64,000 bases of DNA from Streptomyces sp. TG1A-8. GTDB lineage: Bacteria; Actinomycetota; Actinomycetes; Streptomycetales; Streptomycetaceae. Under the pieces are notes generated by a model, which saw only the letters and a program-made list of their open reading frames with translations, was not told the origin of the DNA and searched no databases. The stretch's first letter is position 1; each line of letters starts with the position of its first letter. The position numbers and the translations under genes were made by a program. This document shows, in pieces, positions 1 to 64,000 of the stretch. The stretch spans positions 4,898,001 to 4,962,000 of the forward strand of contig NZ_JASTLB010000001.1 in NCBI RefSeq assembly GCF_030499535.1. Direction: 5' to 3'.

Positions 1-589
1 GCACCCGGTTGACCGTGTCGAGCCGGACCTGCATGGACCGGAACAGCGGCCGCAGCCGGCGCACGATCAGCGTCACGCAGACGGCGAGCACGGGGACCAC
101 CGCGACCAGCACCCCGGACAGCGGCACGTCCAGGCCGAGGGCCAGCACGACCCCGCCCACGCACATGATGGGCGCCGACACCATCAGGGTGAACGACATC
201 AGGGCCAGCATCTGGACCTGCTGGACGTCGTTCGTCGTACGGGTGATGAGCGTGGGCGCCCCGAAGTGACCGACCTCGCGGGCGGAGAAGGACTGCACAC
301 GGTCGAAGACGGCACCGCGCACGTCTCGCCCGAGCGCGGAGGCGGTCCGGGCGCCGAAGAACACGGCACCGATGTTGCACGCGACCTGGACCAGCGAGAT
401 GCCGACCATCAGGGCGCCGGAGGACAGGATGTAACCCGTGTCACCCTTCACCACGCCGTTGTCGATGATGTCCGCGTTGAGCGTGGGCAGGTAGAGGGTG
501 GCGCAGGTCTGCAGGAACTGCAGCAGCACCAGGAGGGCGATGGGTTTCTTGTAGGGCCTGAGATAAGTGCGCAGGAGTCGTATGAGCAC
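1..589 (-). CDS. ABC exporter permease/ATPase, N-terminal part (runs off left edge)
   Basis: The first 196 residues of a fused permease/ATPase ABC exporter (MsbA/MDR type) are visible. The GTG start gives MLIRLLRTYLRPYKKP, a cytoplasmic elbow helix, followed by hydrophobic segments (LLVLLQFLQTCATLYL; a second near residue 60). Next is the family signature of the first intracellular loop, an F-S-A-R-E-V-G-H-F-G-A-P-T-L-I-T-R-T-T-N-D-V stretch at about residues 105-125. That loop is typical of type IV ABC exporters of the LmrA/MDR class. The nucleotide-binding domain lies outside the window, so substrate and direction cannot be judged. Streptomyces often encode two such half-transporters in tandem; a partner would be to the left. 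The start is preceded by a run of codons without a better start, so GTG at 589 is the most likely choice. Confidence 0.85.
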   Translation of the reverse strand, partial: MLIRLLRTYLRPYKKPIALLVLLQFLQTCATLYLPTLNADIIDNGVVKGDTGYILSSGALMVGISLVQVACNIGAVFFGARTASALGRDVRGAVFDRVQSFSAREVGHFGAPTLITRTTNDVQQVQMLALMSFTLMVSAPIMCVGGVVLALGLDVPLSGVLVAVVPVLAVCVTLIVRRLRPLFRSMQVRLDTVNRV

Positions 590-723
590 GCTGGGTCTCT
601 CGGAGTCGGCGGTGGGGGCGGTCGGTGTGTGCCCCTGGCCCCCATCGTCGGGCACTCCACCCGCGTTACCCCAACCGATTAACCCAACAGGCGGGTTCCC
701 CGAGCCGGGGGCGGAGCGTTCCC

Positions 724-757
724 GGGAGCGGGGAGCGGGGAGCGGGGAGCGGGGAGC
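724..757. repeat. Short tandem repeat, 7-bp unit GGGGAGC, about 4.5 copies
   Basis: The heptamer GGGGAGC is repeated head to tail in the gap between the ABC exporter and the FGGY kinase gene. It is non-coding in any convincing frame. It is a likely site of copy-number variation, and no regulatory role is evident. Confidence 0.75.
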
Positions 758-796
758 GCCGGCGGGCGACGGCCCGGCCGGCCGCGCGCCGGCGGG

Positions 797-2251
797 TCAC
801 GGGCGGAGCGCCCCCGGGTGGGTCTGCTCGCGCACGGACACGAACTGCTGGCGCACCGCCTGACCCACGGCCAGCTCGTCGCCGGGCTCCAGCACCTGCG
901 CCGCCGCCCCCTGCCAGGCCGGCGGGGTGCGCGGGTCGAGCGTGCCCCGCGACACCCCGAGCGCCCAGGCCGCCTGCCGGGCGGCGCCGATCGCCGCGTA
1001 GTCGGCGGGCTGCGGCACGACGACCTGCGCGCCGAACAGCGCGGGCGCCGCCGCCTGTACGGCGGGCAGCTCCGCGGCCGGTCCGAGCAGGAAGATCCGC
1101 CGCACCTCCACGCCCCGTCCGCGCAGCACGTCGAGGGCGTCGGCTAGTCCGCACAGCATGCCCTCGAAAGCGGCCCGCGCCAGGTGTTCGGGCCGCATCG
1201 ACTCGCGCCGCAGCCCGGCGAGGGTGCCCGCGGTGTGCGGCAGGTGCGGCGTGCGCTCGCCCTCCAGGTAGGGCAGCAGCACCAGCCCGTGCGCCCCCGG
1301 CGTGGACTTCATCGCCAGCTCGGAGAGGGTCTCCAGATCGGGCAGGCCGAGCAGTTCGCAGGTGCCGCGCAGGGTGCGCACGGCGTTGAGGGTGGTGACG
1401 ACCGGCAGGTGCATCCCGGTGGCGTCGGCCAGCGAGGTGATCATCCCGGACTGGTCGGCGAGCGCCTCCGGGTGCACGGCCATCACCGAGCCCGAGGCCC
1501 CGAGCGAGACGACCGCGTCCCCCAGGCCGAGTCCCAGCCCGAACGCGGCGGCCATGGTCTCCCCGCTCCCGGCGGAGATCAGCAGGCCTTCCGGGGTCGT
1601 CCCGGCCGCGTCCGACGGGCCGATGACCTCCGGCAGCACCGCCTGGTGACCGAGGGCCAGTTCGATCAGGTCGGGCCGGTAGCCGCCGGTGGCGGCGGAC
1701 CAGTACCCGGTGCCCGAGGCGCCCCCGCGGTCGGTGGTCCGCCGCACGGGCCGCCCGAGCAACTGCCACACCAGCCAGTCGTGGGCCTGCAGCAGCACGG
1801 CCGTGCGCAGCGCGTTCTCGGGTTCGTTCTTCGCGAGCCAGCGCAGCTTGGTGACGGGCTGCGCGGCCTGCGGCACACAGCCGACCGCCTGCGCCCAGGC
1901 CTCCCGGCCGCCGAGCGCGTCGACCAGGTCGGCCGCCGCCACCTGCGCCCGCTTGTCGCCGCCGACCAGCGCCGGGCGCACGGTGTTGCCCTGCGCGTCG
2001 AGCGGGACCAGCGCGTTCTGCTGGGCGGAGACGCCGATGGCCTGTACGCCCTCCAGCAGGCCGCCCCCGGCGGCCTCGCCGAGGGACAGCAGCCAGGCCT
2101 GCGGGTCCACGTCGCTCGGCCGTGAGGTGCCCTCCGGTGCCTCGACCGGATGGGGGGCGTACCCCTGGCGGAGCACCGCCCCGGTGTCCGTGTCACAGAC
2201 CACGATGCGCGTGAAATCGGGCGAGCTGTCCAACCCGGCGACTATCCCCAT
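797..2251 (-). CDS. xylB: FGGY-family carbohydrate kinase, xylulokinase-like
   Basis: This 484-residue protein has the size of the FGGY kinases, which phosphorylate a sugar hydroxyl with ATP in the cytoplasm. The N-terminal ATPase motif reads GIVAGLDSSPDFTRIVV (phosphate-1 region). A second region, GVSAQQNALVPLD, is equivalent to the 'SGQMHG' segment of xylulokinases. The C-terminal domain has the phosphate-2 and adenosine motifs (LVLLPYLEGERTPHLP near residue 300; AFEGMLCGLADAL near 340; IFLLGPAAELPAVQ near 375). The acidic residue that activates the sugar hydroxyl appears retained as D in VGGDKRA. The usual W-x-D context is absent, so specificity for D-xylulose is not certain; related ketoses or alditols are possible. 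It stands alone, without xylose isomerase next to it. The ATG at 2251 opens a good N-terminal alignment. Confidence 0.85.
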   Translation of the reverse strand: MGIVAGLDSSPDFTRIVVCDTDTGAVLRQGYAPHPVEAPEGTSRPSDVDPQAWLLSLGEAAGGGLLEGVQAIGVSAQQNALVPLDAQGNTVRPALVGGDKRAQVAAADLVDALGGREAWAQAVGCVPQAAQPVTKLRWLAKNEPENALRTAVLLQAHDWLVWQLLGRPVRRTTDRGGASGTGYWSAATGGYRPDLIELALGHQAVLPEVIGPSDAAGTTPEGLLISAGSGETMAAAFGLGLGLGDAVVSLGASGSVMAVHPEALADQSGMITSLADATGMHLPVVTTLNAVRTLRGTCELLGLPDLETLSELAMKSTPGAHGLVLLPYLEGERTPHLPHTAGTLAGLRRESMRPEHLARAAFEGMLCGLADALDVLRGRGVEVRRIFLLGPAAELPAVQAAAPALFGAQVVVPQPADYAAIGAARQAAWALGVSRGTLDPRTPPAWQGAAAQVLEPGDELAVGQAVRQQFVSVREQTHPGALRP

Positions 2252-2309
2252 GACCGGAATTCTGCCGTACCGCGACGGTTGCTCCGGCCGGGGGAGGCCC
2301 GCGCGCGGA

Positions 2310-2340
2310 TCCCCCGTGCCGGCGGGCCCGGCACGGGGGA
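2310..2340 (-). terminator. Hairpin terminator downstream of the YtxH-like gene
   Basis: A 13-bp perfect stem (TCCCCCGTGCCGG with CCGGCACGGGGGA, 5-nt loop) lies just beyond the stop of the minus-strand gene ending at 2349 and upstream of the FGGY kinase start at 2251. There is no long T-run, which is common in Streptomyces terminators. Confidence 0.7.
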
Positions 2341-2348
2341 CGCGATCG

Positions 2349-2654
2349 TCAGGTGGTGCTGGTGCCCCAGTCGTCCCCGCCCGCGCCGTTGACGTCGCGG
2401 TCCCGCAGCGAGCGCACCCGCTGGGCCACGGACTCCGGGACGCGGTCGCCCATCCTGTCGCTGACCGTGTGGAGCGCCTTGCCGGCGTACTGGCGGCCCT
2501 GCTGGGCGGCCGTCTCCGCGGTGTTCCGGACGGTGGGGTTCTGCGCGATCTGGCGCGCGGACTTCTTCAGCTGTTCGTAGCGCTCGCGACCGGCCCTCGT
2601 GCCGAGTACGTAACCGAGGGCCAGTCCGGCGACGAACGTGAGCCGGTAGCGCAT
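2349..2654 (-). CDS. Small YtxH-like membrane-anchored protein
   Basis: A 101-residue protein begins MRYRLTFVAGLALGYVLGTRAGRERY. It has one N-terminal hydrophobic helix containing the GLALGYVLGTRAGRE pattern of YtxH-domain proteins, followed by a hydrophilic, probably helical tail (residues 25-80) and an acidic end. The family is associated with the envelope and general stress in Gram-positives, but its function is not established. The ATG at 2654 is preferred over the GTG nine bases upstream, because an AAAGGG sequence sits about 8 nt before the ATG but directly abuts the GTG. It is monocistronic with its own terminator. Confidence 0.75.
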   Translation of the reverse strand: MRYRLTFVAGLALGYVLGTRAGRERYEQLKKSARQIAQNPTVRNTAETAAQQGRQYAGKALHTVSDRMGDRVPESVAQRVRSLRDRDVNGAGGDDWGTSTT

Positions 2655-2813
2655 GGCTGCCACCCTTTCCCTGTGTAGCTGTCTGGTGCGGCGTCGGCGC
2701 CGGGGGGTGCCGATTGGCGAAGCACCCCCCTGCTTGCGCTAATGTATGTGTCGCAGCGAGCGCCCGCCTTCTGGCGAATACCCAGGCGGGTAGGTTCGAT
2801 GCAGACGAGGCGA

Positions 2814-2886
2814 TCCTCCGTAGCTCAATTGGCAGAGCAGCCGGCTGTTAACCGGCAGGTTACTGGTTCGAGTCCAGTCGGGGGAG
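2814..2886 (+). tRNA. tRNA-Asn (anticodon GTT), copy 1
   Basis: A complete 73-nt cloverleaf can be folded. The acceptor stem is TCCTCCG with CGGGGGA (one T-G pair), the anticodon loop is CTGTTAA closed by GCCGG/CCGGC, the T arm is ACTGG-TTCGAGT-CCAGT, and the discriminator is G. The GTT anticodon reads AAC/AAU. CCA is not encoded. Confidence 0.97.
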
Positions 2887-2892
2887 CTTCGG

Positions 2893-2965
2893 TCCTCCGT
2901 AGCTCAATTGGCAGAGCAGCCGGCTGTTAACCGGCAGGTTACTGGTTCGAGTCCAGTCGGGGGAG
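2893..2965 (+). tRNA. tRNA-Asn (anticodon GTT), copy 2
   Basis: An identical 73-nt copy of the preceding tRNA-Asn lies 79 nt downstream (start to start), leaving only a 6-nt gap. The two are almost certainly co-transcribed and processed from one precursor that ends at the hairpin just downstream. Confidence 0.97.
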
Positions 2966-2976
2966 CACGCTGAACG

Positions 2977-2999
2977 AGGACCCCGAAGGGGTCCTTTTT
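2977..2999 (+). terminator. Rho-independent terminator after the tRNA-Asn pair
   Basis: A perfect 8-bp stem (AGGACCCC/GGGGTCCT) with a GAA loop is followed directly by TTTT. This is a textbook intrinsic terminator for the two tRNA-Asn genes and separates them from the CAU tRNA downstream. Confidence 0.92.
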
Positions 3000-3141
3000 C
3001 ATGTGCCGGGGAACCGCGGCCGCGGCGCGCGCGGTCTCAGGTCGGGAAGCGGTGCGGAGGCCGACCAGCCGAAGCAGGAGATCGTATGAGCGGCTATGCT
3101 GCGGCAGACGGCGCGCACACATGTACGCGACACGCCGCTAT

Positions 3142-3218
3142 GGGGCGGTAGCTCAGCCGGTTAGAGCAGCGGACTCATAATCCGTCGGCCGTGGGTTCGA
3201 GTCCCACCCGCCCCACCA
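3142..3218 (+). tRNA. tRNA with CAU anticodon (elongator Met or Ile2), CCA encoded
   Basis: The cloverleaf has acceptor GGGGCGG/CCGCCCC, D arm GCTCAGCCGGTTAGAGC, anticodon stem-loop GCGGA-CTCATAA-TCCGT, T arm GTGGG-TTCGAGT-CCCAC, discriminator A and an encoded CCA (3216-3218). A CAU anticodon is shared by elongator Met, initiator Met and Ile2 (lysidine-modified). The perfect first acceptor base pair argues against initiator Met. Met versus Ile2 cannot be settled by eye; a covariance-model search would decide. Its 3' half is duplicated at 6426-6476 and appears to have served as an integration site. Confidence 0.9.
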
Positions 3219-3221
3219 CGC
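3171..3221 (+). repeat. Direct repeat, left copy (tRNA 3' half): candidate attachment site
   Basis: The last 51 nt of the CAU tRNA, from the anticodon stem through CCA and three further bases, recur at 6426-6476 with two mismatches (A3179 to G and G3201 to A). Phage and ICE integrases of actinobacteria use tRNA 3' ends as attB and restore the gene upon integration. The intact gene here with a half-copy downstream is the expected product. Confidence 0.8.
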
Positions 3222-3501
3222 GCTACGCGGGGAGAAGCCTTCCGACCAGCAACTTTAGTGGCTGGCGAGTGACCCGAGGGATGCTGGTGGCGCGCCTTCA
3301 AGGCATGTCCATGATCGGCAGGACGGAATCGGGACGTCGATTCCGGTCAAGCCGGATACAGGGTTCATGGGGTGTTTTGCGCGAGGTGGGACAGCCCTGC
3401 TGTCCGCCCTGGGCCGGGAAGTGGTTCAGATGGAAACGCCTCCGCGTCCTGCACCCCATGGAGTGGCCTGTCTGTGATCGGTGGCCGCTCCAGTGTTGGC
3501 G

Positions 3502-4026
3502 ATGTGCCGTGGATGCGTACATCGTGGACACCGGAGGTGCCCGGCGTCCGTCACACGGGTTGATCTCGACGACGAGGCGCCGGCCGAGGCCATGCGGCTC
3601 ATGGGTGCCACGACGAAGGAGGAGACCGTCCACACGGCTCTTCGGGACTACGTGGCGCGGATCAGGCGGCTTGAGGCCGCGGAGAAGCTGGCCGCGCGAG
3701 GTGCGCGTGGCGAGTTCGAGGAGGTCGCAGCGGCGCGTGACGCCGAGAGGCGTGCGCGACGCGAGGCCTTCGAGTGGTCACGTACCTGGTGGACACCTCG
3801 GCTCTGTGGCACCTGTTCCGCACCCCGGGTGCGCTGCGCCCCTGGGGGGTGCACATCGCCGCCGGGGTGTTCCACCTCTGCGAGCCGACGCGGACCGAAT
3901 CCCTCCATTCGGCAACCAGCTCCTCCCACCGGGACGAGCCGGCGGAAGAACTGGACGCGCTCTGCTTGCACTCTCCGGTCCCGGAGAACGCCTGGCGTTG
4001 GGTCGACACCGCCCGGTACAAGCTGA
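3502..4026 (+). CDS. VapB-type antitoxin, probably decayed (start and stop both doubtful)
   Basis: The recognisable antitoxin body is at 3550-3775: VTRVDLDDEAPAEAMRLMGA followed by a T-T-K-E-E-T-V ribbon/helix pattern, then a long charged helix ending REAFEW. In actinobacterial VapB proteins this type usually begins directly before TRxDLDDE and stops at the VapC start. Here the codon before TRVDL is GTC rather than GTG, and the codon after FEW is TCA where a TGA would end the protein. The frame therefore needs an upstream ATG (3502) and runs on for another 84 codons inside vapC. Each defect is one substitution from the expected form, which I infer to be decay. A GGAGG at 3533-3537 is compatible with the original start. 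The family neutralises the VapC RNase and autoregulates. Confidence 0.55.
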   Translation: MCRGCVHRGHRRCPASVTRVDLDDEAPAEAMRLMGATTKEETVHTALRDYVARIRRLEAAEKLAARGARGEFEEVAAARDAERRARREAFEWSRTWWTPRLCGTCSAPRVRCAPGGCTSPPGCSTSASRRGPNPSIRQPAPPTGTSRRKNWTRSACTLRSRRTPGVGSTPPGTS

Positions 4027-4181
4027 CCCGGCAGGGTCGGCATCGGGCGGCTGGAGCGATCGGCCTGTTGGCGTGCGCGACAGCCGTGCACCATGGGCAC
4101 ACTGTCCTCCACGTGGACAGTGACTTCGCGACAGTGGCCGGAGTCCTCAAGGAAGTTCAGCAGCGAGACGCGCGAGTCTGA
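3774..4181 (+). CDS. VapC-like PIN-domain toxin, catalytic Asp missing
   Basis: This 135-residue PIN-domain protein starts with GTG overlapping the antitoxin coding region. PIN ribonucleases use four acidic residues to bind Mg2+/Mn2+. The first (D7 in YLVDTSALW), the second (E37 in HLCEPTRTE) and the last (D115/D117 in VLHVDSDF) are visible. The third should fall in the 'xVDLLIAATA' motif, but here it reads GAIGLLACATA, giving Gly97 in place of Asp. Loss of this residue is expected to abolish or cripple RNase activity. Together with the defective antitoxin frame this suggests a dead module, although a neofunctionalised RNA-binding role cannot be excluded. Spacing and order (antitoxin, then toxin) are normal for vapBC. 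Confidence 0.75.
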   Translation: MVTYLVDTSALWHLFRTPGALRPWGVHIAAGVFHLCEPTRTESLHSATSSSHRDEPAEELDALCLHSPVPENAWRWVDTARYKLTRQGRHRAAGAIGLLACATAVHHGHTVLHVDSDFATVAGVLKEVQQRDARV

Positions 4182-4326
4182 TCACCTGCGTGCCCCGGGC
4201 CGACTGCTGGGGGAACACCCGCGCGGGGCCCTCTCCGAGCGATCCCCGCGTGCGCGGGGCCGACTCGTAAGCCTTGACCGTGTTCGTCTGCGAGTCGGAG
4301 CCATCGCCTCCTGCGCGGGGACAGCT
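4177..4326 (-). CRISPR. Degenerate type I-E-like CRISPR repeats (three copies), no cas genes
   Basis: Read on the minus strand, a 29-nt unit at 4265-4237 (AGTCGGCCCCGCGCACGCGG and then GGATCGCTC) has the GC-rich hairpin form of actinobacterial type I-E repeats. A similar but degenerate unit lies 61 nt away at 4326-4298 and another 60 nt away at 4205-4177 (AGTCGGCCCGGGGCACGCAG...). The 60-61 nt period equals a 29-nt repeat plus a 31-32 nt spacer, the type I-E norm. The outer copies carry several mismatches, so this is a remnant or terminal degenerate fragment of an array. No cas gene is in the window. The 3'-most copy overlaps the vapC stop. Confidence 0.5.
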
Positions 4327-4428
4327 CCGCGACGATGGGCAGTCCGTTCCGGTTGTGCAGGACTCGTACCGGGGGATGGCCGGGACCTCCGGCGCTCCCC
4401 GGCCCGCCTTCCGCGGTTGAATACCGGT

Positions 4429-6108
4429 GTGGCACTGAAAGTGGTGGGGTTCGGCGAGGACGATGTGAGGGCGCTGGCCGGGACCCGGTCCTTCGAGCGA
4501 GGGCTGGGGTACCTGGACGCGGTGAGCGGGCTGGAGGTGGGGGAGGGCTCGGTCACCGCCGTGGTGCACGGTACGGACGTCTACGAGGTGGAGCTCACGC
4601 TCGGCGACGAGGGGGTCTCGGCGTGGTGCGACTGCCCGTACGGGCAGGAGGGCAACTTCTGCAAGCACTGTGTGGCGGTCGGGCTCACCGTGCTGCGGCG
4701 GGTGAAGACGATCCCCCAGCAGCGAGCCGCGGCACGAGCGCGGGCTTCCGGCTTGGAGGCGTGGCTTTCGGCGCTGTCGCGTGACGAGCTCCTGGCGCTG
4801 GTGCGGGAGCAGATCGCCGAGGACCGGGAATTGCGAAGGCGTCTGGAGCTGCGGGCAGCCGCTGCTCGTTGCGACCTCGGTACGGTCCGGGACCGGATCG
4901 TCGCCCTGACCGATCCGCGGCCGTTCGCCCGGTACGGATGCATCGAGTACGCGGATGCCTCCGGGTATGCGCGACAAGTCGCCGAGGCGGCGAGCGCGCT
5001 GCGCGCCCTGACCGCCGATGGGCAGGCGGCGCAGGCGGTCGGACTGGCCGAGGAGGCGATCCGGGTGCTGGGGGAGGCATACGGGGAGATCGACGACTCC
5101 GACGGTGTGGTCGGGGAGGCCGCCGCCGCGGTGGCCGAGGCCCATCTGGAGGCTTGCGGGGCCGCACGCCCCGATCCGGCTCGGCTGGCCGACTGGCTGG
5201 TCGGCACGGTGCTCGACGGCAGCAACGACGTGACAGACCTGGATCCGCTGGACTACGCCGACGTGCTGGGGCCGAGCGGGCTGGCCCGCATACGGCAGCT
5301 GGCGACCGAGGCGCTCGGGCGCAGGCCGTCCGGCTGGGCGGAGCGGTACCTGATGGAGCGTCTGATCAAGGCCGGGGGTGACGTCGACGCGTTGGTCGCC
5401 CTGCACGCGCAGGACCTCGGCCCGACCGGTGCGACCCATCTGCTCATCGCCGAGGAGCTGGAGTCGGCGGGGCGTGCGGCCGAGGCGCTTGCCTGGGCGG
5501 AGCGCGGACTGCGGGAGTGCGCCGCCCGGACGTACATCGACGACCGTCTGGTCGACTACGTGTGCGCGCGGTACGCGCAGACGGGGCGGACGGCCGACGC
5601 GGTCGCGGTGCGCCGGGACCGGTTCCGTGTCGAGCGGTCCCTGGCCGCCTACCGCCAGTTGCGCGCCGTCGCCGACGCGGCGGACTGCTGGGAGGCCGAG
5701 CGCGCTGCGGCGCTGGCCACCTTGGAGGAGGGCGCCCGTCGTGAGCGCGGCGGCCGGTACGGCGGGCCCGTGCTGATCGACGCGTTGCTCGACGACGGCG
5801 ACCTGGACGCCGCCTGGCGGGAGGCCGCCGACCACGCCGACGACCGGCAGTGGGCGCAGCTCGCCGATCTGTCGCGCGAGACGCGCCCGGCCGAGGCGCT
5901 CGGCGTGTACCTGCGGCTGATCGAGCGGTCGAAGGAGCCGACGGGTGACCGTGCCTACGCGCACCTGGCACGGCTGCTCCAGGCTGCCCGTGACTGCCAT
6001 CGCGCGCTGGGGACCGAGGACGCGTTCACCCTCTTTCTGACCGACCTGCGGACGGAACTGAAACGCAGGCGGAAGCTGATGGCCATCCTTGACCGGCACG
6101 GGCTGTGA
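4429..6108 (+). CDS. SWIM zinc-finger protein with long helical-repeat C-terminus
   Basis: This is a 559-residue protein. Residues about 1-90 contain a SWIM zinc finger, with the C-x-C-xn-C-x-H pattern in AWCDCPYGQEGNFCKHCVAV, preceded by the usual YEVELTL strand. SWIM domains bind DNA or mediate protein contacts in bacterial SWF/SNF helicase partners and other chromatin-like proteins. The remainder is Ala/Glu/Arg-rich and helical, with TPR-like spacing (EALAWAERGLRECAAR; ADAVAVRRDRFRVERSLAAY; AEALGVYLRLIERSKE). This matches the common stand-alone 'SWIM zinc finger family protein' of Streptomyces. The GTG at 4429 (VALKVVGFGEDDVRAL) is the best start, although no strong ribosome site is visible; a TTG at 4417 is the alternative. 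It is the largest gene inside the tRNA-flanked remnant. The function is unknown. Confidence 0.7.
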   Translation: MALKVVGFGEDDVRALAGTRSFERGLGYLDAVSGLEVGEGSVTAVVHGTDVYEVELTLGDEGVSAWCDCPYGQEGNFCKHCVAVGLTVLRRVKTIPQQRAAARARASGLEAWLSALSRDELLALVREQIAEDRELRRRLELRAAAARCDLGTVRDRIVALTDPRPFARYGCIEYADASGYARQVAEAASALRALTADGQAAQAVGLAEEAIRVLGEAYGEIDDSDGVVGEAAAAVAEAHLEACGAARPDPARLADWLVGTVLDGSNDVTDLDPLDYADVLGPSGLARIRQLATEALGRRPSGWAERYLMERLIKAGGDVDALVALHAQDLGPTGATHLLIAEELESAGRAAEALAWAERGLRECAARTYIDDRLVDYVCARYAQTGRTADAVAVRRDRFRVERSLAAYRQLRAVADAADCWEAERAAALATLEEGARRERGGRYGGPVLIDALLDDGDLDAAWREAADHADDRQWAQLADLSRETRPAEALGVYLRLIERSKEPTGDRAYAHLARLLQAARDCHRALGTEDAFTLFLTDLRTELKRRRKLMAILDRHGL

Positions 6109-6425
6109 AAGGGCTCCGGCAGAGGCCTTGTGGCGAGGGGGAAGGACAGGGACAGGGGCCGGCTCTCCCCGTGGGGGAGGTGATTCCGCTGCCGGAGGCG
6201 GGATGGTGCAAGCCCGGCGTCCCCCATATTCCCCTCACGGCAGGGCTCTGCCGACCGCCAGGGGACATGCAGGGGAGGGGAGGACCCGGGAAGGCCCCGG
6301 GAAGGCCCCGGAAGGACCCGGAAGGACCAGGAGGGCCGGCGCGGAGCCAGAACCGCGAAGCTCCTCTGACGTGCGGTTACGGGAAGGCCGGGGCAAGAGC
6401 GGGGCCGGAGCGGAAGGTCCGAGGA

Positions 6426-6476
6426 GGACTCATGATCCGTCGGCCGTGGGTTCGAATCCCACCCGCCCCACCACGC
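6426..6476 (+). repeat. Direct repeat, right copy of tRNA 3' half: candidate distal att site
   Basis: A 51-nt near-copy (49/51) of the 3' half of the CAU tRNA extends through the encoded CCA. The 5' half of the tRNA is absent, so it cannot be a functional tRNA. It marks the far end of the integrated remnant. Confidence 0.85.
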
Positions 6477-6862
6477 ACCGCGCACCACGCGCGCGGAGGG
6501 CCGCCGACCAGCGCTCCCGTGGGAAGCCGGAACCGGCGGGCGCGGCGGCCGACTTCGAGTGGACCGGGACCGCCGGGGCCGTCCGCGCCCCCGCGGCGAC
6601 CGGCTCACGGTGACGGTCCGGCTCCGGGACGGCACCGCGTACGACCGCGGGCCGGACGACCGCGGGCCGGCCCGGCTCACCGGACGGCCGGACCGCGCCC
6701 CGCGACGGTACCCGCCCGCCGGCCGGCCGGCCCGCCGAGCCGCGGGCAAGGCGGGTCCGGGTCAAACGAGTTGAGCCCGTGGGGGCTTGGACCTGCCCTG
6801 TTCTGGGCACGGTCCTCCTACCGGCGTCCACCGCCGGGCCGTTTCGGCAGGAGGAGGGCGTC
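6477..6862. other. Gene-poor spacer after the att repeat
   Basis: About 390 bp are GC-rich without a convincing coding frame. They include short self-repeats of CCGGCC/GGCCGG and GCGGGCCGG type. The only notable element is a strong GGAGGAGGG ribosome site at its right end, feeding a 32-codon frame. The 6109-6425 stretch left of the repeat is likewise without a recognisable gene; it is dominated by GGAAGGCCC/GGAAGGACC tandem-like runs at about 6289-6325. Confidence 0.5.
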
Positions 6863-6961
6863 ATGGACCGTCGGATCCGGGTGCGTGTCAGTCGGCGGCC
6901 CGCCCCGCGCGAGCAGGAGATCGACCGCAGGACGCCCTCGGGGCGCATACTCCCCTACTGA
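6863..6961 (+). CDS. Short basic peptide with a strong ribosome site (32 aa)
   Basis: A 32-codon frame (MDRRIRVRVSRRPAPREQEI... ending GRILPY) follows a near-perfect Shine-Dalgarno sequence (AGGAGGAGGG, about 4-8 nt before the ATG). The peptide is strongly basic with no membrane segment. I do not recognise a family. The quality of the ribosome site is what sets it apart from random short frames. It could be a leader or a small functional peptide, or simply coincidence; conservation of the peptide across Streptomyces would decide. Confidence 0.4.
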   Translation: MDRRIRVRVSRRPAPREQEIDRRTPSGRILPY

Positions 6962-7024
6962 TACCGACCACGCCGGCCGGCGGCCCGCGGCCGGCGCGCC
7001 CCGCCGGCGGACGCCCCGGCCGGG

Positions 7025-8062
7025 TCAGCCGGCCAGCGGGCTCAGCGTCAGCGGCTGGATCCGGCCCTCCAGCATGGCGCCGAGCCCGTGGACGGCGCAC
7101 ACGTCGGGCCGCTCCGCGATGCGCACCGGGACGCCGGTGGCCTGGTGGAGCATCCGGTCCAGGCCGGGCAGCAGGGCGGAGCCGCCGACCATCATGATCC
7201 CGCGGTCGGCGAGGTCGGCCACCAGGTCCGGCGGGCAGTCGCGCAGCACCTTGCCGATGCCGTCCAGGACGGCCGTCAGCGGGGTCTGGATGGCGTTGCG
7301 CACGGCGGCGGTGTCGACCCGCACGGTGCGGATCCGCCCGGTGGCCACGTCCCGCCCGTGGATCTCGGTGGACGTCGGCCCTCGCGGGGTGAGCCCGTTG
7401 TCGGACAGCGCCAACTGCAGCGGCCGGACCGACTGGCTGGGCAGCACCAGCTCGTGCGCGTGCCGCAGGTGCTGCACGATCGCGCGGTCCACGGCCTCGC
7501 CGCCCACCGGGACCCGCTCGGCCGTCACGATGGACCCGAGGGAGAGCACGGCCACCTGGGTCGCCGCCGCCCCGCACACCATGATCATGCTGGCCTCGGG
7601 CCGCTCCACGGGCAGTCCGCAGCCGACGGCCGCCGCGATCAGCGTGTCCACCAGCTCCACCCGGCGCGCCCCGAGCCCGACCAGCGTCTCGGTCGTCGCC
7701 CGCCGGGCCAGCGGGTCGGCGTCGTGCGGGGTGCAGGCCGCCGCGCGCAGCCGGGGCCTGCGACGCAGGGCGCGGCGCACCTTGTCGCCGAGCAGGTGCC
7801 GCAGCATGCGCTGCGCCATCTCGATGTCGACCACCGTGCCACCGGACACGGGCCGCGCGACCCTGATGTAGCCCGGTGTCCGCCCGGTCATCCTCTCCGC
7901 GAACTCGCCCACCGCGATCAGTGCGCCGGTCCGGGTGTTCACGGCGACGACGGAGGGCTGGTCGACGACGAGTCCGGCACCCTTGACGTACACCCGGGTG
8001 CGGGCCGCTCCCAGGTCGACGGCGAAGTGACAGCGGCGCAAATGCTCCAGACTGACGGTCAC
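7025..8062 (-). CDS. mbl: MreB-like actin homologue (Mbl type)
   Basis: A 345-residue actin-fold ATPase. Phosphate-1 is visible as FAVDLGAARTRVYVKG (residues 13-28), phosphate-2 as MIMVCGAAATQVAVLSLGSI, the connect regions near VVDIEMAQRMLRHLL and IAVGEFAERMTGRTPG, and the adenosine motif as GIMMVGGSALLPGLDRML. In Streptomyces MreB and Mbl act in spore-wall assembly rather than tip growth. Mbl is encoded away from mreBCD, as here, where there is no mreC/mreD neighbour. Phosphate-2 normally has D-x-G-G and here reads C-G-A-A, so the nucleotide site is divergent, consistent with a specialised paralogue. The ATG/GTG choice is supported by the short N-terminus before the first beta strand. Confidence 0.82.
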   Translation of the reverse strand: MTVSLEHLRRCHFAVDLGAARTRVYVKGAGLVVDQPSVVAVNTRTGALIAVGEFAERMTGRTPGYIRVARPVSGGTVVDIEMAQRMLRHLLGDKVRRALRRRPRLRAAACTPHDADPLARRATTETLVGLGARRVELVDTLIAAAVGCGLPVERPEASMIMVCGAAATQVAVLSLGSIVTAERVPVGGEAVDRAIVQHLRHAHELVLPSQSVRPLQLALSDNGLTPRGPTSTEIHGRDVATGRIRTVRVDTAAVRNAIQTPLTAVLDGIGKVLRDCPPDLVADLADRGIMMVGGSALLPGLDRMLHQATGVPVRIAERPDVCAVHGLGAMLEGRIQPLTLSPLAG

Positions 8063-8296
8063 GGCAGGTCCTCCCGAGTACGCAGGCCGAGCGGTGCCGC
8101 CGGCGCGGCGGGCCTCACCGCTCCATCCTGCGCGGCGCGCCGGCGCGGGCGCCTTCTGGAGGGGGCCGGGCGGGGCGCGGCCGAACGGGGGTCCGGGGGC
8201 GGGAGTCCCGACCGGACGGGCCCGGGCGGTGACGGGCGGGGCCAGGCGGCGACGGGCGGGGCACGCTCGAAGGACGCCCGGGCGTCCCGGGGGCCC

Positions 8297-8719
8297 TCAG
8301 GACCGGGGGGCCGGCTCCGGCGCGGCCGCCGGCACCGGGGGCGGACCCGCCGCAGCCGGTGTCCCGGGCTGCGCAGGCCCCTCGCGCTCCTCCCGCGCCG
8401 CGGTCCGCGACGTCCACCCCAGCCGCACCACCAGCTGGCCCTCCGCCGCCCCCTTGGCGATGACCGCGCCGGCCTCCGCCGTGAGCCGCACCCCGAACTC
8501 CAGCTCCACGGAGTCGGGCCGCAGGGCGCCGTCGCGGAAGACCCGCAGCGCGGACTGGGCCGCCGCGCGCACGCCGTCCAGGGCGCCCTCGAAGGCCTGG
8601 GCGGCCTGGGCGGCCGGGCCGTCGCCGCGCGCGACGAGCCGGGTGCCGCTCCCGGGGTCGTTCGTCTCCACGACGACGACGGCACCGTCCTCGGTCCGGA
8701 ACTCCACCAGCCTGCCCAT
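8297..8719 (-). CDS. CU044_2847-family (trypsin-co-occurring domain 1) small protein
   Basis: A 140-residue protein begins MGRLVEFRTEDGAVVVVE. It has the family pattern: an N-terminal beta hairpin carrying an E-F-x-x-E-D-G motif, a central amphipathic helix (AFEGALDGVRAAAQSALRVF), then D-S-V-E-L-E-F-G-V-R-L-T-A-E-A-G-A-V-I-A-K and a final strand (LVVRLGW). A Pro/Ala-rich tail follows. Comparative genomics has linked this 'trypco1' domain to bacterial conflict systems together with trypsin-like or caspase-like proteases, but no such effector is adjacent here. The start at 8719 is chosen because upstream codons do not fit the domain. It lies between mbl and the carboxyltransferase gene on the same strand, with gaps too long to indicate an operon. 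Confidence 0.72.
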   Translation of the reverse strand: MGRLVEFRTEDGAVVVVETNDPGSGTRLVARGDGPAAQAAQAFEGALDGVRAAAQSALRVFRDGALRPDSVELEFGVRLTAEAGAVIAKGAAEGQLVVRLGWTSRTAAREEREGPAQPGTPAAAGPPPVPAAAPEPAPRS

Positions 8720-8840
8720 GACGCCGCTCGCCCCCGTGTCCCCGGTCGGTCCCTCCACCCATTGTCGTGGAAGGCGGTCCGCGCCGTCCGCCGTTCCGGT
8801 GCGCACGGCCGCACCGCCGCCAGCGGGAAGCGGCCCCGGT

Positions 8841-10193
8841 TCAGGCCCGGTTGCCGTCAGCGGGACCGACGACGCCCCGGACCACGCCCAGTTCCACCAG
8901 GTCCTGCGGGCGGATGCGGAGCTGGTCCGCGGTCGCCTCCACCTCCTCGGGCGGGCGCTTGAGGATCGCCGCGGCCAGTTCCGGGGCGATCACCGAGAAG
9001 TAACTGTCCGGTGTGGCCCAGGTGTTGCCGGGCGCGGCCAGGGCGAGCGCCCCGCCCGAGCCGCCCTCGCCGATGACCAGCGTGGTGACCGGGACCCGGG
9101 CGGCGGCCACCGCGCCGAACACCTCGGCGATCGCGGCTCCGGCCCCCTGCCGCTCCGCGTCGGCGTCATTGGCGGCACCCGGCGTGTCCACCAGGGTCAG
9201 CACGGGGATGCCGAGCCGGTCCGCGAGCCGGATCAGCCGGGCCGCGGTCCGGTACCCGGCGGGCCGGGTCGCCGTGCCGGTCTGCGCCGCGAACGCCACG
9301 GTACGGCCGTCGCGCTCGCCGAACCCGCACAGCATCCCGTCGGGATCGCTCCCGCCGCACCGGTCGCCGCTGAGGGCGGCCCGACGGGTGAAGCAGGCGT
9401 CCAGGTAGGCGCGGGCGCGGGGGCGCTCGGGCGCGCGGGCCCGGGTCACGGCCTGCCACCCGGTGGCCGGGAGCCCGCCGGCCCCCAGGGCGGGCGGTAG
9501 TGCCGCCTCGGCGGCCGGAGTGGTCAGCAGCCGCAGCCACAGCCCCAGCGTGTCCCGGAGCTCCGCCTCGGGGACCACCGCGTCCGCCGAACCCGCCGCC
9601 ACCTGCGCCTCCGCCGTGTACGCGGCCGGGTCGGCACCGGCCGGACGGACGCGGGAACCGGCGAAGCCGACCTGGGCGCCCGGGAGGGCCAGGACCACGT
9701 CGGCTCCGGCGCCCAGGGTGGCCCAGCCGCCACCGGTCGTCGGGTCCCGCAGGACCGCGATCTGCGGCAGCCCCGCCTCCCGGGTGAGCACGGACTGCCG
9801 TGCCACGCGCTGGAGCTGGGTCAGCGCGAGCATGCCCTCCTGCATCCGGCTGCCGCCGGTGGCGACCAGCGGTACGACCGGCAGCCGGTGTTCGCGGGCG
9901 TGGGTGTAGGCCGCCACCAGCCGGTCGCCGGTGCGCTCGCCCAGGGAGCCGCCGAGGAAGCCGAACTCGAACGCGATCAGCACGGCCCGGGTGCCCCCCA
10001 CGCTCGCGGTGCCGCAGACGACCGACTCCCGCTCCTCGGTGCGCTCGGCGGCACGGGCGCGGGCGGCGTCGTAACCCTGCCAGCCGAGCGGGCCGTCCAC
10101 CGCCGTCCGCCGTGCCGGGCCGGGCAGTTCGCTGAAGTCCGCCCCGTCGGTGACCAGTGCCAGGATCTCCCGGGCCGAGAGCCGCTCAGGCAT
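8841..10193 (-). CDS. Fused acyl-CoA carboxyltransferase (AccD+AccA halves)
   Basis: A 450-residue protein of two crotonase-fold halves. The N-terminal beta-like half (to about residue 215) contains ATGGSRMQEGMLALTQ and the DPTTGGGWATLG motif. The C-terminal alpha-like half contains LVDTPGAANDADAERQGAGA, VIGEGGSGGALALA and the terminal AAILKRPPEEVEATADQLRI. These are the signatures of acetyl-CoA carboxylase carboxyltransferases. The zinc ribbon of bacterial AccD is absent (only one Cys in the first 70 residues), and no biotin carboxylase or BCCP is nearby. The start codon overlaps the matB stop (8-bp overlap), so the two are translationally coupled. Coupling to MatB suggests a malonyl- or methylmalonyl-CoA substrate, perhaps decarboxylation or transcarboxylation; that is inference. 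Confidence 0.83.
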   Translation of the reverse strand: MPERLSAREILALVTDGADFSELPGPARRTAVDGPLGWQGYDAARARAAERTEERESVVCGTASVGGTRAVLIAFEFGFLGGSLGERTGDRLVAAYTHAREHRLPVVPLVATGGSRMQEGMLALTQLQRVARQSVLTREAGLPQIAVLRDPTTGGGWATLGAGADVVLALPGAQVGFAGSRVRPAGADPAAYTAEAQVAAGSADAVVPEAELRDTLGLWLRLLTTPAAEAALPPALGAGGLPATGWQAVTRARAPERPRARAYLDACFTRRAALSGDRCGGSDPDGMLCGFGERDGRTVAFAAQTGTATRPAGYRTAARLIRLADRLGIPVLTLVDTPGAANDADAERQGAGAAIAEVFGAVAAARVPVTTLVIGEGGSGGALALAAPGNTWATPDSYFSVIAPELAAAILKRPPEEVEATADQLRIRPQDLVELGVVRGVVGPADGNRA

Positions 10194-11646
10194 CCGTGTC
10201 CGCCGTCAGCGCCCGCTTCATGACCTTCCCCATGTCGTTGCGGGGCAGGACGTCCAGGTGGCGGACCACGCGGGGACGCTTGTGCGGGGCCAGGCGCCGG
10301 GCCACGTGGTCGGCCAGCTCCCGCGCGGAGGGCGGTGCCTGCGGGTCGGCCGGGACGATCCAGGCCACGATCCGCTCGCCCAGGTCCGCGTCCGGCTCGC
10401 CGGTGACCGCCGCCTCCCGCACCCCGGGGTGCTCCAGCAGCGCGTTCTCGATCTCGCCCGCCCCGATCTTGTAACCGCCGCTCTTGATCAGGTCGGTGGC
10501 CTTGCGGCCGACGATGCGCACGTAGCCGTCGGGCTCGCGCACCGCCACGTCCCCGGTGCGGAACCAGCCGTCGGCGGTGAAGGCGGCGGCGGTCGCGTCG
10601 GGCCGGTTGAGGTACTCGGTGAACAGGTTCGGGCCGCGCACCTGGATCTCCCCGACGGTCTCCCCGTCGTACGCGGCCACCTCCGTGCCGTCCTCCTCCA
10701 CCAGCCGCAGCTCCACCCCCGGCAGCGGCACCCCGACCGTGCCCGCGCGGGCCTCGCCGTCGGCGCGCACGCTGGTGTTCATCAGCGTCTCGGTCATGCC
10801 GTACCGCTCGATCACCCGCCGTCCGGTCGCCGCCGCGATCCGCTCGTGGTCGTGCACGGGCAGCGCCGCCGAACCGGAGACCAGCAGCCGGGCCCGGCCC
10901 AGGGCCCCGGCCAGTCCGGGGTCGTCCGGCAGGGCCTCGGCGATGCGGTGGTACATGGTCGGCACCCCGAACAGCATGGTCGCGCCGGAGTCCAGCTCGC
11001 GCGCCACGCCCTCGGTGGTGAACCGGCCCAGGTGCCGCACCGAGCCGCCGCGTCGCAGCGGGCCCAGGGTGCCGAGGACGAGTCCGTGCACGTGGAACAG
11101 GGGCAGACCGTGCACCAGGACGTCGTCCGCGGTCCACTGCCAGGCGTCGGCGAGTGCGTCCAGGGTGGCGGCCAGGGCCCGGCGCGGGACGACGGCGCCC
11201 TTGGGTGGACCGGTGGTGCCGGAGGTGTAGACGATCAGCGCCGGGTCACCGTCGCCGGCCCGCTCCCCGGGGAGGCCGCCGGCCGCCGCCGCGTCGACGT
11301 CGATCCGCTCCACGCCCCGCAGCACGTCGGGGAGTTCGGCGCCGGGCGCGGCGAGCAGCAGGGCGGGCGCGCTGTCGGAGAGGATGTGCGCCAGCTCCTT
11401 CTCGCCCGACTTGGGGTTCAGTGGCACCACGGCCACCCCGGCGAGCAGCGCGCCCGTCACGGCGACGGCCGTCTCCAGCTCGGGGGCGGCCCACACGGCC
11501 ACCCGGCCGGCGCCGGCGTCCCGCACCCGCGCGGCGAGGGCGCCCGCCGCGGAGGCGAGCCCCGCGTACGTCAACGACCGTTCGCCGAAGCGCAGGGCGA
11601 CCCGCTCGCCGGGGCCGTCCGTCAGGGCGGGGAAGAGGGAGGACAC
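10186..11646 (-). CDS. matB: Malonyl-CoA synthetase (malonate-CoA ligase)
   Basis: A 486-residue ANL-superfamily acyl-CoA synthetase that activates malonate (and often methylmalonate) to the CoA thioester via an adenylate. The motifs are in order: P-loop-like YTSGTTGPPKGAVVP (about residue 150), HGLPLFHVHGLVLG, GSAALPVHDHERI, ERYGMTETLMNTSVRADG, WFRTGDVAVREPDGYVRIVG, and the catalytic-lysine region PRNDMGKVMKR near the C-terminus. Length, motif set and the M-S-S-L-F-P-A-L start match S. coelicolor MatB as I recall it. The GTG at 11646 is chosen because AAGGAG lies 8 nt upstream; the GTG at 11655 is inside that ribosome site. It provides malonyl-CoA extender units for polyketide and fatty acid synthesis, and is coupled to the carboxyltransferase downstream. 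Confidence 0.92.
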   Translation of the reverse strand: MSSLFPALTDGPGERVALRFGERSLTYAGLASAAGALAARVRDAGAGRVAVWAAPELETAVAVTGALLAGVAVVPLNPKSGEKELAHILSDSAPALLLAAPGAELPDVLRGVERIDVDAAAAGGLPGERAGDGDPALIVYTSGTTGPPKGAVVPRRALAATLDALADAWQWTADDVLVHGLPLFHVHGLVLGTLGPLRRGGSVRHLGRFTTEGVARELDSGATMLFGVPTMYHRIAEALPDDPGLAGALGRARLLVSGSAALPVHDHERIAAATGRRVIERYGMTETLMNTSVRADGEARAGTVGVPLPGVELRLVEEDGTEVAAYDGETVGEIQVRGPNLFTEYLNRPDATAAAFTADGWFRTGDVAVREPDGYVRIVGRKATDLIKSGGYKIGAGEIENALLEHPGVREAAVTGEPDADLGERIVAWIVPADPQAPPSARELADHVARRLAPHKRPRVVRHLDVLPRNDMGKVMKRALTADTDA

Positions 11647-11875
11647 GCGGCGCACTCCTTGACTGCCGGGGAAACCGTCACGATCTCCGGGAACGATATG
11701 CGCCGGTGCCCCCGTTCGTCATGGGTCACCCCGTCCCGCCGCCCCCGCACCACCCCCGCGTCCGCCACCCGCGCCGGGACCCCACCGCGGGGGAAGGCCG
11801 AAATGCCTGTCCCCGCCCGCCGCGCGCTTGTTAGCCTCACGGCCGACCGGACCGCCGTACGACAGGGAGCCCGCC

Positions 11876-12754
11876 GTGCCCCGCATCGCACTCGCCACCT
11901 ACGACCCCGGGACCGGGCCGAGCCTGGACGGCGACCTGCCGGTGCTGGTGCGGGCGCTGATCCGCGCCGGTGCCGAGGCCGAGTCCCGGTACTGGGACGA
12001 CCCGGCGGCCGACTGGGCCGGCTACGACCTCGTCGTCATCCGCTCCACCTGGGACTACAGCTGGCGTGCCGCCGAGTTCGCGGCGTGGGTGGAGCGGGTC
12101 GGCGCCGTGACGCGGCTCGCCAATCCGGCCGCCGTGGTGCGCTGGAACTCCGACAAGCGCTACCTCGGGGAGCTGGCCGCGGCCGGGGTGCCCACGGTGC
12201 CCACCCGCTACGTCGCCCCCGGCGAACCGGCCGGACTGCCCACCGACCACGAGTACGTGATCAAGCCGACCTCCGGCGCGGGTGCCCGCTTCGCCGCCCG
12301 CTACACGCCCGCCGGGCGGGAGGCGGCGCTGCGGCAGCTGGCGCGGATGCACGCGGAGGGCCTCACCGCGATGGTGCAGCCGTACCTGCGCCGCGTCGAC
12401 GTCAGCGGGGAGCGGGCGCTGCAGTTCTTCGGCGGACGCCTGCTGCACGCCAGCCGCAAGGGCGCCGTCCTCGCGCCCGGCACGCCCTACGACGCCGACA
12501 AGGTGGCCCACCCCGACCTGGTGCCCTGGCAGCCGACGGACGCCGAACTCGCAGTCGCTGAGAAGGCGTTGGCGGCTGTTCCCGCCGAGTCCGGGCTGCT
12601 GTACGCGCGCGTGGACCTGGTCGACGGGGAGGACGGCGAACCCCGGCTGATGGAACTGGAGCTGGTGGAGCCCAACCTGTTCCTGTGGCTGCACCCGCAG
12701 TCGCTGCCGCACGTGACGGAGGCCGTGCTGGCGGCGGCCGGGGGCACCGCCTGA
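11876..12754 (+). CDS. ATP-grasp domain protein (RimK/GshB-like)
   Basis: A 292-residue protein with the ATP-grasp fold. It has an N-terminal Rossmann-like part (PRIALATYDPGTGPSLDGDL; GYDLVVIRSTWDY), a central ATP-binding lysine in EYVIKPTSGAGARFAARY, Q-P-Y-L-R-R-V-D-V-S-G-E-R-A-L-Q for the large loop, and the metal-binding end (YARVDLVDGEDGEPRLMELE then LVEPNLFL, acidic D/E/N cluster). Such enzymes ligate a carboxylate to an amine or thiol. The nearest well-known relatives are DcsG-type and RimK-type ligases, and the substrate is unknown. The GTG at 11876 has AGGGAG 7 nt upstream. It is divergent from matB with a 229-bp intergenic region. Its 3' end borders the insertion-sequence region. Confidence 0.82.
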   Translation: MPRIALATYDPGTGPSLDGDLPVLVRALIRAGAEAESRYWDDPAADWAGYDLVVIRSTWDYSWRAAEFAAWVERVGAVTRLANPAAVVRWNSDKRYLGELAAAGVPTVPTRYVAPGEPAGLPTDHEYVIKPTSGAGARFAARYTPAGREAALRQLARMHAEGLTAMVQPYLRRVDVSGERALQFFGGRLLHASRKGAVLAPGTPYDADKVAHPDLVPWQPTDAELAVAEKALAAVPAESGLLYARVDLVDGEDGEPRLMELELVEPNLFLWLHPQSLPHVTEAVLAAAGGTA

Positions 12755-12818
12755 AACCCAAGATCTTCATCGGTCCTCTAGTCGCCGGCGCCGGGGCCCG
12801 TCAAAGGCGGCCCCGGCC

Positions 12819-13180
12819 GGCGAGCCGGACGACCATGCCCTCGGCCGCTCCCGCGGTGGACCGACCACCAAGGTCCCTCTCGCCACCGACGGCCGGTGCC
12901 GTCCCCTGGCGTTCCACCCCATCCCGGCCAGGCCGGCGGCGCTGCCGCCTTCGAACAGGTCGTGGCCCGCATCCGAGTCCCACGACGGACCGGCGGACCA
13001 CGCACCACATCGGACCTGGTCCTGGCGGACGAGGCCTACCCCTCCCGTGTGATCCGCTCCCGTGTGATCCGCCGGCACCCACGGCGACGAGGGACCCCAG
13101 CGGTGATCCCGCAACCGGCCGACCAAGTCGCCAACCGCAAACGGCGAAGCCGACACGGCGGCGGGCCGAGCAGGCCCGCC
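12819..13180 (+). pseudogene. IS5-family transposase fragment (frameshifted)
   Basis: Translated with one frameshift, the stretch reads GEPDDHALGRSRGGPTTKV...TDGRCRPLAF, then in a second frame FEQVVARIRVPRRTGG...DLVLADEAYPSRVIR and IPQPADQVANRKRRSRHGGG. This is the middle of the DDE transposases of the IS5/IS1031-like group common in Streptomyces (LGRSRGGLTTKxH; ADKAYSS; IPxxxDQxxNRxRRGxxGG). Both ends are missing. A 15-bp tandem duplication (CTCCCGTGTGATCCG twice, 13046-13076) lies inside it. The fragment is non-functional. Confidence 0.85.
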
Positions 13181-13561
13181 GTACCGGTGGACTGCTCGCC
13201 CCGGTCCCTGACGTGTGCGTCGCCCACCCCCTGCCCCCGCCGCTGACCGGGCGGGGACCGGCCCTGCTCCCGGTCCGATGCCGTCGCCCGGCGGACGTAT
13301 CCGTCCACGGCCGGTTTCGGCCGCGTGCCGGCGCACTGGTCGCCGGCGCTCTCCCCTCCCACTCGCTTGCAGCATCATCTGCTTGCGACGACTTCGAGCG
13401 TCGTTCCGAAATGATCAGTTATATCGGGAAGCGGATGGTCGCACCGACCGAACCGGTCATCGAAATGCGGTCCCCGAACAGCCGAAACCCAATCATCCAC
13501 CCCTCGCGAAACGCGATACTGGTGCTTTTCTCACGATGTACCAACCAGGGGAGCGGATTCG
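13181..13561. other. Non-coding stretch between the IS5 fragment and the FAD oxidoreductase
   Basis: About 380 bp have no supported gene. The right half (13380-13555) is distinctly AT-richer than its surroundings (for example AAATGATCAGTTATATCGGG), consistent with a promoter region for the downstream FAD oxidoreductase. A purine-rich AGGGGAG lies about 9 nt before its ATG and serves as the ribosome site. Confidence 0.5.
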
Positions 13562-14989
13562 ATGCACGCTGCGCGGGAGAACGTGGAGTCGGGCACCACC
13601 TGGGGCGGACGCCATGCGGTGGTTGTCGGCGGCAGCCTGGCGGGCCTGCTCGCGGCCCACGTCCTCGCCGCCCACGTGGACCGGGTGACCGTCGTCGAAC
13701 GCGACCGGTTCCCCGAGGCGCCGCAGCCACGTCCGGGCGTGCCGCAGAGCCGGCACATCCACGTCCTGCTGGAAGGCGGGCAGACGGCTCTGGAAACGTT
13801 GCTACCGGGATTTCTGCACGAATTGCAGGAGGCGGGAGCACCCCGGGTGGGCATTCCCGCGGACATGGTGCAGTGGCAGAACGGGCGCTGGTTCCGCCGA
13901 CTGCCCGCATCGGCGTACTACCATACCGGTCCCCGCCCGCAGCTCGAGCACCTCGTACGGCGACGGGTTCTCGCCAACCCGCTGATCAACGTGGTGGAGG
14001 GCACGGATGCCGTCGGTCTCCTGGGGGACGCCTCACGTGTGCGTGGCGTGCTGCTGCGCGAACGCGGCGACGCGGCGCGTGCGGAGTCACGGCCGGTCGA
14101 GGCCGACCTGGTCGTGGACGCCTCCGGCCGGAGCACGAAGGCCCCGCAGTGGCTCACGGCGCTCGGAGCGCAGGCCCCGCACGAGGAGACCATCGACACG
14201 GGCCTCGCGTACGCCACTCGTGTCTACCGTGACAAGGACGGCATCCTCGGCACCGACGCGCTCGGCTACTACATCGTCCCCAACCCGTCCCAGACCTACG
14301 GCGCCGTCGTCCTGCCTCTGGGAGACGGCACCCATCTCGTCACCTTGTCCGGCCTGCGCGGCGACGAACCGCCCACGGACGAGGAACAGTTCGCGGCCTA
14401 TGCCAAGAAGCTGCCGCACCCGCTCGTGTTCCGGTGGCTGAGCACGGCCGAACCCTTGTCACCGGTCTCCGGCTTCCGCCGCACCGCGAACGTGCGGCGC
14501 CGCTACGATCTGCCCGGTCGGCGTCCGGCCGGATTCCTGGCAGTCGGCGACGCCCTGTGCACGTTCAACCCGATCTACGGGCAGGGCATGACCGTCGCCG
14601 CCCTGAACGCGGTCGCGCTCCGCGACGTGCTGGCCGGCCCGCGTCGTACGCCCACGACGCGCCGCGTCCAACGGGCGCTGCTGTCTTCGTCCCGGCAGGC
14701 GTGGGACATCTCGGCCGGAGCGGACAAGCGCATGCCCGGCGCGACCGGCAACGCGGTCGCCGTCCGTGCCGCGGACCACGCGGCCCACTGGTACCTGAGC
14801 CGGGTCCAGGACCGCTACCCCGGCGACCCCGTGGTCGGCGCCGCCTTCCGATCCGTACTCAGCCTGTCCGCACCGCTGACCGCCGTGTTCACCCCCTCGG
14901 TGGCCCGGGCCGTTCTGTTCGGCCCGCCCACCGCGACCCCCACCGAGCCCCCGATGACCCGCGAGGACCCGCGAGGAACCTTGACCTGA
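13562..14989 (+). CDS. FAD-dependent oxidoreductase/monooxygenase, squalene-epoxidase-like fold
   Basis: A 475-residue flavoprotein. The dinucleotide-binding motif GRHAVVVGGSLAGLLAAHVL (residues 17-36) is followed by an acidic residue at the strand end (VTVVERD). An R-x-x-L-E-x-x-x-R-R-R region appears near residue 125, and the second FAD motif FLAVGDALCTFNPIYGQGM is at about residues 325-343, the G-D motif of PHBH-type hydroxylases and geranylgeranyl reductase relatives. It resembles the 'FAD-binding' monooxygenases scattered in Streptomyces secondary-metabolite and accessory loci. No reductase, cyclase or prenyltransferase neighbours give a substrate. It is flanked on both sides by transposase fragments, so it is likely laterally acquired cargo. 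It appears intact. Confidence 0.8.
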   Translation: MHAARENVESGTTWGGRHAVVVGGSLAGLLAAHVLAAHVDRVTVVERDRFPEAPQPRPGVPQSRHIHVLLEGGQTALETLLPGFLHELQEAGAPRVGIPADMVQWQNGRWFRRLPASAYYHTGPRPQLEHLVRRRVLANPLINVVEGTDAVGLLGDASRVRGVLLRERGDAARAESRPVEADLVVDASGRSTKAPQWLTALGAQAPHEETIDTGLAYATRVYRDKDGILGTDALGYYIVPNPSQTYGAVVLPLGDGTHLVTLSGLRGDEPPTDEEQFAAYAKKLPHPLVFRWLSTAEPLSPVSGFRRTANVRRRYDLPGRRPAGFLAVGDALCTFNPIYGQGMTVAALNAVALRDVLAGPRRTPTTRRVQRALLSSSRQAWDISAGADKRMPGATGNAVAVRAADHAAHWYLSRVQDRYPGDPVVGAAFRSVLSLSAPLTAVFTPSVARAVLFGPPTATPTEPPMTREDPRGTLT

Positions 14990-15161
14990 CGTGTACGTCG
15001 GACAGAGGACGACGGGATCGTGTGCGTCAGTGACCGGAACCCGTCAGGACCCCGTCGGCTGACGACCCGGGCCGTTACTGGTGGTGGCAGTCAGTGACGT
15101 GGCAGGGCTTTTGTCGTTGCGGTGGTGATCTCACTCGTCAACGTCCCGACAAGGAAACCCT

Positions 15162-15645
15162 GTTGATCCCATACCGTGTCGTGCTCGACGTCCCGCAGGA
15201 GGTCGTCGAGCACGTTTCCTGTCTCATCCACGCCCGAAGGTGGAAGCTGAACTCCCGTTGGCGCAGGCTGAGCTGCTTCCCGGCAGGCCCTGCTCGTCCT
15301 GGTCCACCTGCGCAAAAACGAGGCCCCGGGCCAGGGCGCCGCGGGGTTCGGCGTCTCCGCTGCCACCGCCGGCCGGTACGTGGGCGAGACGATCGAAGTC
15401 CTCGCCGAGCCCGCAGGAGGCCCTGCGCGAGCCGCCGCCGGAGGGATTCGCCATCCTCGACGGCACCCTGATCGCCACCGACCGCATCACGGTGCGCGAG
15501 CCGTACTACTCGGTGAAACACCGCCGTTACGGGATGAACGTGCAGGCCGTCGCCGCACCGGCCGGCAGGCCGCTGTGGTTCTCCCGGGCACTGCCCGGCC
15601 TGACCGCGGCCCGCGGACACGGGGAGGGATCCAAGCCTGTCCCTC
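15162..15645 (+). pseudogene. IS5-family (DDE_4-type) transposase remnant, multiply frameshifted
   Basis: The N-terminal HTH part reads LIPYRVVLDVPQEVVEHV then HARRWKLNSRWRRL. After frameshifts it continues EGFAILDGTLIATDRI, VREPYYSVKHRRYGMNVQAV and RPLWFSRALPG. This matches the widespread Streptomyces transposase whose catalytic region is VDGTLIxTDR...YSGKHRxHGMNVQ. The catalytic 'ILDGT' Asp is present, but the sequence jumps from RALPG straight to LTAARGHG (internal deletion) and the C-terminal third is gone. It is dead. Confidence 0.82.
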
Positions 15646-15675
15646 CCGTCAGTTTCTCGTCCTGGCCGCCCCGTC

Positions 15676-15999
15676 CTACCGTGGAGCCGGATCCACGTTG
15701 ACGCCACCGCGCAGGCTTCTTTCGCACCGGGGCAGCCGGGGCGTGGCGCGTGCTGATCGGGTCTGGGCGATGCAAGCGAGCGCGCCGCAGGTGAGGGCGA
15801 CAGCGGTGGTGATGTCGATGGACGTGCCTTGCAGGAACCGGGCCGCAACTACGGCGGCTGCGGGGATCAAAGCGAACAGGATCGACGCTTCTCTGGCCCC
15901 CGTGCGCCGGACGCAGGCTGCGTAGCAGACCATGGTTACCCGGACCGGTCCGTCCGGCTGCAGTTCCGCCGCAGCGCGCGCGTGCGGGAATCCGTTCAC
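15676..15999 (-). CDS. Hypothetical small membrane protein (low support)
   Basis: A 107-codon minus-strand frame begins at GTG 15999 (VNGFPHARAAAELQPDG). It contains two hydrophobic stretches separated by a short polar turn (ILFALIPAAAVVAARFL and ITTAVALTCGALACIA). This hydrophobic pattern is unusual for a random frame in GC-rich DNA, which is the only support. There is no family match I recognise and no clear ribosome site, and it lies inside the insertion-sequence graveyard. It could be a remnant. Confidence 0.28.
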   Translation of the reverse strand: MNGFPHARAAAELQPDGPVRVTMVCYAACVRRTGAREASILFALIPAAAVVAARFLQGTSIDITTAVALTCGALACIAQTRSARATPRLPRCERSLRGGVNVDPAPR

Positions 16000-16545
16000 G
16001 ACCACTCGGCAGATGTCGCGCTCGGGATCGGCGACCTCGGCCACGGCACCCGCCACATCGCCGACCTCCCCCTGACCTGGGTCGGCCCCACCGACCGGGC
16101 GCCGGAGACGGGTAAGCTCATCGTCTTCACCGCCCCCTGTGCTATCCGGGAACGCGTTCTCGCCTCCGAGGCAGCATCAGGCAGGCACCCGGCCCGCGAA
16201 TGCGTCGACCTCATCAGTCTCCTTGCCGCAGTCAGGACCACCGGCGGCATCACCGCCCTCCCCCGGACCCGGGACCGGGAGCCAGGCCTGCGACCGCTCG
16301 CAACCCTCCCGCCCCTTCCTGCGATTCCTTTGAGCCTGGCCATCAGTCGTCGGCTCGCCGCCAGAACCCGGGACGACATCACCTCCGCGATCCACGAAAC
16401 GTGGTGCACCCACCGGTGAACCACTCCGCAAGATTCGCAGCACCTTGCGATCGTGCGGCGAGAAAGCGCTTCCGGGTTACGTTCCGCTGCACAGCGCAGC
16501 AGGGTGATGGTCACCGCCACTGGTGCTGCCGGCGGGCTTCGTTCT
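16000..16545. other. No supported gene (decayed DNA within the IS region)
   Basis: Several frames stay open on both strands, but none shows a recognisable motif, a ribosome site or plausible composition. The stretch is treated as eroded accessory DNA. Confidence 0.45.
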
Positions 16546-16672
16546 CACTCGCCGTCGACGGAATCCGGGTTCGTGGGGGCCGCAGTCCAGCGGGCGGGTC
16601 TGGGAGCTGGAAGGAGTACCGGCCGAGCACGTTGATGTGGTGCCGCACGAACGGCGAGAGACGGGTCAGGTG
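16546..16672 (-). pseudogene. C-terminal fragment of a Tn3-family transposase
   Basis: The minus strand reads LTRLSPFVRHHINVLGRYSF then QLPDPPAGLRPPR. This is the conserved C-terminal end of actinobacterial Tn3-family TnpA proteins (ARLSPFxRxHIxxxGxYSFxLP). Only about 42 codons remain and there is no stop in the expected place. Confidence 0.75.
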
Positions 16673-16750
16673 TCACCTCATCCTGCAGCAGTCCCAGATG
16701 ACCTCGACCGGGTACCTGTGCCCCTTGTACGACGGCGACGCATCCTCCAC
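16673..16750 (-). pseudogene. Possible IS6-family transposase N-terminal scrap
   Basis: A 25-codon frame VEDASPSYKGHRYPVEVIWD ends in a stop directly beside the Tn3 fragment. The S-Y-K-G-H-R-Y-P-V-E-V-I pattern is the hallmark N-terminus of IS6-family transposases (SYKGHRYPxEIIxHxVWLYxRF). After this the similarity is lost. The fragment is short, so the call rests on that motif only. Confidence 0.45.
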
Positions 16751-16887
16751 GAGCGACGCCCTCCTGCAGCACCCCTTTTGGGCGGAGGCTGGACTCTGCT
16801 GCGCGTTTCGCCGGGGCGTGCAGGGTGACCGCGCCGGGGGCAGCGGCTGCGAGGTGACGGTGGGGTGTCAGGTCTCCCGGTGCCCGC

Positions 16888-18231
16888 TCAAAACAGTTCC
16901 AGGTCCTCGCCGCTGGTGTCCGCGATGACTGGCCGGAACTGGGCAGGGAGGCCGTCCAGGCGGTCAGGACCGGCTGCGGCGGCCACGGCGGGGGCCGTCT
17001 CGGCCAACCAGGCACGAAACCGCTCGGCGGCTTCGCGGTAGGGGACTCGCGCCAGGACACGGTGCTCGCCGGAGGGGCAGAAGTCGACGGCGACAGTGAG
17101 CAGGCAGGAACGGGGCGCGTTCTGACTGCCCGTCCAGGACACGCGCAGGACACCGCAGGGCTTGCGCCCGCGGGAGGCCCGGTGGGTCGGGCGCAACGAC
17201 CGGCAGGCTATGTGGGCGGTCCATGCGGCGAGGTGCGGCAGGGGCAGGGTGGTGCGTGCGCGGCAGCCGGGGCAGCGGTGCCAGTGGCGGAGCCAGTCCT
17301 CGGTGTCGGTGTGGAAGAGGCGTGTGTAGCGGTTCGCCACGCGGATGTCGTTGCTGTACAGGTGGTCGGGGCGTTCCCGTGTGTTGCAGGACTGGCAGAC
17401 GGGGGCGCGGACGTAGCCGTGTTCGTGGCAGTGGTCGAGTACGGTGGCGGGCACAGTGCGGCAGACGGCGCACGCCCAGCTGGCCACCCTGCGGGAGGTA
17501 CCGGGCTTCCTGCTGAGCACCGAGTACAGCTGGCCTTCCAGTTCTTTGTCGTACGGGCGCAGTGAGGCGGTGGGGCCCTCGGGGTCCGTCGTCTGCCGGC
17601 CGCCGGTGTCCCGGGCCCGCCGGGGGTGGGAGGGCGGCTCGGTGACGGCTGCGCTTGCCCGGCAGGTCCGCGCGGCTTGCACCCACTGTGTTTCGGCGTG
17701 CTCGGCCGCGTCCAGCAGCCTGACCACAGCGCGCGGCAGCCACCACGTGCGCTGCGTCCCGTCGCGGGTCCGCTCCACGAGTACCTGTCGCCAGTCGATC
17801 CCCGCCAGGGGGCACGGCCGGCCGACTTCACGTCGTGCTGCCCGCTCGCGGCCGCCCGGCTCCTGCAGTTCCCCCGTGATGCGCTGGCGCCAACGCAGCG
17901 GCGTTCCCTCGTTGCCCTCCTGCTTCGGGGCCCCACGAAACGGACCGATGCGGACCAGGTCCTGCCGATCCATCCCCACCGCGTTCAATTCCGCGGCCGC
18001 CCGGCGCACCTCGATCTCCGGAACACTCCACTGACCGCCGTTCGCCCTCACCGTCGCCACCACATGGCCACCGAGCAGGACGTACCCCATCCGAGCACGG
18101 GCAGGGGAGCAGGTGAACGCCCCGGCAGCCGTCGGCACGGCACCGTCGGCCGTCAGATCGACCCACAGAGCGTCTGCGGCAACCAGGGTGATCAGGCCGT
18201 CCGTGCGGCCGGGCATGACACGCTCCGACAT
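16888..18231 (-). CDS. Endonuclease VII-domain (HNH/His-Me finger) protein
   Basis: This is a 447-residue protein. A recombination endonuclease VII domain sits near residues 255-300: CAVCRTVPATVLDHCHEHGY followed by V-R-A-P-V-C-Q-S-C-N-T-R-E. The four Cys form a zinc site (CxxC...CxxC), and D-H-C-H is the catalytic His-Me finger. Phage T4 Endo VII resolves branched DNA; bacterial relatives are found in phages, mobile elements and restriction-like systems. A second Cys/His cluster (HWHRCPGCRARTTLPLPH) may be another zinc ribbon. The N-terminal 240 residues are not recognised. ATG at 18231 was preferred to GTG at 18237; neither has a clear ribosome site. Its position between transposase fragments suggests acquisition by transfer. 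The frame is intact. Confidence 0.75.
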   Translation of the reverse strand: MSERVMPGRTDGLITLVAADALWVDLTADGAVPTAAGAFTCSPARARMGYVLLGGHVVATVRANGGQWSVPEIEVRRAAAELNAVGMDRQDLVRIGPFRGAPKQEGNEGTPLRWRQRITGELQEPGGRERAARREVGRPCPLAGIDWRQVLVERTRDGTQRTWWLPRAVVRLLDAAEHAETQWVQAARTCRASAAVTEPPSHPRRARDTGGRQTTDPEGPTASLRPYDKELEGQLYSVLSRKPGTSRRVASWACAVCRTVPATVLDHCHEHGYVRAPVCQSCNTRERPDHLYSNDIRVANRYTRLFHTDTEDWLRHWHRCPGCRARTTLPLPHLAAWTAHIACRSLRPTHRASRGRKPCGVLRVSWTGSQNAPRSCLLTVAVDFCPSGEHRVLARVPYREAAERFRAWLAETAPAVAAAAGPDRLDGLPAQFRPVIADTSGEDLELF

Positions 18232-18441
18232 AGCCACAGGCTAACGGCGCCGACACGGCGACGGGTATCCGAGCGCCTCGGTCAGCCGGGCCGCCGTCCG
18301 CAACTCCCTGTTCCTGAGCATCTGGTTCGTCAGCACCTCCCGTGCGGGTGGCGTCACCACCAGAACGCCAAGAACCGGGCAAGTCGCCCTCGCGCACCAG
18401 CGGTCTCCGGGCCCGGGAATGTCTCATCAACGGCGGATCCG

Positions 18442-18890
18442 ATGAGCGGGAAGACGCGTCCGATGACGGGGACCGCCGTGGAGAACGAGCAGGTTGAGCG
18501 GGTGGTTCGGGCACCGTCGAGTGCGGTGTCGGACGAGCAGCCCGTTGCGGTGTCGGTTGTCCGGGCCCGGAACGACGGGCTGCAGCTGACCGGCGGGGGC
18601 GGGTCGTCGCAGCTGCTGACCAAGCGGGTGCTCGAGTCCGCCCCGGAAGGCGAGATCACCGACCACGTCGGCTACGAGAAGCACGACCCGGCCGGGAGGA
18701 ACAACGGCAACAGCCGCAACGGCACCCGGGCGAAGACCGTGCCGACCGACGCCGGCCCGGTGGAAGTGAGGGTGCCCCGCGACACCGCCGGCACGTTCGA
18801 GCCGCAGATCGCCAAAAAGCGGCGGCGCCGCTTGACCGGCGTCGACGAGAGGGTGCTCTCCTTGTCCGCGAAGGACCCCACCGGGTCCAA
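18442..18890 (+). pseudogene. IS256-family (mutator-type) transposase, N-terminal fragment
   Basis: About 150 codons encode LLTKRVLESAPEGEITDHVG, YEKHDPAGRNNGNSRNGTRA and RRLTGVDERVLSLSAK, the N-terminal domain of mutator-type transposases (LLxxxLExALxxEITDHLGYxKHDPAGxxxGNSRNG). The match ends abruptly after LSLSAKDPT, before the catalytic DDE domain. It is therefore a 3'-truncated transposase. Confidence 0.88.
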
Positions 18891-18893
18891 CAC

Positions 18894-19080
18894 ACCTGGA
18901 GAGTCGGCGACGAGCGCTACACCCACGGTCCGAGTACGGACGATCCCGGCAACTCCGAACACCTCATCGGCAACCCGTCCGGCGACTACCAGCGTTTCAC
19001 CGCCACCGTCGGCGTCGAAGGCGACGCCCCGGTCAGCCAGGACGCGGACTTCGAGGTGTACATGGTGCCGCCCGTGCGCC
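18894..19080 (+). pseudogene. Possible fragment of an NPCBM/NEW2-type carbohydrate-binding domain
   Basis: Directly after the truncated transposase a frame reads TWRVGDERYTHGPSTDDPGN, then DYQRFTATVGVEGD and ADFEVYMV. NPCBM domains show exactly this order (YxHGxxxH..., YxxFxAxVGVDDxxx, VxFEVWxDG). Only about 60 residues remain, without start or stop. It may be the tail of a secreted glycoside hydrolase destroyed by the insertion; the similarity is weak. Confidence 0.3.
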
Positions 19081-19149
19081 GCGGTCGGCCCCCGGCCATT
19101 GCCCGCGCACCCCCGCGTGGCTAGCCTGTGTTCGCCATGCCGATCGTCT

Positions 19150-19164
19150 GTTGAAATATCGAAC
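19150..19164. promoter_or_regulatory. Operator-like motif upstream of the iclR-type gene
   Basis: GTTGAAATATCGAAC lies 32 bp before the IclR start. Its reverse complement GTTCGATATTTCAAC matches GTTCGAGATTTCGTC upstream of the dehydratase operon (36140-36154) at 12 of 15 positions. It may be the autoregulatory site. Confidence 0.45.
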
Positions 19165-19195
19165 GGACGCTTAACCCACAAGGAGGGGACCGGAC

Positions 19196-19969
19196 GTGGG
19201 ACGCCTCGTGCCCGCCGTGACCCGGGCTCTCGACATCCTGGAGCTCTTCCTCGACGGGGACGGGACGCTCTCCGCCCCCGACATCGTGCGCAGGCTGCGG
19301 CTGCCGCGCACCACCGTGCACGAGCTGGTCACCACGCTCGCCGCGCGGTCGTACCTCGTGCCCGTGCCCGGACAGCCCGGACGCTACCGGCTCGGCGTGC
19401 GCCCGTACCAGCTCGGCAGCCGCTACGCCGAGCAGCTCGACCTCGCCGCGGAGGGCCAGCAGGTGGCCCGTTCGGTCGCCGAGACCTGCGACGAGACGGT
19501 GCACGTGGCCATCCTCGAGGGCACCGACGTCATCTACATCGCCAAGGTCGACTCCACGCACGCCGTGCGCATGGTGTCCGCGGCCGGCCGCCGGCTGCCC
19601 GCGCACTGCACCTCCGTCGGCAAGATGCTGCTGGCCTCGCTGCCCGAGCCGGAGCTGGCCGCGCGGATCCCGGACGGCGCCGAGCTGGCCGCGATGACCC
19701 CGAACAGCATCACCGAGCCGGGCGCGCTGCGCGAGGCGCTGGCGGAGATCCGGCGGCGGGGCGTCGCGGTGGAGAGCCGCGAGTCCAACCCGGACGTGAG
19801 CTGCGTGGCGGCGCCGGTGCGCGACCGCACCGGGAAGGTCGTCGCCGCCCTGTCCATCTCCGTGCCTATGATCCGCTGGGGCGAGGAGCGGCTGACGGAG
19901 CTGGAGCAGCTGGCCGCCAAGGGCGCGGCGGAACTGTCGGAACGGCTGGGGCACAGGAGCGTGGCATGA
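19196..19969 (+). CDS. IclR-family transcriptional regulator
   Basis: A 257-residue protein with an N-terminal winged helix-turn-helix (SAPDIVRRLRLPRTTVHELV, about residues 27-46) and a C-terminal IclR effector domain, recognisable from HCTSVGKMLLASLPEPEL, VESRESNPDVSCVAAPVRD and ALSISVP. IclR proteins bind small carboxylates or sugar acids. The GTG start is preceded by AAGGAGGGG. It overlaps the SMP-30 gene by ATGA, so the two are co-translated. This implies that the ligand is linked to a sugar lactone or aldonate. It may also control the sugar-acid operon at 29-36 kb (shared motif). Confidence 0.92.
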   Translation: MGRLVPAVTRALDILELFLDGDGTLSAPDIVRRLRLPRTTVHELVTTLAARSYLVPVPGQPGRYRLGVRPYQLGSRYAEQLDLAAEGQQVARSVAETCDETVHVAILEGTDVIYIAKVDSTHAVRMVSAAGRRLPAHCTSVGKMLLASLPEPELAARIPDGAELAAMTPNSITEPGALREALAEIRRRGVAVESRESNPDVSCVAAPVRDRTGKVVAALSISVPMIRWGEERLTELEQLAAKGAAELSERLGHRSVA

Positions 19970-20811
19970 CCGGGTACGAAGTCGCGGTACGGGCGCAGGC
20001 GGCGCTGGGCGAGGGTCCCACCTGGGACCCGGCGGCCGGGCGCCTGATCTGGCTGGACATCCTGGGGATGCGGGTCTGCACGTACGACCCCGCCACCGGC
20101 CGGCGCACGGTGCGCACCACGGAGCAGCACGTCGGGGCGGCGAAACCGCGGGCGGGCGGGGGCCTGGTGCTGAACCTCCGGGACGGCGTCGGCCTGCTCG
20201 ACCCGGACGGCGCCTTCCGCTGGCTGCACCACGAGCCGGTGCCCGGCCGGCGCGGCAACGACGCCGCCGTGGCCCCGGACGGCTCGCTGTGGGCGGGCAC
20301 GATGCGCTACGACGAGGCGGCCGGGGGCGGCACGCTGACCCGGCTGACCGGCGACGGGACCGCGCGGACCGTCCTGTCGGACGTCACCGTCAGCAACGGC
20401 ACCGGGTGGAGCCCGGACGGCCGCCTGATGTACCACGCCGACACCCCGACCCGGCGGGTGGACGTCTACGACCACGACGCCGACGGCATCCGCAACCGGC
20501 GCACGTTCGTCGGGATCGAGGAGGGCGCGGGCTTCCCCGACGGCCTCACGGTGGACGCGGACGGCTGCGTGTGGGTGGCGCTGTGGGACGGGGGAGCGGT
20601 GCGCCGCTACACCCCCTCCGGCGTCCTCGACCGGGTCGTCACCCTGCCCACACCGCGCACCACGGCCTGCGCGTTCGGCGGCCCCGGCCTGACGGACCTG
20701 TACGTCACGACGGCCCGGGTGGGCCTGAGCGCGCCGCACCCCACGGCGGGCTCGCTCCTGGTCGTGCCCGACGCGGGCAGGGGCGTCGCCCAGCCCGCCT
20801 TCGAGGGCTGA
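19966..20811 (+). CDS. SMP-30/gluconolactonase-family lactonase
   Basis: A 281-residue six-bladed beta-propeller hydrolase. The metal-ligand motifs of the SMP-30 family are all visible: ALGEGPTWD (Glu, about residue 15), GRRGNDAAVAPDGSLWAGTM (Asn and the D-G-x-x-W-x-G-x-x signature), SNGTGWSPDGRLMYHADT (Asn) and GFPDGLTVDADGCVWVALW (catalytic Asp). Such enzymes open sugar-1,5-lactones to aldonates, or act as regucalcin-type proteins. It has no signal peptide and is therefore cytoplasmic. It is translationally coupled to the IclR gene. The lactonase step fits between a sugar dehydrogenase and an aldonate dehydratase, both encoded in the operon at 33.9-36.1 kb. Confidence 0.92.
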   Translation: MTGYEVAVRAQAALGEGPTWDPAAGRLIWLDILGMRVCTYDPATGRRTVRTTEQHVGAAKPRAGGGLVLNLRDGVGLLDPDGAFRWLHHEPVPGRRGNDAAVAPDGSLWAGTMRYDEAAGGGTLTRLTGDGTARTVLSDVTVSNGTGWSPDGRLMYHADTPTRRVDVYDHDADGIRNRRTFVGIEEGAGFPDGLTVDADGCVWVALWDGGAVRRYTPSGVLDRVVTLPTPRTTACAFGGPGLTDLYVTTARVGLSAPHPTAGSLLVVPDAGRGVAQPAFEG

Positions 20812-20846
20812 CCGGCACCGGTCCCGGCCGGGCGTGCCGGACCCGG

Positions 20847-20876
20847 CGGCGCCGGGCCCGTGTTCGCCCGGCGCCG
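20847..20876. terminator. Hairpin between the convergent SMP-30 and MAB_1171c-type genes
   Basis: A perfect 11-bp stem (CGGCGCCGGGC/GCCCGGCGCCG, 8-nt loop) lies in the 77-bp gap between two converging genes. It is likely to work in both directions. Confidence 0.7.
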
Positions 20877-20888
20877 TGCGCCCTCGCG

Positions 20889-22118
20889 TCACTCGGGCAC
20901 GGTGACGCCCGGCGCCGCGGCGCCCGCCCGCGCGCGGACCGCCTCGATGGCCTCGGGGTGGCGCAGGGCCCGGGAGACGGCCCCGATCTCCTGGAGCAGG
21001 TGCGTGGTGTCGGGCCCGGTGGCCGTCCCGTGCGGCTCCGGGGCACGGGCCCCGGCCCCGATCGCGTCGAGGACGACCACCGCGGCCGCCAGCGCCCGGG
21101 CCCGCTCCGGCGGGTGGCCGAGATCGAGCGCGGCCCGGTGGGACCGCCGGCCGAGACCGGTGTCGACGTGCCGGGTCAGCGGCAGCAGCACGTCCCGGAT
21201 GAACGTCTCGCGCCGGGTCAGCCGCAGTTCGGGCGCGGCGCGCAGCACGAACGGCACGCCTCCGCCGTTCACCGACCGCATCAGCCGGTACAGGGGCCGC
21301 AGTTCCCGGTGGGCGAGCCGGACCCGCCAGCGGTCGTGGAGGTACTGGCCGGCGTGCGGGAGGATGAAGCCGACGGCGATCAGGATGGCGGACACCGCGG
21401 CGACGGGCGGCGCGAGGTCGGTGCTCAGCCAGTCCAGGTCCCGCCCGCACCAGCGGGCGGCGACGGCGGTCAGTTTCGCCGCGTCGAAGGCCAGGTTCAT
21501 CACGTAGCCGGCGCCCAGCAGCTTCAGCGCCGAGCGCAGCCAGGCGTCCAGGCCCTCGGTGCGCACCCAGTTCCAGATCAGCCGGGAGGTGATCAGGCAG
21601 GCCACCGTGTGCGCGCCGAGGTAGAGCACGATCTCCTCGCGCATGAACGGCGTCGTCGCGTAGTAGGTGTCCAGGTCCCGCACCCGTTCCCGCGGCGCGT
21701 CGGCCAGCAGGAACAGCACCCACAGGGTGACGATCACCGAGGAGTAGACCCGGACGACCCGGCGCATCGCGCGGCGGGTGCCCGCCGAGCGGTCGGACAG
21801 GCCGTTGCGCCAGGCGATGATCAGCAGCAGGCAGGACCCGCAGAACGCGGTGATGAGCGAGTAGCACCAGGGCGCCGAGACGTTGGGCACGCCGGTGAGC
21901 CGGTTGACGGCGGCGATCGTGGACGGGGTGCAGAACACGAACACCGCGCAGGCCAGCAGCAGCAGTCCGCCGACGGCGCGCAGCAGCGGGTCCCGCCACA
22001 GCCGGATGATCGTGGGCAGCTTGATCAGCAGGGCGGCGGTGAGGACCGCGGTCGGGATCCGGAACGAGATGTAGAACTCGGTGAGGAAGTCCGAGGGGTC
22101 GAGCGCCGGCCGGATCAC
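20889..22118 (-). CDS. MAB_1171c-family polytopic membrane protein
   Basis: A 409-residue protein with an N-terminal membrane domain of about seven helices (AVLTAALLIKLP; VGGLLLLACAVFVF; PWCYSLITAFCGSCLLLIIA; VIVTLWVLFLLAD; EIVLYLGAHTVACLIT; LLGAGYVMNLAFDA; AVSAILIAVGFILP) and a soluble, mostly helical C-terminal half (residues 260-409). This architecture is the 'MAB_1171c family putative transporter' of actinobacteria, usually encoded after an XRE regulator and an ImmA/IrrE-like metallopeptidase. Here the GTG start overlaps the metallopeptidase stop (GTGA, 4 bp), so they are translated together. Transport activity is only a database label; a sensor or effector membrane role is equally possible. 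Confidence 0.8.
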   Translation of the reverse strand: MIRPALDPSDFLTEFYISFRIPTAVLTAALLIKLPTIIRLWRDPLLRAVGGLLLLACAVFVFCTPSTIAAVNRLTGVPNVSAPWCYSLITAFCGSCLLLIIAWRNGLSDRSAGTRRAMRRVVRVYSSVIVTLWVLFLLADAPRERVRDLDTYYATTPFMREEIVLYLGAHTVACLITSRLIWNWVRTEGLDAWLRSALKLLGAGYVMNLAFDAAKLTAVAARWCGRDLDWLSTDLAPPVAAVSAILIAVGFILPHAGQYLHDRWRVRLAHRELRPLYRLMRSVNGGGVPFVLRAAPELRLTRRETFIRDVLLPLTRHVDTGLGRRSHRAALDLGHPPERARALAAAVVVLDAIGAGARAPEPHGTATGPDTTHLLQEIGAVSRALRHPEAIEAVRARAGAAAPGVTVPE

Positions 22119-22720
22119 CGTGCGGCCCCGCCGCGTCCGCGGTAGCCCAGGGAGCGCTGCACCGGGCCCAGGGGCGCACCGGGGCGGGATCCGGTGAGGT
22201 GGGACCGGAACCGGGTGGCCAGCCGGTGGCCGAAGTCGTCCGCCTCGGCCTCGTCGGCCTGCCGGGAGCCGTTGCGGGCGGCCACCGTGAGCGCCCGGTC
22301 GCGCCAGCCGGGCTCGTCGGCGAGCGCGCGGGCCGCCGCCGCGCCGGCCAGGCGGTGGTGCCGGTGGCCGGCGTGCAGGTGCCACAACTCGTGTCCCAGG
22401 ATGACCAGTTGCTGCACGGCCTCGGCACGCTCCTCCACGATGACCAGGTCGAAGTCCTGGAACTCCACCCACAGGCCGGTGACCTCGATCTCGTCCGGGA
22501 AGCGCTCGAAGCGCAGCTCGACCGGCCGTCCGCCGCGGCGCGCGCTCATCTCCTCGCACAGCGCCCGGCACAACTCCCCTACGTCCTCCGGTGCCTGCGG
22601 CCGGGCCTGGACGGCGTCGGCGAGGCCGGCGGCCAGGGAGCGCATCGCCGAGCCCGGACGGGAGCGGCACAGCCGCGCGGCCAGACGTGCCGCCCGCCGG
22701 CGCGCGCCCGCGATGACCAT
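22115..22720 (-). CDS. ImmA/IrrE-like zinc metallopeptidase ('toxin component' type)
   Basis: A 201-residue protein with the zinc protease motif in LVILGHELWHLHAGHRHHRL (H-E-x-x-H, about residues 108-127) and a later conserved Glu-rich helix (QADEAEADDFGHRLATRF), which supplies the third ligand in this family. ImmA/IrrE proteases cleave XRE-type repressors to induce phage, ICE or stress genes. In Streptomyces this short form is usually annotated 'toxin-antitoxin system, toxin component' and accompanies an XRE gene and a MAB_1171c-type membrane protein. The membrane protein is here, coupled by overlap, but the XRE partner is missing on the 5' side. The start at ATG 22720 has AAGGGGGAG just upstream, rather close. 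Confidence 0.75.
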   Translation of the reverse strand: MVIAGARRRAARLAARLCRSRPGSAMRSLAAGLADAVQARPQAPEDVGELCRALCEEMSARRGGRPVELRFERFPDEIEVTGLWVEFQDFDLVIVEERAEAVQQLVILGHELWHLHAGHRHHRLAGAAAARALADEPGWRDRALTVAARNGSRQADEAEADDFGHRLATRFRSHLTGSRPGAPLGPVQRSLGYRGRGGAAR

Positions 22721-23078
22721 CCCTCCCCCTTCCCGCGCGAGTGGTCGCAGCGTACGCGCCCGGGCGCGTACCCGTCATGCCGTCCCGCGACCGCGGTGCG
22801 GTGGCGGGACGGCCGTGGAGTCCGTCCGACCCGTCGACGCGCAAGCCCTCCGATCCTACGGTCCCGTTCGAAGTCACGGGCGCCCCTCGACATCTCGAGC
22901 ACCCGGTACGCCGGCCCGGCGATCCCGGACAGTGAGGGTGAGGAGACGCCGCAACACCCTCGGGACCCCGAGCGGGGCACCCCGCACCCGGTCGGGGGCA
23001 CCGTCCTGCGGGACGGCACCCTCACCGCCGTACTGGAGCCGCTGTCCTGTGAACGTGATCCGGCTCGGCTGCCCCCGC
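22721..23078. other. Intergenic stretch without supported gene
   Basis: About 360 bp lie between the metallopeptidase start and the beta-galactosidase stop. A cluster of CCGATCC/CGATCC-type words and a TCGAAGTC...CATCTCGA stretch occurs near 22868-22900, and the region probably holds the metallopeptidase promoter. I find no XRE-type helix-turn-helix on either strand. Confidence 0.45.
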
Positions 23079-26048
23079 TCAGCGGCCGGGGGAGGCCACC
23101 GGGGTCACCGGCACCCCTCCGGCCGCCCTGCCGAGCAGGGTCAGGCCCACCCTCCCCGGACCGGACAGCGTCGTGAACTCCGACAGGACCGCCAGCGCCA
23201 GGGTGTTGGCGCCCCGGGTGCGCAGGATGCCGTTCGGCAGCACGAAGGTGTGCTGCGGGCCGACGTCGTTGACGTACTGGCCCAGGTTCCAGCCGTTGAG
23301 GAAGACCTGCGCCCGGTAGGCCCGGTGCGGGTCGTCCTCCAGGGTCAGGCCCACCGAGGCGTCCACGTCGGCCGGCACCGACAGCCGGAACGCCGTCCGG
23401 TACCAGGTCACGCCCTGGCGCCGTTCGGCCCGCGGGAAGGTCACCGCCTCCCAGTCCCGGTCCGGGAAGCCGGGCAGGTGCCAGCCCTCCCGCTCGCCGT
23501 ACAGGCCGCCGTTGTTCAGCGGTCCGCGCACCGGGTCCGGCGCCGCCGCGCCCTGGATGCGCCACGTCACCTCCGGCGCCCCGCCCCGGAAGGAGACCGC
23601 CGTCAGCCCGCGCGCCGCCTTGTGGGTGTCGAGCGCCCCGCCGTCCTGGTCGTGCTGCATGCGCCGGACGAGCACCGACAGCACGTGCCGGCCGGGCGTG
23701 CGCAGCCGCTCGCGCACCGGCAGGACGGCCGTGGCGTCCCAGCTGCCCCTGCGGACGGTGGTCCTGTCCGGCACGGGCATCCGGTGGGTGCCCAGCGGCT
23801 CCCCGTCCAGCCACGCCATCAGCAGCCCCTGCGTACCGGTGGTGTAGGCGAGCGAGACCTCCTCGATGCCCAGGGCGCCGGTGAACGCGCCCCGGTACCA
23901 GACGTCCCCGTAGTGGAAGCCGTAGTCGTCCGCGAACAGCACCGGCTGCCCCTTCGGGACGGGGGTGACGCTGTACGAGGACGTCTTGTCGGCGAGGGGC
24001 CAGGAGGAGTCGTCGAAGGCCGGGCCGGCCTCCGGGTTCTCCGTCCGCGTCCGCCAGCCGCCCAGCTCGGGCAGCCGCACCTCGGGCGCGCCCGGCAGCG
24101 GCCCGGTCGTCATCACGCTCCCGGCCAGGGTGGTCCGGGACGGCGTCCGCCGCCCGTTCCACACCAGGGCGGAGATCCCGCGCGGCCCCCACACCTCCAC
24201 GCCGCCGTCCTGGACGAGGTCCCCCGTCAGGCGCACCTCGGAGCCGCGCACCTCGGCGTGGCGCAGCAGCGCCGGGCCGTACACGAGCAGGGTGCCGGAC
24301 GGGGTGTCGTACGGGAACAGGCGCACGGCGGTGGCGTCGTCGGCGAACAGCAGCAGCAGCGGGGTGCCGCTCCCGCCCCGCTCCACCAGCAGCCGGGTGA
24401 GGCCGCCCTGCCCGAGCGGCACGTCCACCCGCAGCTCGCCCTGGTCGTACGTCCAGGCGGCCTCCTGGTCGAGCCGGGTGACGAACGGCTCCTGCGGGCA
24501 CTCCAGCACCAGCTCCGCCATGTCGTCCCGGCGCCCGCAGAACACGGCGACGTCCAGCCGCCCGGTGGTCACGAAGGTCATGGGCTGGGCGGTGGAGTGC
24601 TTCAGCGTCCGCTCGCCGAGGCGGAGCCCGGTGGCCAGCATGCGGGCGTCCCGCGGCGGCACGGTGATCCGCAGCCTTCCGGCCCGCGTCGGCAGGTCGG
24701 AGGTGACCGCCCGGGTGCCGTCGTTGCGGACCACGTACACGTGGGCGCCGGTGTCCGGGTTGGCCAGGTGGTAGACCCTCAGCCCCTCGGCCTCCACGTC
24801 CGCCGCCCGGTCCAGCCGGGCGAAGTCGGGCACGCGCTGGAGCAGGTGCCCGAGCTGGTGCATCGGGGCGATCTTGTCGGTGACGTTGCGCGCCTCGTCG
24901 ATCGCCGCCCCGTAGTCGTACGACGTGTAGACCACCGGGGCCGGCAGCCATCCCCAGGACGTCCCCCCGAACGTCATGTACACGTTGTGCAGGGTGAGCC
25001 CGTTGGCGAGGTTGGTGAGGTAGAACCGGCGCTCGTAGGCCGCGTCCCGGGTGCGCCGCGCCTCGGCGTAGCCCTTGCCGTCGAACCAGGCCCCGCCCCA
25101 CGGGTCGAACCAGCCGCCCCCGAACTCCGGCACGAAACCGGGCGTGCGCGGCGAGGCGGTGGCCCCGCCGGTGGGTCCGCCGGTCCCGTAGCGGCCCCAG
25201 TCGGGCGGCGTCTGCGCGGGCGACGGGTACCCGTCGAACCCGTACAGCCAGCCGCCCTCCTCTCCGCCGGTGTCGAAGGAGCCCGGGACCCAGTGGCCGT
25301 TGCGCCCCTTGTCGTTGTGGAAGAGGGGCACGTCGATGCCGTCCGCCCGCACCTTCCGGTACAGGTGGGACATGTAGTCGCGGCCGGTCGCCTCGGTGAC
25401 GTGGGCGTCGTACTCGTTCTCGATCTGGTAGAGCAGGACCGTGCCCGTGCCCCGGGTGAACAGGTGCCGGCGGGCGATCCGGTTCACCCGGGTCAGCCAC
25501 TCGTCGACGTGCGCCAGGTAGACCGGGTCGTCGGTGCGCGCGGTCCCCTCCGTCGCGGTGAGCCAGCCGGGGAAGCCGCCGCCGTCGACCTCGGCGTTGA
25601 TGTACGGACCGGGCCGCAGGATGACGTACAGGCCGGTCTCGGCGGCCGTGCGCAGGAACAGGTCCAGGTCCCGCACGCCCGTGAAGTCGTACTCGCCGGG
25701 TGCGGGGGAGTGGTAGTTCCACGCGACGTAGATGCTGACGGTGTTGAACCCGTGCGCCCGCATCTTCTGCAGCACGTCCCGCCACAGGGAGGGGCTGGGC
25801 AGCCGGAAGGGGTGCATCTCACCGGACCACACGACCAGCCGCCGGCCGTCCACGAGCAGCGAGTGCCGGTCGTGGCCGACGGTGTGCCGCCTGCCGTCCG
25901 CGCGCGGCGGGGCGGGCGGCAGGCCGGTCGGCACACCGCGCGCCGCGTACGCCGGGGGCGCCCCGGGGCCGCCGCTGCCGCCCAGGGCGAAGGAGCCGAC
26001 CGCGGCCGAGCCGGCCAGGGCACTGAAGGTACGTCTGCTGAGCGCCAA
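23079..26048 (-). CDS. Tat-secreted GH35 beta-galactosidase
   Basis: A 989-residue protein. The N-terminus ALSRRTFSALAGSAAVGSFA is a twin-arginine signal (S-R-R-T-F). The GH35 TIM barrel follows: GEMHPFRLP, NTVSIYVAWNYHSP, GLYVILRPGPYINAE. The acid/base Glu lies in LLYQIENEYD (about residue 210) and the nucleophile Glu in FVPEFGGGWFDPWGG (about residue 308). The long C-terminal part has beta-sandwich/jelly-roll domains typical of GH35 enzymes (VFLNGWNLGQYVNDVGPQHT is the signature end motif). It hydrolyses terminal beta-galactosyl residues of plant galactans outside the cell. The TTG start at 26048 is chosen because GGAGG lies 5 nt upstream and the Tat motif follows at once; the family normally begins here. 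It is divergent from the Rrf2 regulator. Confidence 0.93.
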   Translation of the reverse strand: MALSRRTFSALAGSAAVGSFALGGSGGPGAPPAYAARGVPTGLPPAPPRADGRRHTVGHDRHSLLVDGRRLVVWSGEMHPFRLPSPSLWRDVLQKMRAHGFNTVSIYVAWNYHSPAPGEYDFTGVRDLDLFLRTAAETGLYVILRPGPYINAEVDGGGFPGWLTATEGTARTDDPVYLAHVDEWLTRVNRIARRHLFTRGTGTVLLYQIENEYDAHVTEATGRDYMSHLYRKVRADGIDVPLFHNDKGRNGHWVPGSFDTGGEEGGWLYGFDGYPSPAQTPPDWGRYGTGGPTGGATASPRTPGFVPEFGGGWFDPWGGAWFDGKGYAEARRTRDAAYERRFYLTNLANGLTLHNVYMTFGGTSWGWLPAPVVYTSYDYGAAIDEARNVTDKIAPMHQLGHLLQRVPDFARLDRAADVEAEGLRVYHLANPDTGAHVYVVRNDGTRAVTSDLPTRAGRLRITVPPRDARMLATGLRLGERTLKHSTAQPMTFVTTGRLDVAVFCGRRDDMAELVLECPQEPFVTRLDQEAAWTYDQGELRVDVPLGQGGLTRLLVERGGSGTPLLLLFADDATAVRLFPYDTPSGTLLVYGPALLRHAEVRGSEVRLTGDLVQDGGVEVWGPRGISALVWNGRRTPSRTTLAGSVMTTGPLPGAPEVRLPELGGWRTRTENPEAGPAFDDSSWPLADKTSSYSVTPVPKGQPVLFADDYGFHYGDVWYRGAFTGALGIEEVSLAYTTGTQGLLMAWLDGEPLGTHRMPVPDRTTVRRGSWDATAVLPVRERLRTPGRHVLSVLVRRMQHDQDGGALDTHKAARGLTAVSFRGGAPEVTWRIQGAAAPDPVRGPLNNGGLYGEREGWHLPGFPDRDWEAVTFPRAERRQGVTWYRTAFRLSVPADVDASVGLTLEDDPHRAYRAQVFLNGWNLGQYVNDVGPQHTFVLPNGILRTRGANTLALAVLSEFTTLSGPGRVGLTLLGRAAGGVPVTPVASPGR

Positions 26049-26121
26049 GGGAGCCTCCCGGGCGATCTTACGGGGCGCGGATGCGGCCATTGTCCACGCA
26101 GGCACGCCCCACAATGGACCC

Positions 26122-26580
26122 ATGAGGATCTCGGCGCGGGCGGATTACGCGGTACGGGCGGTACTGGAGCTGGCCGTACGGCAGGGCGACGGCCCGGTGA
26201 AGGCCGAGGAAATCGCCGTCGTACAGGACATCCCGCACAAGTTCCTGGAGGGCATCCTGGGCGACCTGCGGCGCGCCGGGATCGTGGACAGCCGGCGCGG
26301 CGGGGGCGGCGGCTACCGGCTGGCCCGGGACGCGGCGGCCGTCACGGTGGCGGACGTCGTCCGGGCGGTGGACGGCCCGATCGTCTCGGTGCGCGGGGAA
26401 CGGCCCACCGGCCTGGCCTACACGGGCACGGCCCGGCCGCTCCTGCCCCTGTGGATCGCCCTGCGCGCCAACGTCCGCCGCGTCCTGGAGGGCGTCACGG
26501 TCGCCGACCTGGCGGCGGACACGCTGCCGGAACCGGTACGGACGCTGGCGGCGGACCCGGCGGCGTGGGAGAACCCGTGA
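26122..26580 (+). CDS. Rrf2-family transcriptional regulator lacking Fe-S cysteines
   Basis: A 152-residue protein opening MRISARADYAVRAVLELAVR, the Rrf2 signature. It has the winged helix KAEEIAVVQDIPHKFLEGIL, the wing VDSRRGGGGGYRLARD and VTVADVVRAVDGPIVSVRGE. IscR and NsrR relatives ligate an Fe-S cluster with three Cys near residues 90-110. The equivalent segment here (RPTGLAYTGTARPLLPLW) contains no Cys, nor does the rest of the protein, so it cannot be a classical cluster sensor. It is divergent from the GH35 gene with 73 bp between starts and may control it; that is inference. Confidence 0.88.
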   Translation: MRISARADYAVRAVLELAVRQGDGPVKAEEIAVVQDIPHKFLEGILGDLRRAGIVDSRRGGGGGYRLARDAAAVTVADVVRAVDGPIVSVRGERPTGLAYTGTARPLLPLWIALRANVRRVLEGVTVADLAADTLPEPVRTLAADPAAWENP

Positions 26581-26738
26581 CCGCGTGACCGCTCGACCGC
26601 GTGCGCGGGGGACCGGCGGGACGGCGTCCGGGCGGGGGCTGCGCGGACCGTTGAAAGCGCAAGGCGTTCGATTCCACGGTCCGCCCGAACGGTCGAGCGC
26701 CGCCCGAAATCCCGCACGCCGCCGGGGCCCGGGCGCCG

Positions 26739-28466
26739 CTAGCCCGCCTGCCCCATCCCGGCGGCGTCCGGCCGGCTCCGGGCGTCGGGCCAGCCCGTCA
26801 CCGGGGCCGGGGTCAGGCCGCCCGCCGGGGCGGGGAGCGGGGCGCCCGGGGCCGTCATGCCGCGCACCTGCGCGGCCGTGAGCCCCCCGCGGGCCGGGAC
26901 CCCCGGCGGGGTGGGGCCGGCGAAGGGCGCCGTCGCGGGCGGGGGAGCGGGCGCGTACACCGGCACCGGGGCGGGAGCTGGAGCTGCGGCCGGGACCGGG
27001 GCCGGGGCGGGCACCGGGGTGAGCACGGGGCCGGGCGTCCCCGGGAGCGGTGCCGGTCCCGGAGGCGCCGGCCGCGTCCCCGGGACCGGCCGGGCTGCCG
27101 CCGGCACCGGCACCGGCACCGGCATCGGCACCGGCATCGGGAGCGGTCCCGGCAGCGGCGTCCCGCCGCCGGTGAGCGGGGCGGCGGCGGGCAGCGGCAG
27201 GCCGGGGACGGCGGCCCGGGGCGGGACGGACGCGGCCCGGGCGGCCGGGCCGTGGATGCCCGATCCGTTCGTCTCGTTCATCAGCCGGTCCACCGCCGCC
27301 GTACCCGAGCTGTAGCCGGTCCCGGTGCCCGGCCCGGGTGCGGCGGCCTGCCTCCCGGACCCGTGGAGCACCTGCTCCAGGCCGGACACCAGGCGGCGCA
27401 CGTCGACCTGGGGGCGCACCACGAGTCTCAGGAAGCGGCTGGACGAACCGATCTTGTTGCCGCACTCGCGGACCAGGACCCGGTGCTCGGTGAGCATCCG
27501 GTCCCGGACCACCGTGCCCTCGGCGCCGACGGGCAGGCGCACGAAGAGGAAGTTGCCCTGGGAGGGGTAGACCGTCAGGCCGGGGAGGGCGGCGAGCCGG
27601 CCGGCCATGTCGAGGCGGTCCCGGCGCACCTGTGCGAGGCTCCGCGCGTACTCCGGCCCGTGCTCCCGCAGCATGAACACCACGTGCTCGGCGAAGGAGT
27701 TGAGGTTCCACTTCGGCAGCATGGACCGGACGCGGCCCGCCAGGGCGGGGTTCGCCACGAGGTAGCCGAAGCGGATGCCGTGCAGCCCGAAGTTCTTGCC
27801 GAGGCTGCGCAGGACGATGACGTTGGGGCGCAGCATCGCCTCCTGGACGACGCTCGGTTCGTCCTGCGCGTCGGCGAACTCCAGGAACGACTCGTCCACG
27901 ACCACCAGGTCCAGGTGAGCCATGTCGTCCAGGAACCGCACCACCGACTGCTTGTCCGGACAACCGCCGTCCGGGTTGTTGGGGGTGCAGACGACGGCGA
28001 CGCGCGTGCCGCGGGCGCGGACGAACCCGGCGTACCGGTCGAGGTCCAGGGCGAAGCCGTCGGCCTCCTGGAGCGGGAACATGTCGACCCGCTTGCCGGT
28101 CTCCATCGGCTGGTTGGTCCAGCGGCCGAAGGTGGGGACGGGGACGGCCAGCGACTCGCGCACCAGCAGGTGGTCGATCCAGGTGATCAGTTCCGTGGAG
28201 CCGTTGCCCATCGCCACGCACTGCGGCGGCAGGTTCAGCAGGCCGCACAGCTCGGCCGTGATGGTGTCGGCGCCGCTGGGGTAGTACGTGACGATCTCGC
28301 GCAACCGGGCCGCCATCTCCTCGAACATGGCGGGGGTGGGGAAGTAGGGGTTGCACGGGATGCAGAAGTCCACCGGGCCCGTCCCGTCGCCCTCCCGCGC
28401 CAGTGCCGCCATCGACGGGCTGTGTGCGGCGGCGCCGCGGAACAGCGAGGTGACGTTGCCGGCCAA
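26739..28466 (-). CDS. PLP-dependent aminotransferase (HisC/CobD-like) with Pro/Ala/Val-rich tail
   Basis: A 575-residue protein. Residues 1-372 form a fold-type I aminotransferase: GNGSTELITW (phosphate-binding region), VVCTPNNPDGGCPD, VVVDESFLEFAD, the Schiff-base Lys in LRSLGKNFGLHGIRFGYL (about residue 224), and the C-terminal Arg in SSSRFLRLVVRP. The closest classes are histidinol-phosphate aminotransferase and threonine-phosphate decarboxylase. The last 200 residues are low complexity (PMPVPMPVPVPVPAAARPVP; PVPAPAPVPAAAPAPAPVPV) and not part of any known enzyme domain. The TTG at 28466 is chosen for its GGAGG 5 nt upstream and fit to the fold. It is monocistronic. The substrate is not deducible. 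Confidence 0.85.
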   Translation of the reverse strand: MAGNVTSLFRGAAAHSPSMAALAREGDGTGPVDFCIPCNPYFPTPAMFEEMAARLREIVTYYPSGADTITAELCGLLNLPPQCVAMGNGSTELITWIDHLLVRESLAVPVPTFGRWTNQPMETGKRVDMFPLQEADGFALDLDRYAGFVRARGTRVAVVCTPNNPDGGCPDKQSVVRFLDDMAHLDLVVVDESFLEFADAQDEPSVVQEAMLRPNVIVLRSLGKNFGLHGIRFGYLVANPALAGRVRSMLPKWNLNSFAEHVVFMLREHGPEYARSLAQVRRDRLDMAGRLAALPGLTVYPSQGNFLFVRLPVGAEGTVVRDRMLTEHRVLVRECGNKIGSSSRFLRLVVRPQVDVRRLVSGLEQVLHGSGRQAAAPGPGTGTGYSSGTAAVDRLMNETNGSGIHGPAARAASVPPRAAVPGLPLPAAAPLTGGGTPLPGPLPMPVPMPVPVPVPAAARPVPGTRPAPPGPAPLPGTPGPVLTPVPAPAPVPAAAPAPAPVPVYAPAPPPATAPFAGPTPPGVPARGGLTAAQVRGMTAPGAPLPAPAGGLTPAPVTGWPDARSRPDAAGMGQAG

Positions 28467-28486
28467 GGGGACCTCCGTTCGGGAAC

Positions 28487-28510
28487 GGCCCGTGCGGGGG
28501 AGCACGGGCC
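28487..28510 (-). promoter_or_regulatory. Leader hairpin upstream of the aminotransferase
   Basis: A 9-bp perfect stem (GGCCCGTGC/GCACGGGCC, 6-nt loop) begins 20 nt upstream of the TTG start, just before the ribosome site. It could be a transcript leader structure or the tail of an upstream transcript. The rest of 28511-28784 holds no gene, only a 17-bp direct repeat near 28577 and 28597 (ACGAGTGCGCCGTCG). Confidence 0.4.
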
Positions 28511-28784
28511 AACCCCGGATACGGAGGCGGACGGGCCGCCGTTCACCCCGGGCGGGGAAACCACGGCCCATGCGCGGGACGAGTGCGCCGTCGTCGAACG
28601 AGTGCGCCGTCGCCGTCCGGTGCGTCCGGCGGGGCCGCAGCCCGGCCGAGGGGGATGCCGGGCGGTCCGGCGGGTCCGGGAAGTGCCGGGCCCGCGGGCA
28701 CGGGCCGTCGCCCTGCCGTCGGTGCCGCCCGCGCGTCCGCGCCGGTGGCGGCGGTGTCCGCCGCCGCGGTCCTGCACGCGGGAA

Positions 28785-28812
28785 GGGCCCCGCCGCGGGT
28801 GCGGCGGGGCCC
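28785..28812 (-). terminator. Terminator of the mms/chvE sugar operon
   Basis: A perfect 12-bp GC stem (GGGCCCCGCCGC/GCGGCGGGGCCC, 4-nt loop) lies 8 bp beyond the stop of the last operon gene. There is no T-run. Confidence 0.78.
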
Positions 28813-28820
28813 GGTCCGGC

Positions 28821-30061
28821 TCACGAACCGGACTTGCGCTTGTTCCACACGTCGAAGCCGACCGCCACCAGCAGGGCCAGTCCCTTGATGACCTGCTGCC
28901 AGTCGGTGCCGACGCTCAGGAGGTTCATGCCGTTGTTCAGCACGCCGAGGACGAGACCGCCGATGATCGCGCCGAGGACGGTGCCGACACCGCCGCTCAT
29001 GGACGCGCCGCCGATGAACGACGAGGCGATGGCCTCCAGTTCGAAGTTGACACCCGCCTTCGGGGAGGCCGCGTTCAGCCGGGCGGCGACCACCAGGCCC
29101 GCGAGGGCCGCGAGCACGCCCATGTTCAGGAAGACGTAGAAGGTGACCTTCTTGTCCTTCACGCCGGACAGCTTGGCCGCCGGCAGGTTGCCGCCGATGG
29201 CGTAGATGTGCCGGCCGAACACCGCGTTGCGCATCACGTAGCCGTAGCCGACCACCAGGGCGCCGAGGATGATCAGCACGATCGGGGCGCCCTTGTAGCT
29301 GGCCAGCAGCATCGTCAGGACGAGGACCGCGGCGACCAGCGCGACCAGCTTGAGCAGGAAGAGGCGGACGGGCAGCACGTCCAGGGAGAACTCCTGCTGG
29401 CGGCGGCGGTCGCGGACCTCCTGCCACACCACGGCCGCGATCAGCACGAGCCCGAGCAGCAGGGTGAGGTTGTGGTAGTTGGTGTCCGGGCCGACCGCGG
29501 GCATGAAGCCGTTGCCGAGCTTCTGCAGCCCGTCCGGGAAGGGGCCGAGGGTCTGGCCCTTGAGCAGGATCTCCGTCAGGCCCCGGAAGAGCAGCATTCC
29601 GGCGAGGGTGACGATGAACGACGGTATGCCGAGGTAGGCGATCAGATAGCCCTGAACGGAACCCGCGACCGCGCCCACCAGCAGGCACAGCACCAGCGCC
29701 ACGGGCCAGGCCACCCCGTGCTGCACGGTCAGGACGGCGGCGAAGGCGCCGACGAACGCCGTGAGCGAGCCGACCGACAGGTCGATGTGCCCGGCGATGA
29801 TCACCAGCATCATGCCGATCGCGAGGACCAGGATGTAGCTGTTCTGCAGCACCAGGTTGGAGACGTTGCGCGGCAGCAGCAGGTCCCCGTCGGTCCAGAC
29901 CGCGAACAGGACCACGATCAGGCCGAGCGCGATCAGCATGCCGTACTGGCGCATGTTGCGCCGCAGCCCGTCCAGCACCAGCCGGAGCAGTCCCGTGCCG
30001 GCGGCCGGTCCGCTCCTGCCCGGCGGCGCGGGGACCGGGCTCTTGGCGGTCACATCCGTGC

Positions 30062-30065
<4 letters not shown>
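28821..30065 (-). CDS. mmsB: Multiple-monosaccharide ABC transporter permease
   Basis: A 414-residue inner-membrane permease of the XylH/RbsC class with 10 or more hydrophobic helices ([77 protein letters not shown]). The family motifs [14 protein letters not shown]-like, [16 protein letters not shown] and [20 protein letters not shown] are present. The last two are diagnostic for sugar CUT2 permeases. It overlaps the ATPase gene by ATGA and is the last gene of the operon, followed by a strong hairpin. With MmsA and ChvE it imports pentoses or hexoses. Confidence 0.93.
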
Positions 30066-31612
<1,547 letters not shown>

Positions 31613-31644
31613 GGTCGTGCCTTCCAATCCTTGGGTTCGGCCGG

Positions 31645-32754
31645 TTACTTGAGCTCGGACTCGGTGTAGTAACCGCCGTCGACCAGCACCTTCCGGTAGT
31701 TGCTCTTGTCGACGCTGACCGGCTGCAGCAGGTAGGCGGGGACGACCTTGGCACCGTTGTCGTAGGTCTTGGTGTCGTTGGTCTGCGGCTTCTTGCCCTT
31801 GAGGACGTCGTCGACCATGGTCGCGGCGACCTCGGCGAGCTGACGGGTGTCCTTGTAGACGGTCTGCGTCTGCTCACCGGCGATGATCGACTTCACCGAG
31901 GCCAGCTCGGCGTCCTGACCGGAGACGACCGGCAGCGGCTTGCTGCCCGAGCCGTAGCCGTCCGACTTCAGCGCGGACAGGATGCCGATGGAGATGCCGT
32001 CGTAGGGCGAGAGCACCGCGTCGACCCGGCCGCTCTTGTAGGCGGAGGTGAGGACGTCCTCCATGCGCTTCTGCGCCGTGGTGCCGTCCCAGCGCAGGGT
32101 GGTGACCTGGTTGAGCTTGGTCTGCCCGGACTTGACCACCAGCTGCTTCTTGTCGATGTAGGGCTGGAGCACCTTCATCGCGCCGCCGAAGAAGTACTTG
32201 GTGTTGTTGTCGTCGTTCGAGCCGGCGAACAGCTCGATGTTGAACGGGCCCTTCTTGCCGCTGTCCAGCCCCAGCTTGTGCACGAGGTAGGTGCCCTGCA
32301 GCACGCCGACCTTCTCGTTGTCGAACGAGGCGTAGTAGTCGACGTTCTTGGTGCCGAGGATCAGGCGGTCGTAGGCGATGACCGGGATGTGCGCGTCCGC
32401 GGCCTCCTGGAGCACGTTGTTCAGCGACTTGTTGTCGATGGCCGCGATGATCAGGCCCTTCACGCCCTGCGTGATGAGGTTCTCGATCTGCGAGACCTGG
32501 GTGTCGGGGTCGTCCTCGCCGTAGACCAGCTTGGTCTTGTAGCCCTTGGCCCGGAGGTTCTTCTCGACGTTCCTGCCGTCGGCGATCCAGCGCTCGGAGG
32601 ACTTGGTCGGCATCGCGATGCCGATGGTGCCGCCCTTGGTGTCGTCCGTCTTCTCCTTGCTGCCGCCCTCGCTGTCCTGACCGCAGGCGGTCAGGGTGAG
32701 GGCGAGCGAGGCGGCCGCGGCTATGGCGGCGAGTGCGGCTCTGCGAGTGCGCAT
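31645..32754 (-). CDS. chvE: Sugar-binding lipoprotein (ChvE type)
   Basis: A 369-residue extracellular solute-binding lipoprotein. The signal peptide is [20 protein letters not shown] with lipobox L-T-A-C at residues 21-24. The mature protein has the periplasmic-binding fold of pentose/hexose binders: [78 protein letters not shown] and the terminal [17 protein letters not shown]. ChvE/XylF relatives bind galactose, arabinose, xylose or glucose. It is the first transporter gene after the catabolic genes, with 142 bp to the preceding gene, so an internal promoter is possible. Confidence 0.94.
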
Positions 32755-32803
32755 GGCGATCAGTCCTTGGTGTGGGTGCGGGATCGGTCCGGCGGACGGA
32801 AGG

Positions 32804-32897
32804 ACGTTCCGGGAGCGGCGCGGTGGTGGACCGAGGAGAGGTGTGCGGGATTCTGCGCGAGTCTGTCGGCTCCTGTGAAGCCGAGTTTCCGGAACGT
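32804..32897. promoter_or_regulatory. Spaced inverted repeat upstream of chvE
   Basis: ACGTTCCGG (32804-32812) and CCGGAACGT (32889-32897) are perfect 9-bp inverted copies, 76 bp apart, in the gap before chvE. The second includes the palindrome TTCCGGAA. This is compatible with a looping repressor site or chance. A promoter for the transporter genes would lie here. Confidence 0.35.
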
Positions 32898-33865
32898 TAT
32901 GACGGGATGTCGAACCGGTTGAGCGGGCCCGGCAGCCGCGAACCGAGCGGCGCCATGGCGCCGTCCGCCCCGTGGCGGGCGAGCAGGTCCAGGGCGAGCC
33001 GGCCGCGCCGCACCCGTTCCCGGGCGGTGGCCAGGGTCAGCTCCCTCAGGTGGTGCCCGTACGGGTAGATCCCGGCAGCCTTGGACAGGCCGAACTTGAG
33101 GTAGAGCGGTGCGCCGCGCCGGATCAGCTCGGCGACCTCGTACATCCGGACGTAGCCGCCGAGGTCGTCGGGGGCCTCGATGTACATGTCCATGGGAGCG
33201 GCGGAGACCCGGCGGATCTCGGTGAGGTGGTCCAGCGTCAGGTTGCTGGGCACGTTGACGGAGTCGGCGCCGAGACCCTCGTACACGGCGAACGCGGCCG
33301 GGTTGACGGGCCCGATGAGCGCCGAGACCTTCAGGGTGGTGTCGGCCGGCAGGAGGCCCCGCCGCCGGGCCCGGTGCAGGGTCCACAGCACGCCCTCGTC
33401 GGCGACCAGCAGGCACTTGACGCCCAGTTCGGTGGCGCGGACGGCATCCTCCACGCAGCCGGCCACGGCGTCGTGGCCGCGGGCGCGCAGTCCGGCCCCC
33501 CGCGAGTCCGAGCGCACCGAGCCGCCGATGTCCCAGGTGCCGCGCGGGCCGGTGAACAGGCAGAGTTCGATGCCGCGCGCGGCGCTGGCCCCCACCATCT
33601 CGGTGATCTCGGCGTCGGTGAGCATCCACACGCCGCTGCCCTGGCTGATCCGGTGGATCGGCACGTCGAGGCGCGAGGCCTCCTCGAGGACGGCCGCCAG
33701 CGCCTCGGGACCCTCGCACGAGGGGATCTCGGTGCGCCAGCGGCCGCCGCCCGGGAAGGTGTGGGCGGAGGCGTCGGCCGGGTCGGGGGCGGGCGCGTCC
33801 AGGCCGAGCGCGGCGAGCACCTGTTCGCCGGGCCTGCGGGCTGCCGGAGCGGAAGCGTCGGTCAC
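32897..33865 (-). CDS. TIM-barrel protein, peptidase-U32-like, in sugar catabolic operon
   Basis: A 322-residue cytoplasmic protein with the alternating beta/alpha pattern of a TIM barrel ([119 protein letters not shown]). It is most like the U32-type 'peptidase' family that accompanies sugar-acid operons in actinobacteria. No classical protease residues can be pointed to, and its role in this operon (aldolase, isomerase or other lyase) is unknown. It lies between the dehydrogenase and chvE on the same strand. The ATG/GTG start at 33865 fits the short polar N-terminus. Confidence 0.6.
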
Positions 33866-33962
33866 AAGCTGTCCTTCGTGTTCGATGTGCCGGAGGAGGT
33901 TCGCGGCTCGGGGTGGGGAGGAGGCGGCCGGGACGCCGTCGCGGCGCGCCCCGGGTGCGCGG

Positions 33963-34967
33963 TCAGGGCCGGAGCAGCACCTTGCCCACCGCCGGACCGC
34001 CGCTGCCCACCAGCTCCATCGCCTGCGGGAACCCGGTCAGCGGCAGCTCGTGCGTGACCAGCGGCAGCGGGTCCAGCAGCCCGGCGCCGAACATCCGCAC
34101 GGCGTGCGCCCAGGCGTCCGGGGGCGCCCCGAAGACGGTGTGCACCTCCAGTTGGCGTACGACCAGGTCGGTCGGGTCGAGTCCGTCGGCGCCCGGCGCA
34201 GGGATGCCGGTCAGCACCAGCCGTCCGCCGCGCCGCAGCAGCGCGGCGGCGGTGCGCGCGGCGGACGCGGACCCGGCGGCCTCGATCACGACGTCGAAGC
34301 GGTCCGGGAGCGGCTCGTCCCCGAGCCGGTAGCCGGTGGCCCCGAACCGCCGGGACAGCGCTTCCCGGTCACGCCGCGCGCCCACCACCAGCAGCTCCGC
34401 CGGCGAGACCGCCTTCAGGAACTGCACGGCGAACATCCCGAGCGTGCCCGTGCCCACCACCGCGACCCGTTCGCCGGGCCGGGCCGCCGCCTTCAGCGCG
34501 GCGGCCGCGACGCAGGCGGCCGGCTCCAGCAGGGCGGCGGCCGTCAGGTCGGCGTCGTCCGGCAGCACGTGCAGCAGCCGGGCGGGCAGGGTGAGCGTGG
34601 CGGCCATGGCGCCGGGCTGGGTGAAACCGGTCTCCTCGTACCCCGCGCCGCACAGCGTCGTCTCGCCCGCGTGACAGCGCTCGCAGACCTGGCAGTTGCG
34701 GAAGCCCTCCCCGACGACCCTGCGGCCGACGAGCGCCTGCGGCACCCCGGCGCCGGCCGCGCGCACGGTCCCGGACCACTCGTGGCCGGGCGTGAGCGGG
34801 TAACGCACGTACCCCTGCGGCCGGTTGCCCCGGTACACCTCGCGGTCGCTGCCGCAGACGCCGACCGCGTGCACGGCGACCAGTGCCTCGCCCGGCCCCG
34901 GCTCGCGCGGTTCGTGCGGGACGATCCGGTGGGCGCCTGGCGCCTCCACGACGACCTGGGAACTCAC
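33963..34967 (-). CDS. Zinc-dependent medium-chain alcohol/polyol dehydrogenase
   Basis: A 334-residue MDR enzyme. The catalytic zinc ligands appear as VGVCGSDREVYRGNRP (Cys) and PLTPGHEWSGTV (His-Glu). The structural zinc loop FRNCQVCERCHAGETTLCGA has the four Cys. The Rossmann motif VAVVGTGTLGMFAVQFL indicates NAD(P). Relatives include sorbitol, threonine and L-galactonate/idonate dehydrogenases. It overlaps the dehydratase gene by GTGA, so both are coupled. It probably oxidises a sugar, polyol or sugar acid in the same pathway. Confidence 0.9.
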   Translation of the reverse strand: MSSQVVVEAPGAHRIVPHEPREPGPGEALVAVHAVGVCGSDREVYRGNRPQGYVRYPLTPGHEWSGTVRAAGAGVPQALVGRRVVGEGFRNCQVCERCHAGETTLCGAGYEETGFTQPGAMAATLTLPARLLHVLPDDADLTAAALLEPAACVAAAALKAAARPGERVAVVGTGTLGMFAVQFLKAVSPAELLVVGARRDREALSRRFGATGYRLGDEPLPDRFDVVIEAAGSASAARTAAALLRRGGRLVLTGIPAPGADGLDPTDLVVRQLEVHTVFGAPPDAWAHAVRMFGAGLLDPLPLVTHELPLTGFPQAMELVGSGGPAVGKVLLRP

Positions 34968-36121
34968 TTGGTGCCCTTCGGCCTGCGCTGCTCCCAGCCC
35001 TCGGCCCACAGGTCGAACCGGGCCTGCTGCTGGGGGAACTCGGCCGCCGCGTCCACGTCCAGCTCGACGCCCAGCCCCGGCGCGTCGGAGAGGTGGAAGT
35101 AACCGTCGACCACCTCGGGGGCGCCCTTGACCACCTTCTTGATCTCCGCGTCCGCGAAGTCGTTGAAGTGCTCCAGGATCTTGAAGTTCGGCGAGGTGAA
35201 GCCGACCTGGAGGCTGGCGGCCGTCAGGACCGAGCCGCCGACGTTGTGCGGGGCGACCAGCGTGTAGTGGGTCTCGGCGGTGGCGGCGAGCTTCCGGGTC
35301 TCCCAGATGCCGCCGATGTGGCCGACGTCGGGCTGGATGATGTCCACGGCCTGGCTGTCGAAGAGCTCGCGGAACTCGATGCGGTCGTGGATGCGCTCGC
35401 CCGTGGCGACCGGGAGGTCCACCTTGGCGGCGACCTTCTCCAGTGCCTTCAGGTTCTCCGGCGGGACCGGCTCCTCCAGCCAGGCGGGAGCGAAGGGGGC
35501 CATCTCCCTGGCCAGCCGGACGGCGGTGGCGGGGGAGAAGCGGCCGTGCATCTCCAGCATCAGCTCGGCCCCGGGCCCGATGGCGTCCCGGACGGCCTCG
35601 ATCAGCGAGACGGCGTAGCGGGTCTGCTCGTGGTCCAGCTCGAAGTGCCCGGTGCCGAAGGGGTCGATCTTCAGCGCCCGGTACCCGCGCGCCACGACCT
35701 GCCGGGCGGCCTCGTGGTAGGCCTCCGGCGTCCGCTCGGTGGTGTACCAGCCGTTGGCGTACGCCTTGACCCGGTCCGTCACCTTACCGCCGAGCAACTG
35801 CCACACCGGTACGCCGAGTGCCTTGCCCTTGATGTCCCAGCAGGCCATCTCCACGACCGCGATGCCGGACATGACGATCTCGCCGGCCCGCCCGTAGTCG
35901 CCGTACTTCATGCGGCGCACGAGGTCCTCGACGGCGAACGGGTCGGATCCGAGAACGTGGTTGGCCTCGGCCTCCCGCAGGTAGCCGATCAGCGCGTCGG
36001 TGTGACCGAGCATGCGTGTCTCGCCGACCCCCGTGACCCCCTCGTCGGTGTGCACCTGGACGTAGGTCAGGTTGCGCCACGGCGTCCCGACCACGTGCGT
36101 GCTGATTCCGGTGATGCGCAC
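34964..36121 (-). CDS. Enolase-superfamily sugar-acid dehydratase (mandelate racemase/MLE type)
   Basis: A 385-residue two-domain enzyme with an N-terminal capping domain (THVVGTPWRNLTYVQVHTDE; GVGETRML) and a C-terminal barrel. Metal- and base-bearing segments visible are ALKIDPFG, ELMLEMHGRFSP (Glu ligand with a nearby His), AWLEEPVPPEN, PVATGERIHDR and LVAPHNVGGSVL (His general acid/base). This is the D-galactonate/galactarate/fuconate dehydratase type of the MR subgroup, which abstracts the alpha proton of an aldonate. It is the first gene of the six-gene minus-strand operon, with an operator-like motif 19 bp upstream of the ATG. The exact sugar acid is not assignable by eye. Confidence 0.88.
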   Translation of the reverse strand: MRITGISTHVVGTPWRNLTYVQVHTDEGVTGVGETRMLGHTDALIGYLREAEANHVLGSDPFAVEDLVRRMKYGDYGRAGEIVMSGIAVVEMACWDIKGKALGVPVWQLLGGKVTDRVKAYANGWYTTERTPEAYHEAARQVVARGYRALKIDPFGTGHFELDHEQTRYAVSLIEAVRDAIGPGAELMLEMHGRFSPATAVRLAREMAPFAPAWLEEPVPPENLKALEKVAAKVDLPVATGERIHDRIEFRELFDSQAVDIIQPDVGHIGGIWETRKLAATAETHYTLVAPHNVGGSVLTAASLQVGFTSPNFKILEHFNDFADAEIKKVVKGAPEVVDGYFHLSDAPGLGVELDVDAAAEFPQQQARFDLWAEGWEQRRPKGTK

Positions 36122-36139
36122 GGCAGTTGCCCCTCAGGT

Positions 36140-36167
36140 GTTCGAGATTTCGTCACACGTTCGAAAT
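36140..36167. promoter_or_regulatory. Candidate operator of the sugar-acid operon
   Basis: GTTCGAGATTTCGTC (36140-36154) and GTTCGAAAT (36159-36167) form overlapping direct and inverted half-sites (ATTTCG...CGAAAT) immediately upstream of the dehydratase. The first matches the motif before the IclR gene at 19150-19164 at 12 of 15 positions, which suggests common control. Confidence 0.5.
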
Positions 36168-36322
36168 GCTGGCGTGACAGTAAGGAGGGTGCGGCGGGAG
36201 TGTCAATGGGGCGAACGGGTAACGGTTTCGGCAAACCTTCCGAGAACTCTCCGGCTCCCGCACCGAACCTTCACAGGGGTGTCTGGGAACGTGACCCGCG
36301 GGGAACTTAGTCTTCCCGCGTC

Positions 36323-37249
36323 ATGGACTACTGCCACCCGTGCCGACGGCACCTCAACGGCGCCCTGGCCTGCCCGGGGTGCGGTACGCCCGCGGGCAGC
36401 CCGGCCGCGCACACACCGGCCGCGCGCGGGGAGGCGGGCGCGGCGGCGGAGCCGTACGGCCCCGACGGGGCCGTCCACGGGGCCCGGCCGGCCCGCGACG
36501 GGCACACCGGGCCCGCCGTCGGCACCCCCCGGGCGGGCGGGGTGGCCGGGGAGCGCGACGACCACGGGGACCCGGGCGGCCGCGCCGCCGCGGACGGCGC
36601 GCACGCCCGGCCGGACGAGGCCGGGGGTCGCGCCGCCCGCCGCCGGGCGCGCGGCCGGGGGCACGGCGGAAGTCCGGGCCGGGGTGCCGCCGGCGGCCCG
36701 CCGGGTGCCGACGACAGCCGTCGCGACCGCAAGGCCGCCGCGCACCGGCGCCGCCGGCGCCGTACCGCGCTGATCACCGCGGGCTTCGTCCTGGCGGCGG
36801 GCGGCCTCAGCCTCGCCGAACTCGGCGTGGACGTGCCCTTCCCCGGCGCCGGACCGGCCGCCTCGGGGGACGCGACGGTGGACGGCGGCGGCTCGGCCTC
36901 CGCCCCGGCCGCCACGGCCGTCCCCCCGGGCGGCACCCCGGGCGCCGTTCCCGGCCGGAGCGGCGCCGGGTCCTCGCCGGGCGCGTCGGCGTCCTCCTCC
37001 TCTTCTCCTTCGGCCTCCGCCTCCGCCTCCGCGTCGGCGAAGGACGGGGACTCCGCGTCGCCGGACCCCGGGGACGCCGGCCCGGGGGAGCAGTCGGCCG
37101 CGGCGAGCGCGAGCACGGCCCCCTCGGTCCCGGCCGGCCCGCCGCCGCCCTCCGACCCGCCGTCCACCGCCGCCCCGGCCCCCTCGGAGCCGGCCCCGGA
37201 GCCGACGCCGACGAAGAGGTGCGACCGGTTCCTGTGGTGGTGCTCGTAG
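36323..37249 (+). CDS. SCO2400-family zinc-ribbon membrane protein
   Basis: A 308-residue protein starts MDYCHPCRRHLNGALACPGC, a zinc ribbon with two CxxC pairs. A long Gly/Ala/Arg-rich linker ends in a basic run (DRKAAAHRRRRRR). A single transmembrane helix follows (TALITAGFVLAAGGLSLAEL, about residues 145-165), then a Ser/Ala/Pro-rich tail (SASSSSSPSASASASASAKD) and a Cys-containing end (RCDRFLWWCS). The topology suggests a cytoplasmic zinc ribbon and an extracellular disordered tail with a possible disulfide. This is the SCO2400 family of Streptomyces, of unknown function. It is divergent from the dehydratase operon. Confidence 0.85.
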   Translation: MDYCHPCRRHLNGALACPGCGTPAGSPAAHTPAARGEAGAAAEPYGPDGAVHGARPARDGHTGPAVGTPRAGGVAGERDDHGDPGGRAAADGAHARPDEAGGRAARRRARGRGHGGSPGRGAAGGPPGADDSRRDRKAAAHRRRRRRTALITAGFVLAAGGLSLAELGVDVPFPGAGPAASGDATVDGGGSASAPAATAVPPGGTPGAVPGRSGAGSSPGASASSSSSPSASASASASAKDGDSASPDPGDAGPGEQSAAASASTAPSVPAGPPPPSDPPSTAAPAPSEPAPEPTPTKRCDRFLWWCS

Positions 37250-37333
37250 ACCGGAGCGGGACGCGGGTGCGCCCGCCTCCCGGCCGCGGCTCCCCGGCGC
37301 GGCCCGCGGCACCCCGCCCGCCGCGGCCGGACC

Positions 37334-38332
37334 TCAGAGCTTGACGATCATCTTCCCGGTGTTGTCGCCGCGCAGGACGCCGAGGAACGCCTCCAGGTTG
37401 TTCTCGATGCCCTCGACGACCGTCTCCCGGTACTTCAGGGCGCCCGAGGCGACCCAGGGACCGACCTCCTGGACGAACCGGGGCTGCAGGTCGTAGTGGT
37501 CGCCGACCAGGAAGCCCTCGATCCGGCCGCGGGTCTGGATCAGCCGGGCGAGGTTCCTCGGGCCGGGCGCGGGCTCGGTGTTGTTGTAGACCGAGATCAT
37601 GCCGCAGACCGCGATCCGGCCGCCCTGGTTCAGCGATCCGATGGCCGCCTCCAGGTGCTCCCCGCCGACGTTGTCGAAGTAGACGTCGACGCCGTCGGGC
37701 GCGGCCTCGCGCAACTGCTCGCTCACCGGGCCGTTCCTGTAGTTGAACGCGGCGTCGAAGCCGTACTCCCCGACCAGCAGCCCGACCTTCTCGTCCGAGC
37801 CGGCCGAGCCGATGACCCGCGAGGCGCCCTTGAGCCGGGCGAGCTGGCCGGCCTGGCTGCCCACGGCGCCCGCGGCCCCGGACACGAAGACGACGTCGCC
37901 CTCCTTGAGGGAGGCGGTGCGCAGCAGCCCGGCGTAGGCGGTCAGGCCGGTCATGCCGAGCACGCCGAGGTACGCCGACAGCGGCGCGGCCCGCGGGTCG
38001 ACCTTGACGGCGTTCTTCGCGTCCACGGCCGCGTACTCGCGCCAGCCGAAGAAGTGCAGGACGTGGTCGCCGACGGCGATCCCCTCGGCGTTGGAGGCGA
38101 CGACCTCGCCGACGGCACCGCCCTGCATGGCCTTGCCCAGCTCGAAGGGGGCGACGTAGGACTTGGCGGCCGACATCCTGCCGCGCATGTACGGGTCCAC
38201 GGAGAGGTACTCGTTGCGCACCAGTACCTGACCCTCGCGGGGTGCCGGGACCTCGGTCTCGACCAGGGCGAAGTCCTCGGGCTCCGGCCAGCCGACGGGA
38301 CGGCTGAGCAGGTGCCACTCGCGGTTGATCAT
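37334..38332 (-). CDS. NADP-dependent medium-chain oxidoreductase (CurA/leukotriene-B4 dehydrogenase-like)
   Basis: A 332-residue zinc-free MDR enzyme: REWHLLSRPVGWPEPEDFAL start, VDPYMRGRMSAAKSYVAPF (family signature), the dinucleotide motif VVFVSGAAGAVGSQAGQLAR, and YFDNVGGEHLEAAIGSLNQG. Members reduce alpha,beta-unsaturated ketones and aldehydes (curcumin, quinone-like electrophiles) using NADPH. It is divergent from a MarR gene, with a perfect palindrome between them, so it is probably a MarR-controlled electrophile detoxification enzyme. Confidence 0.92.
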   Translation of the reverse strand: MINREWHLLSRPVGWPEPEDFALVETEVPAPREGQVLVRNEYLSVDPYMRGRMSAAKSYVAPFELGKAMQGGAVGEVVASNAEGIAVGDHVLHFFGWREYAAVDAKNAVKVDPRAAPLSAYLGVLGMTGLTAYAGLLRTASLKEGDVVFVSGAAGAVGSQAGQLARLKGASRVIGSAGSDEKVGLLVGEYGFDAAFNYRNGPVSEQLREAAPDGVDVYFDNVGGEHLEAAIGSLNQGGRIAVCGMISVYNNTEPAPGPRNLARLIQTRGRIEGFLVGDHYDLQPRFVQEVGPWVASGALKYRETVVEGIENNLEAFLGVLRGDNTGKMIVKL

Positions 38333-38359
38333 GACGGTGCCTTTCCACGCGTCCCAAAT

Positions 38360-38376
38360 GTTTCAGTACCTGAAAC
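38360..38376. promoter_or_regulatory. MarR-type operator between curA-like and marR genes
   Basis: GTTTCAGTACCTGAAAC is a perfect 7+3+7 palindrome centred between the divergent starts (38332 and 38429). MarR dimers bind such sites. A partial second site (ATTTCAGCATGTC) occurs at about 38392-38404. Confidence 0.78.
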
Positions 38377-38428
38377 AACCATGCGCATCGACATTTCAGC
38401 ATGTCAAGTAACGCAGTACCCTGGAGTC

Positions 38429-38866
38429 ATGCCCGTCCCGCGGAGAACCCACCGGCCCGACGCCGTGACCATGGAGGTCGTCGAGCTGATCGGCGACGTC
38501 GTGGCCCGCTTCTACGCGGACTACGAGGAGGCGGCGGGCGAGCACGCGCTGACCGGCCCCCAGGCCCGGCTGCTCAGCCTGCTGTCGGTGGAGCCGCTGC
38601 CGATGCGCAAGCTGGCGCAGAGGCTCAAGTGCGAGCCGTCGAACGTGACGGGCATCGTGGACCGCCTGGAGGTCCGCGGCCTGGTGGAGCGCCGCCCCGA
38701 TCCCACCGACCGCCGGGTGAAGCTGGCCGCGGCCACCGGGGAGGGCGTCCGCGTCGCCCGCGACCTGCGCGAGGGCCTGCGCTTCGCCCGCGAACCCCTC
38801 GCCGGGCTCTCCGACGCGGAGCGGCGCTCCCTCAGGGACCTGCTGCGGCGGATGCTGGACGGCTGA
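38429..38866 (+). CDS. MarR-family transcriptional regulator
   Basis: A 145-residue winged-helix protein: GPQARLLSLLSVEPLPMRKL, recognition region AQRLKCEPSNVTGIVDRLEV, wing RRPDPTDRRVKLAAATGEG, and a C-terminal dimerisation helix (AERRSLRDLLRRMLDG). The start at ATG 38429 is followed at once by the usual N-terminal helix. It presumably represses itself and the divergent oxidoreductase through the palindrome at 38360-38376. The EI24-type gene follows 20 bp downstream and may be co-transcribed. Confidence 0.93.
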   Translation: MPVPRRTHRPDAVTMEVVELIGDVVARFYADYEEAAGEHALTGPQARLLSLLSVEPLPMRKLAQRLKCEPSNVTGIVDRLEVRGLVERRPDPTDRRVKLAAATGEGVRVARDLREGLRFAREPLAGLSDAERRSLRDLLRRMLDG

Positions 38867-38886
38867 CGCCCAGTAGAGTCGTCGCC

Positions 38887-39684
38887 ATGCGCGATCTCGG
38901 GGTGGGTTTCGGATATCTGCTGAAGGGCCAGCGCTGGGTGGGCCGGCACGGCCGCCAGTACGGCTTCGGCCTGCTGCCCGGCCTCATCGCACTGGTCCTG
39001 TACGCGGCGGCGCTGACCGCGCTCGCGCTGTGGGGCCAGGACGCGGTCGCCTGGGCCACGCCGTTCGCGGACGACTGGTCCAGCCCCTGGCAGGGGCTGT
39101 TCCGCGGCTTCCTGACGGCCGTCCTGTTCGCCCTGGGCCTGCTGCTGGCCGTCCTCACCTTCACGGCCGTCACCCTGCTGGTCGGCCAGCCCTTCTACGA
39201 GAGCCTCTCCGAGAAGGTCGACCGGGACCTCTCGCCCGACGGGACGGCCCCGGAGTCCGGCCTCCCGCTCTGGCGCGAGCTGTGGATCTCGGCCCGCGAC
39301 AGCCTGCGCATCCTGGTGCGGGCCGGGCTGTGGGGCGTCCTGCTCTTCGCGCTCGGCCTCCTGCCCGTCGTCGGCCAGACGGTCGTCCCGGTGATCGGCT
39401 TCTTCGTCACCGGGTTCTTCCTCACCGAGGAGCTGACCGCCGTCGCCCTGCAGCGCCGCGGCGTCGAACTGCGCGCCCGCCTCGCCCTGCTGCGCTCCCG
39501 CAAGACCCTCGTCTGGGGCTTCGGCACCCCGCTCGGCCTGGCCTTCCTGGTCCCCTTCGTCGCGGTGTTCCTCATGCCCGGCGCGGTGGCCGGCGCCACC
39601 CTCCTCGCCCGGGACCTGCTGGGCGAGGAGGGCGGCGCGCCGGAGTCCAGCGACAGGGACGAGCCGGTTGCGTCGGGCGGGTGA
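38887..39684 (+). CDS. EI24/CysZ-like membrane protein
   Basis: A 265-residue polytopic protein with an EI24 domain. Helices are visible at GFGLLPGLIALVLYAAALTA, GFLTAVLFALGLLLAVLTFT, ILVRAGLWGVLLFALGLLPV, VVPVIGFFVTGFFLTEELTA and TPLGLAFLVPFVAVFLMPGA, with the loop LLVGQPFYESLSEKVDRDL characteristic of the family. CysZ relatives are sulfate channels, but the actinobacterial EI24 proteins are not characterised. It is 20 bp downstream of marR. Confidence 0.88.
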   Translation: MRDLGVGFGYLLKGQRWVGRHGRQYGFGLLPGLIALVLYAAALTALALWGQDAVAWATPFADDWSSPWQGLFRGFLTAVLFALGLLLAVLTFTAVTLLVGQPFYESLSEKVDRDLSPDGTAPESGLPLWRELWISARDSLRILVRAGLWGVLLFALGLLPVVGQTVVPVIGFFVTGFFLTEELTAVALQRRGVELRARLALLRSRKTLVWGFGTPLGLAFLVPFVAVFLMPGAVAGATLLARDLLGEEGGAPESSDRDEPVASGG

Positions 39685-39946
39685 CCCCCGGCCACCGCGC
39701 CCGGGAGGAGTCCGGCCGCAGCCCGTCGCCCCCCCGGGGCCGCGGCCCCCGACGCACCCGTGCGGCGGCCGGGTCCGTGGGGCGTATGTGAAGGGTTCGT
39801 ACGAGGTTGCCGTGGGACGCCCGATCGCCGGCCGCCGCGCCACCACGGCGATTAACGTCTGGTCCGGGACAAGTCTCCCCGTCGGCGGTCCCGGCCCGGG
39901 ACCTGACACCCGGGCCGGGGCCCGCGCCCGGGCGGCGCGGCGCCGG

Positions 39947-40918
39947 TCAGCGCACCGAGAAGCCGTACACCGTCTCGGAGCGGTACACCTCGCCCGGCCG
40001 CAGCACGGTGCTGGGGAAGTCCGGGCGGTTGGGGGAGTCCGGGAAGTGCTGGGTCTCCAGGGCGATGCCGTCCCCGGGGGCGAACGGGCCGGCCAGGTAG
40101 TCGGCGGTGTAGAGCTGCAGGCCCGGCTCGGTGGTGGCGATGGTGAGCACCCGCCCGGACACCGGGTCGTACAGCTCGGCCACCTCCTCGGCCGCCTCGG
40201 TCACCCCCTTGTCCAGCACGAAGTTGTGGTCGTAACCGGAGCCGGTCCTGCGGCCCGCGCGGAAGTCGAAGCGGGAACCCGTCACGTCCGCCGGCGCCCC
40301 GGCGGGGATCAGGTCCGCGCCGACCGGCGTGTACCGGGAGGCGGCGAGCCGCAGTTCGTGGCCGCCCGCGTGGCCGGCACCGCCCAGGTTCCAGTACGTG
40401 TGGTTGGTGAGGTTGACGACGGTCGGCGCGTCCGTGACCGCCTCGTAGGCGATCCGCAGCGCCCCCGACGCGTCCAGCGTGTACGTGACCGTCACCCGGA
40501 GCCGGCCCGGGAAGCCCTCCTCGCCGTCCGGGCTGATCCGGCTGAACCGCACCCCGTGCTCGACCGGCTCGGCGTTCCACACCCGCTTGTCGAACCCCCG
40601 GTCGCCGCCGTGCAGCGAGTTGGGCCCGTCGTTCCGCGCCAGCGCGTACGTCCGGCCGTCCAGCGGGAAGCGCCCGCCCGCGATGCGGTTGGCGTACCGG
40701 CCGACCAGCGCGCCGAGGTAGGGCTCCGGATGGTCCAGGTAGCCGCCGAGGTCCGCGAACCCCAGCACCACGTCCGCCCTGCGCCCCTCGCGGTCCGGGA
40801 CCTCGGCCGACTGCACGATCCCGCCGTACGACAACACCCGTACCCGCACCCCGCCCCGTTCCAGCGTCCAGCGGTGCACCGGGGTGCGGTCGGAAAGCGC
40901 GCCGAAGAATTCGCTCAT
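39947..40918 (-). CDS. galM: Aldose 1-epimerase (mutarotase)
   Basis: A 323-residue galactose-mutarotase fold enzyme that interconverts alpha and beta anomers. Motifs: LSYGGIVQSAEVPDREG, VGRYANRIAGGRF, NDGPNSLHGGDRGFDKRVW (first catalytic His), VVNLTNHTYWNLGG (catalytic His) and IALETQHFPDSPNRPDF (catalytic Glu). It has no signal peptide. It begins 15 bp after the stop of the SGNH hydrolase gene, so the two form an operon. Confidence 0.95.
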   Translation of the reverse strand: MSEFFGALSDRTPVHRWTLERGGVRVRVLSYGGIVQSAEVPDREGRRADVVLGFADLGGYLDHPEPYLGALVGRYANRIAGGRFPLDGRTYALARNDGPNSLHGGDRGFDKRVWNAEPVEHGVRFSRISPDGEEGFPGRLRVTVTYTLDASGALRIAYEAVTDAPTVVNLTNHTYWNLGGAGHAGGHELRLAASRYTPVGADLIPAGAPADVTGSRFDFRAGRRTGSGYDHNFVLDKGVTEAAEEVAELYDPVSGRVLTIATTEPGLQLYTADYLAGPFAPGDGIALETQHFPDSPNRPDFPSTVLRPGEVYRSETVYGFSVR

Positions 40919-40933
40919 GCCGAAAAGCCTAGG

Positions 40934-41830
40934 TCACGGCCGTCCTGTCGTGACCGTGCGGTAGGCGATCTCGGCCAGCCGCGCCTGACCGTCGCGGCTG
41001 GGGTGGAACCAGTCCCAGTGGCTGAGCTGGTCGGTGCCGAAGCGGTAGTCGTAGACCGCGTTGCCGTCGAAGCGGCAGCGGCGGTCCTTGGCGCAGACCT
41101 CCCCCAGCACCCGGTTGTACTCCTCCACCCGCTGCTGCACCCGTTCCCGCCGGGCCGTGGCCGCGCCGGTCAGGTCGTCCGCGCCGGCCAGCATCGACGG
41201 GCAGATGCCCAGCTTCCACACCTGCTTGCCCAGCGGGTTCGTCCGTCCCTGGGACCACAGCCGCTTCAGGTTCGGCACGCTCGCCACGTACACCTGCGTC
41301 CTCGGCAGCGACCCGCGCAACGTGCTCAGCGCCTCCTGGAAGTCCGCGCGGAAGTCGGCCACCGGGGTCATCGCCGACACCGAGGAACGGCAGGCGTCGT
41401 TGGCCCCCGCCATCACCGTCACCAGCTGCGGGCTCCGGGTGACCGCCCGGGCCACCTGCCGCGGCAGGTCGGACATCCGGGCGCCGGTCTCCGCGTAGTT
41501 CCAGGAGTGCCGGGCCGCGCCGGTCACCCCGAGCAGGCGCACCGCCAGGCTGTCCACCCGGGCGTCGCTGCCCGTCGCCCACGACACGGCGGGGCAGTCG
41601 GTCAGCACCGTGCACGCGTCGAAACCCCGGGTGATGGAGTCGCCGACCGCGGCGATGGAGTCCGGGCTGCGGTTCCACACCGGAGCGGGCCTCGCCGGGG
41701 AGCGGGACGCGCTCGCGGAACCGCCCGCCTTCGAGGGGCCGCCTCCGCCGAAGGCGTCACAGCCCGTGGCCAGCACGGTCGCCGTCACCACGGCAAGGAC
41801 GGTCCGCGCACGGCGGCTCCGCTTCCGCAT
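40934..41830 (-). CDS. Secreted SGNH/GDSL hydrolase lipoprotein
   Basis: A 298-residue protein. MRKRSRRARTVLAVVTATVL with A-T-G-C forms a lipoprotein signal. The SGNH blocks are present: SIAAVGDSITRGFDA (catalytic Ser), MSDLPRQVAR (Gly/oxyanion region), VTVMAGANDACRSSV (Asn), and HWDWFHPSRDGQARLAE (Asp and His). Several Cys in the mature region (ACTVLTDCPAV; KDRRCRF) suggest disulfides. It is likely an esterase or lipase anchored outside the membrane. It is upstream of galM in the same operon. Confidence 0.9.
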   Translation of the reverse strand: MRKRSRRARTVLAVVTATVLATGCDAFGGGGPSKAGGSASASRSPARPAPVWNRSPDSIAAVGDSITRGFDACTVLTDCPAVSWATGSDARVDSLAVRLLGVTGAARHSWNYAETGARMSDLPRQVARAVTRSPQLVTVMAGANDACRSSVSAMTPVADFRADFQEALSTLRGSLPRTQVYVASVPNLKRLWSQGRTNPLGKQVWKLGICPSMLAGADDLTGAATARRERVQQRVEEYNRVLGEVCAKDRRCRFDGNAVYDYRFGTDQLSHWDWFHPSRDGQARLAEIAYRTVTTGRP

Positions 41831-42083
41831 CCTGTCGGTCCCCTCGTCGTCGCTGCGGTACTCCCTCCCTACAACGTGCGAGGGTTCCCGGCCCCGGCCC
41901 CCTGGAACGGCACACCCCCGCACAAGCGTCCCCCCGGGTGAATGGCGGAGGTTTCCCGGCACCGGGACCGACAGTACGTCACACTCCCTGCCCCGCCTCA
42001 GGGTAGCCTCGCCATCAACGCGGCCGTCGTGCCACTGCCGCCCAGCCAGTCCGCAAGATGTCCCGCTCTGCCCGGAGGTTCCG

Positions 42084-42578
42084 GTGACGACACGTGGAGT
42101 TCTGTACGTGCACTCCGCGCCGCGCGCGCTGTGCCCGCACGTCGAGTGGGCCATCGCCGGGGTGCTCGGCACGCGCGTCAACCTCGACTGGATCCGGCAG
42201 CCGGCGGCTCCCGGCACCTGGCGCTCGGAGTTCTCCTGGCAGGGCCAGGCCGGCACGGCGTCCAAGCTCGCCTCCGCCCTGCGCGGCTGGCACCTCCTGC
42301 GCTTCGAGGTCACCGCCGAGCCCTGCGCCACCGCCGAGGGCGAGCGCTACAGCTGCACCCCCGCCCTCGGCATCTTCCACGCCGTCACCGGCCTCCACGG
42401 CGACATCCTGATCCCCGAGGACCGCCTGCGCGCGGCCCTGCAGCGCAGCCGGCAGGGCGAGACCGAGCTGGAGGCGGAGCTGTCCAGACTGCTGGGCAAG
42501 CCGTGGGACGACGAGCTGGAACCGTTCCGCCACGCGGGAGAGGGCGCACCGGTGCGCTGGCTGCACCAGGTGGTCTGA
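42084..42578 (+). CDS. DUF3145 family protein
   Basis: A 164-residue protein starts VTTRGVLYVHSAPRALCPHV and contains NLDWIRQPAAPGTWRSEFSW and EDRLRAALQRSRQGETELEA, ending GAPVRWLHQVV. This DUF3145 protein is highly conserved in actinobacteria and typically neighbours the fab operon, but has no known function. GTG at 42084 follows CGGAGG by 6 nt. It is convergent with fabF, separated by a perfect palindromic terminator. Confidence 0.93.
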   Translation: MTTRGVLYVHSAPRALCPHVEWAIAGVLGTRVNLDWIRQPAAPGTWRSEFSWQGQAGTASKLASALRGWHLLRFEVTAEPCATAEGERYSCTPALGIFHAVTGLHGDILIPEDRLRAALQRSRQGETELEAELSRLLGKPWDDELEPFRHAGEGAPVRWLHQVV

Positions 42579-42583
42579 GCGTC

Positions 42584-42635
42584 CGGGCACGGCGGAGGGC
42601 CCCCACCGGCCGGTGGGGGCCCTCCGCCGTGCCCG
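42584..42635. terminator. 52-bp perfect palindrome: bidirectional terminator
   Basis: Two 26-bp arms are perfectly complementary (outer end CGGGCACGGCGGAGGGCC, centre CACCGGCCGGTG) and fill the 69-bp gap between convergent DUF3145 and fabF. It is expected to stop transcription from both sides. Confidence 0.9.
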
Positions 42636-42647
42636 CGGGGACGGGCC

Positions 42648-43910
42648 TCAGACGGTCCGGAACGCCAGCACCACGTTGTGCCCGCCGAACCCGAACGAGT
42701 CGTTCAGCACGGCGATCCGCCCCTCGGGCAGCGTCCGCGCCCCGCCGGTCACCACGTCCGCGTTGACCTCGGGGTCGAGCTCGTCGATGTTGATGGTCGG
42801 CGGAGCCGTGCGGTTCACCAGGGCCAGCACCGACGCGACGGACTCGATGCCGCCGGCACCGCCCAGCAGGTGACCGGTCATCGACTTGGTGGCCGAGATG
42901 GCCATGTGGTCGACGTCGTCCCCGAACACCTTGCGCAGCGCCTTGATCTCCGCCACGTCGCCCTGCGGCGTGGACGTGGCGTGCGCGTTGACGTGCACGA
43001 TCTCGGCCGGCTCCAGGTCCGTGTTGTCGAGCAGGTTCTGCAGCGCGTGCGCGATGCCGTTGCCGGACGGCTCCGGCTGCGTGATGTGGTGGCTGTCGGC
43101 GGAGATGCCCTGCCCGACCGCCTCCACGTAGATCCGGGCCCCGCGCGCCCTGGCGTGCTCCTCGGACTCCAGGACGACGACACCGGCGCCCTCACCGAGC
43201 ACGAAGCCGTCGCGGCCGGCGTCGTAGGGACGCGAGGCGCCCCGGGGGTCGTCGTTGTTCTTGGACATCGCCATCATGTTGCCGAACGCGACGATGGGCA
43301 GCGGGTGGATGGCGGCCTCGGTACCGCCGGCCACGACGACGTCCGCACGCCCGGTGCGGATCATCTCGATCGCGTACCCGATGGCCTCCGCGCCCGACGC
43401 GCAGGCCGAGACCGGGGTATGCACGCCGGCGCGGGCGCCCAGCTCGATCCCGACGTTGGCCGCGGGGGAGTTGGGCATCAGCATCGGCACGGTGTGCGGG
43501 GAGACCCGGCGCACGCCCTTCTCCCTGAGCACGTCGTACTGGTCCAGCAGCGTCGTCACGCCGCCGATGCCGGAGGCGATGACCGCGCCGAGACGGTCGG
43601 GGTTCACGGCCGCGTCCTCACCGGCCCTGGCGGTGAAACCGGCGTCCTTCCAGGCCTCCTGAGCGGCGATCAGGGCGAACTGCGCGGACCGGTCCAGCTT
43701 GCGGGCCTGCGGCCGGGGAATGACCTCGCCCGGCTCGACGGCGACCCGCGCGGCGATGCGGACCGGCAGCTCGGCCGCCCACTCCTCCTCCAGGAGCCGC
43801 ACGCCGGACGTGCCGGCGACGAGGGCCTCCCAGGTCGAGGCTGCGTCGCCACCCAGCGGTGTGGTTGCGCCGATACCGGTGACGACCACGGTGCGATTGG
43901 TCGGGCTCAC
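42648..43910 (-). CDS. fabF: Beta-ketoacyl-ACP synthase II
   Basis: A 420-residue thiolase-fold condensing enzyme of type II fatty acid synthesis. The active-site Cys is in TPVSACASGAEAIGYA (about residue 170), His in VHVNAHATSTPQGD and His in ISATKSMTGHLLGGAGGI. The C-terminal NDSFGFGGHNVVLAF is typical. It elongates acyl-ACP with malonyl-ACP. It is the last gene of fabD-fabH-acpP-fabF, 82 bp after acpP, and ends at the palindromic terminator. Starts with GTG. Confidence 0.97.
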   Translation of the reverse strand: MSPTNRTVVVTGIGATTPLGGDAASTWEALVAGTSGVRLLEEEWAAELPVRIAARVAVEPGEVIPRPQARKLDRSAQFALIAAQEAWKDAGFTARAGEDAAVNPDRLGAVIASGIGGVTTLLDQYDVLREKGVRRVSPHTVPMLMPNSPAANVGIELGARAGVHTPVSACASGAEAIGYAIEMIRTGRADVVVAGGTEAAIHPLPIVAFGNMMAMSKNNDDPRGASRPYDAGRDGFVLGEGAGVVVLESEEHARARGARIYVEAVGQGISADSHHITQPEPSGNGIAHALQNLLDNTDLEPAEIVHVNAHATSTPQGDVAEIKALRKVFGDDVDHMAISATKSMTGHLLGGAGGIESVASVLALVNRTAPPTINIDELDPEVNADVVTGGARTLPEGRIAVLNDSFGFGGHNVVLAFRTV

Positions 43911-43992
43911 GGGAATTCTTTCTCCAACGGATGCGGGAATCTACGGCGCCACCGCCGGGTGGCGGGGCCTGGCAGCCTGGCTGCCGGGTGGC

Positions 43993-44241
43993 TCAGTCCT
44001 GGTGCTTGAGGATGTACTCGGTCGCGTCGCCGACCGTCTTGAGGTTCTTGACGTCCTCGTCCGGGATCTTCACGTCGAAGCGCTCCTCGGCGGCGACGAC
44101 GACCTCGACCATGGACAGCGAGTCGACGTCCAGGTCGTCGGTGAAGGACTTGTCCAGCTGGACGTCCTCGGTGGGGATCCCGGCGATCTCGTTCACGATC
44201 TCTGCGAGACCGGCGACGATCTCTTCCTGAGTGGCGGCCAT
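43993..44241 (-). CDS. acpP: Acyl carrier protein (fatty acid synthesis)
   Basis: An 82-residue acidic helical protein. The phosphopantetheine Ser is S41 in DDLDVDSLSMVEVVVAAEE. Typical N-terminus MAATQEEIVAGLAEIVNEIA and C-terminus KTVGDATEYIL are present. It carries the growing acyl chain for FabD, FabH and FabF, between whose genes it lies. AAGGAG lies upstream of the ATG. Confidence 0.97.
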   Translation of the reverse strand: MAATQEEIVAGLAEIVNEIAGIPTEDVQLDKSFTDDLDVDSLSMVEVVVAAEERFDVKIPDEDVKNLKTVGDATEYILKHQD

Positions 44242-44321
44242 GTCAGGCGCTCCTTCTTCGATGTTCCAGACGGGTTGTGGCGATTGTCCCGCACCGGATC
44301 GCAGGATCCGGCACGGAGTGC

Positions 44322-45353
44322 CTAGGGGAGGGTAACGACCGTGGCGGCGTAGACGAGACCCGCCCCGAATCCGATGACGAGCGCGGTGTCCCCGCTCTTC
44401 GCCTCGCCGGTCGCCAGGAGCCGCTCCATCGCGAGCGGGATCGAGGCGGCCGAGGTGTTGCCGGTGGTGCGGATGTCACGGGCGACCGTGACGTGCTCCG
44501 GCAGCTTCAGTGCCTTCACCATCGAGTCGATGATCCGCACGTTGGCCTGGTGCGGGATGAAGACGTCCAGGTCGTCCGGGGTGATCCCGGCCGCGTCCAG
44601 CGCCTGCTGGGCGACCTTCGCCATCTCGAACACGGCCCAGCGGAACACCGCCTGGCCCTCCTGCGTGATCGCGGGGAACTTGACGTTGCCCTCGCTGTCG
44701 ACGGGCAGTTCCGAGACGTCGCCGATCCTGAAGCGGTTCCAGGGGACGGTCTGCTTGATGGTCTCGGACTTGTCGCCCTCGGAACCCCACACGGTCGGGC
44801 CGATCGCCGGCTCCCGGGAGGGGCCCACCACCACCGCGCCGGCGCCGTCGCCGAACAGGAAGGCCGTCGCGCGGTCCTCCAGGTCGGTCAGGTCGCTCAG
44901 CCGCTCCACGCCGATGACCAGGACGTACTCGGCCGACCCCTCCACCACCATGCCCTTGGCGAGCGTCAGCCCGTAGCCGAAGCCCGCGCAGCCCGCCGAG
45001 ATGTCGAAGGCGGCGGCCCTGTCGGTGCCCAGCTTGTCGGCGATCTCGGTGGCGACGGCCGGGGTCTGGCTGAAGTGCGAGACGGTGGAGACGACCACGG
45101 CGCCGATCCGCTCGGCGCCGATGCCCGCGTCGGCGATCGCCTTGCCGGAGGCCTCGATGGCCATCGCGGCGACCGTCTCGTCCGCGCCCGCCCAGTGCCG
45201 GGTCTCGATGCCGGAGCGCGAGCGGATCCACTCGTCGGACGAGTCGATCCGCTCGAGGATCACCTCGTTGGGCACCACCCGGGTCGGCCGGTAGCCGCCG
45301 ACGCCGAGGATGCGCGCGTACGGGGCGCCCTTGCTGGGCTTGATCTTCGCCAT
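44322..45353 (-). CDS. fabH: Beta-ketoacyl-ACP synthase III
   Basis: A 343-residue KAS III that starts chains by condensing acetyl-, isobutyryl- or anteiso-CoA with malonyl-ACP. The catalytic triad is visible: Cys in FDISAGCAGFGYGLTLAKG, His in LDVFIPHQANVRIIDSM, and Asn in RTTGNTSAASIPLAMERL. The C-terminal GFGAGLVYAATVV is standard. It is 16 bp after fabD with AAGGAG before the ATG; acpP follows. In Streptomyces FabH selects branched starters, setting the branched-chain membrane lipid profile. Confidence 0.97.
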   Translation of the reverse strand: MAKIKPSKGAPYARILGVGGYRPTRVVPNEVILERIDSSDEWIRSRSGIETRHWAGADETVAAMAIEASGKAIADAGIGAERIGAVVVSTVSHFSQTPAVATEIADKLGTDRAAAFDISAGCAGFGYGLTLAKGMVVEGSAEYVLVIGVERLSDLTDLEDRATAFLFGDGAGAVVVGPSREPAIGPTVWGSEGDKSETIKQTVPWNRFRIGDVSELPVDSEGNVKFPAITQEGQAVFRWAVFEMAKVAQQALDAAGITPDDLDVFIPHQANVRIIDSMVKALKLPEHVTVARDIRTTGNTSAASIPLAMERLLATGEAKSGDTALVIGFGAGLVYAATVVTLP

Positions 45354-45369
45354 GCTCTGGGGCTCCTTG

Positions 45370-46323
45370 TCAGGCGCCCGCCGCGTGCGCGGCAGGCGTC
45401 ACGGTCTCGGCGATGAGCGCACGGGCCGCGTCGAGGTCCTCGGGGGTCTTCAGGGCCAGCGTCCGCACGCCGGGCAGGGCGCGCTTGGCCAGGCCGGTCA
45501 GCGTGCCCCCGGGACACACCTCGATGAGCGCGGTGACGCCCAGCTCCTTGAACGTCCGCATGCACAGGTCCCAGCGGACCGGGTTGGCGACCTGGCCGAC
45601 CAGCCTGCGCAGCACCTCGCTGCCGGTGGCGACCGTCGCGCCGTCCTTGTTGGAGACGTAGCCGACCCGCGGGTCGGCGGGCGTGAGGTCCGCCGCGGCC
45701 TCGGCCAGCGACTCCACCGCGGGAGCCATGTGGTGCGTGTGGAAGGCCCCCGCGACCTTCAGCGCGACGACCTTGCGGACGCCCTCGGGCATGTCCCCGG
45801 CCAGCGCGGCGAGCTGCTCCAGCGTGCCGGCGGCGACGACCTGGCCCGCGCCGTTGATGTTCGCCGGCGTCAGGCCCAGCCGCTCCAGGTGCGCGACCGA
45901 GACCTCCGGGTCGCCGCCGAGCAGCGCCGCCATGCCGGTCTCGGTGACGGCGGCGGCTTCGGCCATGGCCAGACCCCGCTTGCGGACGAGGCCGAGCGCG
46001 GCGGCGTCGTCCAGGACGCCCGCGAAGGCGGCGGCGGTGATCTCACCGACACTGTGACCCGCGACGGCGCCCGGGGCGATCTCCGTGATGTCACCCAGTG
46101 CCGCGGCGGACAGGATCCCGGCCGCGACCAGCAGCGGCTGCGCCACCGCGGTGTCACGGATGGCGTCGGCGTCGGCCCGGGTGCCGTAGTGGGCCAGGTC
46201 CAGTCCGATGGCGTCCGACCACGCGGCGACGCGGTCCGCGGCACCGGGGAGTTCGAGCCAGGGGGTCAGGAAGCCGGGCGTCTGGGCGCCCTGGCCGGGA
46301 GCGACGAGTACGAGCACTCTCAC
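45370..46323 (-). CDS. fabD: Malonyl-CoA:ACP transacylase
   Basis: A 317-residue acyltransferase. The N-terminus VLVLVAPGQGAQTPGFL forms the oxyanion Gln region. The nucleophile is Ser in VAGHSVGEITAAAFAG, the Arg that binds the malonyl carboxylate is in LVRKRGLAM, and the catalytic His is in VAGAFHTHHMAPAVE. It loads malonyl groups onto AcpP and, in Streptomyces, also onto polyketide ACPs. First gene of the fab operon, directly preceded by fasR and a FasR-site-like inverted repeat. GTG start. Confidence 0.97.
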   Translation of the reverse strand: MRVLVLVAPGQGAQTPGFLTPWLELPGAADRVAAWSDAIGLDLAHYGTRADADAIRDTAVAQPLLVAAGILSAAALGDITEIAPGAVAGHSVGEITAAAFAGVLDDAAALGLVRKRGLAMAEAAAVTETGMAALLGGDPEVSVAHLERLGLTPANINGAGQVVAAGTLEQLAALAGDMPEGVRKVVALKVAGAFHTHHMAPAVESLAEAAADLTPADPRVGYVSNKDGATVATGSEVLRRLVGQVANPVRWDLCMRTFKELGVTALIEVCPGGTLTGLAKRALPGVRTLALKTPEDLDAARALIAETVTPAAHAAGA

Positions 46324-46382
46324 ACTCTCTCTTGGGGACGGCCGCGGCCGCCCGTGGGGACAAGGACGAAGAACACGAGGGC

Positions 46383-46406
46383 GTTTTGTGGGCCCCCGAC
46401 AAAAAC
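46383..46406 (-). promoter_or_regulatory. Inverted repeat in the fasR-fabD gap, candidate FasR site
   Basis: GTTTTGTGGG faces CCGACAAAAAC across a short C-run (near-perfect 10-11 bp arms) in the 83-bp region between fasR and fabD. FasR of S. coelicolor is known to bind the fabD promoter region and activate the operon; that this is the bound sequence is inference. The AT-rich arms stand out locally. Confidence 0.5.
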
Positions 46407-47615
46407 CTAGGGTTGAGGTTCACCATCGGCCAGACGCCCCAGGGTGAGGGCGATCCGCAGTGTGAACGCGGATCGTACATCGGACGGTGACCAACCGGTG
46501 ACGTCAGTCACACGTCGGAGCCGGTAGCGCACGGTGTTCGGGTGAACGAAGAGCATGCGCGCCGCGCCCTCCAGACTGCTCGCCTGCTCAAGGTAGACAC
46601 TCAGGGTCTCGAGCAGCGCCGAGCCCGCCTCCTCCAGCGGTCTGTAGATCTCCTCCACCAACTGCTCGCGCGCGCTGGGATCACCCGCGATGGCCCGCTC
46701 CGGCAGCAGGTCGTCCGCCAGCACCGGCCGCGGCGCGTCCTGCCAGGCGAAGCACGCCTTGAGACCGGCCGCGGCGGCCTGCGCGGACCGCGTGGCGGCC
46801 ATCAGGTCGGGGACGACGGGCCCGGCCACCACCGGCCCGGCCGCGAACGGCCCGATCAGCGACTTGGCGACGCCCAGCGGGTTGGCGCTGCCGCCGGCGA
46901 CGACGACGAGCCGGTCCCCCAGCACCCCGGTGAGCACCTGGAGCTTGGCGTGCCGGGCGGCCCGCCGGATCGCCTCGACGGTCAGCTCGCTGTCCCCGTC
47001 CGGCGCGGTCCCGAGCACGACGCACACGTGCTCGGGGGAGTTCCAGCCCAGCGCGGCGGCCCGGCTGACCGCGCCCTCGTCGGCCTCCCCGCTCAGCACG
47101 GCGTTCACCACCAGCGACTCCAGCCGCGCGTCCCAGGCGCCGCGTGCCTCGGCGGCCTGGGCGTACACCTGGGCGGTGGCGAAGGCGATCTCCCGCGCGT
47201 ACACCAGCAGCGCCTCGCGCAGCACGCCCTCGTCACCGGGTGCCGCGACCTCGTCGATCGCGCTCTCCATCACCTCGATCGTGGTGCGCACCATCTCCAC
47301 GGTCTGCCGCAGCGTGATGGCCCGGGTCAGCTCCCGGGGCGCCGTGCCGAACACGTCGGTGGAGATCGCCTGCGGGGCGTCCGGGCGCCGGAACCACTCG
47401 GTGAAGGCGGCGATGCCCGCCTGGGCCACGAGTCCGATCCAGGAACGGTTCTCCGGGGGCATGGCCCGGTACCACGACAGGGTCTCGTCCATCCGCGCGA
47501 TGGCCTGCGCGGCGAGGCTCCCGGAGGACTTCTCCAGCCGCTTCAGCGTCGCGGAGCGCGAGTGGACGGGGTGCTGGGCTGCGCGTTCGCTGGTGTGGGA
47601 TTCGGGTTCGGGCAC
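46407..47615 (-). CDS. fasR: PucR-family regulator of fatty acid synthesis
   Basis: A 402-residue protein with a central GGDEF-like/CdaR region (VCVVLGTAPDGDSELTVEAI; GDRLVVVAGGSANPLGVAKS) and a C-terminal PucR helix-turn-helix (GAARMLFVHPNTVRYRLRRV then TDVTGWSPSDVRSAFTLRIA). It sits immediately upstream of fabDHPF on the same strand, the position and architecture of FasR, the activator of fatty acid synthesis genes in Streptomyces. The GTG at 47615 is the longest credible start; no strong ribosome site is visible, so a somewhat shorter start is possible. Confidence 0.9.
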   Translation of the reverse strand: MPEPESHTSERAAQHPVHSRSATLKRLEKSSGSLAAQAIARMDETLSWYRAMPPENRSWIGLVAQAGIAAFTEWFRRPDAPQAISTDVFGTAPRELTRAITLRQTVEMVRTTIEVMESAIDEVAAPGDEGVLREALLVYAREIAFATAQVYAQAAEARGAWDARLESLVVNAVLSGEADEGAVSRAAALGWNSPEHVCVVLGTAPDGDSELTVEAIRRAARHAKLQVLTGVLGDRLVVVAGGSANPLGVAKSLIGPFAAGPVVAGPVVPDLMAATRSAQAAAAGLKACFAWQDAPRPVLADDLLPERAIAGDPSAREQLVEEIYRPLEEAGSALLETLSVYLEQASSLEGAARMLFVHPNTVRYRLRRVTDVTGWSPSDVRSAFTLRIALTLGRLADGEPQP

Positions 47616-47685
47616 GGGGACAAGACTGCCTCATCCGGACGGGGCACCGTGCCGCCGGGTCCTCGCCGGGGTCTACGGTGGTGCC

Positions 47686-48459
47686 GTGACGGACGTACGG
47701 CGCGCCGGCGAGCGCTACCGCGGAGGCGACCGCGAGGCCGGGATCGACACCCGCCACGCCTTCTCCTTCGGCCCCCACTACGACCCGGACAACCTCCGCT
47801 TCGGAGCGTTGATCGCCTGCAACGAGGAGCGGCTCGCGCCCGGCGCCGGCTTCGACGAACACCCCCACAGCCACACCGAGATCATCACCTGGGTCGTGGA
47901 GGGCGAACTGACCCACCGCGACTCCACGGGCCGCGGGACGACGGTCCGCCCCGGCGACCTCCAGCACCTCGGCGCGGCGGCGGGCGTCCGCCACGTGGAA
48001 CGCAACGACGCGCCGACGCCGCTCACCTTCGTGCAGATGTGGCTGGCCCCGCTGGTCCCCGGCGGCGACCCGTCGTACGGGATCGTGCGCGGCATCGCCG
48101 ACTCCACCCCGTACGCCGTCCCGGCGGCCGGCGCCGTGCTCCACGTGCGCCGTCCGGCACCGGGGGAGCGGACGGCGGTCCCGGACGGGGCGTTCGTGTA
48201 CGTGCACGTGGTCCGCGGTGAAGTGCGGCTGGACGGCGAGGAGCTGGGGGCGGGCGACGCGGCCCGCATCACGGACGCCAGGGGTCTGGAGGCGACGGCG
48301 CTGACCGCCGCGGAACTCCTGGTGTGGGAGATGGCAGGCCCCGCCCGGCGCGACGCCGGCCCCCCGCCCGCCGGACGGGCGGCCGCGGCGGCCGGAAAGT
48401 CCGCCGGGCCGGCGCGCGGCCGCGGGCCGTTCACAGCTCGGCCAGCACCGCGTCCGTGA
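47686..48459 (+). CDS. Pirin-family cupin protein
   Basis: A 257-residue bicupin. The N-terminal cupin has the family metal motif in FDEHPHSHTEIITWVVEGEL (His-x-His ... Glu), and GDLQHLGAAAGVRHVERND is the second block. Pirins bind Fe or other metals; the bacterial YhaK/YhhW types include quercetin 2,3-dioxygenases. The C-terminal 30 residues are Ala/Gly/Arg-rich and extend 29 bp over the 3' end of the convergent serine hydrolase gene. It is divergent from fasR with 70 bp between starts. Confidence 0.88.
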   Translation: MTDVRRAGERYRGGDREAGIDTRHAFSFGPHYDPDNLRFGALIACNEERLAPGAGFDEHPHSHTEIITWVVEGELTHRDSTGRGTTVRPGDLQHLGAAAGVRHVERNDAPTPLTFVQMWLAPLVPGGDPSYGIVRGIADSTPYAVPAAGAVLHVRRPAPGERTAVPDGAFVYVHVVRGEVRLDGEELGAGDAARITDARGLEATALTAAELLVWEMAGPARRDAGPPPAGRAAAAAGKSAGPARGRGPFTARPAPRP

Positions 48460-49246
48460 ACGCCGGCCACGCCTCGACCGCCCAGGGTCCGAACGCCCGG
48501 TCCGTCAGGGCGACGGCCGCGACGCCCGCCCGCGGGTCGACCCACAGGAACGTACCGGACTGACCGAAGTGCCCGAAGGTGCGCGGGGAGGACGAACCGC
48601 CCGTCCAGTGCGGTGACTTACCGCCCCGGATCTCGAAGCCCAGGCCCCAGTCGTTCGGGTTCTGGTGCCCGTAGCCCGGCAGCACGCCCTTCGTCCCCGG
48701 GAACTGCACGCTCATCGCCTCCGCCACCGTCCGCGGGTCCAGCAGGCGCGGCGCCTGCACCTCCGCCGCGAACCGCAGCAGGTCCTCCACCGTCGACACG
48801 CCGTCCTTGGCGGGCGACCCGGTGAGCGTGGTCGACGCCATCCCCAGTGGCTCCAGCACCGCCTGCCGCAGGTACTCGGGGAACGCGATGTCCGTCGCCG
48901 CGGCGATGTGGTCCCCGAGCTGCTCGAACCCGGCGTTGGAGTACAGCCGCCGCTCCCCGGGGGGCGCCGTCACCCGGTGCTCGTCGAAGGCCAGTCCGGA
49001 GGTGTGCGCGAGCAGGTGGCGCACGGTCGAGCCCGCGGGGCCGGCCGGCTCGTCCAGCTCGACGGCCCCCTCCTCGTACGCGACCAGCGCCGCGTACGCC
49101 GCCAGCGGCTTGGTCACCGAGGCCAGCGGGAAGCGGTGCCCGGTGGGGCCGTGCGTTGCGAGGACGGTCCCGTCGGCCCGTACGACGCCCGCCGCGGCGG
49201 TGGGGACGGGCCAGTTCTCGATCGACGCCAAGCTGTTCAACGACAT
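48431..49246 (-). CDS. Beta-lactamase-family serine hydrolase (class C/esterase type)
   Basis: A 271-residue enzyme with S-x-x-K in FPLASVTKPLAAYAALVAYE (nucleophile, about residue 43), Y-S-N in RRLYSNAGFEQLGDHI (about residue 105), and the third motif as FGHFGQSGTFLWVDP (H-F-G-Q-S-G). No signal peptide is apparent, so it is more likely an esterase or D-aminopeptidase-like cytoplasmic hydrolase than a secreted beta-lactamase. The start at ATG 49246 gives the standard N-terminus. It overlaps the pirin gene tail to tail. Confidence 0.88.
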   Translation of the reverse strand: MSLNSLASIENWPVPTAAAGVVRADGTVLATHGPTGHRFPLASVTKPLAAYAALVAYEEGAVELDEPAGPAGSTVRHLLAHTSGLAFDEHRVTAPPGERRLYSNAGFEQLGDHIAAATDIAFPEYLRQAVLEPLGMASTTLTGSPAKDGVSTVEDLLRFAAEVQAPRLLDPRTVAEAMSVQFPGTKGVLPGYGHQNPNDWGLGFEIRGGKSPHWTGGSSSPRTFGHFGQSGTFLWVDPRAGVAAVALTDRAFGPWAVEAWPAFTDAVLAEL

Positions 49247-49377
49247 GCGGCCGAGCCTATGCGGCCCACGGCGGCGGCCGCGCCGGAGGGTCGGGACCAC
49301 GCGTGGGCCCGGGCCGCGCGTACGGCGGCCCGGCGAGCGCGCGCGGGGACCCGCGCGCCGGTTTCCGCCCGGTCCAG

Positions 49378-49406
49378 TTGCTTGGAGCACACTCGAAGGT
49401 CATAGC
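49378..49406 (+). promoter_or_regulatory. MerR-type promoter/operator upstream of the merR-family gene
   Basis: CTTGGAGCACACTCGAAG (49381-49398) is an imperfect dyad of the kind MerR-family proteins bind, set between a TTGCTT -35-like and a CATAGC/ATAGCG -10-like element. It ends about 17 bp before the ATG. Autoregulation is expected. Confidence 0.65.
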
Positions 49407-49415
49407 GTGGGAGCC

Positions 49416-50177
49416 ATGACGGTGATGCAGACCACCCCAGCGGCCACCGGGCAAGCCACCTCCGCCGACATCTGCTCCGCCCCGCCCCCGCGCCGCCCCC
49501 GCCCCGAGGGCCGGGACCACTACACGATCAGCGAGGTGGTCGCCCGCACGGGGCTGACCGCGCACACCCTGCGCTGGTACGAGCGCATCGGCCTGATGCC
49601 GCACGTCGACCGCTCCCACACCGGCCAGCGCCGCTACCGCAACCGCGACCTGGACTGGCTGGCCTTCGTGACCAAGCTGCGGCTGACCGGCATGCCGGTG
49701 GCGGACATGGTCCGGTACGCGGAGCTGGTGCGGGAGGGCGACAGCACGTACGCGCAGCGGCGGGCGCTGCTGGAGTCGACCCGCCGGGACGTGCTGGCCC
49801 GGATCGCGGAACTGCACGACACGCTCGCCGTACTCGATCGCAAGATCGACTTCTACGTCACGGGGGGAACACCCGATGACCGACGCCACGCTCGCGACGG
49901 TACGGTCCGGCCGACGCCGCGCAGTCCCGGGCCGCGCCGGACCGCGCGCTGGAACTGGGTGTCACGCTGTACGACACGGCGGACGCGTACGGCGCCGGCG
50001 AGAACGAGCGGTTCCTGTCCCCGTTCTTCAAGGCGCACCGGGACCGGCTGGTCATCGCCACCAAGTTCGCCCTGTCGATCCCGCCGGACGGGCCGACGAA
50101 GCGGATCATCCGCAACGACGCCCCGTACATCCGTGAGGCCGTCGAGGCGAGCCCGCGGCGGCTGGACGTCGACGTGA
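49416..50177 (+). CDS. MerR-family regulator with abnormal read-through C-terminus
   Basis: The first 150 residues are a normal MerR-type regulator: YTISEVVARTGLTAHTLRWY (HTH), ERIGLMPHVDRSHTGQRRYR (wing), a dimerisation helix AQRRALLESTRRDVLARIAE, and ending near LAVLDRKIDFYVTGG. Homologues stop shortly after this point, just before an aldo/keto reductase gene. Here the frame continues another 100 codons, out of frame through the reductase remnant, giving an Arg/Thr/Ser-rich junk tail. I infer that the deletion which broke the reductase also removed the native stop codon. The DNA-binding part is intact, so it may still bind its operator. Confidence 0.75.
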   Translation: MTVMQTTPAATGQATSADICSAPPPRRPRPEGRDHYTISEVVARTGLTAHTLRWYERIGLMPHVDRSHTGQRRYRNRDLDWLAFVTKLRLTGMPVADMVRYAELVREGDSTYAQRRALLESTRRDVLARIAELHDTLAVLDRKIDFYVTGGTPDDRRHARDGTVRPTPRSPGPRRTARWNWVSRCTTRRTRTAPARTSGSCPRSSRRTGTGWSSPPSSPCRSRRTGRRSGSSATTPRTSVRPSRRARGGWTST

Positions 50178-50258
50178 TCGACCTCCATTACGTGCACCGC
50201 CGGGACGTGGACGTCCCGATCGAGGAGACCGTCGCCACCATGGCGGAGCCGGTGCGCG
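49876..50258 (+). pseudogene. Aldo/keto reductase, broken by internal deletion, frameshift and truncation
   Basis: An ATG start (MTDATLATVRSG) is followed by a frame change. The second frame then reads RALELGVTLYDTADAYGAGE (catalytic Asp-Tyr region), NERFLSPFFKAHRDRLVIAT (ending in the catalytic Lys as ATKFALS), YIREAVEASPRRLDVDVIDL, HYVHRRDVDVPIEETVATMA. These are hallmark AKR sequences, but about 30 residues near the N-terminus are missing and the protein ends around residue 120 instead of about 330. The C-terminal cofactor-binding half has been lost. Confidence 0.85.
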
Positions 50259-50319
50259 GGGAGGCGGACGGCCGCCCCGCGCCCGGTCACGGGCGGCCCG
50301 TGACCGCCGCCGGCCCGCC

Positions 50320-51180
50320 CTACAGCTCCGCCAGCAGTTCGGCCTTCTTGGAGGAGAACTCCTCGTCGGTCACCAGCCCGGCCCGGTGCAGCTCCCCGAG
50401 GTGCCGGATGCGCTCGGCGATGTCGGCGGGGTCCCGGCGCGCCGGGACCGGCAGCGCCGGCACCGGCCCCCGGGCGCGGACGGCCGCCAGGACCGCGGCC
50501 GCGAAGGGCAGCGACTCGTGCACCGGCCCGTACCCGAGCCCGAAGACGACCGCCGCCGGGTCCTGGTCGGGGCGCACGGACCCGGCCGGGCCGTCCGGAC
50601 CGGGGGAGCCGTGCCGCAGCAGCCGCAGGTACCCCTCGAAGACCTCCGGCGAGCGCCACTCGACCCCGCTGAGGCCGGCGACCGGGAAGCTCTGGTCGCC
50701 GGCCTTCCACTTCGCCGAGGACGCGCCGGTCCACGACCACCGGAAGTGCACCGCCCGCCCGTCGAAGGCCGCCTTCGCGTCGTAGGCCTTGAACTGCAGC
50801 GGTGGCTCGGGCGCGGTCACCAGGTACCGGTCGGCCGGGCCGGGCGCGGCCAGCAGCTTCCCCAGCTCGCCGGCGTGGTACTCGGCGAGCGCCTCCCGCT
50901 CGGCCGGCAGCACCAGCCGGTACGGATCGGAGCCCTCCCGCAGCTGCCCGGCGGCCGCCTCCACCAGCGGATCGGCGCCGGGGCGCGGCGCGAGCCGCAG
51001 CACGACCGTGCCCCGCTTGCCCGGCGCGAGGCTCACCCCCTCGACCGCGGACAGCGGTATCCGCCGCTCCCCGAGTGCCTGGAAGAGCTTGGGTGTCCGA
51101 ATCCCCCGTTCGTAACGGATGAGCACGGAGTCGGACTCGAACTCCCAGACGGCATGAAAACCCGCCAGTACGTCACCCAT
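50320..51180 (-). CDS. DUF4429 protein with C-terminal SHOCT domain
   Basis: A 286-residue protein with two DUF4429 modules. MGDVLAGFHAVWEFESDSVL, TPKLFQALGERRIPLSAVEG and LRLAPRPGADPL form the first; KAAFDGRAVHFRWSWTGASS and SFPVAGLSGVEWRSPEVFEG form the second. A SHOCT helix pair ends it (DIAERIRHLGELHRAGLVTD, EEFSSKKAELLAEL). This Streptomyces architecture has no known biochemical role; SHOCT segments are thought to be oligomerisation or membrane-proximal elements. ATG at 51180 is preferred; an in-frame ATG nine bases upstream is possible. Confidence 0.87.
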   Translation of the reverse strand: MGDVLAGFHAVWEFESDSVLIRYERGIRTPKLFQALGERRIPLSAVEGVSLAPGKRGTVVLRLAPRPGADPLVEAAAGQLREGSDPYRLVLPAEREALAEYHAGELGKLLAAPGPADRYLVTAPEPPLQFKAYDAKAAFDGRAVHFRWSWTGASSAKWKAGDQSFPVAGLSGVEWRSPEVFEGYLRLLRHGSPGPDGPAGSVRPDQDPAAVVFGLGYGPVHESLPFAAAVLAAVRARGPVPALPVPARRDPADIAERIRHLGELHRAGLVTDEEFSSKKAELLAEL

Positions 51181-51245
51181 GCGGCTCATCGTATGCGGCA
51201 CGCGCTCCTCCGTCGCCACCCTCGCGGACCGCACTTCCTGCTGTT

Positions 51246-52460
51246 CTACGCGCGTCCGGCCCCCGCGGTGCCCGGCAGGCCGGCCCGGCACGCATCATCC
51301 TGGTGTCCGCACGTCACCGCGTCGTACGCGCCCACCCCGATGTCGGCGAGGTTGCGCAGGCTGTCGGTGCCCGGCTGGAAGTAGCCGCTGTGCCCCCGCG
51401 CGTCCCGCGCGGACAGCACCCGCGCCCCGAACGCCGGGGACACCGGGTCGGCGCCGTGCCCGAGCCCGCCGACCTCCAGGTACGGCACGTCCCGCACCCA
51501 GTCGGTGGCGTCGCGCATGGCCCACACCCGGGCCGGGGTGCCCAGCCAGGAGGCGGCGGGGACGCGCATGCCGGGGCTGGCGGCCACGGCGATGTCGGCG
51601 ACCCGGCGCGGCATGCCGCGCGCGGCGACCCCGCACACCACCGAGCCGTAGCTGTGGCAGAACATCGACACGGCCGCCCGGCCCGGCAGGGCGCGCAGCA
51701 GCGCGTTCAGCCGTACGGCCCCCTCCTCGGCGCGCATGGCGGTCGCCGCGTCCACGCCCAGCCCGTCGGGCGCGGTGTAGTCGGCCCAGGCGATCACCGC
51801 CGTACGGGTCGAGGGGCGCCGCGCCCGCTCGGCCGCGTACAGGGCCTCGGCCATGCCGGCCGGGGCGCTGTACCTGCGGGACGTCCGCTGGAAGGTGAGC
51901 AGGTCGGTGTCGACGCCGGGGACGACGACGGAGATCCGCACGGCCGCGGTGAGGTTCCCGAACACCTCCGCGATCCGGCCCGAGCCCTCGGGGTCGAAGG
52001 CGAGGACGTGCCGGCCGGGGCGCGTCAGCGCCTCGTAGCGGTGCAGGCGGCGGCCGGCGTCCAGTTGTCCGGCCGTGCTGAGCCGCCCGTCGCGCACGCG
52101 CCTGCGCTCGACCTCGCGCGCCTGCTCCAGCGCGAGGCGGTTGGCCCGGTAGCGCAGGAGGACCGGCGCGCCGTTCATGTTGCCGACCGCCAGGGGGTAG
52201 CGGCGGGCGAGCCGCTCGCGCTCGCGCGGGGCGAGCGAGGCGAAGAAGCGGGCCAGCCGGGCCGGCGCGGCGTCCGGGTCCGGCAGGCGCAGGCCGTGGA
52301 CGCTGCCGTGCTCCCACTGGGCGAGCGAGGTCTGCAGGGCGGTCGGTTCCCGGTGGCTGCGCAGGGCGGTCCAGCCGGTGGTCGCGAGCATCACGAACAC
52401 GACGGCCAGGGCGAGCAGGGCGCGCCAGAGGTTCAGTGGTGGGGTGTCGAAGGAAGTCAC
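51246..52460 (-). CDS. Membrane-anchored alpha/beta hydrolase (DUF1023 type)
   Basis: A 404-residue protein with one N-terminal transmembrane anchor (LWRALLALAVVFVMLATTGW) and a large extracytoplasmic alpha/beta hydrolase domain. The nucleophile elbow is AAVSMFCHSYGSVVCGVAAR (G/C-x-S-x-G type, Ser about residue 270). Further conserved blocks are SVVVPGVDTDLLTF, AVIAWADYTAPDGLGVDAAT and the catalytic-His segment ARGHSGYFQPGTDSLRNLAD. This fits the actinobacterial DUF1023 hydrolase family. The substrate is unknown. It is transcribed on its own, 65 bp from the DUF4429 start on the other side. Confidence 0.85.
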   Translation of the reverse strand: MTSFDTPPLNLWRALLALAVVFVMLATTGWTALRSHREPTALQTSLAQWEHGSVHGLRLPDPDAAPARLARFFASLAPRERERLARRYPLAVGNMNGAPVLLRYRANRLALEQAREVERRRVRDGRLSTAGQLDAGRRLHRYEALTRPGRHVLAFDPEGSGRIAEVFGNLTAAVRISVVVPGVDTDLLTFQRTSRRYSAPAGMAEALYAAERARRPSTRTAVIAWADYTAPDGLGVDAATAMRAEEGAVRLNALLRALPGRAAVSMFCHSYGSVVCGVAARGMPRRVADIAVAASPGMRVPAASWLGTPARVWAMRDATDWVRDVPYLEVGGLGHGADPVSPAFGARVLSARDARGHSGYFQPGTDSLRNLADIGVGAYDAVTCGHQDDACRAGLPGTAGAGRA

Positions 52461-52521
52461 TGGGAGGACACACTAGGAGAACGGGACGGTCTCGGGGTAA
52501 CCGGGTGACGGGGATCACGTT

Positions 52522-53178
52522 TCAGCGGGCGGGACGCGTGCGGGAAACGTCCGGGGCCGTGCGCCAGTTCCCGGTGAGCGCCGGTCCCACCTGATCGAGG
52601 TACGACGCGGTGAGCGCGCGGATCGCCTCCGGGCCGTCCTCGTCGCCGGTGCTCCACTGCCGCGCGGTGACCCGTACGACCGCGCCGAAGACGGCCACGG
52701 CCAGCCGCGGGCGCGGATCGGCGTCCACGTCGACCCCCTCCCGTTCGGCGAGCAGCCGCGCGACCGTCTCCTCGGTGGCCGCCGAGCGGCGCAGGTGGGC
52801 GGCGAGCAGGGCCGGCGTCGACTCGATCGTCCGGTACATGCGCAGGTACAGCTCGACCGGGACGGCGGACTCGACGGTCTCCCGGATCGCGTCCCAGCCC
52901 TCCAGCACCGCCTGCCGCAGCGCCACCATCGGCGCCTCGCGCGCCGGGCGGGCCCGCAGCGCCGCCACGAAGCGGGCCTCCGCCATGTCCTGGACGGCCA
53001 GGGCCGCCTCCTCCTTGCCCGCGAAGTAGCGGAAGAAGGTGCGCTGCGAGACGTCCACGGCCCCGGCGATCTCGTCGACGGTCGTGTGCTCGTACCCCCG
53101 GGTGGTGAACAGTTCGAGAGCGGCCCTCAGCAGCGACTCCCGAGTACGCCGCTTCTTGCGTTCGCGCAGCGTCTCCAT
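52522..53178 (-). CDS. TetR-family repressor of the adjacent exporter
   Basis: A 218-residue TetR protein with an N-terminal HTH (ALELFTTRGYEHTTVDEIAG, AVDVSQRTFFRYFAGKEEAA) and an all-helical C-terminal ligand domain. Divergent from the MFS exporter gene with a 112-bp shared control region containing repeated TGACAG/CTGTCA words. It very probably represses the exporter and itself. Confidence 0.93.
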   Translation of the reverse strand: METLRERKKRRTRESLLRAALELFTTRGYEHTTVDEIAGAVDVSQRTFFRYFAGKEEAALAVQDMAEARFVAALRARPAREAPMVALRQAVLEGWDAIRETVESAVPVELYLRMYRTIESTPALLAAHLRRSAATEETVARLLAEREGVDVDADPRPRLAVAVFGAVVRVTARQWSTGDEDGPEAIRALTASYLDQVGPALTGNWRTAPDVSRTRPAR

Positions 53179-53253
53179 GACCTCTCCCGGTGAACGTTCC
53201 CCCAGCTCGGCCCAGGTGCTGGTGTCGTGTCAGTTACCGACTTGTGAATTGGT

Positions 53254-53283
53254 TTGTCAACTGTCAGCGGCTGTCACTAGCCT
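53254..53283 (+). promoter_or_regulatory. Promoter of the MFS gene with CTGTCA repeats; probable leaderless start
   Basis: TTGTCA (53254-53259), an 18-bp spacer and TAGCCT (53278-53283) form a sigma-70-type promoter. The predicted transcription start falls on or one base before the ATG at 53291, and no Shine-Dalgarno sequence precedes it. The spacer holds two CTGTCA words (53261, 53271), a possible TetR operator. Confidence 0.55.
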
Positions 53284-53290
53284 CACCGAT

Positions 53291-54901
53291 ATGACTAGTC
53301 AGACCACCATCGACGCGGCGGGGCCGGGGGGCGGTCCGGGCCCGGGGCCGGCCCCCGGCGCGGGACTGCGCGGCCATCCCTGGTTCACCCTCATCACCGT
53401 CGCCGTGGGCGTCATGATGGTGGCCCTGGACGGCACCATCGTGGCCATCGCCAACCCGGCGATCGGCAAGGACCTGCACGCCAGCTGGGCCCAGCTGCAG
53501 TGGATCACCAACGCCTACTTCCTGGCCCTGGCGGTCTCCCTGATCACCGCCGGCAAGCTGGGCGACCGGTTCGGGCACCGGCAGACCTTCCTGATCGGCG
53601 TGACCGGCTTCGCCGCCGCCTCCGGTGCCATCGGCCTGTCCGACAGCATCGCCGCGGTCGTCACCTTCCGCGTCTTCCAGGGCCTGTTCGGCGCGCTGCT
53701 GATGCCGGCCGCGCTCGGCCTGCTGCGGGCCACCTTCCCGGCCGGGAAGCTCAACATGGCGATCGGCATCTGGGGCATGGTGATCGGCGCCTCCACCGCG
53801 GGCGGCCCGATCCTGGGCGGCGTCCTGGTGGAGCACGTCAACTGGCAGTCCGTGTTCTTCATCAACGTGCCGGTCGGCGCCCTCGCCCTGGTCCTCGGCC
53901 TGTTGATCCTGCGGGACCACCGCGCGGAGAACGCCCCGCGCTCCTTCGACCTGCTCGGCATCGTCCTGCTGTCCGGCGCGATGTTCTGCCTGGTCTGGGC
54001 CCTCATCAAGGCTCCGGCCTGGGGCTGGGGCGACGGCCGGACCTGGCTGTTCATCCTCGTCTCCGTGGCCGGCTTCGCCCTGTTCTCCCTCTGGGAGACG
54101 AAGGTGAAGGAGCCGCTGATCCCGCTGGCGCTGTTCCGCTCGGTCCCGCTGTCCGCGGGTGTCGTCCTGATGGTCCTGATGGCCATCGCCTTCATGGGCG
54201 GCCTGTTCTTCGTCACCTTCTACCTGCAGAACGTCCACGGCATGAGCCCGATCGACGCCGGCCTGCACCTGCTGCCGCTGACCGGCATGATGATCGTCGG
54301 CTCCCCGCTCGCGGGCGTGATGATCACCAAGCTGGGCCCGCGCGTCCCGCTGGCGGGCGGCATGGCGCTCACCGCGGTCGCCATGTACGGCATGTCCACG
54401 CTGGACGAGGGCACGGGCAGCGCACTGATGTCCCTCTGGTTCGCCCTGCTCGGCCTCGGTCTCGCACCGGTCATGGTGGGCGCCACGGAGGTCATCGTCG
54501 GCAACGCGCCCATGGAGCTGTCGGGCGTGGCGGGCGGTCTGCAACAGGCCGCGATGCAGATCGGCGGCAGCCTGGGCACCGCGGTCCTCGGCGCCGTGAT
54601 GGCCTCCAAGGTCGACAGCACCCTCGCGGACAACTGGGCCCGCGCCGGCCTGCCGAAGCTCCCCCCGGAGCAGCTGCACCAGGCGGCCGAGGCGGTCCAG
54701 CAGGGCGTCGCCCCGGTGACCGCGCAGACCCCGGCGCAGCTCGTCCCGGGGATCACCGAGGTCGCGCACCACACCTTCGTCTCCGGCATGAGTCTCGCCT
54801 CCCTGGTCGCCGCGGGCGTGGCGGCCGTCGCCGTCCTCGTCGCGCTGCTCACCAAGCGGGGCGAGAACGCGGAGGCGGGCGCGGGCGTGGGCCACATCTG
54901 A
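53291..54901 (+). CDS. MFS drug exporter, DHA2 (14-TM, EmrB/QacA) family
   Basis: A 536-residue membrane protein. Motif C and A regions are visible: WFTLITVAVGVMMVALDGTI (TM1 with D-x-T motif), LITAGKLGDRFGHRQTFLIG (motif A), VFQGLFGALLMPAALGLLRA, and GMVIGASTAGGPILGGVLVE (motif C). Fourteen hydrophobic segments can be counted. It exports drugs or metabolites by proton antiport. Divergent from the TetR gene and presumably induced by its substrate. The ATG at 53291 is favoured because the promoter -10 element lies immediately upstream. Confidence 0.94.
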   Translation: MTSQTTIDAAGPGGGPGPGPAPGAGLRGHPWFTLITVAVGVMMVALDGTIVAIANPAIGKDLHASWAQLQWITNAYFLALAVSLITAGKLGDRFGHRQTFLIGVTGFAAASGAIGLSDSIAAVVTFRVFQGLFGALLMPAALGLLRATFPAGKLNMAIGIWGMVIGASTAGGPILGGVLVEHVNWQSVFFINVPVGALALVLGLLILRDHRAENAPRSFDLLGIVLLSGAMFCLVWALIKAPAWGWGDGRTWLFILVSVAGFALFSLWETKVKEPLIPLALFRSVPLSAGVVLMVLMAIAFMGGLFFVTFYLQNVHGMSPIDAGLHLLPLTGMMIVGSPLAGVMITKLGPRVPLAGGMALTAVAMYGMSTLDEGTGSALMSLWFALLGLGLAPVMVGATEVIVGNAPMELSGVAGGLQQAAMQIGGSLGTAVLGAVMASKVDSTLADNWARAGLPKLPPEQLHQAAEAVQQGVAPVTAQTPAQLVPGITEVAHHTFVSGMSLASLVAAGVAAVAVLVALLTKRGENAEAGAGVGHI

Positions 54902-55033
54902 CCCGCTTCCCCCTTCCGCGGCCCACGTTCACCCATCAGGGTGGCTCCGCTCAGGGTCCCTCGCCACGGACGCGCGTCGCAGGTCACAGTGGGTCAGGTC
55001 CTCCGCAGGGCACGGGAGGACGCCGGGACCGCG

Positions 55034-55063
55034 GCGCGCGCCGCCGGAGGGGGCGGCGCGCGC
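55034..55063. terminator. GC hairpin downstream of the MFS gene
   Basis: A perfect 12-bp stem (GCGCGCGCCGCC/GGCGGCGCGCGC, 6-nt loop) lies about 130 bp after the exporter stop and before the small membrane protein gene. It is a likely terminator. Confidence 0.55.
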
Positions 55064-55132
55064 GGGTCTGTCCGCGCGAAACCGGGGTACCCGCTCGCCG
55101 AAGCCGAAATGTCCATGGCGACCAGGGAGTTG

Positions 55133-55441
55133 ATGATGGCGGGCTTCGGGAACGGAACGCGCGGGTACCCCCGCTCACGCGGCCGGACATGGCAGCGGAC
55201 CGGGCCGGACCGTGCGACGCTCGGGATCATCGGCGCCATCTGCGCGGTGGCCGGGTTCTTCGCACTGGGCATCGTCCTGGGCCCGGTGGCGATCTTCTGC
55301 GGCTGGCAGTCCATGGGCCGCAAGTGGTCCTCCGACCACTCCGTCCCCGCGCTGGTGGCCCTGGTCCTGGGCGCCATCGACACCCTGCTGGCCGTCATCG
55401 CCCTGGCCGGCGCGGCCACGTGGGGCCACGGCCTCCTGTAG
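55133..55441 (+). CDS. Small DUF4190-like membrane protein
   Basis: A 102-residue protein with a short polar N-terminus and two transmembrane helices (IIGAICAVAGFFALGIVLGP and PALVALVLGAIDTLLAVIAL) joined by a loop G-W-x-S-M-G-R-K-W. The pattern 'I-x-G-x-I-x-A-V-x-G-F-F-x-L-G-I-x-x-G-P-x-A-I' is that of Streptomyces DUF4190 proteins, function unknown. ATG at 55133/55136 is chosen because AGGGAG sits 5-8 nt upstream; ATG at 55109 is an in-frame alternative. Confidence 0.72.
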   Translation: MMAGFGNGTRGYPRSRGRTWQRTGPDRATLGIIGAICAVAGFFALGIVLGPVAIFCGWQSMGRKWSSDHSVPALVALVLGAIDTLLAVIALAGAATWGHGLL

Positions 55442-55557
55442 CCCCACCGCCCGGCCGCCCCGTGCCCGCCCGCGCCCGCGCGGCCCGAGGGCCGCACGGC
55501 CGCGGGCGGTGTCCCGCGCGGCCGTGCGCCCTCGGGGTCACGGGGCGGGCGGCCTCC

Positions 55558-56298
55558 TCAGCGCCGCTGCTCCTCCCGCGCGGTCAGCCGGGCCACCTCG
55601 GCCCGCAGCAGGCGGATCTCCTCGGCCAGCGCGGTGATCGCCTCCGTCTGCCGCCGTTCCTCCACGTCGTCCTTGTCGAACCGCGCGATGAACCACGTGG
55701 CGATGTTCGCGGTCACGACGCCCAGCAGGGCGATCCCCGACAGCATCAGCCCGACCGCGATCATCCGTCCGAGCCCCGTGGTCGGCGCGTGGTCCCCGTA
55801 CCCCACCGTCGTCATCGTCGTGAACGACCACCACACCGCGTCGCCCAGGGTCCGGATGTTCCCGTCCGGCGACTCCCGCTCCACCGACAGCACCGCCAGG
55901 GACCCGAACATCAGCAGCCCGATCACGGACCCCGCGACGTAGGTGGTCAGCCGGATCTGCGGAGCCATCCGCGCCCGCCGCCCCACCAGCAGCAGCGTCG
56001 ACACCATGCGCAGCAGCCGGAGCGGCTGCAGTGCCGGCAGGACCACCGCGCACAGGTCGGGCCAGTGGGACCGCACGAACTCCGCGCGCCGCGGGGTGAG
56101 GGCCAGCCGCACCAGGCAGTCCGCGGCGAACGCGGCCCACACCACCCACTCCACGCCCGTGCACACGGCCGTCGCCGCACGGCTCGCGGAGCTGTCCACG
56201 ATCGGCACGGCGTACGCGACGGCGAAACCCACAGTCAGTGCCAGCAGCGGCCGCTGAGTGCGCCGTTCCCACCGCTCCTGTGCCGTCCGTCGCTCCAT
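55558..56298 (-). CDS. Voltage-gated-type potassium channel
   Basis: A 246-residue six-TM-type channel subunit. It has hydrophobic S1 (PLLALTVGFAVAYAVPIVDS), S2-S3, an Arg-bearing S4-like segment (LQPLRLLRMVSTLLLVGRRA), S5 (YVAGSVIGLLMFGSLAVLSV), the pore with the K+ selectivity filter in WWSFTTMTTVGYGDHAPTTG, and S6 (MLSGIALLGVVTANIATWFI). A C-terminal coiled coil (EAITALAEEIRLLRAEVARL) probably tetramerises it. The ATG at 56298 gives a short basic N-terminus before S1. It lies just beyond the aceE terminator. Confidence 0.92.
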   Translation of the reverse strand: MERRTAQERWERRTQRPLLALTVGFAVAYAVPIVDSSASRAATAVCTGVEWVVWAAFAADCLVRLALTPRRAEFVRSHWPDLCAVVLPALQPLRLLRMVSTLLLVGRRARMAPQIRLTTYVAGSVIGLLMFGSLAVLSVERESPDGNIRTLGDAVWWSFTTMTTVGYGDHAPTTGLGRMIAVGLMLSGIALLGVVTANIATWFIARFDKDDVEERRQTEAITALAEEIRLLRAEVARLTAREEQRR

Positions 56299-56321
56299 GA
56301 CCGCATAGTAAAGAAGAGGTA

Positions 56322-56351
56322 AGGGCGGTGGAGTCCCCACTCCACCGCCCT
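56322..56351 (-). terminator. aceE terminator
   Basis: A perfect 13-bp stem (AGGGCGGTGGAGT/ACTCCACCGCCCT) with a 4-nt loop lies 19 bp beyond the aceE stop and is followed on the minus strand by a pyrimidine-rich tail (TACCTCTTCTTTA). Confidence 0.88.
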
Positions 56352-56370
56352 CGGCCGCAGCGCCGTGCCG

Positions 56371-59118
<2,748 letters not shown>

Positions 59119-59512
59119 GCTGTTCCTTACCTGTCAGAGGGCCACTGGTACTCGTGCCTACTATTCGTGTCTGCACCGGTTCCCATCGTGTACCTCGGGA
59201 CGGCGCACGTCATCTCTACCGGTCAAAACGCAACGATACGCCCGGGGTGCGACGGGGATGGCAAGGTTGTTCGGCGGGTGTGACGACGGATGATTCCGAT
59301 CCGAGCAAACCGGGCACATCGGTGTGAGGTGGTTCCCCGGGAATCGGGATACGGTGCCAGGAGTTGCGGCGACACGGCCGGGATCGTCACCGTTTCGGCG
59401 GTCCGGAGGGCCGGGTACTTGCGCGATCGGTCCCGCCCGTGTGGACTACGGCCAATGCTTCGCGCACGCGCGTGGCTGAGACATTCACCAAGACATGATC
59501 AGGAGGCAACCC
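59119..59512. promoter_or_regulatory. Divergent control region between aceE and the DUF3052 gene
   Basis: About 390 bp without a gene. The first 130 bp next to aceE are locally AT-richer (CTACTATTCGTG; CATCTCTACCGGTC) and should hold the aceE promoter. On the right a strong AGGAGG at about 59501-59506 serves the DUF3052 gene. Confidence 0.5.
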
Positions 59513-59953
59513 GTGAGCGCGACCGCGGACCACGCGGAGGAGCGGACGAACCCTGCCGCCAGGCTGGGGTTCCAGCCCGGGCAGGTGGTCCAGGAGATCG
59601 GCTACGACGAGGACGTCGATCAGGAGCTTCGCGAGGCCATTGAGGAAGCCGTCGAAGGCGACCTGATGGACGAGGACTACGACGACGTGGCCGACGCCGT
59701 CGTGCTGTGGTTCCGTGACGAGGACGGCGACCTGACCGATGTGCTGGTGGACGCCACCACGTACATCGAGGAGGGTGGCGCCATCCTGCTCCTCACGCCG
59801 AAGACCGGCCGTGCGGGGTACGTGGAACCGAGCGACATCTCGGAAGCCGCGACGACCGCCGGCCTGACCGCGTCCAAGAGCGTCAGCGTGGGCAAGGACT
59901 GGAGCGGCTCGCGTCTGGCGACGCCGAAGGCCGCCAAGTCCGGCAAGAGGTAG
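59513..59953 (+). CDS. DUF3052 family protein
   Basis: A 146-residue acidic protein: NPAARLGFQPGQVVQEIGYD, DLMDEDYDDVADAVVLWFRD, DGDLTDVLVDATTYIEEGGA, LLLTPKTGRAGYVEPSDISE. This conserved actinobacterial DUF3052 protein is nearly always next to aceE and a peroxiredoxin, as here. GTG at 59513 has AGGAGG 6 nt upstream. The function is unknown; conserved linkage to pyruvate dehydrogenase is the main clue. Confidence 0.93.
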   Translation: MSATADHAEERTNPAARLGFQPGQVVQEIGYDEDVDQELREAIEEAVEGDLMDEDYDDVADAVVLWFRDEDGDLTDVLVDATTYIEEGGAILLLTPKTGRAGYVEPSDISEAATTAGLTASKSVSVGKDWSGSRLATPKAAKSGKR

Positions 59954-59964
59954 CCGCCCCGTCC

Positions 59965-59995
59965 CCGGGCGGCGGACGACCCGTCCGCCGCCCGG
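59965..59995 (+). terminator. Terminator after the DUF3052 gene
   Basis: A perfect 14-bp stem (CCGGGCGGCGGACG/CGTCCGCCGCCCGG, 3-nt loop) begins 12 bp after the stop codon. Confidence 0.85.
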
Positions 59996-60073
59996 CGGTG
60001 ACGGCTGCGTAGGGTGGCCGGGGGCGTTTGCCGCGCCCTCATCCGAACAGCCCACCGAAAGGGATGCACGACG

Positions 60074-60532
60074 ATGGCGATCCAGGTCGGCGACAAGGCA
60101 CCCGACTTCGAACTGAAGGACAACCACGGCCGCACCGTGCGGCTCTCCGACTTCCGCGGGGACAAGAACGTGGTGCTCCTCTTCTACCCCTTCGCCTTCA
60201 CCGGCGTGTGCACCGGCGAGCTGTGCGAGCTGCGCGACAACCTGCCGCAGTTCTCCGACCGCGACACCCGGCTGCTCGCCGTCTCGAACGACTCCATCCA
60301 CACCCTGCGCGTCTTCGCCGAGCAGGAGGGCCTGGAGTACCCGCTGCTGAGCGACTTCTGGCCGCACGGCGAGGTCTCGCGCGCCTACGGCGTCTTCGAC
60401 GAGGACAAGGGCTGCGCCGTCCGCGGCACCTTCGTCATCGACAAGGAGGGCGTCGTGCGGTGGACCGTGGTCAACGGCCTGCCCGACGCGCGCGACCTGA
60501 ACGACTACGTCAGGGCGCTCGACGCCCTGTGA
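60074..60532 (+). CDS. AhpE-like peroxiredoxin
   Basis: A 152-residue thioredoxin-fold peroxidase. The peroxidatic Cys46 lies in [20 protein letters not shown] (P-x-x-x-T-x-x-C), with a second Cys at 51. The conserved active-site Arg is in the C-terminal [20 protein letters not shown]. Mycobacterial AhpE is a one-Cys enzyme; the extra Cys51 could form a disulfide, as in many streptomycete members. It reduces organic peroxides and peroxynitrite in the cytoplasm. The ATG at 60074 opens the [13 protein letters not shown] start. Confidence 0.93.
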
Positions 60533-60669
60533 GCCGCCGCGCGGGCCGGCATCCGTGACGCGTGGCGTCAGGTCCGCCGAGGGCGGGAACCCGTCACTAG
60601 GATCGGCACGTTGATCCCCTATCCGAAGCACGACGGGGCTCCCGCCCCAGGACACCACATGGAGGACCC

Positions 60670-61245
60670 GTGGGAGTCAGCCTCAGCAAGGGCGGCAACG
60701 TATCGCTGACGAAGGAGGCCCCGGGCCTGACGGCCGTCATCGTCGGTCTGGGGTGGGACGTGCGCACCACGACCGGCACCGACTTCGACCTCGACGCCAG
60801 CGCGCTGCTGCTGAACAACTCCGGCAAGGTCGCGAGCGACCAGCACTTCGTCTTCTTCAACAACCTCAAGAGCCCCGAGGGCTCGGTCGAGCACACCGGT
60901 GACAACCTCACCGGCGAGGGCGAGGGCGACGACGAACAGATCAAGGTCCACCTGGCCGGCGTCCCGACCGACGTCGAGAAGATCGTCTTCCCGGTGTCGA
61001 TCTACGACGCCGAGAACCGCCAGCAGTCCTTCGGCCAGGTCCGCAACGCCTTCATCCGCGTGGTGAACCAGGCCAACCAGCAGGAGATCGCCCGCTACGA
61101 CCTGAGCGAGGACGCCTCCACCGAGACCGCCATGGTCTTCGGCGAGCTGTACCGGCACGGCGCGGAGTGGAAGTTCCGCGCCATCGGCCAGGGGTACGCC
61201 TCCGGCCTGCGCGGCATCGCGCAGGACTTCGGCGTCAACGTCTGA
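60670..61245 (+). CDS. terD: TerD-family tellurium/stress protein (1)
   Basis: A 191-residue Ca2+-binding beta-sandwich protein. Family signatures: [40 protein letters not shown] (D-x-D-A-S metal ligands), [20 protein letters not shown] and [10 protein letters not shown] (second metal cluster), [19 protein letters not shown], and the C-terminal [20 protein letters not shown] with D-F-G-V. TerD proteins act in tellurite/ROS resistance and phage-related stress responses, and in Streptomyces affect development. GTG at 60670 follows GGAGG by 5 nt. First of a ter cluster. Confidence 0.96.
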
Positions 61246-61266
61246 CGTCCGGCAGCCTCCGCATCC

Positions 61267-61301
61267 GTCCGGCGCCGCTCCGTTCGGGAGCGGCGCCGGA
61301 C
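61267..61301 (+). terminator. Hairpin between the two terD genes
   Basis: A perfect 15-bp stem (GTCCGGCGCCGCTCC/GGAGCGGCGCCGGAC, 5-nt loop) lies in the 100-bp gap between the paralogues and should terminate or attenuate transcription of the first gene. Confidence 0.85.
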
Positions 61302-61345
61302 GTGCAGGGCAACCAGGGAAGCACCATCAGGGGAGGACCAGCATC

Positions 61346-61924
61346 ATGGGCGTCACGCTCGCCAAGGGAGGCAACGTCTCCCTCTCCAAGGCCGCACCGA
61401 ACCTCACCAACGTCCTGATCGGACTCGGCTGGGACGCGCGGTCCACCACTGGCGCCCCCTTCGACCTGGACGCCAGCGCGCTGCTGTGCGACGCCGGGAA
61501 CCGGGTGCTGGGCGACGAATGGTTCATCTTCTACAACCAGCTCACCAGCCCCGACGGCTCGGTGGAGCACACGGGCGACAACCTCACCGGTGAGGGCGAG
61601 GGCGACGACGAGTCCCTCCTGGTGGACCTCGCCAAGGTGCCGGCCGGCTGCGAGAAGATCGTCTTCCCCGTCTCGATCCACCTGGCCGACGAGCGCGGCC
61701 AGACCTTCGGCCAGGTCTCCAACGCCTTCATCCGGGTGGTCAACCAGGCCGACGGCCAGGAACTGGCCCGCTACGACCTGAGCGAGGACGCCTCCACCGA
61801 GACCGCCATGATCTTCGGCGAGCTGTACCGGTACCAGGGCGAGTGGAAGTTCCGAGCGGTCGGACAGGGGTACGCGTCGGGGCTGCGGGGCATCGCTCTA
61901 GACTTCGGAGTCAACGTTTCGTAA
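61346..61924 (+). CDS. terD: TerD-family tellurium/stress protein (2)
   Basis: A 192-residue paralogue of the preceding gene, roughly three quarters identical. The same motifs appear ([80 protein letters not shown]). ATG at 61346 with GGGGAGGACC upstream. The tandem arrangement suggests a local duplication. It is followed after 37 bp by the DUF475 membrane protein gene, likely in one transcript. Confidence 0.96.
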
Positions 61925-61961
61925 AGCCGCGTACGGCGCGGGGGAGATCCGTACACACACG

Positions 61962-63113
61962 ATGGGGGAGCCAGTGCTTCTGAAAACCTTCGGCTGGTCG
62001 TTCGCGGTCACCGCGCTCGGTCTGGTCGCGGCGGCGTTCTACGGGGGGTGGACCGCCTTCGGCATCGTGGCGATCCTCGCCGTCCTGGAGATCTCGCTGT
62101 CGTTCGACAACGCGGTGGTCAACGCCGGGATCCTGAAGAAGATGAGCGCCTTCTGGCAGAAGATCTTCCTCACGGTCGGCGTGCTCATCGCCGTCTTCGG
62201 CATGCGGCTGGTGTTCCCCGTCGTCATCGTCGCCATCAGCGCCAAGATGGGTCCGGTCGAGGCCGTCAACCTCGCGCTCAACAACAAGGACCGCTACCAG
62301 GAGCTGGTCACCGACGCCCACCCGGCGATCGCCGCCTTCGGCGGCATGTTCCTGCTGATGATCTTCCTCGACTTCATCTTCGAGGACCGGGACATCCAGT
62401 GGCTGCGCTGGATCGAGCGGCCGCTGGCCAAGCTCGGCAAGGTCGACATGCTGTCGGTCTGCATCTCCCTGATCGTCCTGCTCATCACCGCCTTCACCTT
62501 CGCCGCCCACGCCCACCAGCACGGCGGCTCCCACGTCGACAAGGCCCAGACCGTGCTGATCGCCGGGATCGCCGGCCTGATCACCTACATGGTCGTCGGC
62601 GGCCTGTCCGGCCACTTCGAGAACAGGCTGGAGGCGGAGGAGGAACGCGAGCACGAGCAGGAGGAGGAGGCCGTCCGCAGCGGCAAGCAGCGCTCGGCGG
62701 TGGTCCTGGCCGGCCAGGCCGCGTTCTTCATGTTCCTCTACCTGGAGGTCCTGGACGCGTCCTTCTCCTTCGACGGCGTGATCGGCGCCTTCGCCATCAC
62801 CAACGACATCGTGCTGATGGCGCTGGGCCTCGGCATCGGGGCGATGTACGTCCGGTCGCTGACGGTCTACCTCGTCCGCCAGGGCACCCTGGACGACTAC
62901 GTCTACCTGGAGCACGGCGCCCACTACGCGATCGGCGCCCTGGCCGTGATCCTCATGGTCACCATCCAGTACGAGATCAACGAGGTCGTCACCGGTCTGG
63001 TCGGCGTCGTCCTGATCGCCTGGTCCTTCTGGTCCTCCGTCCGCCGCAACCGCGTCCTGGCGGCCGCCGAGGGCAGGAGCGACGACAAGGCCGAGGTCTC
63101 CTCCGGCGTCTGA
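61962..63113 (+). CDS. DUF475/TerC-like integral membrane protein
   Basis: A 383-residue polytopic protein. Hydrophobic helices: SFAVTALGLVAAAFYGGWTA, GIVAILAVLEISLSFDNAVV, FLTVGVLIAVFGMRLVFPVV, VCISLIVLLITAFTFAAHAH, LIAGIAGLITYMVVGGLSGH, VVLAGQAAFFMFLYLEVLDA, and IGALAVILMVTIQYEINEVV. The paired motifs EISLSFDNAVVNA and EVLDASFSFDGVIGAF are the TerC signature (acidic residues in TM helices). TerC-like proteins are linked to Mn2+/metal handling and tellurite resistance. ATG at 61962 is chosen; a GTG at 61974 has a GGGGGAG too close to it to be preferred. Confidence 0.92.
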   Translation: MGEPVLLKTFGWSFAVTALGLVAAAFYGGWTAFGIVAILAVLEISLSFDNAVVNAGILKKMSAFWQKIFLTVGVLIAVFGMRLVFPVVIVAISAKMGPVEAVNLALNNKDRYQELVTDAHPAIAAFGGMFLLMIFLDFIFEDRDIQWLRWIERPLAKLGKVDMLSVCISLIVLLITAFTFAAHAHQHGGSHVDKAQTVLIAGIAGLITYMVVGGLSGHFENRLEAEEEREHEQEEEAVRSGKQRSAVVLAGQAAFFMFLYLEVLDASFSFDGVIGAFAITNDIVLMALGLGIGAMYVRSLTVYLVRQGTLDDYVYLEHGAHYAIGALAVILMVTIQYEINEVVTGLVGVVLIAWSFWSSVRRNRVLAAAEGRSDDKAEVSSGV

Positions 63114-63270
63114 CCGTTCCCCGCCCCCCGGGGTCCTTCCTCCGGACCGGGCCGGATCGGGGAGCGGTGCCGGGACACGCGGGCCCGGCGGGGTTCGAAC
63201 GGCAGGACCCAAGGGCGAGATCGGGGACGGGACGGGGTGTGACGCCCCGCGCGGTGAGGAACGCTCTGAT

Positions 63271-63300
63271 CGGGGCGGCCGGCAGGGACCGGCCGCCCCG
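63271..63300 (+). terminator. Hairpin between the DUF475 gene and the terA-like gene
   Basis: A perfect 12-bp stem (CGGGGCGGCCGG/CCGGCCGCCCCG, 6-nt loop) lies 31 bp before the next start. It may terminate upstream transcription or attenuate the next gene. Confidence 0.6.
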
Positions 63301-63331
63301 ACGGCAGAGGAAAGAGCACCTGGGGGCGGGA

Positions 63332-64000
63332 ATGGGTTTCTTCGACGGACTGCGCGGCGGACGCACCGCCGACTTCGACTCGGGCAGCGCCGCGAGCAAC
63401 GCGATCGAACTGACCAGGCGGCACCAGCGGGTGTCCCTGACCAAACAGGACGCGGCCACCGGCCACCTGCGCGTCAACCTCGCCTGGCGGATGCGCACCT
63501 CCGACTTCAACACCACCCAGCGGGCCGGCCTGCTCCGGCACCCCTTCCGGGCCCTGAAACCCCCGGAGATCCTCGGGCACGGGCAGAGCATGGTCGACGT
63601 CGACCTCGACCTGGGCTGCCTGTACGAGCTGAGCGACGGCACGAAGGGCGTCGTCCAGCCCCTCGGCGGCTACCTCGGCGACGTCAACTCCCCGCCGTAC
63701 GTCAAGCTCAGCGGGGACGACCGGTTCGGGTCCGGGTCCGGCGAGACGATGTACGTCAACCTCGACCACCGGGACGAGATCAAGCGGCTGCTGGTCTTCG
63801 TGTACATCTACGACCGCACCCCGGCCTTCGACCGCACCCACGCGGTCGTCACGCTCTACCCGAGCAACGGGCCGCGGATCGAGATAGGCCTGGACGAGCG
63901 GCACCCGCAGGCGCGCTCCTGCGCGGTCGTGATGATCGAGAACGTGAAGGGGGAGCTGACGGTCCGGCGCGAGGTGAAGTTCGTGTACGGCTTCCAGGGC
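63332..64000 (+). CDS. TerA-like tellurium resistance protein, N-terminal part (runs off right edge)
   Basis: The first 223 residues of a TerD-superfamily protein: MGFFDGLRGGRTADFDSGSA, IELTRRHQRVSLTKQDAATG, then LRVNLAWRMRTSD, MVDVDLDLGCLYELSDGTKG (metal-binding D-x-D-L-G-C variant), VVQPLGGYLGDVNSPPYVKL and GDDRFGSGSGETMYVNLDHR, IKRLLVFVYIYDRTPAFDRT. This is the longer TerA-type member that accompanies terD genes. AAAGAG/GGGGGCGGG upstream; ATG at 63332 agrees with homologues. The C-terminus is outside the window. Confidence 0.88.
   Translation, partial: MGFFDGLRGGRTADFDSGSAASNAIELTRRHQRVSLTKQDAATGHLRVNLAWRMRTSDFNTTQRAGLLRHPFRALKPPEILGHGQSMVDVDLDLGCLYELSDGTKGVVQPLGGYLGDVNSPPYVKLSGDDRFGSGSGETMYVNLDHRDEIKRLLVFVYIYDRTPAFDRTHAVVTLYPSNGPRIEIGLDERHPQARSCAVVMIENVKGELTVRREVKFVYGFQG

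Follow-up and report, generated by a model that had tools for sequence, protein, structure and literature searches.

A likely integrase-less cassette, decayed and probably composite, between the copies of a duplicated tRNA half in Streptomyces

The duplicated tRNA half and the genes between its copies

The window, that is, the whole 64,000-nucleotide stretch of DNA analysed here, contains a tRNA gene with anticodon CAU, the 3' half of which recurs downstream behind a small set of genes and remnants. The features of the locus and its flanks are:

2814..2966, + strand: tandem tRNA-Asn(GTT) genes (2814-2887 and 2893-2966; ARAGORN), the conserved chromosomal sequence preceding the target tRNA
3142..3218, + strand: target tRNA, anticodon CAU (labelled Met by ARAGORN)
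3171..3221, + strand: attL core, running from the anticodon stem through the tRNA 3' end and a few bases beyond (repeat comparison)
3219..3345: left arm (P'-type), homologous to the left arms of other vapBC cassettes
3346..3489: linker, also conserved in the vapBC cassettes of G278 and G252 (72-74%)
3544..3777, + strand: vapB antitoxin pseudogene (PF09957, 1.6e-13)
3774..4181, + strand: vapC, PIN-domain toxin gene (PF01850, 8.7e-7)
4190..4330, - strand: type I-E CRISPR array relic, 115 of 152 positions identical to the array adjoining vapBC in G299
4236-4264 and 4297-4325, - strand: relic repeats, 27/29 and 22/29 identical to the G299 repeat, 61 apart
4429..6108, + strand: SWIM zinc-finger protein gene (PF04434; PADLOC PDC-S62), start codon inferred
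6309..6422: right arm (P-type), common to G006, G123, G239, G109, G034, G125 and G254
6426..6476, + strand: attR core, the displaced tRNA 3' half with 2 mismatches (repeat comparison)
6530..6678, + strand: frameshifted remains of the C-terminal end of a serine/threonine kinase gene, forming the right chromosomal flank
7025..8062, - strand: mreB-family gene (PF06723, 4e-108), the conserved chromosomal right neighbour

The initial annotation had described the 3' half of the CAU tRNA as repeated 3.2 kb downstream with two mismatches, and the comparison bears this out. The repeat is 51 bp long with 49 of 51 positions identical (96%; query window 3142-3270, query positions 30-80, E=4e-17), one mismatch lying in the anticodon loop, at the base 3' of CAT, and the other in the T-loop. 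Ungapped, it can be extended to 58 nt with 91% identity. A weaker likeness, offset by seven bases, continues beyond the core to 3250/6512 (37 nt at 73%). The same query has four other matches in the 7.66-Mb genome, all weaker (82-84%). A second 'tRNA-Met' called by ARAGORN at 6402-6473 is spurious and corresponds to the half copy. An intact tRNA stands at one end of the interval, and the displaced 3' fragment closes the other end, facing the same way; by sequence comparison, 3171-3221 and 6426-6476 are an attL/attR pair. The target is probably a tRNA-Ile2, as indicated by its homology to the attB-13 site of phage Yoshi.

The interval had been said to hold passenger-type genes and CRISPR-like repeats alone, and vapBC, the SWIM gene and a CRISPR relic are indeed what was found, with vapB decayed. 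Compared with 12 relatives, vapB has lost both its usual start and its usual stop codon. The vapC frame is open, its dN/dS against relatives is raised, and an acidic residue that 10 relatives have in common has been substituted; acidic residues play a role in PIN domains. VapC is probably inactive, and the toxin-antitoxin pair of the window is probably dead. No other Pfam family was recognised in the remaining reading frames tried, and no PHROG was matched at E <= 0.01 in seven reading frames of the interval.

The SWIM protein aligns with PADLOC model PDLC05053 from residue 10 to 556 (model positions 12-561 of 566, E=1.7e-31), a full-length match that assigns it to the candidate defence family PDC-S62, and it may have an anti-phage defence role. 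Genome counts for this gene, for the left module and for the right arm refer to the matches listed, sorted by E-value and with weak matches left out. On that basis, the SWIM gene is present at 80% identity or more over about 1.7 kb in at least 5 of 294 other genomes, with dN/dS values of 0.25-0.41 against these five relatives. It is not open in all of them, because the G125 copy is frameshifted into two frames; the remaining four match over residues 1-558, uninterrupted by a stop.

The relic repeats a single sequence at approximately 61-nt spacing, as a type I-E array does, in degenerate form, and a further repeat trace lies 60 nt to the left of its repeats. In G299, a cassette carries Cas3, Cse1, Cse2, Cas7, Cas5 and Cas6 between cores, with the same vapBC beside the array; neither cas1 nor cas2 was among the genes identified there. 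Judged by this match, the CRISPR-like repeats of the window come from a G299-type array, which explains an orphan repeat patch as what is left of a type I-E locus that was carried along. The relic resembles the type I-E CRISPR-Cas systems of Streptomyces in its repeat (27/29 to that of G299) and differs from them in that the window keeps array scraps only and no cas gene. The link between CRISPR and cassette is no rule, since only one of 39 Cas7 loci examined, that of G299, lies on such a cassette. Neither the tRNA nor its half occurs in the stretches fetched around the 38 further loci (18 lower-scoring ones, most of them G299-like, and 20 picked among the higher-scoring), and a general tie of CRISPR-Cas to the target tRNA was rejected, Cas genes between cores being confined to G299 among the loci examined. 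At one of the 38, in G025, 48 bp match the right arm of the window at 79%.

Ends, flanks and the same site in other genomes

The left arm opens with 35 bp that match the corresponding bases of an integrase-bearing element of G026 at 91% identity. No integrase remnant was recognised in the linker; G032 keeps a C-terminal integrase scrap between the tRNA and vapBC, at a place matching it. The left module (vapBC, in some cases together with the arm) was found at 80% or more over at least 478 bp in at least 18 of 294 other genomes among the matches listed. Fifteen of the 18 were fetched, and a full tRNA or half core lies at most 1.8 kb upstream of the module in 14; in G288, the exception, vapBC has no core nearby. 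Arms matching the right arm at 77-85% identity occur in at least 7 of the 294 genomes (matches listed), six of which have a core 3-4 bases after the arm. Short direct repeats of the GGAAGG type lie beside and within this arm and could represent candidate integrase arm sites.

The block formed by the two Asn tRNAs and the CAU tRNA was matched in all 36 same-genus relatives, the match beginning inside the block in G022 and G008 and falling into two pieces in G005. Strains with a single tRNA followed directly by the sequence from 6477 onward had been predicted and were met in none of the 36 (0/36). The closest approach to an empty site is G003, where the homologue of window position 6844 begins 261 bp after the tRNA. 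This missing site says little against integration, because the region differs in every one of the 36 relatives. Nor is the sequence from 6477 onward an intact pre-insertion flank, as had been assumed: it is the remnant of a kinase gene that forms a single open frame in G033 and is matched nearly full length in G020.

Conservation of the half-tRNA and the intervening genes as core sequence would have spoken against insertion, and it does not hold: a half copy is present at 4 of the 36 same-genus loci (fetched stretch, 20 kb at most), and the SWIM gene has the sparse distribution given above. A survey allowing up to three mismatches detected an extra core copy in 17 of 71 genomes (own genome counted; the diverged half of G031, with 5 mismatches, left out), while a backwards-read control of the core pattern gave 0 matches in the same 71. 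Where one contig carries several copies, they point in the same direction in 24 of 26 contigs; the two with opposite-strand copies, in G278 and G115, have them megabases apart. In relatives, half copies share their tRNA start base, except in G012, where BLAST ends place it one base earlier. The idea of a general dispersed tRNA fragment was rejected on account of this uniform strand and of the homologous arms that abut the copies. In the plasmid collection, 27 records have 77-94% matches to the tRNA half. A flank motif, weighed as a host terminator or an integrase arm, is common behind the target tRNA; the window flanks score 14 of 27, short of the threshold of 17. The motif was also viewed, unscored, at 14 loci of other genera, a few of which, such as G058 and G047, are partly alike.

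Searching other strains for integrases beside this tRNA, as had been suggested, supported the proposed integration hot spot: a long tyrosine integrase frame lies at most 0.3 kb 3' of the target tRNA in 8 of the 36 relatives, and a ninth, G028, has an integrase fragment there. Between the window cores, a tyrosine integrase is absent by tblastn with two integrases, by an HMM built from nine and by PF00589. The IntA-like pieces of the same genome sit elsewhere, the best at C1:4145451 (53%, 263-aa frame).

The Streptomyces genome G006 carries a prophage of 66.6 kb that has its own tyrosine integrase beside the tRNA, along with genes for terminase, portal, tape measure and endolysin. This prophage shares the tRNA, the core and the right arm (81% identical) with the window but, unlike the 3.26-kb interval, has an integrase and phage genes. 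G125 has the tRNA, the SWIM gene, the right arm and the half-tRNA, with no vapBC between tRNA and half; its half carries one of the two core changes of the window, and over about 120 bp its left arm matches the left arm of the G006 prophage at 90% identity. Mycobacteriophage Yoshi contains the same tRNA half with the same start base (48 bp at 91.7%). This half occupies a gap some 0.6 kb away from the tyrosine integrase gene of the phage, with gene 55 between them. The attB-13 of Yoshi is given as tRNA-Ile2-CAT, and listed as rebuilding the tRNA, in the part of PMC10865867 that deals with it. Yoshi differs from the window in being an intact phage of Mycobacterium, whereas the window has neither integrase nor phage gene, and blastn revealed no similarity between the right arm and Yoshi outside the core. 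Among 74 matching phage records, no Streptomyces phage with such an attP was found; the best integrase relative is that of TurkishDelight, at 39%.

Origin of the interval

Site-specific integration by a tyrosine integrase followed by loss of the mobility genes had been proposed for this interval. The integration stands; the loss is less likely than a cassette that lacks an integrase. In 12 genomes chosen for repeated cores, PF00589, the integrase kind searched, is absent from 30 of 33 core-to-core intervals, and the integrase-less intervals span 3-36 kb. Two of the three exceptions have a long integrase frame adjoining the core, and the third, in G109, has a short fragment. Therefore, the interval probably represents a non-autonomous cassette rather than a large element that shed its genes.

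We consider it likely that the 3.26 kb are a decayed, composite, integrase-less cassette of the cis-mobilizable or satellite type that a phage-type tyrosine integrase put into tRNA-Ile2(CAU). The tRNA gene would have recombined around its anticodon loop, with the integrase presumably supplied in trans, probably by a same-site prophage of the IntA type found in G006. The left half (arm, vapBC and CRISPR relic, as in G299) and the right half (SWIM/PDC-S62 gene, arm and half-tRNA, as in G125) would have been two cassettes lying side by side, later fused by a deletion. That the interval consists of two cassette ends joined in this way is probable; the proposal relies on their different partners, because no fetched relative unites vapBC, the SWIM gene and the right arm. 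The window copy may well be immobile at present, and the anticodon-loop mismatch in attR would speak against its mobilisation.

Shrinkage in place of one prophage or ICE, with vapBC and the SWIM gene kept as passengers, seems rather unlikely to us. The relationship of both arms to integrase-bearing elements (the right to G006, the left 35 bp to that of G026) and the matching position of the integrase scrap in G032 agree with it, but core-to-core stretches of 3-36 kb that lack PF00589 occur often in the chosen genomes, the modules occur separately (SWIM gene and right arm without vapBC in G125, vapBC without the SWIM gene in G299 and G109) and no phage gene family was found in the interval. Structural genes, as would mark a prophage remnant, were not found between the att sites in the reading frames scanned, and the att ends alone are prophage-like. 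An AICE remnant is very improbable. Such elements often sit at tRNA 3' ends in Streptomyces and accrete there, according to portions of PMC9513070 and PMC3218068, and the latter gives Faln5456 at a tRNA-Met; however, Pfam searches of the frames tried returned no integrase, replication or TraB-type transfer family, and the complete element with an integrase and the same right arm, in G006, is a prophage, so a simple AICE remnant was rejected.

We give the least credence, next to none, to an origin of the half-tRNA apart from integration, by chance duplication, homologous recombination or an IS. The weaker tRNA-like matches elsewhere in the genome, a DDE transposase gene in the related G109 cassette and the opposite-strand copies of G278 and G115 could be read in its favour. 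It is contradicted by the shared start base, the common strand, the arms abutting the copies, the integrases beside the tRNA in relatives and the Yoshi half near its integrase, and an IS or chance duplication was rejected.

Cassette rows and known systems

The longest row of cores was found in G286, with up to eight cores and seven intervals. Four neighbouring units, each 5.0-5.3 kb long, do not match one another by blastn in their interiors. Three of them have 278-341 bp at the left end and 353-396 bp at the right end in common (82-90%); the fourth shares about 75 bp on the left (95-96%) and 118-125 bp on the right (71-76%). The five cores of these units are identical in 46 of 46 bases. We tentatively propose, as a possibility we hold to be somewhat short of even, that a genus-wide Streptomyces family of integrase-less cassettes exists, with conserved tRNA-Ile2 half-gene ends and freely exchanged interiors, set in rows and moved in trans by the integrases of same-site prophages, and that the interval in the window is a worn-out member. 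If so, these rows would be a phage-integrase counterpart of the integron cassette array, with toxin-antitoxin and candidate defence genes as cargo and, in a single instance, the interference genes of a type I-E CRISPR-Cas system. We did not find integrase-less cassette rows at the tRNA-Ile2 of Streptomyces described in the literature searched, which is no proof of their absence.

The site allows many Streptomyces cassettes to be compared, same-site prophages could be their helpers, and tandem rows may record the order of arrival. It also raises the question of whether integrase-less defence cassettes move on the integrases of phages against which they possibly defend.

By itself, the window is ordinary in kind, since tRNA integration, accretion and cargo-only islands are all known already. 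Tycheposons and other tRNA-bound cargo islands are small elements in which cargo predominates, and the interval resembles them, as generally described, in being small, tRNA-bound and mostly cargo. Accretion at tRNA-Arg in Streptomyces is treated in sections of PMC9513070 and PMC8369830. With its attL/attR ends and no recombination or transfer genes (scans of the frames tried returned vapB, vapC and the SWIM gene only), the interval has the makeup of a CIME. It is like the CIMEs and accretions exemplified by TR1 of Streptomyces scabiei and the remnants beside AICEs, which are att-bracketed, without recombination genes and placed side by side, and unlike them in that the related integrase-bearing element is here a prophage and the window copy is decayed.

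The tRNA-bracketed cassette and its cargo

The initial annotation had read this locus as the remnant of an element integrated at a tRNA, and in substance it was right: a real, decayed integrative cassette of 3.26 kb occupies a much-used site. The window is C1:4898001-4962000 of its own 7.66-Mb genome, G000 (other G-numbers denote compared genomes, C-numbers contigs and L-numbers fetched loci).

3142-3218: target tRNA, CAU anticodon
3171-3221: attL core, 3' half of the tRNA
3219-3345: left arm, followed by vapB and vapC
4170-4330: CRISPR relic
4429-6108 (+): SWIM zinc-finger protein gene
6309-6422: right arm, 114 bp before the half-tRNA
6426-6476: attR core, half copy of the tRNA
6530-6678: frameshifted tail of a serine/threonine kinase gene

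The two copies of the tRNA 3' half agree at 49 of 51 bases, as claimed, and the remaining matches to the tRNA and its flank in the whole genome are four weaker ones (82-84%). ARAGORN spuriously calls the half copy a tRNA and labels the target Met from its CAU anticodon. A 48-bp stretch of Mycobacteriophage Yoshi, with the same starting base, is 91.7% identical to the window's tRNA half and sits in a gap about 0.6 kb from the Yoshi tyrosine integrase gene. In a table of PMC10865867, Yoshi attB-13 is given as tRNA-Ile2-CAT, the core being 43/45 and the tRNA rebuilt; by homology, the target is probably tRNA-Ile2.

The claimed content was recovered as vapC (PIN), CRISPR-like repeats and the SWIM gene, with vapB present in decayed form. 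The window vapB lacks both the start codon (ATG or GTG) and the stop codon that 12 relatives have. In VapC, an acidic residue that 10 relatives keep is lost, and dN/dS is 0.09-0.31 against these relatives versus 0.00-0.11 among six of them. The pair is probably dead. VapC had no PADLOC match. The SWIM reading frame is uninterrupted in the window, and residues 1-558 align without a stop in four relatives; in a fifth, G125, the gene is frameshifted (dN/dS 0.25-0.41 against the five). Since its product aligns over nearly the full length with the candidate defence family PDC-S62, a role in defence is plausible. The 6.85-kb cassette of G123 (L173, G123:C132, locus 5091-9266) has as its main gene one for a 1391-residue protein with WD40 repeats, read as having an NTPase part and weakly matching Avs1b (E 8e-4), which is possibly a defence protein.

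Beyond the half copy, the kinase gene whose tail remains in the window is one open frame in G033 and is matched at length in G020; a conserved small reading frame and then mreB follow. The predicted empty site, with the tRNA joined directly to 6477 onwards, was found in none of 36 relatives. In G003, the homologue of window 6844 begins 261 bp after the tRNA. The tRNA-to-mreB region differs in every relative compared, so no classic empty-site comparison is possible.

Affinities of the two ends

The left arm and vapBC are matched elsewhere as one unit, in some genomes through the vapBC part only, and this left module occurs in at least 18 of 294 other genomes (at least 80% over at least 478 bp, among the matches listed). 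Fifteen of these 18 loci were fetched, and in 14 a core lies within 1.8 kb upstream of vapBC, the full tRNA in 8 and a half core in 6; G288 has neither within that distance. This placement indicates that vapBC is carried as first cargo after the core. Between tRNA and vapBC in G032, integrase C-terminal codons are still discernible by eye in an alignment with the end of the G026 integrase; the corresponding place in the window holds no recognisable integrase remnant.

The right arm is matched in at least seven of the 294 genomes (77-85%, among the matches listed): G123, G254, G239, G006, G109, G034 and, partially, G125. The core follows after 3-4 bases in six of the seven; no core follows in G254. 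The G006 element is a 66.6-kb prophage with integrase, terminase, portal, tape measure, endolysin and methyltransferase genes (PHROGs). G125 carries the tRNA, SWIM gene, right arm and half within 3.0 kb, and for about 120 bp its left arm matches the one of the G006 prophage at 90% identity. Its first kilobase (L104), between this left arm and the frameshifted SWIM gene, appears to code for another toxin-antitoxin pair. The G125 half has the window's A-to-G anticodon-loop change (CATG for CATA), a change present in the diverged half copies of six genomes (G000, G125, G092, G266, G252 and G299), reflecting either shared descent or repeated decay. At the right arm, window 6277-6331 holds four short GGAAGG-type direct repeats spaced by 10-11 bases, with similar-looking ones in G034 and G031; these are possible integrase arm sites.

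The CRISPR relic matches an array beside vapBC in G299 (115/152 identical), single window repeats agreeing with the G299 repeat at 27/29 and 22/29 positions. The 10.7-kb tRNA-to-half interval of G299 carries vapBC, Cas3, a frameshifted Cse1, Cse2, Cas7, Cas5 and Cas6 (Pfam); no cas1 or cas2 was noticed in it. In the fetched locus (L110, G299:C17:985001-1005000), CRISPR repeats flank the type I-E interference genes of this cassette on both sides, and past the half-tRNA there is another vapBC-like pair. None of 38 further Cas7 loci adjoins this tRNA or a half copy (the G025 locus has a 48-bp right-arm-like match), and CRISPR-Cas cargo here is therefore rare. Near vapBC in G252, a cas5-like scrap of 16 residues (E 7e-5) may be another relic. 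In the window's own genome, contig C4 bears a separate type I-E Cas7 locus (G000:C4:497945-499078, L141).

The window cassette is probably composite. Of the six genomes in which a core follows the right arm, G006, G123, G239 and G034 show no vapBC in the fetched stretches, and in G125 a partial match of 150 bp, over 10 kb past its half, is all there is. The sixth, G109, has vapBC behind the tRNA and the right arm before its half 10.9 kb away, without a match to PF00589, the Pfam family used as tyrosine integrase marker. In G299, G252 and others, vapBC occurs without the SWIM gene. The simplest account would be the fusion of two adjoining cassettes, with deletion of the core between them. We keep as a rival a single element that shrank.

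Use of the site and rows of integrase-free intervals

The tRNA and its upstream block were matched in all 36 same-genus relatives. A long tyrosine integrase frame lies within 0.3 kb 3' of the tRNA in eight (G026, G006, G030, G014, G012, G010, G025 and G023), and a ninth, G028, has an integrase fragment there. A 46-base core pattern, searched with up to three mismatches in 71 genomes including our own, was present in all 71 and in more than one copy in 17; the pattern read backwards gave 0. Half copies begin at tRNA position 30 in G013, G034 and G031; by BLAST ends, the G012 copy begins a base before that. Every copy in the fetched loci is oriented as the tRNA or cassette. All copies share a strand on 13/13 multi-copy contigs of the survey and on 11/13 among chosen genomes, the exceptions (G278, G115) having copies megabases apart. 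Some rows of tRNA-half cores stand well away from the tRNA locus or on a different contig (G278:C1:9899291-9947483, G252:C1:9433957-9508964, G011:C2:425982-551790), which may reflect movement of entire arrays or use of secondary sites.

Immediately 3' of the tRNA, within 70 bp (window 3217-3286), relatives have an inverted-repeat motif (approximately GCAGAAACGATCTGACCTGCGGAAACG). At 17 or more of 27 bases it follows the tRNA in 31/37 loci and half copies in 22/28 (shuffles, 2/1850); the window's own two flanks score only 14. It may be either an integrase arm site or a tRNA terminator.

PF00589 is absent from 30 of 33 core-to-core intervals, drawn from 12 genomes with repeated cores. Of the other three, the G286 interval (93 kb) and the G011 interval (97 kb) both contain an integrase right next to one of their bounding cores; the G109 interval (18 kb) contains a short fragment. 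The longest rows among 21 chosen genomes have eight cores (G286) and seven (G132). The outermost core in G286 is the complete tRNA itself, preceded by two tRNA-Asn genes; the integrase-bearing unit adjoins it, followed by six units without PF00589. The G011 row, on contig C2, is not at a complete tRNA.

Four tandem G286 units without PF00589 (5157, 5324, 5016 and 5250 bp; L203-L204, G286:C1:2957524-2978271) have interiors with no mutual blastn match. In three, 278-341 bp at the left end and 353-396 bp at the right end are mutually similar (82-90% identity); the fourth has only about 75 bp (left) and 120 bp (right) in common with them. The five cores of this stretch are identical, and such unchanged cores beside ends diverged by 10-18% suggest that they are still constrained. 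PMC10865867 describes mismatches between recombination partners as typically strongly harmful. The two changes in the window's attR copy suggest that constraint has been lost there.

Less expected are the number of integrase-free intervals in rows at this site and the cassette ends common to a prophage. The kind of element is already known, and the core rows at the CAU tRNA show the same accretion pattern as that described in PMC9513070 for Streptomyces AICEs at a tRNA-Arg.
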